The notes beneath the pieces were generated by a model, which was given only the letters and a program-made list of their open reading frames with translations, was not told the origin of the DNA and did not search any database. Below are positions 1-49,392 of a stretch of DNA of 49,392 nucleotides, in pieces. Numbering within the stretch: position 1 is the first letter of the stretch; each line of letters opens with the position of its first letter. This DNA comes from Acidobacterium sp. (GTDB lineage Bacteria; Acidobacteriota; Vicinamibacteria; Vicinamibacterales; UBA2999): the NCBI GenBank assembly GCA_002737365.1, contig NSIL01000019.1, positions 1 through 49,392 of the forward strand, given 5' to 3'. The position numbers were made by a program, and so were the translations under genes.

Positions 1-840
1 GACGACCAGAAGCTGATCTTCGACATCACCGATGTCGGCAATCACCCCTACAAGGACTACGACGTCATCGTCGAGCGCTGCATCAACCACAGCCGTGCGC
101 TATACAGCCTGAAGATTCTGAACGACCAGGGTGTGAAGACCGTGAACACGGCGCTCTGCGCCGACATCTGCGGCAACAAGCTGATGACCACGAGCGCACT
201 GGCCGCGGCGGGCGTGCCGCAGCCGAAGGCGCTCGTGGCCTACACCGCCGAGAGCGCGATCGAGGCGATTGAGCGGCTCGGTTACCCGGTGGTGTTGAAA
301 CCCACGGTGGGTTCGTGGGGCCGGCTGTTGAGCAAGATCAACGACCGTGACGCGGCGGAAACCGTGCTCGAGCACAAGGAAACGCTCGGCAGCTATCACC
401 ACAGCATTTTCTACATCCAGGAATACATCCAGAAGCCGGGCCGTGACATCCGCGCGTTCCAGGTCGGACCGGAGACGATTTGCGCGATCTACCGCACCTC
501 GCCGAACTGGATCACCAACACCGCCCGCGGCGGCTCGTCCAGCAACTGCCCGATCACGCCGGAACTCGCTGACCTCTGCACCAGGGCCGCGCGCGCATGC
601 GGCGGCGGCGTGGTGGCGCTTGACCTGTTCGAGGATCCGGATCGCGGCCTGCTGGTTAACGAAGTGAACTACACGATGGAGTTCCGCAATAGCATTGCCC
701 CGACCAACGTGAACATCCCCGAGCGTATGGTGGACTTCTGCCTGGATGTCGCGAAGGATGGTTGGAGCGTCGCCAATGGCTGGAAGGATGAGGGGCCACA
801 GCTAGCCTCAATCTCCCTCGCGGACGGCGCCTCAGCCTAA
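1..840 (+). CDS. lysX: LysX, LysW-aminoadipate ligase (5' end outside window)
   Basis: ATP-grasp ligase that joins alpha-aminoadipate to the C-terminal glutamate of the carrier protein LysW, the committing step of the LysW-dependent lysine pathway. The frame is open from base 1, so the true start lies upstream; about 279 residues are visible, close to the full family length of about 280. Seen directly: an ATP-grasp core ([20 protein letters not shown]), the [12 protein letters not shown] segment, and the C-terminal [12 protein letters not shown] signature typical of LysX/ArgX. lysY follows after 2 nt and lysZJK complete the route, which favours LysX over ArgX. LysW, if it is adjacent, is off the left edge. 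Confidence 0.93.
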
Positions 841-842
841 TC

Positions 843-1898
843 GTGGCTACCCCGCTCACGGTCTCCATCATCGGCGCCTCCGGCTATACCGGCGGCGAAC
901 TGCTCCGCCTCGCGCTGGCACATCCGAATCTGGAGGTGAAGCAGGTCACCAGCGAGCGGCTCGACGGCCAGTTCGTGCACTTCACACACGCCAACCTGCG
1001 GAAGCGCACGCCACTGAAGTTCGTGCGGTCGGAGGCGGTTGAGAAATGCGACTTGCTCTTCCTCGGGCTGCCGCACGGCAGCGCGATGAGCCGCATCGAT
1101 CAGCTCGCGACGCTGGCCGATCGCATCATCGACCTCAGCGCCGATTTCCGGCTGCGCGATGCCAGTGGCTACGACAAGTGGTACGGCAAGCCGCACACCA
1201 ATCCGGAGTGGCTCAAGAAGTTCGTCTACGGCCTGCCCGAGTTGCACCGCGCTGAACTACGGGCCACCAACTACGTGAGCGGTGTGGGCTGCAACGCCAC
1301 CGCCACCACCCTGGCCGTGTGGCCGCTGGCGGCCGCGGGCCTGATCGACGCGGCGCGCGGCATCATTTGCGAGGTCAAGGTCGGCAGCAGCGAGGGCGGC
1401 GCGGCCTCGGCCGACTCGACGCACCACCCCGAACGATCGGGTGTGATGCGCAGCTTTGCCCCGACTGGCCACCGCCACACCGCCGAAGTGCTGCAGGCGC
1501 TGCAGCTGAAGCACGTCACGACCGAGGTGCACTTGAGCGCCACGGCCGTCGATAACGTCCGCGGCGTGCTGGCCACGGCGCATGTCTTCGTGACGCCGGG
1601 CACCACTGAAAAAGACGTGTGGAAGGCTTATCGCGAGGCCTACAACCACGAGCCGTTCGTGCGGATCGTGAAAGAACGCACTGGCCTCTATCGTTATCCC
1701 GAGCCGAAGATCCTCTCTGGCAGTAACTACGCCGACGTCGGGTTCGAGATGGACGCCTCGACCGGCCGCGTGGTGGCGCTGTGCGCGATCGACAACCTCA
1801 TGAAAGGTGCTGCCGGCACCGCCATGCAGTGCGCGAACATCATGATGGGGTGGGACGAGACGCTCGGCCTCGACTTCCCCGGCTTGCATCCGATCTAA
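843..1898 (+). CDS. lysY: LysY, LysW-aminoadipyl-phosphate reductase
   Basis: NADPH-dependent reductase of the ArgC/LysY family that converts LysW-gamma-aminoadipyl phosphate to the semialdehyde. The N-terminal Rossmann motif is SIIGASGYTGGELLRL and the active-site cysteine lies in SGVGCNATATT at about residue 145. At 351 residues it has normal length. The start is a GTG two bases after the lysX stop, consistent with translational coupling; no clear Shine-Dalgarno is visible. It is followed by a 94-nt gap holding a long inverted repeat, the only sizeable break in the lys cluster. Confidence 0.92.
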   Translation: MATPLTVSIIGASGYTGGELLRLALAHPNLEVKQVTSERLDGQFVHFTHANLRKRTPLKFVRSEAVEKCDLLFLGLPHGSAMSRIDQLATLADRIIDLSADFRLRDASGYDKWYGKPHTNPEWLKKFVYGLPELHRAELRATNYVSGVGCNATATTLAVWPLAAAGLIDAARGIICEVKVGSSEGGAASADSTHHPERSGVMRSFAPTGHRHTAEVLQALQLKHVTTEVHLSATAVDNVRGVLATAHVFVTPGTTEKDVWKAYREAYNHEPFVRIVKERTGLYRYPEPKILSGSNYADVGFEMDASTGRVVALCAIDNLMKGAAGTAMQCANIMMGWDETLGLDFPGLHPI

Positions 1899-1902
1899 TT
1901 AG

Positions 1903-1979
1903 CCACAGAGGACACCGAGACCACCGAGTCACGTTTTTCACAATGCATTTAGGAAAAAGTTTCTCGGAGTCCTCTGTGG
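1903..1979. repeat. 18-bp imperfect inverted repeat in the lysY-lysZ gap
   Basis: The arms at 1903-1920 and 1962-1979 pair at 17 of 18 positions (CCACAGAGGACaCCGAGA against its complement, with one mismatch), separated by a 41-nt AT-richer loop. The left arm also overlaps a short direct repeat (CCGAGACCACCGAG). From memory, CCACAGAGGAC-type sequences occur as dispersed intergenic repeats in environmental bacteria. It could modulate lysZJK expression or simply be a REP-like insertion. There is no poly-T tract, so a classical terminator is unlikely. Confidence 0.8.
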
Positions 1980-1992
1980 TCAGGTAATTCTC

Positions 1993-2796
1993 ATGATTGT
2001 TGTAAAGGTGGGCGGCGGGACGTCCCTCAATATCGACGCGGTGGTGGCTGACATCGTGGCGCTGCGTGCCAGGGGCACGGACTTGCTGCTCGTGCATGGC
2101 GGCGCACAGACGACCAACGCCGTGGCCGAAGCGTTGGGGCATCCGGCGCAGTTCGTGACCAGTGAGACCGGCCACACCAGCCGCCGCACCGATCGACGCA
2201 CCCTCGAGATCTTCGAGATGGTCTACTGCGGCCAGTTGAACAAGATGTGGGTCGAGAAGCTGCAGGTGAAGGGCATCAACGCGGTCGGCCTGTCGGGACT
2301 CGACGGCCGCATCTTCGAGGGCACGCGCAAGGACACGTTGCGCATCCGTGTCGATGGCCGCCGCATGGTGATGCGCGATGACTGGACCGGCACGGTCGAC
2401 AAGGTCAACGCCGATCTGTTGAAGACGCTGATTGGCGCGGGCTACTTTCCAGTCTTGACCCCGCCGGGTTCGTCAACGGCCGGTGAAGCCATCAACGTCG
2501 ATGGCGACCGCGCGGCCGCGATGGTGGCCGGCGCCTTCAACGCCGACGCGCTCGTCATCCTGACCGACCAGGTCGGCTTGCTGAAGCAGTTCCCGGACGA
2601 GGCCACCTTGATCTCGGCGATCCCGAAGGCGCAAGCCGACCGCTTGATGGAGTTCGCCGAGGGGCGGATGAAGAAGAAGGTCATGGGCGCGGTCGAGGCC
2701 ATCGCCGAAGGCGTCGGCAAGGTGATCTTTGCGGATGGCCGTGTCGACGAACCCATTTCGCGCGCGCTCGCCGGCGCCGGCACGCACATTTCATGA
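1993..2796 (+). CDS. lysZ: LysZ, LysW-aminoadipate 6-kinase
   Basis: Amino-acid kinase family (ArgB-like) that phosphorylates the side-chain carboxylate of LysW-bound aminoadipate. The N-terminal [10 protein letters not shown] nucleotide-binding loop, the [12 protein letters not shown] segment and the [16 protein letters not shown] region near residue 165 are all present. At 267 residues it matches the family. The stop overlaps the lysJ start by 4 nt (ATGA), so the two are translationally coupled. Between lysY and lysJ the LysZ role is expected; ArgB is the alternative by fold only. Confidence 0.92.
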
Positions 2797-3971
2797 ACTA
2801 CGCGGAAGTGGAAGAACGGATTCTCGGTGGCACCACGGCACGCCGTGGCGACGTGGTCATCACCCGGGGCGAGGGCTCATGGGTCTACGACGAGCACGGC
2901 AAGAAATATCTCGATCTGGGCTCGGCTCAAGGCGTGGCCATGCTCGGTCATTGCCATCCTGCGGTGGTCGAAGCGATCAGCCGGCAAGCCGAGACGCTGA
3001 CACTGTGCCCCAATTTTCTCTATAACGACGTCCGCGCGGAATTTGCGCAGGCGCTGGTCGAGGTGCTGCCGTCGCACCTGCCGCATCTCTTCCTGGCCAA
3101 CAGTGGCGCCGAGGCGGTGGACGGCGCGTTGAAGTTCGCGCGCCTGTTCACCAAGCGCCCGGCGTTTGTCGCCACGACCAAGGGGTTTCACGGCCGTACT
3201 ATCGGCGCACTGTCGGTCACCTGGGAACCAAAGTACCGGGAAGGCTTCCTGCCGCTGCTCGAGACCACGCACATCCAGTTCAACGACGCGGCATCGCTCG
3301 ACCGGGCCATCACCGATCAAACGGCGGCGGTGATCCTCGAAGTGGTTCAGGGTGAGAGTGGCGTCAACGTCGGCACACCCGAGTTCCTGCAGTCGGCCGA
3401 GCGCCTGTGCCGCGAGCGCGGCGCGGTGTTGATCGTGGACGAGATTCAGACCGGCTTCGGCCGCACGGGCAAATGGTTCGCCGTCGAGCATGCCGGCATC
3501 GAACCCGACATCATGTGCCTGGCCAAGGGCCTCGGCGGCGGGTTCCCGATGGGCGCGTTCGCCTATACCAAGGCCATTCGCGATGTCCTCACGCAAGGCG
3601 CTCACGGCAGCACCTTTGGCGGCTCACCGCTCGCCTGCGCGGCGGGCCTGGCGGCGATTCAGACCTACCAGTCCGAAGACTTGATCAAGCGCAGCGGCGT
3701 GCTCGGCGCGCACCTGCGCAACACCCTCCGCGGCGCCCTCGAGGGTGTGCCGGCCGTGCGAGACATCCGCGGCCTGGGCCTGATGATCGCGGTGGAGTTG
3801 CGCACCAAGGTGGCGCCTGTGCTGAAGAGCCTGATGCTCAATCACGGCGTCATCGCGTTGCCGGCCGGCCCCACGGTGTTGCGGCTGTTGCCACCGCTGG
3901 TGATCACCGAAGCCGAGATCGATTTCGGCGTGCAGGCCATTGCCAAGGCGATCAAGGAATTAAAGGTCTGA
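2793..3971 (+). CDS. lysJ: LysJ, LysW-aminoadipate-semialdehyde aminotransferase
   Basis: PLP-dependent class III aminotransferase that converts the LysW-bound semialdehyde to LysW-gamma-lysine with glutamate as donor. The core motif [15 protein letters not shown] is followed by the cofactor lysine in [15 protein letters not shown] near residue 250. [15 protein letters not shown] binds the PLP phosphate, and [15 protein letters not shown] is also present. At 392 residues it has normal length. The start overlaps the lysZ stop; lysK begins 1 nt after the stop. It is close to ArgD, and the context decides for LysJ. Confidence 0.92.
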
Positions 3972-3972
3972 C

Positions 3973-5112
3973 ATGAACCGGACCGCCGCCGTTGAGCTGA
4001 TTCGCGGGCTGGTCGCCGTCCCGTCGTTGTCGCGCCACGAGGCGCAAGCCGCGGCCTGGCTCGTGGCGCAGATGCGGGCGAACGGCTACGAGCGGGCGTT
4101 CGTGGACGAGGCCGGCAACGCCGTCGGCGAGCTGGGCGACCCCTCGGCGCCGCGCACCATCGTGCTGCTCGGCCACATCGACACGGTGCCGGGCAACATC
4201 CCCGTGCGCATCGAGCCGTCACCGGAGGGCGACTTGCTCTTCGGCCGGGGCAGCGTCGACGCCAAGGGGCCACTGGCCAGTTTCGTGTGTGGCGCAGCAG
4301 GCTTTGGTGCCGCCAACGCGCGCGCCGCGAACTTGCGCGTCGTGGTCGTCGGCGCGGTGGAGGAAGAGGCCGCCACCAGCAAGGGCGCCCGCTTCATCGC
4401 CGCACGGTTCAACGGCACGACCGAGCCGATCCCAACCGCGTGCATCATCGGTGAGCCCAGCCACTGGAACCGCGTCACGCTCGGCTACAAAGGCCGGCTG
4501 TTGCTCGACTTGGCCGCCGATCAGCCGATGGCGCATACCGCCGGTCCCGATGCCAGCGTCGCCGCGGTGGTCGTCGACTTGTGGAACTGGGTCACGGCCC
4601 ACGCCGCCGCCCACAACCAGGGCAAGGACAAGGCGTTCGAGCAGTTGAGCCCGAGCCTGCGGCGCTTCATCACCTCGACCAACGCGGAGATGCACGACCT
4701 CGTCGATGCGCAGTTTGCCTGGCGGCTGCCAGTCGGCTTCGATGCTGAGGCCTTGATGGCGGGATTGCGCGCGTGGCCCGGCGCGAATGTCCGCGATGGC
4801 CACACCCAGTTTGATTTCCGTTTCAAGGGCGAAGAGCGCGCCTGGCGCGGCGACCGCAACAACCCGCTGGTTCGCAGCTTCCTCGCCGGGGTCAGGACCG
4901 AAGACCCATCAGCGCAACTGGGATTCGTGCTGAAGACCGGCACCAGCGACATGAACGTCGTGGCGCCGGCATGGCAGTGCCCGATCGTCGCCTACGGGCC
5001 GGGCGACAGCGCGCTCGACCACACCCCGAACGAGCATTTGCCGCTGGACGAGTACTGGAAAGCCGTGAACGTGATCGGCCACACGCTGGCCGCGTACGCC
5101 GCCACCGATTAA
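3973..5112 (+). CDS. lysK: LysK, LysW-lysine carboxypeptidase (M20 family)
   Basis: Zinc-dependent M20 amidohydrolase that releases lysine from LysW in the last step of the pathway. Metal-site motifs are visible: [10 protein letters not shown] (His-x-Asp), [14 protein letters not shown] (bridging Asp), the [12 protein letters not shown] glutamates, IIGEPSHWN, and a C-terminal histidine in [14 protein letters not shown]. At 379 residues it is full length. It is the last gene of the tight lysZJK run (1-nt gap to lysJ) and is followed by a perfect 15-bp inverted repeat. Confidence 0.9.
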
Positions 5113-5114
5113 GA

Positions 5115-5173
5115 GACAGCCGCAGATTTCGACGCCGAGGTGACCACAATTGAGCTTTAAATCTGCGGCTGTC
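5115..5173. repeat. Perfect 15-bp inverted repeat after lysK
   Basis: The arms GACAGCCGCAGATTT (5115-5129) and its exact complement (5159-5173) flank a 29-nt loop, three bases after the lysK stop. It may end the lys transcript, although no U-tract follows the right arm. The CAGCCGCAGATT word resembles dispersed intergenic repeats of many environmental bacteria, so a REP-like element is the main alternative. Confidence 0.8.
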
Positions 5174-5190
5174 AATTCTTCGGCTGCGGA

Positions 5191-5196
5191 TACAAT
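5191..5196 (+). promoter_or_regulatory. Candidate leaderless -10 element TACAAT
   Basis: TACAAT lies 8 nt before the ATG at 5205 and no Shine-Dalgarno sequence lies between them. A transcript started at the usual distance from a -10 box would begin at or next to the start codon. No convincing -35 is visible. See the finding on leaderless starts. Confidence 0.5.
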
Positions 5197-5204
5197 CGTG
5201 GCCG

Positions 5205-6404
5205 ATGTCCTTTGTCGCCGACGCCGTCACGATTGCCGACCTCCGTCTGCGCGCCATGGGGCGATTGCCGCGCATGGCCTTCGACTATATCGATGGCGGC
5301 GCGGAACGCGAATGGACGCTGCGCGAGAACTGTCGCGCCTATGAAGACGTGCTGTTCCGTCCGCGTTCTGCGGTGGCGACGAGCTCGTGCGACCTCTCCG
5401 CCAACGTCCTTGGCACCACCATCAAGGTGCCCTTCATCCTGGCGCCTGTGGGCAGCAGCCGGATGTTCTATCCGCGCGGTGAAGAAGTGGCGGCGGCAGC
5501 CGCCGGTCATGCCGGTACGATCTATTCCCTGTCGACGCTGTCAGGCTGCCGGATGGAAGACGTCAAGGCGGCCACAGATGGGACCGCCTGGTACCAGCTC
5601 TACCTGGTCGGCGGCCGCGAGGTCGCACTCGGCGCCATCGCGCGCGCCAAGGCCGCGGGTTTCAAGGCGCTCGTCGTCACCATCGATACGCCGGTGGCCG
5701 GCATGCGCGAACGCGATGCCCGCAACGGCGTGAAGCAACTGCTCGCGCGCAATCTCTCCACCGTGCCGCACCTGGGCCAGATGCTGGTGCGTCCCGGCTG
5801 GCTCTACCGCTTCTTCGGCGACGGTGGCCTGATGAGTTTCCCAAACATCGTCATCAACAACGAACCGATGGGTTACGCCGATGTCGGCGCCGCGCTCGAG
5901 CAGTCGATGACGTCGTGGGACGATTTCAAGTGGATTCGCGAGGCCTGGGGCGGGCCGATCGTTGCCAAGGGCGTCCATACGGCTGACGATGCGAGGCGGG
6001 CGGTGGCAGAGGGCGCGGCGGCAATCGTCGTGTCAAATCACGGCGCGCGACAGCTCGATGGCGTGTCACCGACCATTCGCGTGCTGCCAGAGGTGGTGCA
6101 GGCGGTCCACGGCCAGACCGAGATCCTGCTCGACGGCGGCATTCGTCGCGGCAGCGACATCGTCAAGGCCATTTGCATGGGGGCCCGAGCGGTGCTGATT
6201 GGCCGCGCCTACGCCTATGGCCTGGCCGCCGCCGGTGGCGACGGCGTGGCCCGGGCGATCGAGATCCTGCGCACCGACGTGGTGCGGACCATGAAACTCC
6301 TGGGCTGCTCGCGCATCGAAGATTTAGACGGCTCGTATGTCGAGGTCCCATCCGAGTGGACCTCTCGAGCCCGGAGCTTCCATCATGTCGATTCGCCCGG
6401 TTAA
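5205..6404 (+). CDS. FMN-dependent alpha-hydroxy-acid dehydrogenase/oxidase
   Basis: TIM-barrel flavoprotein of the glycolate oxidase / L-lactate dehydrogenase (LldD) family, oxidising an L-2-hydroxy acid to the 2-keto acid. Seen: the N-terminal MAFDYIDGGAEREWT, APVGSSRMFYPRGE, the catalytic His-Arg segment VVSNHGARQLDG (about residue 280), the FMN-phosphate loop ILLDGGIRRGSDIVKA and VLIGRAYAYGLAAAG. At 399 residues it has family length. The exact substrate cannot be read from the sequence. The pirin gene starts inside its last 20 nt, so the two are probably co-transcribed. Confidence 0.88.
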   Translation: MSFVADAVTIADLRLRAMGRLPRMAFDYIDGGAEREWTLRENCRAYEDVLFRPRSAVATSSCDLSANVLGTTIKVPFILAPVGSSRMFYPRGEEVAAAAAGHAGTIYSLSTLSGCRMEDVKAATDGTAWYQLYLVGGREVALGAIARAKAAGFKALVVTIDTPVAGMRERDARNGVKQLLARNLSTVPHLGQMLVRPGWLYRFFGDGGLMSFPNIVINNEPMGYADVGAALEQSMTSWDDFKWIREAWGGPIVAKGVHTADDARRAVAEGAAAIVVSNHGARQLDGVSPTIRVLPEVVQAVHGQTEILLDGGIRRGSDIVKAICMGARAVLIGRAYAYGLAAAGGDGVARAIEILRTDVVRTMKLLGCSRIEDLDGSYVEVPSEWTSRARSFHHVDSPG

Positions 6405-7290
6405 GCGTGTAGTTGAAGCCACTCCTCACATGGAAGGCGCCGGTGTGAAGCTGCACCGCGGCTTCGGCTTTGGTGACACCAGTGAGTTTGACCCGTTCTT
6501 GTTGTTCGATGATTTTCGCAACGAACGGCCGGACGACTACCTGGCCGGCTTCCCGTGGCATCCGCATCGCGGCATTGAAACCATCACTTACGTACTGGCG
6601 GGCACGGTCGCGCATGGCGACAGCCTGGGCAACCGCGGCTCCCTCGGCGCCGGCGATGTGCAGTGGATGACGGCCGGCAGCGGCATCATGCACCAGGAGA
6701 TGCCGCAAGGCGACGCGCAGGGCCGCATGCATGGTTTTCAGTTGTGGGCCAACCTGCCGCGCACGCTCAAGATGACCGCGCCGCGCTACCAGGACGTGCA
6801 GGCCAAGGACATCCCGGAAGTCACGGATGATGACGGCACGCACGTGCGCATCGTGGTCGGAGACTTCTGGGGCAAGAAGGGTCCGGTCGAAGGCGTAGCG
6901 GCCGATCCGCGTTACCTCGACGTCTCGGTCGCGCCAGGCAAGACCAAGCGCCTGGCCGTGGACAACTCGCGGCATGCGTTCGCCTATGTGTTTGCCGGCA
7001 GCGGCACGTTTCGTGATGCCTCGAAGCCGCTCGCCGTGCAAACCGAACTGGTCGGCGTCTCTGATGACCCCACGCCGTCGATGCTCGGCAATCGCTCGCT
7101 GGTCGTCTTCGACAGCGGTGACGAGATCACCGTGACCGCGGGTGACGAGGGCATTCGCTTCCTGCTCGTCTCAGGCCGGCCGCTGGAAGAGCCGGTGGCG
7201 TGGTACGGGCCGATCGTCATGAATACCGAGGACGAGCTGAGAGAAGCGTATGCGGAACTGAAAGACGGTTCGTTCATCAAGAAGGGGTAG
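6385..7290 (+). CDS. Pirin-family cupin protein
   Basis: Bicupin of the pirin/YhhW type; family members are nuclear cofactors in eukaryotes and quercetinase-like or redox regulators in bacteria. The N-terminal cupin carries the metal ligands in FPWHPHRGIETITYVL and the second group in SGIMHQEMP. The ATG at 6385 is chosen over an in-frame ATG 48 nt upstream: GGAG at 6372-6375 is well spaced, and MSIRPVKRVVE is the typical start of the family. It overlaps the upstream dehydrogenase by 20 nt and lies 2 nt before the M24 peptidase. About 301 residues. Confidence 0.85.
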   Translation: MSIRPVKRVVEATPHMEGAGVKLHRGFGFGDTSEFDPFLLFDDFRNERPDDYLAGFPWHPHRGIETITYVLAGTVAHGDSLGNRGSLGAGDVQWMTAGSGIMHQEMPQGDAQGRMHGFQLWANLPRTLKMTAPRYQDVQAKDIPEVTDDDGTHVRIVVGDFWGKKGPVEGVAADPRYLDVSVAPGKTKRLAVDNSRHAFAYVFAGSGTFRDASKPLAVQTELVGVSDDPTPSMLGNRSLVVFDSGDEITVTAGDEGIRFLLVSGRPLEEPVAWYGPIVMNTEDELREAYAELKDGSFIKKG

Positions 7291-7292
7291 CA

Positions 7293-8576
7293 ATGGGTTC
7301 ATCACGTCGAGTGTTCATGCAGTCTGGCGCCGTCGCCGGTCTTGGTCTTGGAGTGGCCGCCTGTACCTCCGCGCCGTCAGCGCCGGCACCCGCAGCGGCG
7401 GGTCCGCATCCTGCCATCGCCGCCTTGACGCCCATGACGGCCGGCGTGAAGCCGATCACCGCCGACGAGCGCGCCGCCCGCATCGAGCAGGCACGCCGGC
7501 TGATGGTCGACAACAAGATCGGCGCGATCTACCTCGAGGGTGGGTCGAGCATGTTTTATTTCACCGGCGTGCGCTGGGGTAACAGCGAGCGGCCATTCGT
7601 GTGCGTCATTCCCGCCAAGGGCGACCTGGCGTGGGTGTGCCCGGCCTTTGAAGAGGAGCGCGCGCGCGAGCTGGTCAAGGGCCAGGCCGACGTCCGCGTG
7701 TGGCAGGAGGACGAGAGCCCCTATCGCCTGATCGCCGGCATTCTCAAGGACCGCGCCGCGACCGGACGCGTCGGCGTCGACGAGCGCCTGCGCCACTTCA
7801 TTTTCAGCGGCGTGAAGAAAGAGCTGCCGGGCACGGACTTCGTGGATGGCGAGCCCATCACCGCCGGCTGCCGCATGATCAAGTCGGCCACCGAGCTGGC
7901 GTTGATGCAGAAGGCCAGCGACATCACCATCGAAGCCTTCCGCGCCGCGTTCCAGACCTTCCGCGAGGGCATGACCCAGGACGACCTGCGCGCCAACATC
8001 GCCGCCGCCCACCGCGCGCTCGGCGCCCCCGGCGGCAGCGCCTCGGTCAGCTTCGGCAAGTTCACCGCCTTCCCGCACGGCAGCATCGAACCGCAGAAGC
8101 TGGCCGAGGGCGACGTCATCCAGGTGGATGGCGGCTGCGCCATCGACGGCTACCAGTCGGACATTACGAGGACGACCGTGTTTGGCAAGGCGAGCGCGCG
8201 CCAGATTGAGATCTGGGAACTCGAGAAGAAGGCCCAGGCCGCGGCCTTTGCCGTGGTCAAGCCCGGTACGCCCTGCGAGGCCGTCGATGCGGCCGCGCGC
8301 AAGGTGATCACGGACGCCGGCTTCGGCCCCGATTACAAGGTGCCTGGCCTGCCCCACCGTACCGGCCACGGGATTGGTCTCGACGGCCACGAGTGGACCA
8401 ACTTCGTGCGCGGCAACAAGACACTGCTCGCGCCCGGCATGTGCTTCAGCAACGAGCCGATGATCGCGATCTACGGCGAGTTCGGCATCCGGCTGGAGGA
8501 CTGCCTCTACGTCACCGAAGCCGGCGCCCGGTACTTCTCGCAGCCGAGCCCGTCAATCGACAAGCCGTTCGCGTGA
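7293..8576 (+). CDS. Exported M24 metallopeptidase (Xaa-Pro aminopeptidase-like)
   Basis: Pita-bread metallopeptidase predicted to remove N-terminal residues before proline, or a related creatinase-like activity. The N-terminus has a Tat-like SRRVFMQSG followed by a hydrophobic stretch and a lipobox-like GVAAC, suggesting export and lipid anchoring. Metal ligands are recognisable in VDGGCAIDGYQSDITRT (two Asp), HRTGHGIGLDGHE (His), FSNEPMIAI (Glu) and IRLEDCL (Glu). The start at 7293 gives the signal sequence; an upstream in-frame start at 7200 would lie inside the pirin gene. About 427 residues. A strong hairpin follows. Confidence 0.87.
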   Translation: MGSSRRVFMQSGAVAGLGLGVAACTSAPSAPAPAAAGPHPAIAALTPMTAGVKPITADERAARIEQARRLMVDNKIGAIYLEGGSSMFYFTGVRWGNSERPFVCVIPAKGDLAWVCPAFEEERARELVKGQADVRVWQEDESPYRLIAGILKDRAATGRVGVDERLRHFIFSGVKKELPGTDFVDGEPITAGCRMIKSATELALMQKASDITIEAFRAAFQTFREGMTQDDLRANIAAAHRALGAPGGSASVSFGKFTAFPHGSIEPQKLAEGDVIQVDGGCAIDGYQSDITRTTVFGKASARQIEIWELEKKAQAAAFAVVKPGTPCEAVDAAARKVITDAGFGPDYKVPGLPHRTGHGIGLDGHEWTNFVRGNKTLLAPGMCFSNEPMIAIYGEFGIRLEDCLYVTEAGARYFSQPSPSIDKPFA

Positions 8577-8582
8577 TTCAGT

Positions 8583-8613
8583 CGGGTTCCGGGATCCGGA
8601 GTCCCGGAACCCG
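8583..8613 (+). terminator. 12-bp perfect hairpin after the M24 peptidase gene
   Basis: The arms CGGGTTCCGGGA (8583-8594) and its exact complement (8602-8613) flank a 7-nt loop, 6 nt after the stop codon. The stem is very stable, but no T-run follows. It probably ends the 5205-8576 transcript and may also be a dispersed GTTCCGGGA-type palindrome. Confidence 0.6.
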
Positions 8614-8617
8614 GCAG

Positions 8618-8623
8618 TAACAT
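8618..8623 (+). promoter_or_regulatory. Candidate leaderless -10 element TAACAT for arfB
   Basis: TAACAT ends 6 nt before the arfB ATG (8630), right after the upstream hairpin, with no ribosome-binding site. The spacing fits transcription starting at the A of the start codon. Confidence 0.4.
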
Positions 8624-8629
8624 CAAGCA

Positions 8630-9049
8630 ATGGCGACGTTATTCACCTCTCCACTCAGAATTCCTTTGAACGTAGACGAACGGTTTGTCCGGGCGTCCGG
8701 TCCCGGTGGGCAGAACGTCAACAAGGTCGCGACCGCGGTCGAGCTGCGATTCGACATCGATAACTCGTCACTGCCGCCCGACATGAAGGCGCGCCTGAAG
8801 GCCCTCGCGGGCCGGAAGGCGATGACCGACGGCGTGCTGATGATCGACAGCCGCGAACACCGCACCCAGTCGCGCAACCGCGAAGCCGCGCGCGAGCGCC
8901 TGACCGACTTGATCCAGCTCGCCTCTATTCCACCCAAGAAGCGCACGCCGACCAAGTTGACGAAAGCCGCCAAGGAGCGGCGCCTGGCCGGCAAGCATCA
9001 TCACGCCGAGATCAAAAAACGCCGCGGCCGGCCCGCGACCGACGAATAA
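8630..9049 (+). CDS. arfB: ArfB/YaeJ-type peptidyl-tRNA hydrolase (ribosome rescue)
   Basis: Class-I release-factor-like hydrolase that frees stalled ribosomes. The catalytic GGQ is in RASGPGGQNVNKVATAVELRF near residue 25, followed by the conserved TDGVLMIDSREHRTQSRNRE region. The C-terminal third is strongly basic (KKRTPTKLTKAAKERRLAGK then KKRRGRP), as in ArfB tails that enter the empty mRNA channel. At 139 residues it has the right length and lacks the decoding domains of RF1/RF2. It lies 15 nt before the Nramp-like gene. Confidence 0.9.
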   Translation: MATLFTSPLRIPLNVDERFVRASGPGGQNVNKVATAVELRFDIDNSSLPPDMKARLKALAGRKAMTDGVLMIDSREHRTQSRNREAARERLTDLIQLASIPPKKRTPTKLTKAAKERRLAGKHHHAEIKKRRGRPATDE

Positions 9050-9051
9050 GG

Positions 9052-9057
9052 CATAAT
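9052..9057 (+). promoter_or_regulatory. Candidate leaderless -10 element CATAAT
   Basis: CATAAT lies in the 15-nt gap between arfB and the Nramp-like gene and ends 7 nt before its GTG start (9065). No Shine-Dalgarno sequence is seen. Confidence 0.4.
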
Positions 9058-9064
9058 CCTCGGC

Positions 9065-10327
9065 GTGTCTGACACGTCGAAGCCCGCGTCCTTCAGCTTT
9101 CTCAAACTGGCCGGGCCGGGCCTGGTCGTCGCCGCGACCGGCATCGGCTCTGGCGACGTCGTCTCGGCCACCGTCGGTGGCGCACGTTACGGCTTCGTGC
9201 TGTTGTGGGCGATTGTCGCCGGCGCGTTCTTCAAGTTCGTGCTGAGCGAAGGCATTGCGCGCTGGCAGCTCGCTACCGGCAAGACCGCACTCGAGGGCTG
9301 GGCGGAGTACCTGCCCGGCTGGGTGAAGTGGTTCTTCGCCACCTACCTGGTGATCTGGACGGTGTTCGTGAGCGCGGCGCTCACCAACGCGACTGGCGTC
9401 GGGATTGCCAACCTCACGGGCGGCGCCATCGCGCAGTCGTGGGGGGCCGTCGCGCACAGCCTGATCGGATTCGGATTTGTCTGGCTGGGCGGTTATGGCA
9501 GTTTCGAGAAGATGATGAAACTGCTGGTGGGCGTGATGGCCTTCAGCATCCTGGTCTGTGCCGCCCTGACCTTGAGCGATCCGATGCCCGCGGTGCAGGG
9601 CCTGCTGATACCCACCATCCCCACCGGCAGCGGCACCTACGTGCTGTCGCTGATTGGCGGCGTCGGTGGCTCGATCACGATGCTGTCGTACAACTACTGG
9701 ATGCGCGAGGAGAAGATGCGCGGCGCCGGGTTCCTCGGCTACGTTCGCGGCGATATCGCGGTCGCCTACATCTTCACCGCGCTGTTCGGGATTTCGATCA
9801 TGTTGATCGCCAGCGATGCGCTCTATGCGCCTGGCGCGGCGCTCCGCAACAACGAGGCGGTGCCACGCATGGCCGCGGCACTCGGCCAGTTGCTGGGCAC
9901 CTTCGGCCGGGTCGCGTTCCTGGCCGGCTTCTGGGCAGCGGTGTTTGCCTCGCTGCTCGGCGTGTGGCAGAGCGTGCCGTATCTCTATGCGGACTTCTAC
10001 GGCATCCTGAAAAAGATGTCGCCGGCCGACCGTCTCGAGGTGGTGAAGGTGACCAGCACGCCGTACCGGCTGGCACTCGCCTTTATCACGCTGGTGCCGC
10101 TGCCGTTCGCCTTCACCGGACAGCCGATCGCCATCATCGTGCTCTACACGATCGTCGGCAGCCTGTTCGTGCCATTCCTGGCGGCGACACTGCTGTACTT
10201 GAACAACCGGGTGAAGTGGACCGAAGCAGTCCCGCACAATGCGTGGTACACCAACCTGCTGCTGGTCGGCATCCTGCTGCTGTTCGCCATCGTCGGCTCC
10301 CAGGAAGTGATTGGGGCCTTGCGGTAG
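9065..10327 (+). CDS. Nramp-related (SLC11-like) metal transporter
   Basis: Integral membrane protein of 420 residues with about 11 hydrophobic segments. The start LAGPGLVVAATGIGSGDVVS matches the TM1 region of Nramp transporters, but the ion-binding DPGN motif is replaced by GSGD. The TM6 region reads SITMLSYNYWMREE rather than a clear MPH motif. It therefore belongs to a divergent Nramp branch whose ion (Mn, Fe, Mg or other) cannot be assigned. The start codon is GTG with a close -10-like box. Family membership is fairly sure; specificity is unknown. Confidence 0.75.
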   Translation: MSDTSKPASFSFLKLAGPGLVVAATGIGSGDVVSATVGGARYGFVLLWAIVAGAFFKFVLSEGIARWQLATGKTALEGWAEYLPGWVKWFFATYLVIWTVFVSAALTNATGVGIANLTGGAIAQSWGAVAHSLIGFGFVWLGGYGSFEKMMKLLVGVMAFSILVCAALTLSDPMPAVQGLLIPTIPTGSGTYVLSLIGGVGGSITMLSYNYWMREEKMRGAGFLGYVRGDIAVAYIFTALFGISIMLIASDALYAPGAALRNNEAVPRMAAALGQLLGTFGRVAFLAGFWAAVFASLLGVWQSVPYLYADFYGILKKMSPADRLEVVKVTSTPYRLALAFITLVPLPFAFTGQPIAIIVLYTIVGSLFVPFLAATLLYLNNRVKWTEAVPHNAWYTNLLLVGILLLFAIVGSQEVIGALR

Positions 10328-10343
10328 GCGCACGCTCGCTTCG

Positions 10344-10523
10344 ATGGTTCGTGGGGCACGGGTCGCCAGTTCAGAGGCACGCCTTGCGCTCTGGCTGAGT
10401 CGCCCGAGGGAAGAGCGCGTCGCCGCCGTCCAGTGCCTCCGCAGCCAGTGGCCCGGAACGAACCAGCCAATCGAGAGAGTGATTCGCGTGGTCGACCGAG
10501 AGCGGTCTGACCGTTTGCGGTAA
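10344..10523 (+). pseudogene. Small gene or C-terminal stump of an uncharacterised protein
   Basis: A 59-codon frame from ATG 10344 encodes LWLSRPREERVAAVQCLRSQ then IERVIRVVDRERSDRLR. This resembles, from memory, the C-terminal half of small uncharacterised proteins with a WLSRPPEERL-type motif often found beside nucleotidyltransferases. The usual N-terminal half is not present upstream, so it is probably a remnant. The rest of 10328-10631 shows nothing further. Confidence 0.35.
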
Positions 10524-10631
10524 TTCTCGTCCAGAGACACGCTCCCCACGAGGCGAAGCCAAGCCCCACGAGAGGCGTCAGCCACGAACCCCACGCGGCG
10601 ATTGGTGTCGCGCCGTCTGCCGTACGTAGAA

Positions 10632-10661
10632 CGGGCGCGATGCCGAAAAGCATCGCGCCCG
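10632..10661 (-). terminator. 12-bp perfect hairpin after the TonB-receptor gene
   Basis: The arms CGGGCGCGATGC (10632-10643) and its exact complement (10650-10661) flank a 6-nt loop (TTTTCG on the minus strand). It lies 8 nt beyond the stop codon of the minus-strand receptor gene. There is no strong U-tract, but position and stability fit transcription termination or 3'-end protection. Confidence 0.65.
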
Positions 10662-10669
10662 TTGAGGTC

Positions 10670-13492
10670 TTAGAAGTTCAACGAGAAGCCGACGCGGATG
10701 ATGCGCGGCGAGAGGATCGGATCGCCACCTGCCGGCAGCAGGTAGCTCGGACCGACCGCGACCGTGGTGTTCACGACCGTGTCGGCATTGGTGATGTTGA
10801 AGAAGTCGATCTGCGGCTGGAAGCTGCGGCCGCCGATGCGGAACGTGCGCGACAAGCGGATGTCGAACATCGTCACGTTGTCGTAGCGTTCGTCGCCACG
10901 CTCGCTCAGCTGAATAGCCTGGCTGGCGCGGGTGAGCGCGATCCCCTGGGTGGCGGCCACGGCACGGGTCAGGTTGAAGGTCGACACGTAGGGGTAGCCG
11001 TTGTTGGCGATCATCGAGCCCGACACGTTGATGTCGAAGGGCAGCAGGTAACTGCCCGACAGCCGGAACGCGGTTTCCGAGTCGTTGCCGATGATGCCGG
11101 TCGGGTACACGGTGTTGTTCGGGTCGTTGAGATCGGTGCCGCCCGAGACGCCACCTTCATTCTTGCCGAGGGTGAAGCCCGCCTGCATCTGCCACTTCGT
11201 CGAGAAGCGCTTGGTCGCCGTGAACTCGACGCCCTTGTAGGTGGTATCGAGGTAGTCCACGTTGTCGCGGACATTCGCGGCAAGCGGGTTCGCGGCCGTG
11301 CTGATGTTGTAGACGGTCGCCGTGGTCGGCTTGGGGCTGGCGATCGTGCCACCAGGACCGTTCGGAATGGTCACCGTGTGCGCGGTGTAGGCCGAAGCCG
11401 GTTGCAAGGTGTTGATCTGGCCGATCTGCTTGCGGTTGGTGCGGTAATAGAACATGGCACCCACGCGCACTGCGCCCGGCAACTGCGTCTCGACGCCGGC
11501 CGTCATCTCATCCGAGTACGGCCAGTCGATGCCGTCGGGCGAATAGCCAGTCACGGAACCACCGCTGAACGCCGGGCAGACGCCCGTCAGTTCGCCCTCG
11601 TCAAAACGACGATTACCGTTGGCGTCACCCCACGGGCAGTCGCGCGAGCCCACCGTCAGTGGATTGACGTCCTGCACCCGATTGATGCCGACCTGCAAGC
11701 CATAGCGGCTGACGCTCGCTTTGAGCGCCGTCTGGCCGCTGCCCGTTAAGTCGTAGGACGCACCGGCGCGCCAGACCGCGATGCTGTGGTTGATCACTTC
11801 TTTTTCGGGAAAGGTCTGCGCGGCCGCAAAGCGGCCGGCCGCACGCGACTGCTCAGGCAGCGTCCCGACATACTTGTCGTAGCGCCCACCGATGTTCAGG
11901 GTCAGCCGCTTCATCGACCACGAGTCCTGGAGGAAGAACCCGGTGACGACCGCGTCGTTCTCCGAAAGCGCCGGCGAGTTCCACTGCCGCATGGACACGG
12001 GCACCCGGTTGTTGTAGACCAGCCAGTGATCGTTCAGCACCGAGTAGTCGGAGCCGTAATACAGGCGGCTCCATTGCGCGCCGGCCTTGATCAGATGCTC
12101 GCCGCCCATGCCGCTCTTGCCAAACGTCACGATGTTGTCGAACTGGGTACGCGAGTTCGGCTGGTGGTCTTCACGGGTCGAGGCATTGAACACCTCGGTG
12201 GTGCCGGTATCGATGATGCGAACCAGCGAGCGGTCGGTGTCGGGCTGATAGATGTAGTTGGTCTGCCCGTCCATGATGCTGAAGTTCGATTCAAACACCA
12301 GGCCGCCCCTGATGCCGGTGTACTTCGCCTGCGTGGTCTGCACCGGGTTGGTCTGCACGACCGACGCGATGTCCGGAATGATGTCGTTGCTGTCGCGGCG
12401 ATGGCCGCGAATCTTGTTGTTCCAGAAGTAACTGCCGATCAGTTTCTGATTGGTCGTCACCTGGTAAACGAGCTTACCTGAATAGTTCTTCAGGTCGTTG
12501 TCATCGAGTGCCTGCGTGCCGTCGGTATTGGTCGCATTGACGAACTTGTCAACGATCCACGTGCGCACGGTGCCGTTCACCCACATGCGGTTCTGGATCA
12601 GCGCGCCGCCACCGGTGAGGTTGAAGTCGTAGGTCTTCTTGGTCGGGTTGCCGCGGAACGTCGGCACCAGCGCCTTAGTGGCGGCAAAATTGTCCGCTTG
12701 CAGGGCGCCGTTCGCGAAATTAAAGCGGGCGTTGCCCTTCCACATGTTGCCGCCGTCCTTGGTCACCATGTTGATCGAGACGCCGCCGGCCAGCATTTCG
12801 GCCGGGATCGCCGAGGTCATGTAGTTGATCTCTTCAAACATGCCCTGGTCGTAGTAGATCATGGTCGCGCCGCCGCCGCCGCCGGGCCAGTTCACCGTCG
12901 CGCCGTCGATGTTGTAGCTGACGTCGTTGGTGTTCGAGCCATGCGCCGACATGCTGCTCTGCTGCATCGACTGCGTGCCGCCGACGTCATAGGTCGCCAC
13001 CTGCACGCCGGGAATCAGCTTGGCCAGCGACCACGGGTCGCGGCCGGTCGGGATGCCCTCCAGGATTTCCTGGTTCATCACCGTCTGCTGCACGTTCGAG
13101 CGAACGTCGACGGTCGGCGATTCACCGGTGACGGTAATCGTCTCGCTGAGCGAGCCCACTTCCATCTTGCCGTTGATGGTGGCCACGAACGCCGCGCTGA
13201 TGCGGACATCGGGACGGTCGACCGAGCGGAAGCCCTGCAGTTCCATTTTCACGCCGTAGGTGCCGGGCACCAGGCGATCGAAGCGGTAGGTGCCGTCGGT
13301 GTCGCTGACCTGGGTCTGCTGACCGCCAATCAAGCGTTCGCCGCTCAGGGTGACCGTCACACCGGGCAGCACCGCGCCGCTGGCGTCGGTCACGGTACCC
13401 GTGATCGAGCCGGTCGTCTGGGCGCTGGCGATTGGGGCGCCCAACACTACGGCCATACAAACGAGGACAAACATTCGCCTAACGCTCTTCAT
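10670..13492 (-). CDS. Oar-like TonB-dependent receptor with carboxypeptidase-regulatory domain
   Basis: Outer-membrane protein of about 940 residues. In order: a signal peptide (MKSVRRMFVLVCMAVVLGA..ASAQ), a carboxypeptidase-regulatory-like beta-sandwich (GSITGTVTDASGAVLPGVTV...GTYRFDRLVPGTYGV), a plug-like domain (LSETITVTGESPTVDVRSN), a long beta-rich barrel region, and a C-terminal IIRVGFSLNF ending in the phenylalanine typical of outer-membrane barrels. Such Oar/SusC-like proteins are greatly expanded in Acidobacteriota; the ligand is unknown. The start at 13492 is chosen because GGAGGA lies just upstream; an in-frame ATG at 13540 would add a non-signal extension. Confidence 0.9.
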   Translation of the reverse strand: MKSVRRMFVLVCMAVVLGAPIASAQTTGSITGTVTDASGAVLPGVTVTLSGERLIGGQQTQVSDTDGTYRFDRLVPGTYGVKMELQGFRSVDRPDVRISAAFVATINGKMEVGSLSETITVTGESPTVDVRSNVQQTVMNQEILEGIPTGRDPWSLAKLIPGVQVATYDVGGTQSMQQSSMSAHGSNTNDVSYNIDGATVNWPGGGGGATMIYYDQGMFEEINYMTSAIPAEMLAGGVSINMVTKDGGNMWKGNARFNFANGALQADNFAATKALVPTFRGNPTKKTYDFNLTGGGALIQNRMWVNGTVRTWIVDKFVNATNTDGTQALDDNDLKNYSGKLVYQVTTNQKLIGSYFWNNKIRGHRRDSNDIIPDIASVVQTNPVQTTQAKYTGIRGGLVFESNFSIMDGQTNYIYQPDTDRSLVRIIDTGTTEVFNASTREDHQPNSRTQFDNIVTFGKSGMGGEHLIKAGAQWSRLYYGSDYSVLNDHWLVYNNRVPVSMRQWNSPALSENDAVVTGFFLQDSWSMKRLTLNIGGRYDKYVGTLPEQSRAAGRFAAAQTFPEKEVINHSIAVWRAGASYDLTGSGQTALKASVSRYGLQVGINRVQDVNPLTVGSRDCPWGDANGNRRFDEGELTGVCPAFSGGSVTGYSPDGIDWPYSDEMTAGVETQLPGAVRVGAMFYYRTNRKQIGQINTLQPASAYTAHTVTIPNGPGGTIASPKPTTATVYNISTAANPLAANVRDNVDYLDTTYKGVEFTATKRFSTKWQMQAGFTLGKNEGGVSGGTDLNDPNNTVYPTGIIGNDSETAFRLSGSYLLPFDINVSGSMIANNGYPYVSTFNLTRAVAATQGIALTRASQAIQLSERGDERYDNVTMFDIRLSRTFRIGGRSFQPQIDFFNITNADTVVNTTVAVGPSYLLPAGGDPILSPRIIRVGFSLNF

Positions 13493-13630
13493 TGCAGCTT
13501 CCTCCGTGATAAACAAAAAGGTGACAATTGAACTCGACATCGTCGCTCATCCGTCGCCGATGCAACAGGGATCTTACATGAACGATGTGATGAGCGACGC
13601 GCATATATACTCGGCTCAGGCACCCCGCCC

Positions 13631-15274
13631 ATGCGCATCGCGATCCAATTGATTGGTGGCCTGTTCCTGCTGGGATTGAGCCAGGCACCCCCGCCCATCG
13701 AGCAGACCGTGCCGGGCACGCGCCCAGCGACGGCCCTGGTCGAAAGCTTCGATGGACTCGGCGCGGGTTTCACGGGCCCCCAGGGCATGGCGACACTCCG
13801 CAATCCTTCCGACAATTCCCTCGCAGTCGGCCCGGACCACCTCGTTCAGACCGTGAACTCGCGGATGGCCATCGTGACCAAGAAAGGCCACCGCTTCGAC
13901 ACCACCGGGCGGGTGCTCTATGGTCCGGTCAACACCAACAACGTCTTCCGCGGCTTCGGCGGTGCCTGCGAGGAGCGCAACAACGGCGACGCAGTGGTAC
14001 GATATGACCAGCTCGCCAACCGCTGGTTGATCGTCATGCCGACCTTCTCGCGGGCCGAGGTGCGGCCCGATCAACCGCCGGTGTGGACCGCGAGCGACAA
14101 GCCCTACACTTCCCCGCCCGGACGTCGCGTTCAACCCGGCGCCGCCGTGCCGCTCTTTCAACCCTCGGCACCCCAGGCACCCGTGGCACCTTTGGCACCT
14201 TTGGCACCCCAGGCACCCGTGGCACTTTTGGCCCCGAAGGGGCCTTACTCGATGTGCTATGCCATAAGCACCACAAGCGACCCGATAGGCGCTTACTACC
14301 GCTATGAATTTCTCAGGCCCCTTTTCCCTGACTACCCCCGTCCGGCGGTGTGGCCCGATGGCTACTATGTGCCGACGAGCACCGGCGACGAGGTGATCGA
14401 AAAGCACGCCTGCGTGGTCGAGCGCGAGGCGATGCTGAAGGGCCGCGCCGCTCGCGAACAGTGCTTCGTCATCAACGACGTCAACTTCCTGAACAACGCC
14501 GACCTCGATGGCCGCGCGTTGCCACGGCGCGGCGCGCCCAACGTGATGCTCGCAGCCGGCGGCACGCAGCTGAAGAATGATCTGGACGACGACGCGATCC
14601 TGGCGTGGCGGTTCTTCACCAACTGGTCCGACGCGACGAAGACCCGACTAGAGGGCCCGACGCGCCTGCCGGTGGCGCGGTATCACTATCTCTGCGGCGG
14701 CCAGTTGACCAACTGCGTGCCCCAACCCGGCACCGATCGCCGTCTCGATGCCCAAGGCGACAAACTGATGGCGCGCGTCGTTTATCGACGAATCGGTAAC
14801 CAGGAGTCAATCGTCGCGGTGCACTCGGTGAACACGGCGGCGGGTGGCGGCGGCGTGCGCTGGTACGAGTTCCGGCTGAACGACTCGGGGCACCCGGCAC
14901 TGCACCAGCAAGGCACCTACGCACCCGTGGCACCCCTGGCACCTTCCTTCAGGTGGATGGCCAGCCCGGCGATCGATAAGTTCGGCAACATCGGCATCGG
15001 CTACTCCTTCGGCGGGACGCCACACTTTGCCGGCCAGCGATTCGCCGGCCGGATACCGGGCGACCCCCTGGGCGTCCTCGGCCTGCGCGAGACGGTGCTG
15101 GTGGAAGGCGAGGCCGCGCAGACCACCACCTTGCGGTGGGAGGACTACACGCAGACGGCCGTCGACCCCTCGGACGACTGCACGATCTGGTACGTCGGCG
15201 ATTACCTGAAGAAAGACGCGACGGCATACTCCACCCGCATCGGCGCGTTCCGGTTCCCTGGATGCACACCATGA
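13631..15274 (+). CDS. Secreted protein of unknown function with an Ala-Pro repeat insert
   Basis: A 547-residue protein with a short signal peptide (MRIAIQLIGGLFLLGLSQA). I recognise no catalytic domain; segments such as NSLAVGPDHLVQTVNSRMAI and GNIGIGYSFGG suggest a repeat-rich beta-propeller-like extracellular fold, which is only an impression. Residues about 180-203 are a low-complexity run (APQAPVAPLAPLAPQAPV) from 9-bp DNA repeats, and a shorter APVAPLAP occurs near residue 432. The stop overlaps the ATG of the methyltransferase gene by 4 nt (ATGA), so the two are translationally coupled. Confidence 0.7.
   Translation: MRIAIQLIGGLFLLGLSQAPPPIEQTVPGTRPATALVESFDGLGAGFTGPQGMATLRNPSDNSLAVGPDHLVQTVNSRMAIVTKKGHRFDTTGRVLYGPVNTNNVFRGFGGACEERNNGDAVVRYDQLANRWLIVMPTFSRAEVRPDQPPVWTASDKPYTSPPGRRVQPGAAVPLFQPSAPQAPVAPLAPLAPQAPVALLAPKGPYSMCYAISTTSDPIGAYYRYEFLRPLFPDYPRPAVWPDGYYVPTSTGDEVIEKHACVVEREAMLKGRAAREQCFVINDVNFLNNADLDGRALPRRGAPNVMLAAGGTQLKNDLDDDAILAWRFFTNWSDATKTRLEGPTRLPVARYHYLCGGQLTNCVPQPGTDRRLDAQGDKLMARVVYRRIGNQESIVAVHSVNTAAGGGGVRWYEFRLNDSGHPALHQQGTYAPVAPLAPSFRWMASPAIDKFGNIGIGYSFGGTPHFAGQRFAGRIPGDPLGVLGLRETVLVEGEAAQTTTLRWEDYTQTAVDPSDDCTIWYVGDYLKKDATAYSTRIGAFRFPGCTP
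14167..14238 (+). repeat. Eight 9-bp GGCACCnnn units inside a coding region
   Basis: Units start at 14167, 14176, 14185, 14194, 14203, 14212, 14221 and 14230; the first six are exact GGCACC followed by CCA, CGT, TTT, TTT, CCA, CGT, and the last two are degenerate. The order CCA-CGT-TTT recurs, so an 18-36 bp higher-order unit may have duplicated. The array is open in several frames and encodes Ala-Pro-x in the gene's frame. A related three-unit copy lies at 14921-14947. Confidence 0.85.
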
Positions 15275-16086
15275 CGACACGAACACTCTGTTTGGCACTC
15301 GCGCTCACCATCGGCTCGGTTGCCTACGCCCAGGAACCGAAGAAACCGTTCGCGCCCACCAACGGGCAAGCGGGCAAAGACGTGGTGTGGGTGCCGTCGA
15401 CACCGGGCATGGTCAACAAGATGCTCGCGATGGCCAAGGTCACGCCGGATGATTTCGTGATGGACCTGGGCTCCGGCGATGGCCGCAACATCATTGCCGC
15501 CGCCAGGCTCGGCGCCCGCGCGCTCGGTGTGGAGTTCAACCCCGACATGGTGGCGCTGTCGCGCCAGCTCGCCGCCGAGGCCGGTGTCGCCGACAAGGCG
15601 CAGTTTGTCGAAGGCGACATGTATGCCGCCGACATCTCGAAGGCCACTGTGCTGGCGCTGTTCCTGCTACCGGTCAACCTGAACCGGCTGATGCCCAAGT
15701 TTCTCGAGATGGCGCCTGGGTCGCGCATTGCCGGCAACACTTTCGGCATCGACGACTGGTACCCGGATGATCACTTCACCCTCGACGAAAGCACCGACTG
15801 CACCAGCTTTTGTGAGGCCTTGCTCTGGATTGTCCCGGCCAAGGCGGCCGGCACCTGGACAATGGCGAACGGCAGCCTGACGCTGACGCAGAAGTTTCAG
15901 ATGATCCAGGGCTCGATCGCGACCGAGGATGGCACGCATCCGATTGCGAGTACGGCGCTGAGGGGCGCTGACATCAACTTCATCGCCGGCGGCCTCACCT
16001 ATACCGGTACGATCAACGGCAACCAGATTGAGGGAACCGTGATGACCCCCTCGGGGCCGGCACCGTGGAAGGCGACCAAGAGCTAG
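15271..16086 (+). CDS. SAM-dependent methyltransferase with an N-terminal signal peptide
   Basis: Class I methyltransferase fold: motif I DLGSGDGRNIIAAARLGA (about residue 67) with the acidic loop GVEFNPDMVALSR and VEGDMYAADIS. It begins MTTRTLCLALALTIGSVAYAQ, a convincing Sec signal, so the protein is apparently exported although SAM is cytoplasmic. The last ~90 residues (GTWTMANGSLTLTQKF...GLTYTGTINGNQIEGTV) are beta-rich and lipocalin-like. The start at 15271 uses the ATGA overlap; an ATG at 15262 is possible. Its stop shares the CTAG palindrome with the opposite-strand gene. The substrate is unknown. Confidence 0.8.
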   Translation: MTTRTLCLALALTIGSVAYAQEPKKPFAPTNGQAGKDVVWVPSTPGMVNKMLAMAKVTPDDFVMDLGSGDGRNIIAAARLGARALGVEFNPDMVALSRQLAAEAGVADKAQFVEGDMYAADISKATVLALFLLPVNLNRLMPKFLEMAPGSRIAGNTFGIDDWYPDDHFTLDESTDCTSFCEALLWIVPAKAAGTWTMANGSLTLTQKFQMIQGSIATEDGTHPIASTALRGADINFIAGGLTYTGTINGNQIEGTVMTPSGPAPWKATKS

Positions 16087-17354
16087 TCCTGTGCGAGCTT
16101 CTCCATCGCAATCGTGAACGCGCGGCGGCCTGCCTGCGGGTCGTAGACAATGACCGGCATCAGACGCCCGCGAATGCGATCGGGGTTTGAGCGCGCATAA
16201 CCCATGAGGGTCGCGGCCAGCAGTTGCTGCGACCCCTCGGCAATGCCGGACCTCGGCACCCCGGTCAACAGGTCGTTCAACCTCAGGTCCCAGGCCTCGC
16301 CCCACAGCAGCGCATCGACGACCGTACCCTTCACGACGTTGTGCGAGAAGTTGAAGAAGAACGAGAGTGGGGAATAAGCCGTCTCGGTGGGACGATGGCG
16401 TTCGAACGCGGCCATCAGCGCCGTCTTGTGCTTCGTGAACAGGTCCAGGAACTGGGCGCGGTCGCGGCCTGAGTCGTTCAGCGACGCGGGCGGCACGCCG
16501 ACGAAGGCCCGGGCGTCCGGCGTCAACCCATTCAACAGCGCTTCTTCGACCACCGCGCGATCACGGTTCTCAATTCCGGCCGTGACCAGGCGGTCGTACT
16601 GCCGCACGGTGGCGGCCAGCGCGAAGCACAGCCACGGATAGTCAGCGATGTTGTCGTCACGCAGGGCCACCGTGTCGCGCCCACACTGCGCCTCGAACCC
16701 AAAGCGCAGGTGGCACCCCAGGCTGGCGACGTGTCCCAGGCCGATTTTCGCCTGGTGCTCCTCGTTCAAGGTGCGAACCTTGGCCAGCAGTATCGTGAAT
16801 CCCGTCTCGTCCAACTCGTAGTGCGACGTGCCGATTAGCAGCAGCGTTTCGGCATCGGCGGCAAACTGCTGGCCACTGCCGTTGGGGCCCTGCAGCTCGT
16901 CGAGCAATTCCTGCACGCGATCGAAGTTGCGATCGGCATCGCCGTCGTCCCACACCCGCAGGGTGAGCAATTGCAGGACGTGCGCGAAGTAATAGTCGAG
17001 CAGGATCGCCAACTCGACCGTGGTCGCCGGCTCTGGCCCGCGCTGTTCGACCAGGAAGTGCAGCACGTCGACCGGAATCATGTCGGGGTTGACCTGCTGC
17101 GAGACGCCGTCCCAGTCGTGCAGCACGTGAAATCCTTCAGCGCGCGTGCGGCCGTCGTAGCTCCGGATCATGCGATCGAGCAACACCGGCTGCGCGGCCG
17201 CCTTGAACTCGTTGGCGCGCATGCTGTCGCGCAGCCGCAGCAAGGCGGCGCCCAGGTTCTTGGCACGCGCGGCGTCGGCGACAACCTCCTGCCGGGCCGA
17301 GCCGCGCAAGGCACTGCCCACGAGATGGCAGGCATGTTCGAAAGTAATCTCCAT
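16083..17354 (-). CDS. Uncharacterised, mostly alpha-helical cytoplasmic protein
   Basis: About 423 residues without signal peptide or membrane segments; no domain recognised. Conserved-looking stretches include LLDRMIRSYDGRTRAEGFHVLHDWDG split over residues ~60-85, ADAETLLLIGTSHYELDE and SFFFNFSHNVVKGTVVDALL. The composition is helical, suggesting a repeat-like scaffold. The start is placed at ATG 17354 rather than 17360 because TATTCT on this strand ends 7 nt before it. Its stop overlaps the convergent methyltransferase stop through a shared CTAG. Confidence 0.7.
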   Translation of the reverse strand: MEITFEHACHLVGSALRGSARQEVVADAARAKNLGAALLRLRDSMRANEFKAAAQPVLLDRMIRSYDGRTRAEGFHVLHDWDGVSQQVNPDMIPVDVLHFLVEQRGPEPATTVELAILLDYYFAHVLQLLTLRVWDDGDADRNFDRVQELLDELQGPNGSGQQFAADAETLLLIGTSHYELDETGFTILLAKVRTLNEEHQAKIGLGHVASLGCHLRFGFEAQCGRDTVALRDDNIADYPWLCFALAATVRQYDRLVTAGIENRDRAVVEEALLNGLTPDARAFVGVPPASLNDSGRDRAQFLDLFTKHKTALMAAFERHRPTETAYSPLSFFFNFSHNVVKGTVVDALLWGEAWDLRLNDLLTGVPRSGIAEGSQQLLAATLMGYARSNPDRIRGRLMPVIVYDPQAGRRAFTIAMEKLAQD

Positions 17355-17360
17355 CCCCAT

Positions 17361-17367
17361 TAGAATA
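17361..17367. promoter_or_regulatory. Shared divergent -10 element TAGAATA/TATTCTA
   Basis: On the plus strand TAGAAT (17361-17366) ends 6 nt before the amidase ATG at 17373. On the minus strand TATTCT (17367-17362) ends 7 nt before the ATG at 17354. One 7-bp sequence can thus serve as the -10 box of two divergent leaderless genes, whose start codons lie only 18 nt apart. No Shine-Dalgarno fits in either direction. Confidence 0.5.
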
Positions 17368-17372
17368 CCCGC

Positions 17373-19070
17373 ATGAAACGCGCTGCCACTGTTCTCGCGC
17401 TGCTGGTCTCGGTGTTTGTGCTCCTGCCCAACGGACAGGGGCGGTTTACCGTCGTCGAAGCCACCATCCCCGCGCTGCAGGTGGCCATGGCCAAGGGGCA
17501 GGTCACCTCGCGGCAGCTGGTCGAGCAGTACCTGATCCGCATCGCCACCTACGAGGACAAGTTGAACGCCGCGCTGGCGGTGAACCCGGCGGCCTTGCGG
17601 GAGGCCGACGTGCTGGATCGGGAGCGGGCGCAGGGCAAGTTACGCGGTCCGCTGCACGGCATCCCGATCGCGCTCAAGGACAACATCCACACTACCAACA
17701 TGCCGACGACCGGTGGCGCGCTCGCCTTTGCCGGCTTCGTCCCGCCGTACGAGGCGACGCTGACCAAGAACCTGGTGGCCGCCGGCGCCATCATCATCGC
17801 CAAGACCGGCCTCACCGAACTGGCGAACTGGGTCGCCGGCAATCCCACTGCGATGCCCGGCAACTACAACGCGGTCGGCGGCTTCGGGTTCAATCCCTAC
17901 GACCCGCGCCCGGATCCGCGCCCCGAGCCCGGTGACGGCCGGCCGGTGCTGCAGACCGGCGGCTCGAGCTCCGGCATCGGCACCGCCGCCAACCTGTGGG
18001 CCGGCAGTGTCGGCTCCGACACCGGCGGCTCGATCATCAGCCCCGCCAATGCCAACATGCTGGTCGGCATTCGGCCGACGATTGGCCGCATCAGCCGCTA
18101 CGGCGTCATTCCGATCACCGCCGATCACGACACCGCCGGACCGATGACGCGCACGGTGGCTGATGCGGCGATCATGCTCGGCGCCATGGAAGGGGCCTCA
18201 CCGGATCCGAACGATGCGGCCACGCGCACGTGCACGCCGCCCCCTGGCCGCGACTACACGAAGTTCCTCAATGCGGGCGGCTTGAAGGGCGCGCGCATCG
18301 GCGTGCCGCGGGCGTTTTACCTTGACCGCGTGACGCTGCCTGGTGAGAAGGAGCCGCGCGGCGGGCTGAACCCCGAGCAGGCCAAGGTGATGGCCGACGC
18401 CATTGCCGTCCTCAAGCAGCAGGGCGCCACGGTCGTAGCGCCTGCCGACTTGCCGAGCTTTGTCGCGACCGACGCCAACGACAGTTTCCCGGTGTTTGAT
18501 TACTGCTCCGGCGCGGAACACGCGAGGGGTAAGGATGCCCAGTGCACCGTGGCCTTCAAGTACGGTATGAAGCGCGACTTCAATGCATGGCTGGCGAGCC
18601 TGGGACCGTCGGCCCCGGTCAAGACGCTGACCGAGCTGCGCAACTGGAACATGGCGCACGCCAAGGCCGGCGCGATCCGCTACCAACAATCGCGTCTCGA
18701 CATCTCGGACGAGATGGATCTGGTGGCCGACAAGGCCCGCTACGATGCCGACCATGCGAAGGACCATCGCTTGAGCCGCGACCAGGGCATCGATGCCGTC
18801 TTGAGGGCCCACCAGCTCGACGCGATCATCACGCCAGGCGGCAGCGGCGCCGGAGTCGCGTCGCGCGCCGGCTATCCGATTATCGCGGTGCCCTTCGGAA
18901 TGGTGCCGAACGCTCCCAACCCGCCCCTGCCACCCGGCTTCAACGCCAGGCCGGCGCCGTTCGGGGTTGGGTTCGTCGGCGCGCAGTGCAGCGAGCCGAA
19001 GCTGCTCGAACTGGCGTACGCGTTCGAGCAGGCGACAAAGAAGCGGGTGCCACCCTCCTCAGCGCCCTGA
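17373..19070 (+). CDS. Secreted amidase-signature hydrolase
   Basis: Amidase-signature family enzyme with a Ser-cisSer-Lys triad that hydrolyses an unknown amide. An N-terminal signal peptide (MKRAATVLALLVSVFVLLPNGQG) is followed by GIPIALKDNIHTT (Lys ~102), QTGGSSSGIG (cis-Ser ~199) and the nucleophile in GSDTGGSIISPAN (Ser ~220). At 565 residues it is long for the family, with a DPRPDPRPEPGDGRP insert just before the cis-Ser loop. It is not GatA: it is exported and has no gatB/gatC neighbours. Confidence 0.88.
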   Translation: MKRAATVLALLVSVFVLLPNGQGRFTVVEATIPALQVAMAKGQVTSRQLVEQYLIRIATYEDKLNAALAVNPAALREADVLDRERAQGKLRGPLHGIPIALKDNIHTTNMPTTGGALAFAGFVPPYEATLTKNLVAAGAIIIAKTGLTELANWVAGNPTAMPGNYNAVGGFGFNPYDPRPDPRPEPGDGRPVLQTGGSSSGIGTAANLWAGSVGSDTGGSIISPANANMLVGIRPTIGRISRYGVIPITADHDTAGPMTRTVADAAIMLGAMEGASPDPNDAATRTCTPPPGRDYTKFLNAGGLKGARIGVPRAFYLDRVTLPGEKEPRGGLNPEQAKVMADAIAVLKQQGATVVAPADLPSFVATDANDSFPVFDYCSGAEHARGKDAQCTVAFKYGMKRDFNAWLASLGPSAPVKTLTELRNWNMAHAKAGAIRYQQSRLDISDEMDLVADKARYDADHAKDHRLSRDQGIDAVLRAHQLDAIITPGGSGAGVASRAGYPIIAVPFGMVPNAPNPPLPPGFNARPAPFGVGFVGAQCSEPKLLELAYAFEQATKKRVPPSSAP

Positions 19071-19272
19071 GGATTTTTCGCGGCGCGGGGGGGGCTCCCT
19101 TGGCGCGCCAGTCCGGCGCCAGTTTGGGCGTGTCTCTTTGGGCCAGCCACACTGGCACCAGTTCTGCACTGATGCCGGACAAGAGGTATCGCCATGCGCT
19201 TGACACTTTGCGGATTCGGCCTTGCGTTGGCCGATTGGGCATGCACCAAGTAGGTGCAACCCACTTGCCGTA

Positions 19273-19292
19273 GGCGGGTCTGCAGGCCCGCC
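19273..19292. repeat. Near-perfect GGCGGG...CCCGCC palindrome
   Basis: A 20-bp palindrome (GGCGGGTCTG with CAGGCCCGCC; one T:G wobble) lies 8 nt past the stop of the minus-strand beta-helix gene. GGCGGG-centred palindromes of this style recur at 39201-39220 and look like dispersed elements that may double as terminators. The remaining 19071-19272 shows no gene or RNA that I can support. Confidence 0.6.
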
Positions 19293-19300
19293 TCTATGGT

Positions 19301-20896
19301 TCATTGCGGCGGAAGGGCTGCGCCTGGCGGATCGTTGGCGCCGCGCGGACGGCCGTAGCGATCGAGCGCAATCCGGTTTGACCTCGCCCCGGCTGGCGCC
19401 TGGGGAGGCGATGGCAGATCGCCATACGAGAAGTCAGGTACCGTCACACTTCGCGCACCGGCCAGCGCAGCGGTGGGTCGCACGTTACCCGCTGACAGAT
19501 TGGCGAAGCTCGGCTGCTGAGTGTTCACCGCGTTGTTGGCAGCGATATAAGGTTCACCGCACGTCGCGTGATCGGCCTGGCAGCCCGACTGATCACCAGT
19601 GCCCATGGGGTGTCCCGCCGGCCCGTTCCAGATCACATTGCCGGCAATGCGCAGATCGTTGTCGGCCCGATTCGAGTTCGGCGCCCCGGTCCCGGTGGGG
19701 CCACCGCTGTAGGGACCGTTAATCTGCAAGTGCTGCCACTGGCTGCCGGCACCCGCGGGATTGAACACCACGTTGTTCAGCACGAACACGTGGTTGTTGG
19801 GAATGCGAACGAAGTTATCGCCGTCATCCACGACGGTCGTGCCCCACGCGCCGCCGGCCAGGCGGGCCTCGCACGCCGTACGCTCAGCAGCCACGTCGGC
19901 TGCATCACAACTGCGGGCGCCAAATCCCGCCTCCAGCACGTGGCTGCGCGTGCCCACCCGGTAGAGCATGTTCCAGGCGATCAACACGTTGTAGCCGCCG
20001 TTGACCCCGAGCCCGGCGCCCTCCGTGTCGTGCACGATATTGTTGACCACGCGGATGTCGTACGCCTCGTAGTGCGTCCACGGCGCCGACATGAACTGCA
20101 AGCCGGTGCCCTGCCCCACCGTGAAGCCGCCCACGCCGCAGTCGTGAAACTCGTTGCTATCCACCAAGATCGATGCCGACCCGCCTTTTATATAGCCGCA
20201 CCAGTCATTCGCACCAAACACGCGGCTGCGGACGATGTGGCTGTTCTGGACGGCGACGAAGTCGATGGCGTTGTCGCCGGCGCCGCCGATACGCGAATCT
20301 TCGATATAGAAGTGCGTCGACTGGTTCACCTTGACCGTCTCGTGAGCGACCTCGGCCTCCACCCCCTCGACCGGCCGGGCGCCGCCGGTGAAGGTCACGT
20401 TGCGCAGCAGGGTGTGATCGCAGTCCTCGCAGTGAAAGACGTCGGCCGCCGGCGTGGGGATGATGTCGAGGTCAAAGAAGTAGAGGTACGCGACATGGGC
20501 GATGTTCAAGCCGGTTTGCAGGACTGCCGTGCCGGTGCCATTCACCGCCCGAAACACGATCGGTGCGGTGGCCGATCCATAACGCGCTTCCATGTAGTGC
20601 GGAATCGTGTCGGCCGGATACTCACCGGGCTGCAAGCGAATCTCGTAGCCGCTGGCGGTGAGGGGGCTGCCGGCAGTATTGCGTGGAATGCGGTTCCACG
20701 CTTCGATCAGGGTACGCACCGCCTCGGCGGCGCTGCGCCCGCTCGAGCGGTCGTTACCCCGGACCGGGTCGACCCAAATCTGTTGGAGCGTGGGGTTGCC
20801 CGCATCGTAGCGGGGTTCGGACTGTGCGACACCGGGAACCGGGAACGCCGAGAGTACGAACCCGCCGATCAGGAGACGCCGCGCAAGAGACTTCAT
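19301..20896 (-). CDS. Secreted right-handed parallel beta-helix protein
   Basis: A 531-residue secreted protein (MKSLARRLLIGGFVLSAFPVPGVAQ). An IWVDPVRGNDRSSGRSAAEAVRT segment is followed by IRLQPGEYPADTI and many short beta-helix coils such as IEDSRIGGAGDNAIDFVAVQ, IRVVNNIVHDTEGAGLGVNG and LNNVVFNPAG. This architecture occurs in polysaccharide lyases (pectate-lyase-like) and in cell-surface binding proteins; catalytic residues cannot be assigned. The ATG lies 1 nt after the stop of the upstream HD-protein gene, so they are probably co-transcribed. Confidence 0.82.
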   Translation of the reverse strand: MKSLARRLLIGGFVLSAFPVPGVAQSEPRYDAGNPTLQQIWVDPVRGNDRSSGRSAAEAVRTLIEAWNRIPRNTAGSPLTASGYEIRLQPGEYPADTIPHYMEARYGSATAPIVFRAVNGTGTAVLQTGLNIAHVAYLYFFDLDIIPTPAADVFHCEDCDHTLLRNVTFTGGARPVEGVEAEVAHETVKVNQSTHFYIEDSRIGGAGDNAIDFVAVQNSHIVRSRVFGANDWCGYIKGGSASILVDSNEFHDCGVGGFTVGQGTGLQFMSAPWTHYEAYDIRVVNNIVHDTEGAGLGVNGGYNVLIAWNMLYRVGTRSHVLEAGFGARSCDAADVAAERTACEARLAGGAWGTTVVDDGDNFVRIPNNHVFVLNNVVFNPAGAGSQWQHLQINGPYSGGPTGTGAPNSNRADNDLRIAGNVIWNGPAGHPMGTGDQSGCQADHATCGEPYIAANNAVNTQQPSFANLSAGNVRPTAALAGARSVTVPDFSYGDLPSPPQAPAGARSNRIALDRYGRPRGANDPPGAALPPQ

Positions 20897-20897
20897 C

Positions 20898-21470
20898 TCA
20901 GGGATTATCGGCTAATTGCAGCAACTCCTCCACTTCCCTCTGCAGGTCACGCGTCAGTGGCGCTCGATAGCGGCTCATTAGGGCGCCGGCCACCGCCTCG
21001 TAATACCAGAGCGTTCCCTCGCGCTTGCCTTGGAAACGATCCCACACTTCGTCGCCATGCATCCGCAGGTCGCGGATGATCGCCCGGACGTTGTGCAGCT
21101 TGTCGGCGGCCGACACCAGGCACACCGAGTCACTGGCCGTTTCGATATGGCCGAGGTACGCATCCTTCCGGGCCCGCCACGGCAGCTTGTCTTCCGGATG
21201 CTCGGCGAGACTGTCACTGCAACCGAGTACGATGTCGCCCACGGCATCACCAAAGCGCGCGCGGATCTCAGCCAGGCGCGCTTCGCCTCCGCCATCCTCG
21301 GCCGCGTCATGGAGCAGCGCGCCGATCGCCTCGTCTTCGTTGGCGCCGTACTCCATCGCGATGCCGGCCACCCCCAGGATGTGGGCCATGTACGGGATGG
21401 CGGTACCCTTGCGGAGTTGTCCGTAGTGGACCTGGCTAGCGTAGACGATGGCCGATTCAAAGCGAGTCAC
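20898..21470 (-). CDS. HD-domain (p)ppGpp hydrolase-like protein (MESH1/SAH type)
   Basis: A single-domain HD hydrolase resembling the hydrolase half of RelA/SpoT. Metal-site residues are seen in IPYMAHILGVAGI (His), IGALLHDAAEDGGGEA (HD, then Glu-Asp) and SAADKLHNVRAI (Asp). No synthetase or TGS/ACT domain follows, so it would be a small alarmone hydrolase acting on (p)ppGpp or NADPH-like substrates. The GTG at 21470 is preferred over ATG 21518: TAGGCT ends 7 nt before it and the protein then starts MTRFESAIVYASQVH. About 190 residues. Confidence 0.8.
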   Translation of the reverse strand: MTRFESAIVYASQVHYGQLRKGTAIPYMAHILGVAGIAMEYGANEDEAIGALLHDAAEDGGGEARLAEIRARFGDAVGDIVLGCSDSLAEHPEDKLPWRARKDAYLGHIETASDSVCLVSAADKLHNVRAIIRDLRMHGDEVWDRFQGKREGTLWYYEAVAGALMSRYRAPLTRDLQREVEELLQLADNP

Positions 21471-21477
21471 GTCGCCA

Positions 21478-21483
21478 AGCCTA
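21478..21483 (-). promoter_or_regulatory. Candidate leaderless -10 element TAGGCT
   Basis: TAGGCT on the minus strand ends 7 nt before the proposed GTG start (21470) of the HD-domain gene. It supports the shorter N-terminus. Confidence 0.4.
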
Positions 21484-21562
21484 CCGTAGTGGTGCCTCTC
21501 TTCGCACCGCTGGCGCAAACCTGAACGTCTACCTCTGCTTCGTGTGCGCCGACACCGAATGA

Positions 21563-21799
21563 CCGCGGCCGGCGACGTTCGACCTGGGCCGCTTCCCGCC
21601 CGGCTCGTCGCGCTCGCGCGTATTCAAGCGGCCCGGAACGCTCAAGGTCTACTGTGAAATTCACTTGTACATGAGCGCCGTGGCGCGGGTCTTCGATCAT
21701 CCGTGGTTCACTATTCCCAACGGCGACGGCACGTTTGCGATTGAGGGTGTGCCGGCCGGCGCCGCGACGATCCTGACCGTGACGTTACCGGTCCTATAG
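21563..21799 (+). pseudogene. Remnant of a plastocyanin/cupredoxin-like protein
   Basis: From just after an in-frame stop (21560-21562) to a TAG at 21797 the frame reads FDLGRFPPGSSRSRVFKRPG, then LKVYCEIHLYMSAVARVFDH, then PNGDGTFAIEGVPAGAAT. The Cys-x-x-His-x-x-x-Met spacing (CEIHLYM) matches the copper ligand loop of plastocyanin-like proteins and the ending matches the carboxypeptidase-regulatory style. There is no start codon or signal peptide: the N-terminal half is gone. Confidence 0.65.
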
Positions 21800-21807
21800 C
21801 CCGCACC

Positions 21808-21999
21808 GTGAGCACACCGCGGTTTGTCGCGCGCGCATTGGTGCTGTCGTTCCTGACGGTGGCCCTGCGCCTGGGCGGCAGCTACCCGACCCGCAACGGC
21901 TACGTCGTCAACTTCTGGGACGATCAGGTCCTGGCGTCGCTCGTCTTCGCCAGCAAGCTCAAGTCACCGACTGGCCGACCGACAACAGCTTCCGCCTGA
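21808..21999 (+). pseudogene. Truncated N-terminus of a membrane protein
   Basis: From GTG 21808 the frame reads STPRFVARALVLSFLTVAL, one membrane-anchor-like segment, then YVVNFWDDQVLASLVFASKL, and ends by running into the 3' end of the convergent hydrolase gene. It starts 8 nt after the plastocyanin-like remnant, as the next gene of the same broken operon; a sensor-like protein is one guess. Only about 50 residues survive. Confidence 0.45.
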
Positions 22000-22513
22000 T
22001 GAAGTCGAGCACTTCGGAAAACTCGTGAGAGTGATTGAAGTGCCCGCGATCCGAGAACTCGAAGTAACTCCCCTTCAACTGCGCGGCCACATGCCTGGCC
22101 TCAGCGATGGGGATCAGCGGGTCGTCGGTCGAATGGAAGATCCCGACCCACTGCTGGTTCTCGCGGATGCGACGCCACTGCCACGGGTCGCGGTAATAGC
22201 CGCTCGCGGCTTCGCACGCATCACCCAGATCGGTGTGACACACGCTCACGAGCACCGAGCCAAGCAGCTGGTGGGTTTCGGCATAGCGCATGGCGGCAAC
22301 AGCGCCGGATGAGTGGCCGACGAGGATGGTCTCCTCATCGGCATCCAGCGACTCAAGATACGGCAGCCACACGGAGGCCCGCGCCTTCACGTTGTCGGGG
22401 AACGTGTGGTTGATCACATCCACACCAAGCGCCGTGACCTGGCGTTCGAGCCACGGTAGCCAGTGATCAGCGGCGGTGCAACCACCGTTGCCGTGAATCA
22501 AAATCGCTTTCAC
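21959..22513 (-). CDS. RBBP9/YdeN-type alpha/beta serine hydrolase
   Basis: A small alpha/beta hydrolase of 184 residues. It opens with MKAILIHGNGGCTAADHWLP, has the nucleophile elbow ILVGHSSGAVAAMRYAE, the acid in IFHSTDDPLIPI and the base in FSDRGHFNHSHEF. These match the YdeN/RBBP9 (DUF1234-like) family, which lacks a lid domain. The substrate is unknown. The start overlaps the upstream gene's stop by 4 nt. Its 3' end overlaps the truncated plus-strand remnant. Confidence 0.82.
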   Translation of the reverse strand: MKAILIHGNGGCTAADHWLPWLERQVTALGVDVINHTFPDNVKARASVWLPYLESLDADEETILVGHSSGAVAAMRYAETHQLLGSVLVSVCHTDLGDACEAASGYYRDPWQWRRIRENQQWVGIFHSTDDPLIPIAEARHVAAQLKGSYFEFSDRGHFNHSHEFSEVLDFIRRKLLSVGQSVT

Positions 22514-23700
22514 TTATAACTGACGCGCCAGATCTTCTTGCCGCCGTCGTCTGTCACGAGCAGCGAGCCATCGGGCATCTGCAACAGGCCGACGGGGCGC
22601 CCCCACACTTCTTTCTGGTCGGGCGCGAGCATCCAGCCACCGAGGAAGTCTTCGGGACCGGCGGTGGCCATGCCGTTCTTGAACGGGATGAACGCGACCT
22701 TGTAGCCCTGGCGCTGCGCGCGATTCCACGAGCCGTGCAGCGCCACAAACATGCCGCCGCGATATTTCGCCGGGAACTGCGTGCCGGTGTAGAACAAGAT
22801 GTCGAGCGGGCCGACGTGGCTGCCGAGAATGACGTCGGGATAAAGCGTGCTCTGCACCTTCGCCAGGTCCGAGCCCGTGTGGCGCGGCTCGGCGTTCGGA
22901 CCGATGTATGCGATCGGCCAGCCGTAGAAGCCGCCCTTCTCGACCTTGGTCACATAGTCGGGTGCAAGGTCGTCGCCGAGCGCATCGCGTTCGTGCACCG
23001 ACACCCACAGGTCATCAGTGCCCGGGTAGAAACGCATGCCGACGGGGTTACGCAGGCCGGTGGCGATGGGCTCGTGCCCGGTGCCATCGGGATTGAAGCG
23101 ATGCACGGCCGCGCGCATGGGCGGCTCGTTCAGGTCGATGTTGGATTGCGACCCCACCGAGAGGTACAGCTTCGAGCCGTCGCGATTAAACGCGAGCGTC
23201 CGCGTGTTATGCCCGGTGCCCATGCCGGCGAGCGAGATGATCTCTTTCCCCGCTCCGGTCACCTTCATGATCTTGGCGTCGTAGGTGTAGACCTTCACCG
23301 AGGTCGGCTCGGCCACGTAGAGCTGGTCGCCCTTGAGCGCCAGGCCGTACGGGCGGTCGAGTTTCTCGATGATCGCCGTTCGCACGCCGTCCTTGATCAC
23401 GAACACCGACCCCTGGGTGGACGTGTCCGACAGCAGGATTTCGTTGCCCGGGCCGAGCATCATGAAGCGCGGCCGCTCGGTGGTGAACGCCATGAATTCT
23501 TCGACCACAAAGCCGGCCGGCAGGTCGAGCTTCGCCCCATCCGGCTTTGGCACGATGGTCGGGCTGTTGCGAACCGATTCGGTCGCGAACGGCGCCGGCA
23601 ACTCTTTCCAGTTTACGGGCTTACGGCCCTGCTGGGCAGTGAGACCAATGCCAAGCGCGGCAGCAAGGACGGCGGTGACGGCAATCGTGGTTCGGATCAT
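22510..23700 (-). CDS. Secreted sorbosone/glucose dehydrogenase-like beta-propeller
   Basis: A 396-residue secreted protein (MIRTTIAVTAVLAAALGIGLTAQ) of the PQQ-dependent L-sorbosone / soluble glucose dehydrogenase-like propeller family. Typical segments are GFVVEEFMAFTTERPRFMML, LYLSVGSQSNIDLNE, ATGLRNPVGMRFYPGTDDLW and FVALHGSWNRAQRQGYKVAF. It probably oxidises a sugar or acts as an uncharacterised PQQ protein; cofactor ligands cannot be confirmed. It is translationally coupled to the hydrolase downstream (ATGA overlap). CATAAT on this strand ends 9 nt before its ATG. Confidence 0.82.
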   Translation of the reverse strand: MIRTTIAVTAVLAAALGIGLTAQQGRKPVNWKELPAPFATESVRNSPTIVPKPDGAKLDLPAGFVVEEFMAFTTERPRFMMLGPGNEILLSDTSTQGSVFVIKDGVRTAIIEKLDRPYGLALKGDQLYVAEPTSVKVYTYDAKIMKVTGAGKEIISLAGMGTGHNTRTLAFNRDGSKLYLSVGSQSNIDLNEPPMRAAVHRFNPDGTGHEPIATGLRNPVGMRFYPGTDDLWVSVHERDALGDDLAPDYVTKVEKGGFYGWPIAYIGPNAEPRHTGSDLAKVQSTLYPDVILGSHVGPLDILFYTGTQFPAKYRGGMFVALHGSWNRAQRQGYKVAFIPFKNGMATAGPEDFLGGWMLAPDQKEVWGRPVGLLQMPDGSLLVTDDGGKKIWRVSYK

Positions 23701-23709
23701 GGCGTCGGT

Positions 23710-23715
23710 ATTATG
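23710..23715 (-). promoter_or_regulatory. Candidate near-start -10 element CATAAT
   Basis: Minus-strand CATAAT ends 9 nt before the ATG at 23700. No Shine-Dalgarno sequence lies between. Confidence 0.35.
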
Positions 23716-23734
23716 GACGCAACGAGCACGCCGC

Positions 23735-23937
23735 TCAACTCCCGGTCGCGAGCGCGAAGAAGATCTTCCAGCCGCTCAGCGGATACTTGCCGGCAATGCG
23801 CCCCGTGGAGCCGTGCACCAGCAGATCGGCACCAGGATGTGCTTGAACCTCTGTCCCGAGAACGCGGGGTAGATCATCGGGTGCTGGTAGGTCTCGCCCG
23901 GCACCGGTTCATCGTCGAAGGTGTGCTCGACGACACC
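23735..23937 (-). pseudogene. Frameshifted C-terminal remnant of a zinc-ribbon membrane protein
   Basis: One frame gives VEHTFDDEPVPGETYQHP and FSGQRFKHILVPI; a second frame continues ADLLVHGSTGRIAGKYPLSG and WKIFFALATGS before a stop at 23735. From memory these match consecutive pieces (FKHVLVPVW..., VNGxTGxIxGxxPxSxWKI) near the C-terminus of bacterial zinc-ribbon, helicase-annotated membrane proteins. The stretch normally between them and the N-terminal part are missing. No other gene is seen in 23716-24028. Confidence 0.55.
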
Positions 23938-24028
23938 GGCGGCGGGCAGCGTGGGCAGTCGACGATGGGAGATTGCAGGAGGTGAGGAGGTAAGGAGAAC
24001 TCTTGGTCTCCTCAACTTTGTTTCTCTT

Positions 24029-25300
24029 CTACTCGTACCGCAGGGCTTCTACCGGATCGAGGCCGGAGGCGGTGCGCGCGGGTAAGTATCCGGCGACCAT
24101 GCCGACAGCCACCGAGACCACCAGTCCCGAGACCACCGCCCAGAGCGGCGGCGCCGCCGGGAAGGTCGGCGCCACGAAGGCCACCAGCGCCCCGATCACC
24201 GTCGCCAGGGTCACACCGGCCACCCCTCCCGCGCCGCTCAGAATCGCCGCCTCGATCAGGAACTGCCGCCGCACCTCGGAGCGCTGCGCCCCAATCGCGA
24301 GTCGCACGCCAATCTCGCGGGTCCGCTCGGTGACGCTAATCACCATCACATTGGCAATGCCGATGCCGCCAATCAGCAAGCTGATGGCCGCCAAAGCGAT
24401 TGTGGCGATGAAGATCTGCGCGCCGATGCGATCGAACTGCGCGATGATCTGATCGGCGCTGTTCATCGCGAAGTTGCTCTCGCTACCGGTCGGCACCTGG
24501 CGCAGTAGCCGCAGAATCGTATCGGCTTCCTGCCGCGCCTGCTCTCGCTGCCCGGGAAACGCCCGGATATAGAGCACCATGTTGCGGGCCTCCGGGAACT
24601 TGCGGCGGGCGGTGGTGACGGGCAGCGCCACCACGCTGTCGTTGCGGTTCTCGCCAAAGAACGTGCCTTGCCGCGGCGCCAGCTCCCCCACCACGAAATA
24701 GCGATCGCCACCGAGCAGGAACGACTTGCCCACGGCGCCGTCCCCGCCAAACAGGGCCTTCGAAACGTTGGCGCCAATCACGGCCACCTGGCCGCGCGCG
24801 CGCTCCTCGGAGGGTGTAAACGGGCGGCCCTGCTTGAAGGACGCCCCCACCACGTCGAAGAGATTCGCTGACGAACCCTCAATCAACACCGTGTCGAGCT
24901 CGTTGGCACCGTTGCGCGCCGTGATCACCCGGGTGCTGGTCACGGCGGGCACGATCAGCTGGATGCCGACGTCGCGAATCGACGGGCCGAGCCGTTCGAG
25001 CTGTGGTGCGTACTCGGCCTTCATCTGCGGCCGCTGCACATCCAGCTCGGTCGGCGCCGAGTACGGCTCGCCGTTCAGGTGATACGCAAAGATGTTGTCG
25101 GTGCCGAGCTCGCGAAACAGCAGCGCCACGCTGTTGCGCAGGCCGACCAGGGTCGACGCCACCAGCACGACGGTGACGATGCCGATCACCACGCCGAGAA
25201 TGGCAAGCCCCGATCGCGCCTTCTGCGCGCGCAACGATTCCGCCGCCAGCGTGGCGGCTTCGGTGAACGTCCCGATCAGTGTCGTACGTCGATTGACCAT
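24029..25300 (-). CDS. MacB/FtsX-type ABC transporter permease
   Basis: A 423-residue permease with the MacB periplasmic core and FtsX domain. An N-terminal TM segment (ARSGLAILGVVIGIVTVVLV) is followed by a large extracytoplasmic domain and three C-terminal TMs starting at ATIALAAISLLIGGIGIANV and including the conserved VTERTREIGVRLAIGAQRSE coupling loop. It lies 1 nt after the second permease and forms a pair with it. No ATP-binding protein is fused or adjacent. Confidence 0.88.
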   Translation of the reverse strand: MVNRRTTLIGTFTEAATLAAESLRAQKARSGLAILGVVIGIVTVVLVASTLVGLRNSVALLFRELGTDNIFAYHLNGEPYSAPTELDVQRPQMKAEYAPQLERLGPSIRDVGIQLIVPAVTSTRVITARNGANELDTVLIEGSSANLFDVVGASFKQGRPFTPSEERARGQVAVIGANVSKALFGGDGAVGKSFLLGGDRYFVVGELAPRQGTFFGENRNDSVVALPVTTARRKFPEARNMVLYIRAFPGQREQARQEADTILRLLRQVPTGSESNFAMNSADQIIAQFDRIGAQIFIATIALAAISLLIGGIGIANVMVISVTERTREIGVRLAIGAQRSEVRRQFLIEAAILSGAGGVAGVTLATVIGALVAFVAPTFPAAPPLWAVVSGLVVSVAVGMVAGYLPARTASGLDPVEALRYE

Positions 25301-25301
25301 G

Positions 25302-26528
25302 TCACTCTGTCCGAATTGCCGCGACCACGTCGAGCGCGACCGCGCGCCTGGCGGGATACCACGCCGAGATGATGCCGCTGCCGGCCGCGGCGGCGATGGC
25401 CAGGATCAGCGTCTGCGGCGCCACCTGCAGTGGCAACTCGAGCGCGAACTCAATCGTCGCCAGAAACGCCCACGCCGCGAGCGCGCCAGCCAGGCCGCCG
25501 GCAATCGACAACAGCAACGACTCCGCGAGAATCTCCTGGACGATGCGGCGGGCGGAGGCGCCGAGGGCCCGGCGCACGCCGATCTCACGAGTCCGCTGGG
25601 TCACCGACACCAGCACGGTGTTGGTCACCACGACGATCGCCGCCAGCAAGGCCATCAACGAAATGGGGCCGGCCGCGGCGCCAATGCGCTGCGACAGGTT
25701 GGCGACGAACCCGCGTGCGGCATCGGGAGTCAGCACGTCGAAGGTGTCGGCTGCACCGGGGCGCAACGCCCGCCTCGCACGCATCGAGATTCGGGCGCGG
25801 CCCTCGGCAGCCGTGGCGTCATAGCCCGGCGCGGCCTTGGCAAACACCTGCAAGCTGCGCGGCGCCCCGAACGCACGCTCGTAGGCGCGCAGGGGAATCC
25901 AGACGTATTTATCCTGCGAGCCGGCACCGGCGCTGCCCTGGCGCGCCTGCACGCCGATCACCGTGAAGCGGCGGCCGCGCAGGCGCACCGACTGCGCCAG
26001 TGGGTCGCTGGTCGGGAACAACGTGTCGGCGATATCGGCGCCGATCACGGCGACCGTATCACCAGCGAGGTCCTCGTCTGAACGAAAGAAGCGACCCCGC
26101 TCGAGGTCAAGATTGCGAATGTCGGCCAGCGTCGAGGTGGTGCCGGTCACCGCGCCGTCTTCGACCACCCGGGCGCCCGACGACACTTCCGCCCGCGTCT
26201 GGGCGCTCGGCGCATACCACGTCACGTCGCCGGCATAGCGCTCAAGAAAAGCCAGATCGGCCCGGCGGATCGGCGGGTTGCGCACCAACTGTTCCTGTAG
26301 TTCGCGCCGCGAGACGCGGCTGCCCGACGCCACCTGGGCGAGCACGAACGTGTCGGAACCAAAGGTCCGCGCTGTGCTCGCTTCCGCATAGCGTTTGACA
26401 CCGTCGAGTGCGGTCACCACCGTCACGATGGTGGCGACGGCGACGGCAATGGCCAGGGCGCCCAGTGCCGATCGCATGGGATAGCCCATGAGCGCTGCCG
26501 CCCCTTGGCGGAGTGATTCAAACCACAT
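25302..26528 (-). CDS. MacB/FtsX-type ABC transporter permease
   Basis: Paralogue of the next gene, about 408 residues: an N-terminal TM (SALGALAIAVAVATIVTVVT), a periplasmic core, and a C-terminal FtsX domain with VTQRTREIGVRRALGASARR. The start ATG 26528 (MWFESLRQG) is preferred over an upstream in-frame ATG at 26579 that would add a non-conserved leader; CATATT on this strand ends 7 nt before it. The macA-like adaptor starts divergently 60 nt away. The ATPase must come from elsewhere. Confidence 0.85.
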   Translation of the reverse strand: MWFESLRQGAAALMGYPMRSALGALAIAVAVATIVTVVTALDGVKRYAEASTARTFGSDTFVLAQVASGSRVSRRELQEQLVRNPPIRRADLAFLERYAGDVTWYAPSAQTRAEVSSGARVVEDGAVTGTTSTLADIRNLDLERGRFFRSDEDLAGDTVAVIGADIADTLFPTSDPLAQSVRLRGRRFTVIGVQARQGSAGAGSQDKYVWIPLRAYERAFGAPRSLQVFAKAAPGYDATAAEGRARISMRARRALRPGAADTFDVLTPDAARGFVANLSQRIGAAAGPISLMALLAAIVVVTNTVLVSVTQRTREIGVRRALGASARRIVQEILAESLLLSIAGGLAGALAAWAFLATIEFALELPLQVAPQTLILAIAAAAGSGIISAWYPARRAVALDVVAAIRTE

Positions 26529-26587
26529 CGGAACTAATATGACGCAAATTAGGGACCTGGCGGCCCCAGTTCGCGTCAAACTGCGTT

Positions 26588-27811
26588 ATGCGCAGGCGAA
26601 TCATCGTGGGTGTGGGCGTATTGGCGGCGTTGGGCGGGGCGGCGGTGTATGCCATGCGCTCGGGTAAGTCGGGAATCGAGGTTGACACCGTCAAGGTCAG
26701 CCGGGTGGAGGCATTGCAGTCGTTCGTGACCGCTTCCGGCGAGATCGTCGCCACGAAGTATGCCGACATCGGGTCCGCGGTGATGGGCCGGCTGGTCGAG
26801 CTCAAGGTCAAGGAAGGCGAGTCCGTGAAGGCGGGCCAGGTCCTGGCGCGCATCGATCCGGTGCAGGCTTCGTCCTCCGCTGATGCCGCGGCCGCATCCG
26901 TGGGTGCACTCGAAGCCGATGCCAGGGCTGCCGCCACACAGGTTCGAGCTGCACAGGCGTCGCTCGAAGAAGCGCGGTCACGCGAGAAAGAAGCGGCGGC
27001 GTCTTGGATTCGTGCGCAAGAGTTGCAGCGCGCTGGGCTCTTGCCGCAGTCGGAATTCGACAAGGCCAGCATGGCCGGCACCACGGCGGCGGCGCAGGTC
27101 GCCGCGGCGACGGCGGCGTTCGAGCGGGCGCAGCAGGCGCAGGCCAGTGCCGAGCGGCGCATTGCGCAAGGGCAGGCCGAGCGCACGCGCGCCAGGGACG
27201 CCCTGGCGAAGACCGAAATCACCGCGCCGATCGATGGCGTCATCACGCGCCTCGAAGTGGAACAGGGCGAGATGGTGGTGATGGGCGTCCAGAATCAGCC
27301 GGGGACGATCCTGATGACCGTGTCGGACCTGAGCTCGGTGAACGCCGAAGTGAAGGTGGCCGAGGCCGACGTGATGCGCCTGTCCAACAACTTCCCCGCC
27401 ACCGTGACGCTGGAAGCGCTGCCCTCGCAGAAGTTCACCGGCCGCGTCGTCGAGATCGGGGCCAGCGCACTACCCCAGATCGGCACGCAGGCCGCCGCGC
27501 GCGAATTTCGCGTCAAGGTGCGGCTCGAAGGCGCGGTGGCGACGCTGCGGCCGGGCCTCACGTGCGATACCGAGATCCTCGCGGCCGAGCGCAAGAACGC
27601 CCTCGCCGTGCCGCTGCAGGCCGTGGTCGAGAAGGATGGCCAGACCGGCGTGTTCGTGGTGCGCGATGGCGCGGTGGAGTTCACGCCGGTCAAGACTGGC
27701 ATCATCGGCGGCTTGTCGATTGAGGTGGACGGCATCGCCGACGGCACCGAGATCGTCAGCGGCCCGTTCCAGACGCTGCGGACCTTGCTCAATGGCGATC
27801 GCGTCCGTTAG
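26588..27811 (+). CDS. MacA/HlyD-type periplasmic adaptor protein
   Basis: A membrane-fusion protein of 407 residues that would link an inner-membrane pump to an outer-membrane channel. It has an N-terminal anchor (MRRRIIVGVGVLAALGGAAV), a biotinyl-lipoyl half-motif (GRLVELKVKEGESVKAGQVL), a long coiled-coil hairpin rich in Ala/Glu/Gln at about residues 95-205, and the second lipoyl half (ITAPIDGVITRLEVEQGEMV). It is divergent to two FtsX permeases, so a MacAB-like exporter is likely, but no ATPase gene is nearby. Confidence 0.87.
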   Translation: MRRRIIVGVGVLAALGGAAVYAMRSGKSGIEVDTVKVSRVEALQSFVTASGEIVATKYADIGSAVMGRLVELKVKEGESVKAGQVLARIDPVQASSSADAAAASVGALEADARAAATQVRAAQASLEEARSREKEAAASWIRAQELQRAGLLPQSEFDKASMAGTTAAAQVAAATAAFERAQQAQASAERRIAQGQAERTRARDALAKTEITAPIDGVITRLEVEQGEMVVMGVQNQPGTILMTVSDLSSVNAEVKVAEADVMRLSNNFPATVTLEALPSQKFTGRVVEIGASALPQIGTQAAAREFRVKVRLEGAVATLRPGLTCDTEILAAERKNALAVPLQAVVEKDGQTGVFVVRDGAVEFTPVKTGIIGGLSIEVDGIADGTEIVSGPFQTLRTLLNGDRVR

Positions 27812-27876
27812 CACCTAGCGACGCGGCGCCATCACCCGTTCTTGACAAATTTTGCCAAATCACTTCCGGTAACGTC

Positions 27877-28122
27877 GTGAGCACGATGAATGTCTCGCTG
27901 CCCGAGTCACTCAAGGACTTCGTCGATGAGCAGGTGATGCGGGGCGGTTACGGTGTTAGCAGCGAGTCCATCGGCGAACTGATCCGCAAGGATGCAGATC
28001 GGCTGCAATTGCAAGGCCTGCTGCTGGAGGGAGGTGCCTCTGCCTCGGCTGGACCCGCTGGTCTCGGCTATTTCTCCAGCTTGCGCAAACGCCTCCGACT
28101 AGGCCCTACGCCCGCTAGCTAA
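27877..28122 (+). CDS. parD: ParD-family antitoxin, apparently solitary
   Basis: An 81-residue ribbon-helix-helix antitoxin. The N-terminal MNVSLPESLKDFVDEQV and YGVSSESIGELIRKD form the RHH DNA-binding part; the C-terminal AGLGYFSSLRKRLR region normally wraps the ParE toxin. The start is GTG 27877, or ATG 27886, which has TAACGT 10 nt upstream. An upstream TTGACA (27842-27847) lies near. The parE gene that should follow is reduced to a stump, so this antitoxin lacks its cognate toxin here. Confidence 0.82.
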   Translation: MSTMNVSLPESLKDFVDEQVMRGGYGVSSESIGELIRKDADRLQLQGLLLEGGASASAGPAGLGYFSSLRKRLRLGPTPAS

Positions 28123-28259
28123 ACCTTCCCGGGCTGCGGTTCTGGCCGCTGGCACGCCACCCGCACCTGGTGTTCTACATCGAGCGCGACGATCACATCG
28201 ACATCTGGCGCGTGTTGCACGGGCAGCGCGACACCCCGGGGTGGATGCACGGCGCCTGA
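28122..28259 (+). pseudogene. parE: 3' stump of a parE toxin gene
   Basis: The frame reads NLPGLRFWPLARHPHLVFYI then ERDDHIDIWRVLHGQRDTPG to a TGA at 28257. This is the C-terminal part of a RelE/ParE toxin (RFWPxxRHPHLVFY, VLHGxRDxPxWM). It begins directly at the parD stop without a start codon; about half of the toxin is deleted, so it cannot make an active toxin. Confidence 0.75.
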
Positions 28260-28274
28260 CGGGCCATTGTGGCA

Positions 28275-28618
28275 CTATTGGGCCGCGAGCAGATCGAGGT
28301 CAATGTCGAGCGCGGCGACAAGTGCCCGGTCGAGCGCGTGAAGCTTGGCCGTCGCCAGCCGGCCGACACATGCCGTGAGGCGCGACTTTGGCAAGCTGAC
28401 CAATTCATCGCAGTGAAGGGCGCTGTCGTGCTTCAGTCCTTCGTCCACGCCAACCGAGACCTGGCTGGCCAGGCCATGCCTGGCCGAATACACGGGCACA
28501 CACACGACCGTTGAGAATCGCGAGTCGATCACGGCCAGCCGGCTGACGACGGCGAACACGCGAAAGGCGTTGGGATCGGCGCCACCGGGCCGCGCCACGC
28601 GATACAAGTCCCCGCGCT

Positions 28619-28622
<4 letters not shown>
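28275..28622 (-). CDS. mazF: MazF/PemK-family toxin
   Basis: A 115-residue protein of the MazF/PemK endoribonuclease fold. It starts MKRGDLYRVARPGGADPNAF and contains FAVVSRLAVIDSRFSTVVCV, PVYSARHGLASQVSVG and LVSLPKSRLTACVGRL, matching the strand order of the family. Its start overlaps the stop of the antitoxin gene by 4 nt, the usual antitoxin-first arrangement. The cleavage sequence is unknown. It is the last gene of what looks like the czc transcript. Confidence 0.8.
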
Positions 28623-32049
<3,427 letters not shown>

Positions 32050-33546
32050 CTAGTGATCATGCGTCGCCCCCAACTTGCCGATCTCGGCCTTGACGGCGAA
32101 GCTGTTCGTGGCGGCGAACCGCTCGCCCGCCTTCAGGCCGCTCAACACCTCGACCCATTCACCGTCGGAGCGACCACGCGTCAGCGGCCGCGCCTCGAAC
32201 CAGTCGCCGTACCGCACGAACACCACCTGCCAGTCGCGGAAGGTCTGGATCGCCGAGACCGGCACGGCCAGTGGAGCGTTCGCGGACGACTGCTCCAGCC
32301 TGACGGTGACGAACGAGCCGGGCCGCCACGCCCCACCGGTGTTGGGCATGACAATGCGCGCCGTGGCGCGACGGCTCTGCTCGCCGATCAACGAGCGGAT
32401 GAACGTGATGCGGCCGGGCGCGGTGAGGCCGAGATCGGTGGCGACAATCGTCGCCACCTGCCCCTGGCGCACGCGCGCCAGGTCCTTCGCGGAAATGCTG
32501 GCGTCGATCCAGACCGAGCTGAGATCAGCGATCACGAAGATGGTGCGATCCGCCGGCACCGCCTCGCCGACGGTCAGGCGCCGCTCCACCACCGTGCCGG
32601 TGATCGGCGCACGAATCTCGTAGCGCGGCAGGCTCTCGGGGGCGGCAGTGCTGAGGGCATTGACCACGGCCTGGGTCAGCCCGATCGCGACCAGCTTCTG
32701 GCTGGCCAGATCCTGGCCGAGCCGCGCCTCCTCGAACTGCCGCCGAGCCTCGAGATATTCCTGTTCGGCGGAGATCTTCTTCTTCCACAGGTTCTCCTCT
32801 CGTTCCATTGCACCGCGGGCAAACTGCAGCCGCTGCGCCGCCGCCAGGAAGGTGCTCTTCGCATCGGCCAGCTCACGGCTGCTGATCACCGCCATCAGGT
32901 CGCCGCGCTGAATCGTGTCGCCCTCCTTGCTCACGACCTCGACGACCACCCCCTGCAGCCGCGGCACCACTTGCGCCACTCGTGTCTCGTCTGCCTTGAT
33001 CTCGCCGGGGACTTCGAACGTCGTGATTATCTGGCGCGGGCCGACGGCCTGAATCTCGATGCCGGCACTCTTCAGCGTGTCGTCGGCCAACTGCACCTTG
33101 CCTTCGATTTGCGAGTATGCCCACTCCTGCGTGCGGCCCTGGCGTACCGCGTGCACCCTGACATCGAAGGAGTGCGGTTCTTCGACGACCGCCTCGCCAC
33201 GCAAATAGTCGGCCTCAGGCACGAACGTGATGCGATCGACCCGGCCGCCCAGTCGATGCAGCTCGACTTGCATCGTCACCTCGCCTGGTGGGATCGGCTT
33301 GCCCTCTCGGTCGAGTGGATAGCTCCGAAAGTGCGGCTCGACGCCGGTCTCGTAAATGGTCATCTCCACCTGGAAGTCGTCGCCTGACAACAGGCGCGCA
33401 CCGTGCGGACCACGCGGGTACTCCAAGGCGCCAGGCCCGGCGTGATCACCGGCCGCGGGCGCTGGTTCGATGCGCAGCAGCAACAGGGTGGCGCCGAGAC
33501 CGACAATGACGATGGCGACGGTAAGCAAGAAGCTTCTGCTTTTCAT
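32050..33546 (-). CDS. czcB: CzcB-type periplasmic adaptor
   Basis: A 498-residue membrane-fusion protein of the heavy-metal RND family. An N-terminal anchor (SFLLTVAIVIVGLGATLLLL) is followed by an extra beta-rich N-terminal domain of about 100 residues, then the barrel-sandwich motif (VVPRLQGVVVEVVSKEGDTI), an alpha-hairpin rich in Glu/Arg, and YEIRAPITGTVVERRLTVGE. The extreme C-terminus is HDH, a possible metal-binding end. czcC stops 8 nt upstream. It connects CzcA to CzcC and may hand metal to the pump. Confidence 0.88.
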   Translation of the reverse strand: MKSRSFLLTVAIVIVGLGATLLLLRIEPAPAAGDHAGPGALEYPRGPHGARLLSGDDFQVEMTIYETGVEPHFRSYPLDREGKPIPPGEVTMQVELHRLGGRVDRITFVPEADYLRGEAVVEEPHSFDVRVHAVRQGRTQEWAYSQIEGKVQLADDTLKSAGIEIQAVGPRQIITTFEVPGEIKADETRVAQVVPRLQGVVVEVVSKEGDTIQRGDLMAVISSRELADAKSTFLAAAQRLQFARGAMEREENLWKKKISAEQEYLEARRQFEEARLGQDLASQKLVAIGLTQAVVNALSTAAPESLPRYEIRAPITGTVVERRLTVGEAVPADRTIFVIADLSSVWIDASISAKDLARVRQGQVATIVATDLGLTAPGRITFIRSLIGEQSRRATARIVMPNTGGAWRPGSFVTVRLEQSSANAPLAVPVSAIQTFRDWQVVFVRYGDWFEARPLTRGRSDGEWVEVLSGLKAGERFAATNSFAVKAEIGKLGATHDH

Positions 33547-33554
33547 GACTGTTC

Positions 33555-34967
33555 CTACTGGCCCTTCACCGGGGTCGATGCCGCGTCGGCGAGGGGAACG
33601 CCGATCAGACGCTCGACCTGCGCCGCGGCCTTGTGCACGTCGGCCAGGGCGCGCAAGTGCTGGGTTTCGGCGCTCACCAGCGTGCGCTGGGCATCCAGCA
33701 CTTCGAGATAACCGAACCGGCCTAGTCGATACCCTTGCTCAATCGCGGCGAACGCAGAGCGCGCGCCCGGCAGTACACCGGCTGCCAGCGCGGCCGCTTC
33801 GTCGTGCGCCATGGCGAGGTCGCGATAGGCGGCCGCCAGCAGCGTCGTGATTCGAGCGTGCGCGGCCCGCTCCGCTTCGCGGGCCTGGGCTACGCGCTGC
33901 GCGGCGGCCTGGACCCCGGCCTTGTTGCGATCGATGAACGGCAACGGAATGGAGGCGCCGACGATGAGCGCGTTGCTGTCAACATCGGTGAGCCGGCGAT
34001 AGCCCGCGGTAACCGTCACGTCGGGTACGCCACGGGCCGATTCGAGCGCGCGAGCCGCGTCGCGCTGCGCGATCTCGGTGGCCCACCGCGCGAGGTCTGG
34101 ATTGCGCGCCACCTGTTGCACCAGCGTTGTGAACGGTGGCAGGACCGGTACTGACAGTAGATCGCCATCGGCCGATGCGAAAGTTGCGGACGAGTGGCCC
34201 CACAGCGCGGCGAGCACGGTGCGATCGGCGGCCAGCGATCGCTGCGCGCGTTGCTCGTCGATGCGAGTCATCGCTAACGCAACCCCCGCCTTGGTTTGCT
34301 CAATCGGCGAAACCACGCCGGCCTCGACCCTGGTTCGCACGGTCTGTTCTACTTGCTCGATCAACCCGCGCGCGCGTTCGGCCAGGACCACCGACTGTTG
34401 GCTGACCAGCACATCCAGGAACGCCGCGGTGACGCGCGTCAGCACCTCGATGCGAGCGGTTTCGAAGTCCCATGCCGCGAGGTCGCGATCGAAGCCCGCC
34501 AGGTTTCGACGCGCCGACCGCTTGCCGCCGAGTTCGATGAGTTGGCTTAGTTCGATGGTGGCCTGCGGACCAGCCACCGGGCTGTTGTCCATTACGCGGC
34601 CGGATGCGCCGAGGTCCTCGAACAAGACGTCTACCATGGGGTTGGGCGCCCGCCCGGCCTGCAGGGCCGATGACTCGCGCGCGCGAATCTCCCAGGCGAA
34701 GCCGGCAAGGTCGGGGCTCTGGCGCAGCGCCAGGACCAACGCGTCGCGCAAGGTGACACGGCCGGTCGGGTTCTCGGCCACGCCAAGTGGCGGTGCGGAT
34801 GCGTCAGTGGGCGGCTGGCCGACAACCAGCCCGGCGCCGAGTGGTCGCGGTACCACTGCCTGGGCATCAACCCGCAAGGCGGCAAGCGACACGAACAAGA
34901 CTGCGACGCATCCGGCGCGCAGTGTCCGCGGGCGGCAAGACAGCGAGAAATAGTGAGGCAATGACAT
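33555..34967 (-). CDS. czcC: CzcC/TolC-type outer-membrane channel
   Basis: A 470-residue outer-membrane factor with a signal sequence, then two OEP repeats: LRDALVLALRQSPDLAGFAW, the structural repeat around VDVLFEDLGASGRV and ATIELSQLIELGGKR, and IPLPFIDRNKAGVQAAAQRV in the second half. The ATG has GGAGGG close upstream. It is the first of three tightly spaced czcCBA genes and follows the His-rich leader gene by 72 nt. Confidence 0.87.
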   Translation of the reverse strand: MSLPHYFSLSCRPRTLRAGCVAVLFVSLAALRVDAQAVVPRPLGAGLVVGQPPTDASAPPLGVAENPTGRVTLRDALVLALRQSPDLAGFAWEIRARESSALQAGRAPNPMVDVLFEDLGASGRVMDNSPVAGPQATIELSQLIELGGKRSARRNLAGFDRDLAAWDFETARIEVLTRVTAAFLDVLVSQQSVVLAERARGLIEQVEQTVRTRVEAGVVSPIEQTKAGVALAMTRIDEQRAQRSLAADRTVLAALWGHSSATFASADGDLLSVPVLPPFTTLVQQVARNPDLARWATEIAQRDAARALESARGVPDVTVTAGYRRLTDVDSNALIVGASIPLPFIDRNKAGVQAAAQRVAQAREAERAAHARITTLLAAAYRDLAMAHDEAAALAAGVLPGARSAFAAIEQGYRLGRFGYLEVLDAQRTLVSAETQHLRALADVHKAAAQVERLIGVPLADAASTPVKGQ

Positions 34968-35039
34968 AGCCCTCCGGCCGGGTAACGGCCGCGAATTACA
35001 CGATCAGCAAACGGAACAACAGGTACGTGCGGGGTCGTC

Positions 35040-35471
35040 TTAGACGAAGGCTGGCGGAGCGGGCGAGGAAAAGAACCGGAGGGGTGGGTCGTGCGTGGGC
35101 AACAACGTGGTGCGCTGCGAGGGCGCCATTGGGGCGATTTCAGTCTCTACACAGCTAGGTGCGACCCCAACCGGCCGGTACTCGAGAACGTGGCGGGTCA
35201 GGTCGTACGACGGAGTCAGGATTCGAGCGGCGGTGTGGTCTGGCTGGTCGAGGCCTGCGCCGTGGTCGTCGGCGTGATCGTCTGGATGGTCAGAACCGTC
35301 AGCGAGCGCATGCCGATGCACTACCGGGTGATCGTCGTCCGCATGCAGGTGCGCGACGGGCAACAGTCCGGCGAGCACAACGGCAAGCGCGGCCATCATC
35401 GCGACAATGCGGGTGCTCAGGGTCGGCGACACGGTCTGTGGAGTATGTCGGCGCGTGTGCGACAAAGTCAA
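35040..35471 (-). CDS. Small His/Asp-rich secreted protein at the head of the czc operon
   Basis: Up to 143 residues with one hydrophobic segment (AALAVVLAGLLPVAHLHA) followed by DDDHPVVHRHALADGSDHPD and DHADDHGAGLDQPDHTAA, a dense His/Asp cluster that would bind divalent metal in the periplasm. In position and style it resembles CzcI-like or DUF2946-like leader proteins of metal-efflux operons. The first start available is TTG at 35471; GTG at 35432 would give a more normal signal peptide. No enzymatic domain is visible. Confidence 0.65.
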   Translation of the reverse strand: MTLSHTRRHTPQTVSPTLSTRIVAMMAALAVVLAGLLPVAHLHADDDHPVVHRHALADGSDHPDDHADDHGAGLDQPDHTAARILTPSYDLTRHVLEYRPVGVAPSCVETEIAPMAPSQRTTLLPTHDPPLRFFSSPAPPAFV

Positions 35472-35518
35472 ACCGGCGGCTCAAGCCATCAACGCAACAT
35501 CTCACCCTCAGTTACTGG

Positions 35519-35524
35519 TACGCT
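35519..35524 (+). promoter_or_regulatory. Candidate leaderless -10 element TACGCT
   Basis: TACGCT ends 7 nt before the ATG (35532) of the DUF1259 gene, with no Shine-Dalgarno sequence. It is divergent to the czc operon. Confidence 0.35.
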
Positions 35525-35531
35525 GCCCGTC

Positions 35532-36446
35532 ATGAGAAACAAGGCAATGTCGACAAGCGCACTCATGATCGCGATCGTGTGGTTTACCTGCTCCGCGGCT
35601 GCCGCCCAAGGGATGCCGGCCGAGTACCAGGGCGTGCTCGACGTCCTCGCCCGCACCGGCGACTTCAAGGACGGCGTCCTGAAGGTCAACATTCCCCGCA
35701 ACGATATCAAGGTCACGGTCGCCGGGGTCGCCACGCCGACGCCGTTTGGCTTCGGCGGTTGGATTGCCCTCACGAAGGGCACCGGCATGGCCGTGATGAT
35801 GGGCGACCTAGTTCTGACTCAGGACGAAGTGAATCCGGTGATGTCGGCGGTGCTCGCTCAGGGACTGAACGTCACCGCGCTGCACAATCACTTCTTCTGG
35901 GAATCGCCGCGCATGTTTTACATGCACGTGCATGGACACGGCTCGGCGGCCGACCTGGCAAAGCGCATCAAGCCGGCGATCGATCTGATCGGCAAGATCG
36001 CCTCGCGACCGGACGCTGCACCGGCCATGACCTCGACCGTGACCTCAGGCACGCTCGACACGGCGAAGCTGGCGAGCATCATCGGCACGACCGGTGAACA
36101 GAACGGGCAAGTCTACAAGATCACCATCGGCCGCCCCGACCTCAAGGTGCAGGAGATGGGCGCCGCGATCAACGCGCGCATGGGACTGAACACCTGGGCG
36201 GCATTCTTCGGCAGCGACGCCGCCGCAGTGGTCGCGGGCGACGTGGCGATGATCGACACGGAAGTCACACCGGTCCTGAAGGCGCTGCGCGACAACGGCA
36301 TCGAGGTCGTCGCCATTCACCACCATATGACGGCGACGCAGCCGACGGTGATCTTCTTGCACTATTGGGGTCAGGGTCCGGCCGAGAAGCTGGCGACGGC
36401 GGTGCGGGCAGCCGTCAACCAGACCGGCCCAAGACCTACCAAGTAA
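35532..36446 (+). CDS. DUF1259-family secreted protein with duplicated His-rich domain
   Basis: A 304-residue secreted protein (signal in MSTSALMIAIVWFTCSAAAA) of the DUF1259 / LppY-LpqO family. Two tandem repeats are visible: the first ends ALHNHFFWESPRMFYMHVHG, the second AIHHHMTATQPTVIFLHYWG, each followed by a helix (ADLAKRIKPAIDLIG / EKLATAVRAAVNQTG). The clustered His and Met residues suggest metal binding. The start is ATG 35532; an open extension upstream overlaps the divergent His-rich gene and is not used. It lies beside the czc operon, divergently transcribed. Confidence 0.8.
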   Translation: MRNKAMSTSALMIAIVWFTCSAAAAQGMPAEYQGVLDVLARTGDFKDGVLKVNIPRNDIKVTVAGVATPTPFGFGGWIALTKGTGMAVMMGDLVLTQDEVNPVMSAVLAQGLNVTALHNHFFWESPRMFYMHVHGHGSAADLAKRIKPAIDLIGKIASRPDAAPAMTSTVTSGTLDTAKLASIIGTTGEQNGQVYKITIGRPDLKVQEMGAAINARMGLNTWAAFFGSDAAAVVAGDVAMIDTEVTPVLKALRDNGIEVVAIHHHMTATQPTVIFLHYWGQGPAEKLATAVRAAVNQTGPRPTK

Positions 36447-36482
36447 TTATCAACTCTTGATCTCCTGATCTCCTGTCGCTCT

Positions 36483-37742
36483 TTATCTCTCCGGCTGCAG
36501 ATTCACAAACACGCCGAAGCCAGGCGCGAGGCGACCGCCATATCTCGGCGCCAGCAGTGGCGGGACGATGCTCAGGTTGAGATGCCCGCCGACGCCGGGC
36601 GCCCAGCCATGGAAGCGCCCGAACTGGTGGAGATAGCCCACCTGCCCCTTTCCGACCGTGAAGATCTCGGTGATGTACTCGTGCACGTGCAGGTCGTGCG
36701 CGGGCTTGCCCACCACTTCGAACCGGCCGAACCAGTGGTGGCGACCGCTGGCAGAGCGCAAGCTCGACTCGGCCAGCACAGCATGCGTGGACTGCTCAAT
36801 GGTTCCATCTGGAACCTCGCTGACCTCGTGATTCACCCCGTACGCCAACGTGTTCGCCCAGATTGCGCCACTCGCCAACGGCCGGACGTAGAGCGCCGAC
36901 GCGGTCGCGCGGTCGACATCCTGTCGCGGCTGACTGCCGAGTCCGGCTTCGGATTCGTGCAAGCGCCCCGCCGATACCTGCATTGACCAGTGAGCGTTCG
37001 GCGCGAGGGCCACCCGTGCCGACACGGAATCAAGCGGCGCGAATTCGAGCCCGGCACGCTGGTCGTCCGGCTCTCGCCCGTTGAACAACGACCCTTCCAC
37101 GCGCCACCGCGAACTGGACACGCCCGCAGTGACGACGCCGAGCGAGACGTGTGTGGCATCCAGCCAATGGTGGCCAATCGGGGCCATGGGATTGGGCATG
37201 GCCGACAAGCGATGCGGAAACGCCGGCGGGCCCAGTGCCGGTTCGCCGGCAAGACCAGCGTAGGCATGCAGGCGCAGGCTGCTGCTGATGGGCCGCTCGT
37301 AATCCACAGCCAATTCCATCAACAGGTCGTGCGGATGCTGGCGATCGTGAATCGAGTCGCCGTCGCACACTTCGCCGGTCGCCAGCAGGTTGGGATAGCC
37401 GCAGCCGGCAATCGTCCACAGTTCGACGCTGAGCATCGCGCGCAGGCCGAAGCGGCCGCGTCCGATCGGCCGTCGCAGCATCCCCATGAACCAGTTGATG
37501 CTGCCGGCCTGGTGACTCGTGCGGTGGATTTCACCGGATTCGTAGAGGAACTGCCCGAACACGTTGGCGTGGCCCATGAACGTCCACTCGCCCAGATCGG
37601 CGTGGATGCCGGTCATGGGCGTGGCAGCGGGCTGCCACGAGGTGCCTGACGCCTCGCGCGGGTCGTGACCCTGAGCCGCCGCGCCGGTGGCCAGCGCAAG
37701 AAGCACGATCAATATTGCTGCGCTGATGCGAATGCTGATCAA
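36483..37742 (-). CDS. Putative outer-membrane barrel protein near metal genes
   Basis: About 419 residues with a signal peptide (ISIRISAAILIVLLALATGAA) and alternating beta-strand patterns through to the C-terminal LAPGFGVFVNLQPER. A striking His-rich motif HDRQHPHDLLMELAVDY lies near residue 135. From memory, such proteins occur next to copper- or metal-resistance genes but have no assigned function. The start is TTG at 37742. It ends 36 nt after the convergent DUF1259 gene. Confidence 0.65.
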   Translation of the reverse strand: MISIRISAAILIVLLALATGAAAQGHDPREASGTSWQPAATPMTGIHADLGEWTFMGHANVFGQFLYESGEIHRTSHQAGSINWFMGMLRRPIGRGRFGLRAMLSVELWTIAGCGYPNLLATGEVCDGDSIHDRQHPHDLLMELAVDYERPISSSLRLHAYAGLAGEPALGPPAFPHRLSAMPNPMAPIGHHWLDATHVSLGVVTAGVSSSRWRVEGSLFNGREPDDQRAGLEFAPLDSVSARVALAPNAHWSMQVSAGRLHESEAGLGSQPRQDVDRATASALYVRPLASGAIWANTLAYGVNHEVSEVPDGTIEQSTHAVLAESSLRSASGRHHWFGRFEVVGKPAHDLHVHEYITEIFTVGKGQVGYLHQFGRFHGWAPGVGGHLNLSIVPPLLAPRYGGRLAPGFGVFVNLQPER

Positions 37743-37753
37743 GGACCAACTGG

Positions 37754-37906
37754 TTATAGCACGCGCTGCTTCGCGGGCCTGGCGGCCGACGCGGCCTCCC
37801 GGCCGCTAACCAGCACCACGCCGGTATCGGGTCGCAGCAATTCCAGGATCAGTTTGAGCAGCACCGACTTGCCGGAGCCGCTCCGTCCCAGCAGGATGCG
37901 CAGGAT
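37754..37906 (-). pseudogene. N-terminal stump of an ABC transporter ATPase
   Basis: The minus-strand frame reads ILRILLGRSGSGKSVLLKLI then LELLRPDTGVVLVSGREA before a stop at 37754. This is a complete Walker A with the following helix as in MlaF/Mkl-type ATPases (GRSGxGKSVLLK). Q-loop, signature motif and Walker B are all absent, and no start is visible upstream, so about one fifth of the gene survives. Confidence 0.7.
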
Positions 37907-37938
37907 CGCGGGCAGTTGCCGATCCGGTTTTCCGGCGA

Positions 37939-37944
37939 TACTGT
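37939..37944 (+). promoter_or_regulatory. Candidate leaderless -10 element TACTGT
   Basis: TACTGT ends 7 nt before ATG 37952 and supports that start for the epoxide hydrolase over one 36 nt upstream. Confidence 0.35.
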
Positions 37945-37951
37945 GGGCCAT

Positions 37952-39184
37952 ATGCACACTACCGTTCGTGGCTTGCGTGCGATCACCCTCGCCGCCATTC
38001 TCTGCGCCGGCGCCAGCGAGGCGGCGGCCCAGGCCGACGCGGTGCGGCCGTTCACGATCCGCATTCCCGACGCGGCACTGGCTGATCTGAAGGCGCGCCT
38101 CGCCAACGCGCGTGTTCCCGAGCCGCTGCAAGGCGACGGCTGGACCTACGGAACCGATATTCGCTACCTGCGTCAGCTTGTTGACTACTGGCGCAAAGGC
38201 TTTGACTGGCGCGCGCAGGAGCGCAAGCTCAATCAGTTCGAGCAGTTCACGACCACCATCGACGGCCTCACCGTCCACTTCATCCACCGGCGATCGCAGC
38301 ACGCCAACGCGCTGCCGCTGCTCGTCACCCACGGCTGGCCCGGGTCGGTCGTCGAGTTCACGAAGATCATCGGCCCGCTCACTGAGCCCGAAGCACATGG
38401 CGGCCAGGCGGCCGACGCGTTTCACGTGGTCATGCCGTCGATTCCCGGTTTCGCGTTTTCACAGGCACCGCAGGAGGCTGGCTACGATCCCGCGCGCATC
38501 GCGGCACTTGAAGCGACGCTGATGGCACGCCTGGGCTACACGCGGTATGGGGTTCAAGGCGGCGACTGGGGCTCGATCATCAGCACACAGATTGCGCTGG
38601 TCGACGCGCCACACGTGGCCGGCCTGCACCTCAATATGTGTTTCGGCGCGGCGCCGGCGGGCATGGATCCCAATGCCGGACTCACCGATCGCGAACGCGA
38701 GCGCGTCAAGCAGCGCCAGCTGTTCCAGGCCGAAGAGACCGGCTACCAGCAGATCCAGGGCACCAAGCCACAAACCCTCGGCGTCGCGCTCAACGATTCA
38801 CCGGTCGGACTGGCGGCGTGGATCGTCGAGAAGTTCCGCACCTGGTGCGACTGCGATGGGGATCCCGAAAAGGTGTTCACGAAGGACGAACTGCTGACTA
38901 ACATCTCGCTCTATTGGTTCACGCAGACGGCGGCTTCGTCGGCACGGATTTACTACGAGAGCCGGCACGCGCCACCGTCAGCCACCGCCGGCCGCCGCAT
39001 CGAGGCGCCGACGGCCTGTGCCGATTTCCCGAAAGAAATTATCTGGTCGCCACGCCGCTGGCTCGAGGGGCGCTACAACATCACGCGCTGGACTGAGATG
39101 CCCAGGGGCGGCCACTTCGCCGCCTTCGAGCAGCCGCAATTGCTGGTGGACGATGTGAGAGCGTTCTTCGCGACGTTGCGCTAA
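37952..39184 (+). CDS. Secreted epoxide hydrolase (microsomal EH family)
   Basis: An alpha/beta hydrolase with the N-terminal EHN domain (FTIRIPDAALADLKARLANA ... FEQFTTTIDGLTVHFIH). Motifs: the oxyanion loop LLVTHGWPGSVVEF, the nucleophilic Asp in YGVQGGDWGSII, and the catalytic His in RGGHFAAFEQP. About 410 residues, with a signal peptide (LRAITLAAILCAGASEAAAQ). It would open epoxides to diols through an ester intermediate. The 5' end overlaps nothing functional, only the dead ATPase stump lies upstream. Confidence 0.87.
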   Translation: MHTTVRGLRAITLAAILCAGASEAAAQADAVRPFTIRIPDAALADLKARLANARVPEPLQGDGWTYGTDIRYLRQLVDYWRKGFDWRAQERKLNQFEQFTTTIDGLTVHFIHRRSQHANALPLLVTHGWPGSVVEFTKIIGPLTEPEAHGGQAADAFHVVMPSIPGFAFSQAPQEAGYDPARIAALEATLMARLGYTRYGVQGGDWGSIISTQIALVDAPHVAGLHLNMCFGAAPAGMDPNAGLTDRERERVKQRQLFQAEETGYQQIQGTKPQTLGVALNDSPVGLAAWIVEKFRTWCDCDGDPEKVFTKDELLTNISLYWFTQTAASSARIYYESRHAPPSATAGRRIEAPTACADFPKEIIWSPRRWLEGRYNITRWTEMPRGGHFAAFEQPQLLVDDVRAFFATLR

Positions 39185-39200
39185 CTCCGCAGGCGGAACA

Positions 39201-39220
39201 GGCGGGACTAAAGTCCCGCC
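39201..39220. terminator. GGCGGGACT/AGTCCCGCC palindrome between convergent genes
   Basis: Perfect 9-bp arms (39201-39209 and 39212-39220) with a 2-nt AA loop lie 16 nt after the epoxide hydrolase stop and directly abut the stop of the convergent hydrolase gene at 39221. Position suits a bidirectional terminator, although no T-tract exists. From memory the same palindrome is widely dispersed in Acidobacteriota genomes. Confidence 0.65.
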
Positions 39221-40252
39221 CTACTTGGTCAGGCCGGCCTTGAGAAACTCGACGAGCGGCGGCAACACCTTCTCCGGCACTTCGAGGTGCGGCACGTGGC
39301 CGAGCCCGGGCAACAGCAGCAGCTTGCCGTTGCCGTTCGGGACGGTCCTGGCGATGTAGGCCATGCGCTCCTGGAACGCGGCCGCGGTGCCCAGCAGCAT
39401 GTCCTCGGCGCCGCCAAACGCCAGCGTCGGCACCTGGATGTGCGCCCAGTCATAGACGACCGGGTCCTGGTACAACATCTGGCCAATCAACGCCTGCACC
39501 ATCGCAAGGCGCGGCCAATCGGCGCTGAGCGTCCACGAGTAGCGCACGCGCGTGTAGGTCTCGAACTCCTGGTTCCACGCCTTGGGGTTGTGCGCAACGT
39601 AGCGGCTCAGGCTGGCGCGAGTACTCTGGTAATCCGTCGTCGTCAGCGTGTTCTTGTACGCGTCGTCGATGTTCTGCATGGGCCGGTCGTAGCGGCCGTC
39701 GGTCAGGCCAATCGGGTTGTAGATCACGATCCGCTCGACCATCTTGGGATACTGCGTGGCAAAGCGCGCCGCCAGCATGCCACCCATCGAGTGGCCAATC
39801 ACCATGGCTTTTTCGACCTTCAAGTGCTGGAGAACAAGCGACGTGTTGCGGGCCTGGGTGTTGAAGTTGTACGGCGCAATCGGCTTCGACGAGCGGCCGT
39901 AGCCGATCTGGTCGGGGACGATGACGCGAAACCCTTCTTTGGTCAGGCCGTCGATGATGGCCTTGAAGTAGAAGCCGCCGAAGTTGTTGCCGTGCAGCAG
40001 CATGGCGGTGTGACCGTTGGGTGTCCCTTGCGGCGCCACGTCCATGTACGAAATGCGGACGTCCTGCGTATACACGCTGATGTTCAGGTACGAGCTCGGA
40101 TAGGGATACGGACACTCGTCGCAGGTGATGCTGCCCGGCTTCACGTCAGCCGGCGTCGGCACGGGAGGCAGAACGCCACGGCCCTGAGCGAATACCGGTA
40201 CGGCGACAAACAGCAGCAGTGAGCAGGTCAGCGACAGCAGTAGGTTGCGCAT
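39221..40252 (-). CDS. Secreted alpha/beta-fold hydrolase
   Basis: A 343-residue secreted hydrolase (MRNLLLSLTCSLLLFVAVPV signal). Features: the HG oxyanion loop AMLLHGNNFGGFYFKAIIDG, DQIGYGRSSKP, the nucleophile elbow AMVIGHSMGGMLAARFA, the acid region FGGAEDMLLG and the base in LPGLGHVPHLEVPE. It carries a cysteine pair in ITCDECPYPYP near the N-terminus that is unusual for the fold. The substrate is unknown; esterase, lactonase or haloalkane-type activities are possible. Confidence 0.85.
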   Translation of the reverse strand: MRNLLLSLTCSLLLFVAVPVFAQGRGVLPPVPTPADVKPGSITCDECPYPYPSSYLNISVYTQDVRISYMDVAPQGTPNGHTAMLLHGNNFGGFYFKAIIDGLTKEGFRVIVPDQIGYGRSSKPIAPYNFNTQARNTSLVLQHLKVEKAMVIGHSMGGMLAARFATQYPKMVERIVIYNPIGLTDGRYDRPMQNIDDAYKNTLTTTDYQSTRASLSRYVAHNPKAWNQEFETYTRVRYSWTLSADWPRLAMVQALIGQMLYQDPVVYDWAHIQVPTLAFGGAEDMLLGTAAAFQERMAYIARTVPNGNGKLLLLPGLGHVPHLEVPEKVLPPLVEFLKAGLTK

Positions 40253-40293
40253 AAACGCCGCGAGCTTAGCACAACGACGCTCCCGTCGTCCTT

Positions 40294-40611
40294 GTCCCAG
40301 CGCGGCAGGCGACGCGCGTAGAGTTGGTGCGCGCCGTCCGCGGGGAGCTGTCGGACCACGCCCGGCCCAGCCGTGCGCGTAACATCCTGATTGGCGTCCA
40401 GATCACGGCGTCGGCGCTGCTCTTGATCTACGCCGCCATCTTCCTGCGCGGCGCGTTGGCGTCGGCGACACTCAAACCGGGCCTCAGGACCAGCGATACC
40501 GTGATTATCGAGGTGGCAAACGAACCGCTGCGCGAGGCCACCGTGCAGGCCGTGAAGGCCGACCCGGCCGTGACCGCCACGGTTCGGGTGACCGGCGAAT
40601 CGGGCGAAGCG
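40294..40611 (+). pseudogene. Internal fragment of an ADOP/MacB-like ABC permease
   Basis: The frame reads VPARQATRVELVRAVRGELS then RARNILIGVQITASALLLIY and IFLRGALASATLKPGLRTSD, the linker-plus-second-TM region of Acidobacterial duplicated orphan permeases (PARxATRVxxxxAxRGE, ...VxASxLLLIxAxxFLR). There is no start codon and most of the protein is missing. It is in frame with the TauE/SafE gene, producing a misleading fused frame from TTG 40324. Bases 40612-40788 translate to a short hydrophobic piece I cannot place; nothing else is seen in this gap. Confidence 0.7.
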
Positions 40612-40788
40612 CGCCGCCTGATGCTGCAAGTCGCGTTCTGGCGGGCGGTGGCCTATCTCGGCAGCCTGGCTGGCATTGTCGCGGCCGGCGCGGCAATTCA
40701 AGGTAAAATTGTGGTTTTTCAGGGACGACGTCAACGCCCCTTCGATCAGCAACACAGTTGTTCTTATTCCCGTATCGAGTCGCACACG

Positions 40789-41532
40789 ATGTCTGAAATG
40801 TGGGTGTTGGGGTTTGGCGCGGCGATCGCCGGTTTGATTCAGGGCATTTCTGGATTTGCGTTTTCCATGGTGGCCATGTCGATCTGGGTGTGGGGGGTGG
40901 ACCCGCAGCTGGCCGCAGTGATGGCGGTGTTCGGCGGCTTCACCGGACAGGCCATCTCGGTCCTTCGCGTCCGTCGCGGGTGGCACGTGTCGATCTTGTG
41001 GCCGTTCGTCGTCGGCAGCCTGTTCGGCATCCCGATTGGCACGCAGTTGTTGGCGCTGCTCGACCCCAATCGCTTCAAGCTCGTGCTGGGCGCCATGCTG
41101 GTCGTGTGCTGTTCGGCCATGCTGGCGACCGCGAACCTGCCGGCCATTCGCCGCGGCGGCCGCGTAGCCGATGCCGGGATCGGCCTGATCGGCGGCGTGA
41201 TGGCGCCGCTCAGCGGCTTCAGCGGGTTGGCACCGGCGCTGTGGTGCACGCTACGCGGCTACACCAAGGACGAGCATCGCGCCGTGATGCAGAACTTCAA
41301 CCTGCTCGTCTTGGGTGCGACGCTGGGGTCGCTCGTGTGGTCCGGCCGTGCGCACGCCGGCTTGGCGCCGCAGATGGCGGTGGTCGCCGGCTCGCTGCTC
41401 GTGCCGTCGCTCTACGGTTCGAAGATCTACGTCGGCATGAGCCCCAAGGCGTTCCGCGACGGCGTGCTCTGGCTGCTGGTGTTCGCCGGTCTCGTCATGC
41501 TGGCGGCCTCGCTGCGCAGCATGCTGGGCTAG
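40789..41532 (+). CDS. TauE/SafE (TSUP) family membrane permease
   Basis: A 247-residue membrane protein with about 8 TM segments, starting MWVLGFGAAIAGLIQGISGF, a typical TSUP opening (GxxxGxxGxG-like). A second half repeats the pattern at GRVADAGIGLIGGVMAPLSG. Family members export sulfite, sulfoacetate or other organic anions. The ATG at 40789 is chosen because the open frame upstream encodes unrelated permease debris. The next gene begins 23 nt downstream. Confidence 0.85.
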   Translation: MSEMWVLGFGAAIAGLIQGISGFAFSMVAMSIWVWGVDPQLAAVMAVFGGFTGQAISVLRVRRGWHVSILWPFVVGSLFGIPIGTQLLALLDPNRFKLVLGAMLVVCCSAMLATANLPAIRRGGRVADAGIGLIGGVMAPLSGFSGLAPALWCTLRGYTKDEHRAVMQNFNLLVLGATLGSLVWSGRAHAGLAPQMAVVAGSLLVPSLYGSKIYVGMSPKAFRDGVLWLLVFAGLVMLAASLRSMLG

Positions 41533-41555
41533 GATATCTGATCCGTCATTCGGCC

Positions 41556-42962
41556 GTGCGCGCCCACGCCCTGCTGAGCCTGCTGTTCGTCCTGAGCCGA
41601 GTGGCCCTGGACCTGGCGGGCCTGCCGTTCGCGTTCAGCCTCGACTGGATGTGGCTGAACGACCCGGCGGACTTGCGCGACCGGTTGCTCGAGACGCTCT
41701 ATTTCTTTCACGCGTTTCCACCCGGCATCAACCTGGCGACGGGCCTGTTGCTGAAGGCCGGCGGCGAACAGGCAGCGGTGCTGGCCCACTGGGCGTTCTG
41801 GACGATGGGGCTGGTGTTCGTCAACGCGCTGTTCGTCGTCGCCCGTGGCGTGGGCCTGTCGACGGTCGGCGCGGTCGTCCTCGCCGTCACGTTCTCACTG
41901 ACCCCCGCCTCCCTGTACTTCGAGCATCTCTATCACTACGAGTGGCCGGTCGCGACGCTGCTGTGCGTGGCCGCGGCGCTGTTCAGTTACGGAGTGCGTC
42001 GCCAGGCCTTCGGACTCTGGCTGGCCTGCTTCTCGGTGTGTGCGGTCATCGGCGCCACGCGCAGCACGTTTCATCTCGCGTGGTACGTCGTGGTGGCCGG
42101 TCTTGGGGCATGGGCCTGCGACCCTGACGCGCGCCGCCGCGTCCTGGCCGCGGCGACGATCCCCGGGGCCATGCTGGTGGCCCTCTATGCCAAGAACGCG
42201 GTGGTGTTCGGCGCGTTCGCGGTCTCGACTTTTGGTCCGGCAAGCTACACGCTGGTGACCACGGCCCGTCTGCCCGGTGAGGTCCGTGATGCGTGGATGG
42301 CGCAGGGCGCGCTGTCGCCGTTTGCCGCGGTGAGCGTCTATGCTCCGCCGCGGGAGTACGCGCGTTTCTTCGACACGCCCGCACATGCGGGCTGGCCGCC
42401 GCAACTGACCCGGCTCGAGCACACCACGGTCAAGGCCGCGAACTATAACCACTGGTGGTTGCTGGAAGTGCACCGCGCCCGCATGGCCGACGTGAAGTAC
42501 TCCCTGCGAATGCGCCCCTTCGACGTCCCCGCCACCGTGCTGGCGAGCCTCAAGGAGATGTTCGGGCCCACCACCGCGTGGCATCCGCGTGACCGCACGT
42601 CCGCCTCTCCTCACGAGGGGCATCGCCAGGTGCTGGGACGCTACGACGCCTGGTTCAACCGCCTGGTCCACGGGTTGCCCTTCGCCCCAGTCGGGATCTA
42701 CCTCTTCCTGCCGGTGCCGCTGCTGTGGGCGGTTACCCGCGCGTGCTCCCAGGTGCGGGCCTCAGACGCCGACCAGCGGGCCCGCGGCGCCGTGCTGTGC
42801 CTGCTGTTGTTCCAGATTGCCTTCGTCGTCCTCACCAGCATGATGCTGACCGCCCTGGAGGAAGCGCGGTACCGCTTTCAGATCGAGTGGATGATCTGGG
42901 TGGTCGTCGCCGTATTCGCCGCGAATGCCCTTCGCGGCGGTTCGACGCCCAACGCACGATGA
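41556..42962 (+). CDS. Multi-pass membrane protein, possibly GT-C glycosyltransferase-like
   Basis: About 468 residues with roughly 9-10 hydrophobic segments. The first loop has DWMWLNDPADLRDRLLETLY then FFHAFPPGINLATGLLLKAG, resembling the acidic first loop and PPLxxLxxALL region of ArnT/PMT-type (GT-C) enzymes. A large periplasmic domain follows after residue 270. The start is GTG 41556 in the absence of an ATG; the frame is open further upstream through the TSUP gene, which is a shadow. Function is not certain. Confidence 0.65.
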   Translation: MRAHALLSLLFVLSRVALDLAGLPFAFSLDWMWLNDPADLRDRLLETLYFFHAFPPGINLATGLLLKAGGEQAAVLAHWAFWTMGLVFVNALFVVARGVGLSTVGAVVLAVTFSLTPASLYFEHLYHYEWPVATLLCVAAALFSYGVRRQAFGLWLACFSVCAVIGATRSTFHLAWYVVVAGLGAWACDPDARRRVLAAATIPGAMLVALYAKNAVVFGAFAVSTFGPASYTLVTTARLPGEVRDAWMAQGALSPFAAVSVYAPPREYARFFDTPAHAGWPPQLTRLEHTTVKAANYNHWWLLEVHRARMADVKYSLRMRPFDVPATVLASLKEMFGPTTAWHPRDRTSASPHEGHRQVLGRYDAWFNRLVHGLPFAPVGIYLFLPVPLLWAVTRACSQVRASDADQRARGAVLCLLLFQIAFVVLTSMMLTALEEARYRFQIEWMIWVVVAVFAANALRGGSTPNAR

Positions 42963-42973
42963 CCGGGGCGAGC

Positions 42974-43870
42974 CTACTTGCCCGTCGCCTTGTTGATCGC
43001 GTCTACCGTCAGCTTCGCGCGCAGCTCGACGATCTTCTTCGCCATCTCCAGCGTCTTGCTCATCGGCAGCAGGCTGACGCCGTTGATGGTGGCGCGGTTG
43101 GCCTTGGTGCGCTCGTCGATGCGGATGGTCCTGGGATCGTAGAGCGCCATCAGCGCGTCGATGCCGTACTCCTCGTGAATCTGGTCCGAGCCCTGGCTGG
43201 CGCCAATCTCAATCTGCTCGGGAATGCCGCTGGCCTGGAGCATCTTCTGGACCGAGGCGTAGTCGTAGTACTCGGGGATGAAGATGAACCGCGTGCCAGC
43301 CGCTTTGAACTTCTCGTCGAGCGTCGCGGCCACTTCTTTCATGGGGCCCTGGTTGCCGCCGCTGTCGCCCATCAGCACCACCTGGGTGAAGCCCATGCCC
43401 TTCAGGCTCGTGGCCATGTCGGTGAGCACCGCGCGATAGGTCGCCTGCGACAGGAACACACTGCCGGGCGCGACGCGGTCGCCGTCGGGACGGCCGGGTT
43501 CGAGCGTCACGATCGGCGCCACGAGCGCGCTGCCCAGCTTGCGCGCAATGGCTTCGCCCATCACTTTCAGGATGAAGTTGTGCTTGCCGGTGGCCAGGTG
43601 CGGGCCGTTTGATTCAACACCACCCGTCAGGATGAGACCGGTGGTCTTCCCCGCCTTGATGGCGTCGCGCACTTCCATCCACGTGAGTTCTTCGGTCCAG
43701 ACGCTGTCGAACGCGGCAATCGGCCGTGGCGCGGCCATTTCGGCTTCGCGGCGCTTGGCGGCTTCCGCCTGTTGCTCGGGTGTGAGCTGCGGCCGTCCGC
43801 CAGGGGTTTGCGCAGAAGCATTTACGGTGAACAGGCAGAGGACAAGGATGGCTCGGATGGATGGCTTCAT
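42974..43870 (-). CDS. Secreted creatininase-family amidohydrolase
   Basis: About 298 residues; signal peptide MKPSIRAILVLCLFTVNASA. Creatininase fold: LTWMEVRDAIKAGKTTGLIL, GGVESNGPHLATGKHNFILK (metal ligands Glu and His), VAPGSVFLSQATYRAVLTDM, VVLMGDSGGNQGPMKEVA and the GSDQIHEEYGIDALM region. These enzymes hydrolyse small cyclic or acyclic amides. The ATG at 43870 gives the signal peptide; the open frame continues upstream into a dGTPase remnant that is not part of this protein. TAGAAT on this strand (43881-43886) ends 10 nt before the start. Confidence 0.85.
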   Translation of the reverse strand: MKPSIRAILVLCLFTVNASAQTPGGRPQLTPEQQAEAAKRREAEMAAPRPIAAFDSVWTEELTWMEVRDAIKAGKTTGLILTGGVESNGPHLATGKHNFILKVMGEAIARKLGSALVAPIVTLEPGRPDGDRVAPGSVFLSQATYRAVLTDMATSLKGMGFTQVVLMGDSGGNQGPMKEVAATLDEKFKAAGTRFIFIPEYYDYASVQKMLQASGIPEQIEIGASQGSDQIHEEYGIDALMALYDPRTIRIDERTKANRATINGVSLLPMSKTLEMAKKIVELRAKLTVDAINKATGK

Positions 43871-43909
43871 CGTGGCTGGCATTCTACTCGGAGTCTGATT
43901 GGGCGTCGC

Positions 43910-44290
43910 GATAATGCGGAGGGTTTGCGCGTTTCCTTCGAACCCTCCATGGTCCTTCATCAGCGCATCTAAGGCATACTCGCCTTGGTGACCAAATGGC
44001 GGATGGCCCAGGTCGTGGCACCACCCTGCAAACTCCACCAAATCTAAATCGATCGGGCGCCCTCTAAAGAACTTCTCTTGCGCGTTCAACCGAATCGCAA
44101 TTGACTTCGCGACTTGCGCTACTTCGAGCGAATGAGTCAACCGATTCCGGAAGTAGTCAGATTCAATACCAGGGAAGAGCTGCGTCTTGCCTTGCAGACG
44201 TCTGAATGCGGGAGAGTGGGTCAGGCGGGCGGAATCGCGACGCGTTTCCGATCTGTAGCCTTCGGGTGGAAGAGCCGCCGAAGCAGGAAT
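43910..44290 (-). pseudogene. N-terminal remnant of a dGTP triphosphohydrolase
   Basis: The frame encodes YRSETRRDSARLTHSPAFRR, LQGKTQLFPGIESDYFRNRL, THSLEVAQVAKSIAIRL, AGWCHDLGHPPFGHQGEYAL and DHGGFEGNAQTLRI, an excellent match to the first ~125 residues of Dgt-type HD hydrolases including the HD metal motif. Homology ends abruptly after AQTLRI, and no ATG, GTG or TTG start exists (only ATT 44290). G+C is about 54% by hand count over 43921-44160, below the flanks. It is in frame with the creatininase gene. Confidence 0.82.
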
Positions 44291-44304
44291 GGGCGATCGC
44301 GGAA

Positions 44305-44463
44305 CTACTTCTTCTTCGGGTTGACTTGCTCACGCGGAGCTACAACCTGCTGTTGATGCGCCACTGGCTTCTGAACACGCTCGATGAGCAAGCTCAAGGA
44401 ACTGCGAGCCTGTGCACTCGCCTCTCGCAGCGAGTTTTCGTTCACTGGCATTGACTTCGCCAT
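44305..44463 (-). CDS. Small uncharacterised protein upstream of the dGTPase remnant
   Basis: A 52-residue frame from ATG 44463 with AGGGGA about 8 nt upstream, a good ribosome-binding site. The sequence begins MAKSMPVNENSLREASAQAR, has a short amphipathic helix (SSLSLLIERVQKP) and ends in KKK. It stops 14 nt before the ATT codon of the dGTPase remnant, so it was probably the first gene of a two-gene unit. I do not recognise its family. Confidence 0.5.
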   Translation of the reverse strand: MAKSMPVNENSLREASAQARSSLSLLIERVQKPVAHQQQVVAPREQVNPKKK

Positions 44464-44596
44464 GGTTTCGTTCCCCTGACCAATACCAACATCAATTGTC
44501 CCCTCGCTAGGGGGTGACCCACCGGGCGGGGCCGACTGGAGGGACCCGAGTTGGGCGTGCCGCAATCCGGCAAACGAGATGCGGCTCTACGAGCGC

Positions 44597-44602
44597 TATA
44601 AT
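44597..44602 (+). promoter_or_regulatory. Perfect TATAAT 8 nt before the start
   Basis: Consensus TATAAT ends 8 nt before ATG 44611. The intervening CCCGGCTC has no ribosome-binding capacity, so transcription probably starts at or within a base or two of the start codon. Confidence 0.55.
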
Positions 44603-44610
44603 CCCGGCTC

Positions 44611-45786
44611 ATGACGCCTGCCCGCACGTTCACGGCCCTGATGGCCGGCTTGCTCCTGCCCCTCATCGCCCACGCGCAAGGGGCCAACGCCAAGGCTGAC
44701 CCCAAGTCGCCGACGGCCGACCGGCTGCCGATCTACGAGATCGATCCGACCTGGCCGCCGACGCTGCCGAACGACTGGATCCTCGGCGACATCCGCGGCC
44801 TGTTCGTGGACGACAAGGATCACCTGTGGGTGATCCACATGCCGTCGAGCCTTACCGACCAGGAGATCGGCGCGGCCTCGAAGCCGCCGATTGCCGATTG
44901 CTGCCTGCCCGCGCCGCCCGTCCTCGAACTCGATGCCGAGGGCAAGGTGCTGCGATCCTGGGGCGGCCCCAGCAAGGACTACACCTGGTTCGATCAGGAA
45001 CACGGCATCTACATCGACCACAACGGCTTCGTCTGGACCGGCACCAGCAACGGCATGCACGTCATGAAGTTCACGCCGGACGGCAAGCACGTGCTGACCA
45101 TTGGCGAGCCCGGCGTCAACAAGGGCAGCAACGATCCGGATCATCTGGGCGGACCGGCTAATTTCTATGTCGAGCCGAAGACCAACGAACTGTTCATCGC
45201 CGACGGCTACATCAACAAGCGCGTCGTCGTGTTCGACGCCGAGACCGGCAAATACAAGCGGCACTGGGGCGCCTATGGCAGGCGGCCGGACGACACGCAG
45301 AAGTATGCATACCCGGTGAAGCTCGACAGCCCGCCGCAGCAGTACTCGACGCTGCACGGGTTGGTCGGCTCGCAGGACGGACTGATCTACGTCTCGGATC
45401 GCCGTGGCAACCGCATCCAGGTGTTCCGCCAGAACGGCGAGTACCTGATGGAGAAGTTCGTGCGTCCGGAAACCGGCGGCTCGGGGAGCGGATTCAGCCT
45501 GCAGTTCTCGCGCGATGCCGGTCAGAGCCTGCTCTACCTGATCGACGGCACCAACCAGCGCGTGTGGATTCTGCGCCGCCAGGACCTGGCGATTCTCGAT
45601 CGCTTCGGCAAGCCCGGCCGCCAGGCCGGCGAATTCATCCGCGCGCACATGGTGGCGATTGATTCGAAGAGCCGACTCTACACCGGCGAGGCCGGCAACG
45701 GACGCCGCATGCAGCGCTGGATTCTCAAGGGCACCCGGCCGGCCTCAAGCGTGAAGCCGCCGGTTGCCGCCAATCCTCCGAAGTAG
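44611..45786 (+). CDS. Secreted NHL-repeat beta-propeller protein
   Basis: A 391-residue secreted protein (signal ARTFTALMAGLLLPLIAHAQ). It is a six-bladed propeller of NHL-type blades: IRGLFVDDKDHLWVIHMP, EHGIYIDHNGFVWTG, FYVEPKTNELFIADGYINKR, LHGLVGSQDGLIYVSDRRGN, and FIRAHMVAIDSKSRLYTGE. A double cysteine (IADCCLPAPP) occurs early. The family includes peptidyl-glycine lyase-like and lactonase-like proteins; no catalytic site can be assigned. Convergent with the cupin gene (6 nt). Confidence 0.82.
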   Translation: MTPARTFTALMAGLLLPLIAHAQGANAKADPKSPTADRLPIYEIDPTWPPTLPNDWILGDIRGLFVDDKDHLWVIHMPSSLTDQEIGAASKPPIADCCLPAPPVLELDAEGKVLRSWGGPSKDYTWFDQEHGIYIDHNGFVWTGTSNGMHVMKFTPDGKHVLTIGEPGVNKGSNDPDHLGGPANFYVEPKTNELFIADGYINKRVVVFDAETGKYKRHWGAYGRRPDDTQKYAYPVKLDSPPQQYSTLHGLVGSQDGLIYVSDRRGNRIQVFRQNGEYLMEKFVRPETGGSGSGFSLQFSRDAGQSLLYLIDGTNQRVWILRRQDLAILDRFGKPGRQAGEFIRAHMVAIDSKSRLYTGEAGNGRRMQRWILKGTRPASSVKPPVAANPPK

Positions 45787-45792
45787 CCGCGG

Positions 45793-46176
45793 CTACTTCA
45801 CCGGCGTGGCGAGCGGCTTGCCCTTCTCGACGATGTAGGTCGAGACGATCGTCGCCTGAACCGTGCCGCCATTGACGGCGTTATGGACCTGGCCGGCGGG
45901 AATCGCAAACGTCTCGCCCACCTTGAAGGTCTTCGACTGGCCGTCACGCTCAACGGTGACCGCGCCTTCGAGGACGTAGCCAATCTCCTCGCCGGGGTGC
46001 GTGTGGCGGCCTGACGAGACTTCCGCGGGCAGTTCTGCCTTCGCGGTCACGGCTTCGCGTCCCGCAATCGACAGCTCCATCGTCTGCAGCACCGTGCGCT
46101 TGAACGCCGGCGCCTGCGCTGCTATCGCCCCCACCGAACCCACCACCAGTAACGCGACCAATGACTTCTTGAACAT
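45793..46176 (-). CDS. Secreted small cupin-domain protein
   Basis: A 127-residue single cupin with a signal peptide (MFKKSLVALLVVGSVGAIAA). Metal-binding cupin motif 1 is in SSGRHTHPGEEIGYVLEGAV and motif 2 in FAIPAGQVHNAVNGG. The start at 46176 has AGGAG 7 nt upstream; a longer in-frame reading to 46227 lacks support. It follows the amidohydrolase gene by 25 nt on the same strand and may be co-transcribed with it. Confidence 0.85.
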   Translation of the reverse strand: MFKKSLVALLVVGSVGAIAAQAPAFKRTVLQTMELSIAGREAVTAKAELPAEVSSGRHTHPGEEIGYVLEGAVTVERDGQSKTFKVGETFAIPAGQVHNAVNGGTVQATIVSTYIVEKGKPLATPVK

Positions 46177-46201
46177 TAAGCTTCTCCTGAATCGTGTTGA
46201 A

Positions 46202-47974
46202 TCATGCCTGATGAGAGATTGTGCCACCGACGACCGTGCGCACGATCTGGATATCCTTGATCTTCTCGGCCTCGATTGTATGCGGGTCCGCTGCCAGCAC
46301 GACGTAATCCGCCAGCTTGCCGGCGGTGATCGATCCCTTCAGCGCTTCTTCGCCTGACGCCCACGCGCCGTGGTAGGTGTTGACGGCAATCGCCTCGCGC
46401 ACGCTGATCCGCTGGTTGCCGCCCCACACCTTGCCGTCCCAGCCCTTGCGGGTGACCATGCCCTGGATGCCCATCAGCGGCGCGAACGGGCCCGGCTGAA
46501 AGTCGGACCCGGCGCAGGCGTAGATACCCGCATCCAGCAGCGAGCGAAACGCCATGCAGTTCTTCATCAACTCTTCCCCGTAGAACACGAACTTGTCTGG
46601 GTTGTAGTAGGCGTAAGTCGTGAACAGCGCCGGCACGGCGCCAAGCGCCTTGATCCGCGCGACCAGCAACGGGTTGACCTGCGTGCAGTGCGTGATCTTC
46701 GGCCGCGAGTCGGCGCGCGGCACCAACTTCAACGCGCGCTCCATGGCGGTGAGACACATGTCGATGGCGACATCGCCGTTGGCGTGGCAGTTCACCTGGA
46801 TCCCGGCGCGATGCACGCGCTCGACCCACGCGTTCAGGGTGTCCTGGGTCTCAGTGACGTTGCCCTTGTATGGCGGCGTCACGCCGGGATACGGCGTGCT
46901 GAGGGCCATGGTCCGCTCCGAGAACGAGCCGTCCACGGTGTGCTCCGAGGTCGCGCCAAGCCTGATCCACTCGTCGCCGAAGCCGCTCTGGATGCCGGCC
47001 GCGATCATCGATTCGAGGACCTGGTCGCTCGCTTCGTAGCTGATGCGGTGCTTCAGGTCGCCACGTGCGCGCACGTCCTGCATGGCCGGCAGGTTGCCTC
47101 CCTCGTGATGCACGCTGGTGAGCCCGTAGCGCGCGAACTGCTTCGAGATGTGCGCCACGCCGTCGCGCGCGCGGGTTTCTCGTTCGGCTGGCGTGTAGGT
47201 CCGGCGCGTGCCGACCTTGTTCATCGGCGCCGACGCCAGGTCAGTGACCCGGCCATTCAGGTTGCCGTTTTCATCCTTGTCGTAGGTGCCACCCATCGGA
47301 TTCGGCGTGTCCCTGGTGATCCCGGCCATGGCGAACGCCTTGCTGTTGTAGAAATAGGTGTGGCCGCCGCGGTGGCGGACGATCACCGGATGCTCGGACG
47401 ACACCTCGTCCAGGTCGCGAATGGTCAGTTGCCGCTTGTCGCTGACCTTCATGTCGTCGAAGAAGAAACCCTCGACCCACGTGCCGGCCGGCACCGCCTG
47501 CGCCTTCTCGCGGAGCTTGCCGATGATGCTGCGGATGCTGACAAACTCCACCTCGAACGGGTTGCCGACCAGCACCTCGTTCAGCAGCACTTCGCCAATC
47601 GCGTGGTTGTGGCAGTCGATGAAGCCGGGCACCACGGTCATACCCTTGGCGTCGAAGGTCTGCGTGTTCTTGCCGGCCAGGTTCCTGACGTCGCTGGTCG
47701 ACCCGACGGCGACGAAGCGCCCGCCTGACACCGCAAAGGCTTCGGCCCGCGGCGCGCGTGGGTCCATGGTGTAGACCGTGGCATTGATGACGATGAGATC
47801 GGGACTGGCGCCACCGACGGTGGCCTGCGGCACGGCCTGGGCGACCTGCATGCCCGCCAGCAGCTCCGGCGCACCGGCGAGTGCGGCCAAGGAAGCACCG
47901 GCGGTGTTGATGAAGTGTCGTCGGTCCACCTTCGCCTGCGGCGGCGGGACACGTTTGTGGCGCGAGTCAGTCAT
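46202..47974 (-). CDS. Tat-exported YtcJ-like amidohydrolase
   Basis: A 590-residue metal-dependent hydrolase of the amidohydrolase 3 / YtcJ family. The N-terminal DRRHFINTAGASLAALAGAP is a Tat-type signal. Metal site: VVPGFIDCHNHAIGE (HxH), QVNCHANGDVAIDM (His), ITHCTQVNPL (His) and the Asp in ACAGSDFQPGPFA. It would hydrolyse an exocyclic amide or related bond; the substrate is unknown. TAGGAT on this strand ends 10 nt before the ATG. Confidence 0.88.
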   Translation of the reverse strand: MTDSRHKRVPPPQAKVDRRHFINTAGASLAALAGAPELLAGMQVAQAVPQATVGGASPDLIVINATVYTMDPRAPRAEAFAVSGGRFVAVGSTSDVRNLAGKNTQTFDAKGMTVVPGFIDCHNHAIGEVLLNEVLVGNPFEVEFVSIRSIIGKLREKAQAVPAGTWVEGFFFDDMKVSDKRQLTIRDLDEVSSEHPVIVRHRGGHTYFYNSKAFAMAGITRDTPNPMGGTYDKDENGNLNGRVTDLASAPMNKVGTRRTYTPAERETRARDGVAHISKQFARYGLTSVHHEGGNLPAMQDVRARGDLKHRISYEASDQVLESMIAAGIQSGFGDEWIRLGATSEHTVDGSFSERTMALSTPYPGVTPPYKGNVTETQDTLNAWVERVHRAGIQVNCHANGDVAIDMCLTAMERALKLVPRADSRPKITHCTQVNPLLVARIKALGAVPALFTTYAYYNPDKFVFYGEELMKNCMAFRSLLDAGIYACAGSDFQPGPFAPLMGIQGMVTRKGWDGKVWGGNQRISVREAIAVNTYHGAWASGEEALKGSITAGKLADYVVLAADPHTIEAEKIKDIQIVRTVVGGTISHQA

Positions 47975-47997
47975 GGCGCTGCCGATCCTACTACGCG

Positions 47998-48957
47998 TCA
48001 GCGTCTCTGCGCGCCGGCGGGCTTCCGTTCAGCGGCGCGGAATCCGCGCAACATATTGGTGAGCGAGTAGTTGGCCTCGTGGCAGGCGTACTCGTAAATC
48101 ATCTCAGCCGAACGCGTCATGGTCAGCTCGCCCTTCCACGGTTGCGTGAAGGCGGTCGGGTTGTCGATCTCGAATTGATAGAGCAGTGTGTCGGCGTCGA
48201 ACAGGCGGAAGCGTTCAATGACGTGCAGGTTGCGATCCCAGCCGAAGTTGCCGCCGGCATCGCCATAGAAGCCGCCACCGTCGTTGAAGTTGGTGGTGTC
48301 CACCACCAGGGTGTCGCCTTCCCACCGGCCGATTGAATCCCCCAACCACGAGCGCATCCGCGACGGCAGGTGCGGTCGCCCATCCACGGGAATGATCCGC
48401 GCGTCGTGAATCATCTCCGCATGGACGAGCACGGCAGCGTCCGTCTGCACGATTTGGTAGTTGCTGTTGTAGGAATACGGCAACATGGGCGGCCCGGCGG
48501 TGAGGAACTGCAGGCATTGATCCTGGAGGCCCAGGTCTTCGGGATTCTCGAACTTCTTCAGGCCTTCGAGCCGGCGCCGCTTGATTTCGGCCGCCGCCGG
48601 CGTCAGCGCGGGGATGCGGCCGTCGGCGGGCTCGGTGATGATCGAGGTCCGCCGCGTCTTGACGACGCGGGTCCCCCACTCGCGGTAGGCCGTGTTGTAG
48701 GTGCCGGTGCCAGTCCGCGCGGCGCCTGGCGCGGGCTCTTCGTTGCGCCGTGCAAACTCGCGCTCCCACTGTGCGGCCTCGTCAGGCGTGAAGAACGGCT
48801 TGTCCTTCAGCTCCCGGGGGCGTTCGAGCGGCGTCGCGGTCGCCGAATTCCAGATGCCCTGAAGGTTGGGCTTGCGGTCGAGGTTCGCCTCTTGGCCCGA
48901 GACCAAGGTCGGCGCGAGCCCGAGCAGGACCACCAAGCGAGGCAGAAACAGTCGCAT
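47998..48957 (-). CDS. Secreted protein of an uncharacterised Acidobacterial-type family
   Basis: 319 residues with a signal peptide (MRLFLPRLVVLLGLAPTLVSG). It contains PNLQGIWNSATATPLERP, LQDQCLQFLTAGPPMLPY, DSIGRWEGDTLVVDTTNFND and YQFEIDNPTAFTQPWKGELT. From memory, this GIW... / WEGDTLVVDTTNF pattern is widespread in secreted proteins of Acidobacteriota and Proteobacteria without known function. It is 23 nt upstream of the amidohydrolase gene. TAGAAT on this strand ends 6 nt before its ATG. Confidence 0.75.
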   Translation of the reverse strand: MRLFLPRLVVLLGLAPTLVSGQEANLDRKPNLQGIWNSATATPLERPRELKDKPFFTPDEAAQWEREFARRNEEPAPGAARTGTGTYNTAYREWGTRVVKTRRTSIITEPADGRIPALTPAAAEIKRRRLEGLKKFENPEDLGLQDQCLQFLTAGPPMLPYSYNSNYQIVQTDAAVLVHAEMIHDARIIPVDGRPHLPSRMRSWLGDSIGRWEGDTLVVDTTNFNDGGGFYGDAGGNFGWDRNLHVIERFRLFDADTLLYQFEIDNPTAFTQPWKGELTMTRSAEMIYEYACHEANYSLTNMLRGFRAAERKPAGAQRR

Positions 48958-48963
48958 CGACAG

Positions 48964-48969
48964 ATTCTA
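48964..48969 (-). promoter_or_regulatory. Candidate leaderless -10 element TAGAAT
   Basis: Minus-strand TAGAAT ends exactly 6 nt before ATG 48957 with no Shine-Dalgarno sequence between, the same geometry as at the amidase gene (17361-17366). Confidence 0.5.
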
Positions 48970-49297
48970 GTACGACTTGGTTGAGGCGCTCGCGTGATTC
49001 TGGAAGGAATCGCGGCGTTCGTGAGTGATCACATTTGCAGACATTGTACAAATGCGCCGAAGTTGGTAGGCCGCACGGTTGACGGCGTGGCTCGAGGTGT
49101 TCGAGCCCGCCTTCGGTCTTTGTGCGCGGCGGCGCGATCCGGGCAGCTATCAAGCGCGGCAATTGGCGGGCCACGGCGGCAGGGTGTCCATTGAATGCTG
49201 GGAACTCCACCCGCGCCGCTTAGCGGATGCCTTGCCCTAGCGCCCCGTTTTGTCCTAACATTAGGGTTCTTCTCAACGAGAGAAGTCCTGCCTGTAT
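48970..49297. other. Intergenic region without a supported gene
   Basis: I see no convincing coding frame or RNA between the divergent gene start and the tRNA. A short CATTTG...CAAATG inverted repeat lies near 49033-49055 and a CCTAA/TTAGG repeat near 49255-49264; neither has a clear role. Confidence 0.4.
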
Positions 49298-49372
49298 TCC
49301 TCGGTAGCTCAATGGCAGAGCATCCGGCTGTTAACCGGAGGGTTGCTGGTTCGAGTCCAGCCCGAGGAGCCA
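49298..49372 (+). tRNA. tRNA-Asn(GTT)
   Basis: A full cloverleaf: acceptor TCCTCGG (49298-49304) pairs with CCGAGGA (49362-49368), anticodon stem TCCGG/CCGGA, loop CTGTTAA with anticodon GTT at 49330-49332, T-arm with GGTTCGAGTCC, discriminator G and an encoded CCA (49370-49372). It decodes AAC/AAU. No integrase or attachment-site repeat is seen beside it within the window. Confidence 0.95.
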
Positions 49373-49392
49373 CTTCGTTTCAACAACTTACG

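Follow-up and report, generated by a model that had tools for sequence, protein, structure and literature searches.

The 18 nucleotides that separate two divergent genes in an uncultured member of the Vicinamibacterales (Acidobacteriota) are probably organised around a single promoter that is read both ways. The promoter would be the 7-bp element TAGAATA, at 17361 to 17367 of the window (the 49,392-nucleotide stretch of DNA that was analysed), serving an amidase-signature gene on the plus strand and a partner gene on the minus strand, and each message would begin at its first codon. Direct reading gives the arrangement as CAT(17352-17354)-N6-TAGAATA(17361-17367)-N5-ATG(17373), which confirms the layout described in the initial annotation: 6 nt from the element to the amidase ATG, 7 nt to the ATG at 17354 and 18 nt between the two start codons. 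The same annotation had suggested that the element is the shared -10 of two leaderless genes; we consider this part of it likely, given a symmetric core that lies in leaderless phase in both directions, a strong leaderless signal in the genome, and recurrence within the genus and, more weakly, within the order. Comparisons within the genus cover nine genomes, from G000 (the organism's own) to G008. The features of the locus are:

16083-17354, minus strand: partner gene, 423 amino acids from the ATG at 17354; mostly helical by prediction, with no Pfam or NCBIfam match; predicted to be leaderless, with its start site at 17354
17338-17343, plus strand: TCGAAA, a weak -35-like hexamer of the amidase gene, separated from TAGAAT by 17 nt and lying inside codons 4-6 of the partner gene
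Between CAT 17352-17354 and ATG 17373: intergenic spacer of 18 nt, CCCCAT TAGAATA CCCGC, by direct reading
17358-17360, minus strand: in-frame upstream ATG of the partner, the default open reading frame call but an unlikely start; genus orthologues show no similarity ahead of the 17354 codon
17361-17367, both strands: TAGAATA, with a symmetric TANNNTA core, the proposed shared -10; read directly, with the core at the equal place in G007, a like amidase-side box in G004 and a geometry that recurs in the genus
17361-17366, plus strand: TAGAAT, the putative -10 hexamer of the amidase gene, 6 nt (17367-17372) from the ATG at 17373; kept in congeners
17362-17367, minus strand: putative -10 hexamer TATTCT for the partner, 7 nt from the ATG at 17354; TATTCT-7 nt-ATG in G007 and TATTCT-13 nt-ATG in G003, where no amidase is adjacent
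17373-19070, plus strand: amidase-signature protein, 565 amino acids (PF01425, E-value 2.7e-64), with a signal-peptide-like N-terminus by eye

The core TANNNTA is TANNNT on both strands, offset by one base, and the -10 hexamers of the two strands overlap reciprocally (TAGAAT at 17361-17366 on the plus strand, TATTCT at 17367-17362 on the minus strand). Both genes have the spacing of leaderless genes, in which TANNNT stands some 6-7 nt from the start codon: it is 6 nt for the amidase and 7 nt for the partner, counted from 17354. Because of this -10 spacing the amidase start site is predicted at 17373, which would make the gene leaderless. By eye, no Shine-Dalgarno sequence precedes 17373, and before the partner ATG at 17354 there is only a GGGG that directly abuts the codon, too close to act as one. 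TCGAAA and TAGAAT together match 9 of 12 consensus positions; the former is not conserved in G007, which has TCAAAC there, and no -35 for the partner gene was seen by eye at the focal locus.

For the partner, an alternative start at 17360 would give a protein beginning MGMEI and leave 1 nt between TATTCT and the codon. We rejected this start in favour of 17354, the one used in the initial annotation, because similarity in the six congeners that carry the partner begins at an ATG or GTG equivalent to 17354 (MEI, VEI, VEI, VDI and MNI, with MDI taken from the DNA of G004). Searches of Pfam, NCBIfam and PDB sequences found nothing that matches the partner family, the best Pfam E-value across 19 members being 0.046. 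Its predicted structure has a pLDDT of 89.6; Foldseek returned no match to this model at E-values up to 0.001, and the best VIA-align 2 result had only a middling Z of 5.7, with an rmsd of 4.8 over 159 residues; these results do not assign a fold, nor do they exclude one. The gene is present in 25 of the 99 genomes searched, its own genome counted, and the 27 named loci with a relative comprise 2 from Vicinamibacterales, 23 otherwise labelled Acidobacteria, Acidobacteriota or Terriglobia, and 2 with other phylum labels.

Leaderless genes leave a clear signal in this organism. Across 449 kb of its own sequence, the positions 13 and 12 nt ahead of called starts stand out for TANNNT, which is found there in 17 and 15 of 317 genes respectively, over a background of about 2 genes per position further upstream. 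A sample of 1.43 Mb from the same genome and one congener, taken over the 302 genes with a divergent neighbour, has the motif at -13 and -12 in 20 and 28 genes, against a background of 2.7 per position. As a Shine-Dalgarno peak exists in the genome too, we describe it as mixed leaderless/Shine-Dalgarno. The focal spacing of 6-7 nt is the leaderless optimum of the organism's own genome, and the same holds for the spacing in G007. There is no clear evidence that leaderlessness is coupled within divergent pairs, 8 being leaderless on both sides where 5.8 were expected under independence.

Among the eight other genomes of the genus, six possess the partner, and in five of those (G001, G002, G004, G007 and G008) an amidase orthologue is adjacent and divergent. 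Conservation of the core in homologous pairs, which had been put forward as a check on the shared promoter, proved to be partial. The exact shared geometry occurs in only one of the five, G007, whose spacer CAT-TCTGGC-TAGAATA-CCCTGC-ATG is the full two-way design; in two others the core is shifted, and the remaining two are split by an insertion. The amidase-directed -10, on the other hand, is retained in all five as TAGAAT or TAAGAT, 6-7 nt before the ATG. G001 and G002 have the spacer TTCTAAGATACGCGCATG, with the amidase box TAAGAT at 6 nt and a TAGAAT 13-14 nt upstream of the GTG with which the partner starts. A run of short repeats separates the two genes in G004, and other DNA separates them in G008; at 6 nt the amidase box of both genomes persists as TAGAAT or TAAGAT, and the partner of G008 has its own TAGAAT 9 nt before its GTG. 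In the sixth congener, G003, the best amidase match (65% identity) is on another contig, and GCAGGGTATTCTA, identical to that of G007, is found 13 nt before the partner ATG. With 9-14 nt between the start and the closest -10 in G001, G002, G003 and G008, the partner is predicted not to be strictly leaderless in these genomes. G005 (85% complete) and G006 (80% complete) gave no partner match; in G006 there is a C-terminal fragment of the amidase, 97% identical and probably truncated by the end of a contig, which is uninformative on the spacer.

A tree of the partner proteins, from which G004 was left out as it was matched in two pieces, joins G000 with G008 (91/94), G001 with G002 (84/89) and G007 with G003 (95/99). 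The exact shared design, present in G000 and G007, falls in two different clades. This distribution may reflect an ancestral shared promoter that was later split by insertions or, alternatively, two separate gains.

The two-way geometry recurs elsewhere in the genus. Pattern searches, which took in ATG starts only, found CAT-N5/6-TANNNTA-N5/6-ATG at 30 places, compared with 4 for the backward pattern and 5 for a wrong-spacing control in which TANNNTA has arms of 8-9 nt; in the organism's own genome the exact spacing pattern gave 4 matches and the backward pattern none. The 30 places are not independent and form 16 groups by eye, on the basis of recurring N-termini and flanks. A scrambled core, ATNNNAT with normal arms, occurs at 24 places, and because AT, measured against expectation, is 2.7-fold commoner than TA in this DNA, the shifted-spacing control is the fairer of the two. 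Long coding frames run from both ATGs at 12 of the 30 in-phase places (7 groups), against none of the 5 shifted places and none of 12 scrambled ones, loci having been drawn for 12 of the 24; the difference gives p = 0.009 against the scrambled core and p = 0.14 against the shifted control alone.

Of 35,792 divergent-intergenic 18-mers, 52 (0.15%) contain a centred TANNNTA, compared with 46 of 204,074 18-mers of sampled sequence. In a set of 151 called divergent pairs, five, one of them the focal pair, show a start gap of 0-25 nt, and by eye all five have opposed and overlapping TANNNT motifs 5-8 nt from both starts, as TANNNTA in three pairs and in other overlap registers in two; no such motifs occur in the next-shortest pair, which has a gap of 29 nt. 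One further pair, with a 17-nt overlap between its called frames, lies outside this reading, and counts of called pairs are lower bounds because the simple gene caller placed the start of the focal gene at 17360 and missed the pair at G000:C23:97146. When ATG-ATG gaps of 8-40 nt were scanned in the 1.43 Mb sample, the core appeared in 3 of 23 two-sided matches at gaps of 15-21 nt and in 4 of 1374 others, a comparison that is noisy, since high-GC genes contain antisense frames that are scored as coding.

Besides the focal genes, the design separates an M20 peptidase from an M61 peptidase in G000, a PLP enzyme from a metallo-beta-lactamase-superfamily protein in G007, and an Na+/H+ antiporter-family gene from a small gene without a Pfam match in G000, G004 and G008 (families checked in G000). 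It is also found, two-sided in G001, G002 and G004, between an NDH2-like pyridine nucleotide oxidoreductase and a molybdopterin oxidoreductase (families checked in G001); G000 and G006 have a similar element at this pair with a single long frame, G006 apparently at a contig end. Elsewhere in the order, a different family has QueC divergent from a PTPS-domain protein, which we take to be QueD-like, across a TAGAATA that is kept in three genomes while its flanks have changed; frames and families were checked in one of the three (L031). The recurring pairs, then, retain TANNNTA while the flanks vary.

Outside the genus the excess is weak. Across 100 genomes of the order (G043-G142 of the 120 searched) there are 106 in-phase places, compared with 71 for the backward pattern and 73 at shifted spacing, and in 14 other members of the family, summed by eye, the corresponding numbers are 5, 6 and 6. 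Two-sided coding was found for 14 of 35 order matches (among 49 order loci); the shifted control for such coding covered the genus only. At sites other than the focal one, the core of the 23-bp class of bidirectional promoters, ANNNTANNNT, looked promising at first, with 17 places in phase; however, the shifted control yielded 12 places and two-sided coding at 6 of 12 compared with 10 of 16 in phase (p = 0.70), and no claim is made for it.

Several explanations other than a shared, doubly leaderless promoter deserve consideration. The element could be a leaderless promoter that works in one direction only, towards the amidase, with TATTCT a by-product of a -10 consensus that is itself nearly symmetric and the partner dependent on a weaker promoter within the amidase gene or simply carried along. 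Such an account would sit well with the looseness of the TANNNT motif, with the persistence of the amidase box in five of five congeners while the partner side varies, and with the fact that the only promoter scored between 17100 and 17600 points rightward. Nevertheless, we consider it rather unlikely, since two lineages (G000 and G007) have exactly 7 nt between the element and the partner ATG, G003 retains the element before the partner with no amidase adjacent, and other pairs with the design are coding on both sides.

The element might also drive both genes without either being leaderless, from start sites a few nucleotides further upstream that give leaders of 1-10 nt, or with the partner beginning at the ATG at 17360. 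The in-frame position of that ATG and the 9-14 nt between the partner and its nearest -10 in G001, G002, G003 and G008 would be consistent with this reading, but the spacing in G000 and G007 is the leaderless optimum of 6-7 nt and a start at 17360 would leave 1 nt between -10 and codon, which together render this explanation improbable. It is harder still to credit chance, that is, a short AT-rich spacer between genes that are both transcribed from elsewhere. Short divergent spacers are many in compact genomes and -10-like hexamers are common; even so, a centred TANNNTA is rare among divergent intergenic 18-mers, the phase of the arms separates 30 places from 5, and the element is conserved among congeners, so that coincidence appears extremely unlikely.

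If TAGAATA is indeed one promoter read both ways, it would act as the single -10 of a bidirectional promoter of the housekeeping sigma factor. Because TANNNTA reads as TANNNT on both strands, RNA polymerase could bind in either orientation. Transcription would begin some 6-7 nt past the element, on or beside the A of the amidase ATG (17373) in the rightward direction and on or beside that of the partner ATG (17354) in the leftward one. As these start sites would coincide with the start codons, both mRNAs are predicted to be leaderless and to be translated, with no Shine-Dalgarno sequence, from an AUG at the very 5' end. Contacts at -35, if any, would sit within the first codons of the opposite gene. 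One polymerase at a time would be expected to occupy the element, but transcription one way need not interfere with transcription the other way as long as activity is ordinary.

We tentatively suggest that double-leaderless bidirectional promoters may be a real class in this genus, although we would not yet call this probable. Start codons would be spaced by 17-19 nt as each occupies a start site of the same symmetric -10, so that one 7-bp element would fix the choice of direction together with two translation starts; the arrangement would be readable from sequence alone, and lineages would switch between shared and separate promoters by small insertions. The bidirectional promoters described in PMC12825309 and PMC10268837 were found through start-site mapping in cultured bacteria. 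If leaderless genes set their start codons on start sites, such promoters would become visible in uncultured lineages without mapping, and promoter gain and loss could be traced across species, as at the focal locus. The focal spacer would also provide a natural minimal test object, in which one 7-bp element serves two proteins with no leaders and little room for ordinary regulators.

The closest known system is the 18-bp class of bidirectional promoters of Warman, Grainger and colleagues. As described in PMC12825309 and PMC10268837, this class has a symmetric -10 that polymerase binds in two orientations, with start sites 18 bp apart and small variation, and bidirectional promoters are defined in the latter as having divergent start sites 7-25 bp apart, most often 18. 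From the 18-bp geometry we therefore derive a TANNNTA core with about 5 nt to each start site. In the genus this core geometry is commoner between divergent starts than at the wrong spacing, as would be expected of the class. The reciprocal overlap of the -10 hexamers is common to the class and the focal element, whereas the predicted focal start sites (17354 and 17373) are 19 bp apart rather than the commonest 18 bp, within a class that allows small variation. Two further statements of the initial annotation are not supported. The arrangement had been called unusual, yet it fits the published class and recurs in the genus; and it had been said to force competition for polymerase, yet according to PMC12825309 the basal activity of five E. 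coli bidirectional promoters was too low for competition, which appeared once activity was raised, making it conditional on activity.

What would set the focal promoter apart is that its predicted start sites coincide with both start codons, with no 5' UTR on either side, so that the spacing of the start codons would itself report the promoter class. The word leaderless is absent from both PMC12825309 and PMC10268837, and our literature search of open-licence papers found no description of a double-leaderless bidirectional promoter. Leaderless genes led by a TA-type element are another known kind: PMC3160421 gives predictions for Acidobacteria in 3 of 3 genomes, at 13.3% on average, and PMC12340547 treats the form found in Deinococcus-Thermus. 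These genes share with the focal pair a TANNNT about 12 nt before the start codon and no need of a Shine-Dalgarno sequence, but in the passages of the two papers that were consulted their elements are described as one-way, unlike the proposed two-way focal element; the main text of PMC12340547 uses neither divergent nor bidirectional nor any word in symmetr-, and PMC3160421 has divergent at most once. A divergent pair in Mycobacterium tuberculosis, prpD and Rv1129c, has both start sites mapped to the start codons, as reported in PMC3898074. Taken together, these comparisons place the focal element within a kind of promoter that is already known, of which it looks like a compact version.

The gene divergent from the amidase-signature gene (window 16083-17354, minus strand) belongs to a conserved orphan family, of which we aligned 19 members, and many histidine, aspartate, tyrosine and tryptophan positions proved invariant across this alignment. 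The predicted structure of the encoded protein is confident (pLDDT 89.6) and mostly helical; searches of Pfam, NCBIfam and solved structures returned no clear match. The divergent pair is tight in the genome under study (G000) and in its congener G007, whereas in G004 it is set apart by a 7-nt unit, AGTAGCC, that is repeated in tandem (G004:C22, approximately 486440-486520, locus L044). Accompanied by inverted relatives of the same unit, these repeats lie precisely in the interval that separates the amidase promoter from the partner gene.

Among the other places matched by the pattern searches, TTGTTGATACAAT occurs at G000:C23:98613-98637 (L247), with TACAAT 5-6 nt 5' of an ATG. The element is recurrent, being present in five genomes (G000, G002, G004, G005 and G008), and in the three genomes with loci this ATG is the start of a gene that we labelled AbrB-like by eye, from MVVELKLRKIGNSVGVVLPKE. 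Two members of the genus (L213 and L214) bear the database labels Cyanobacteria and Acidimicrobiia; these are probably mislabelled MAGs.

At G000:C14:40463-40486 (L004), a near-palindrome (for example, ATCTACATTAGTAGAT) covers the leaderless -10 of an ArsR-like gene, a designation likewise given by eye, from MEQASALYRLLGDEARLRLLRVLEQ. This arrangement is present in four genomes (G000, G002, G004 and G006), and the near-palindrome looks like an operator placed on the -10 itself.
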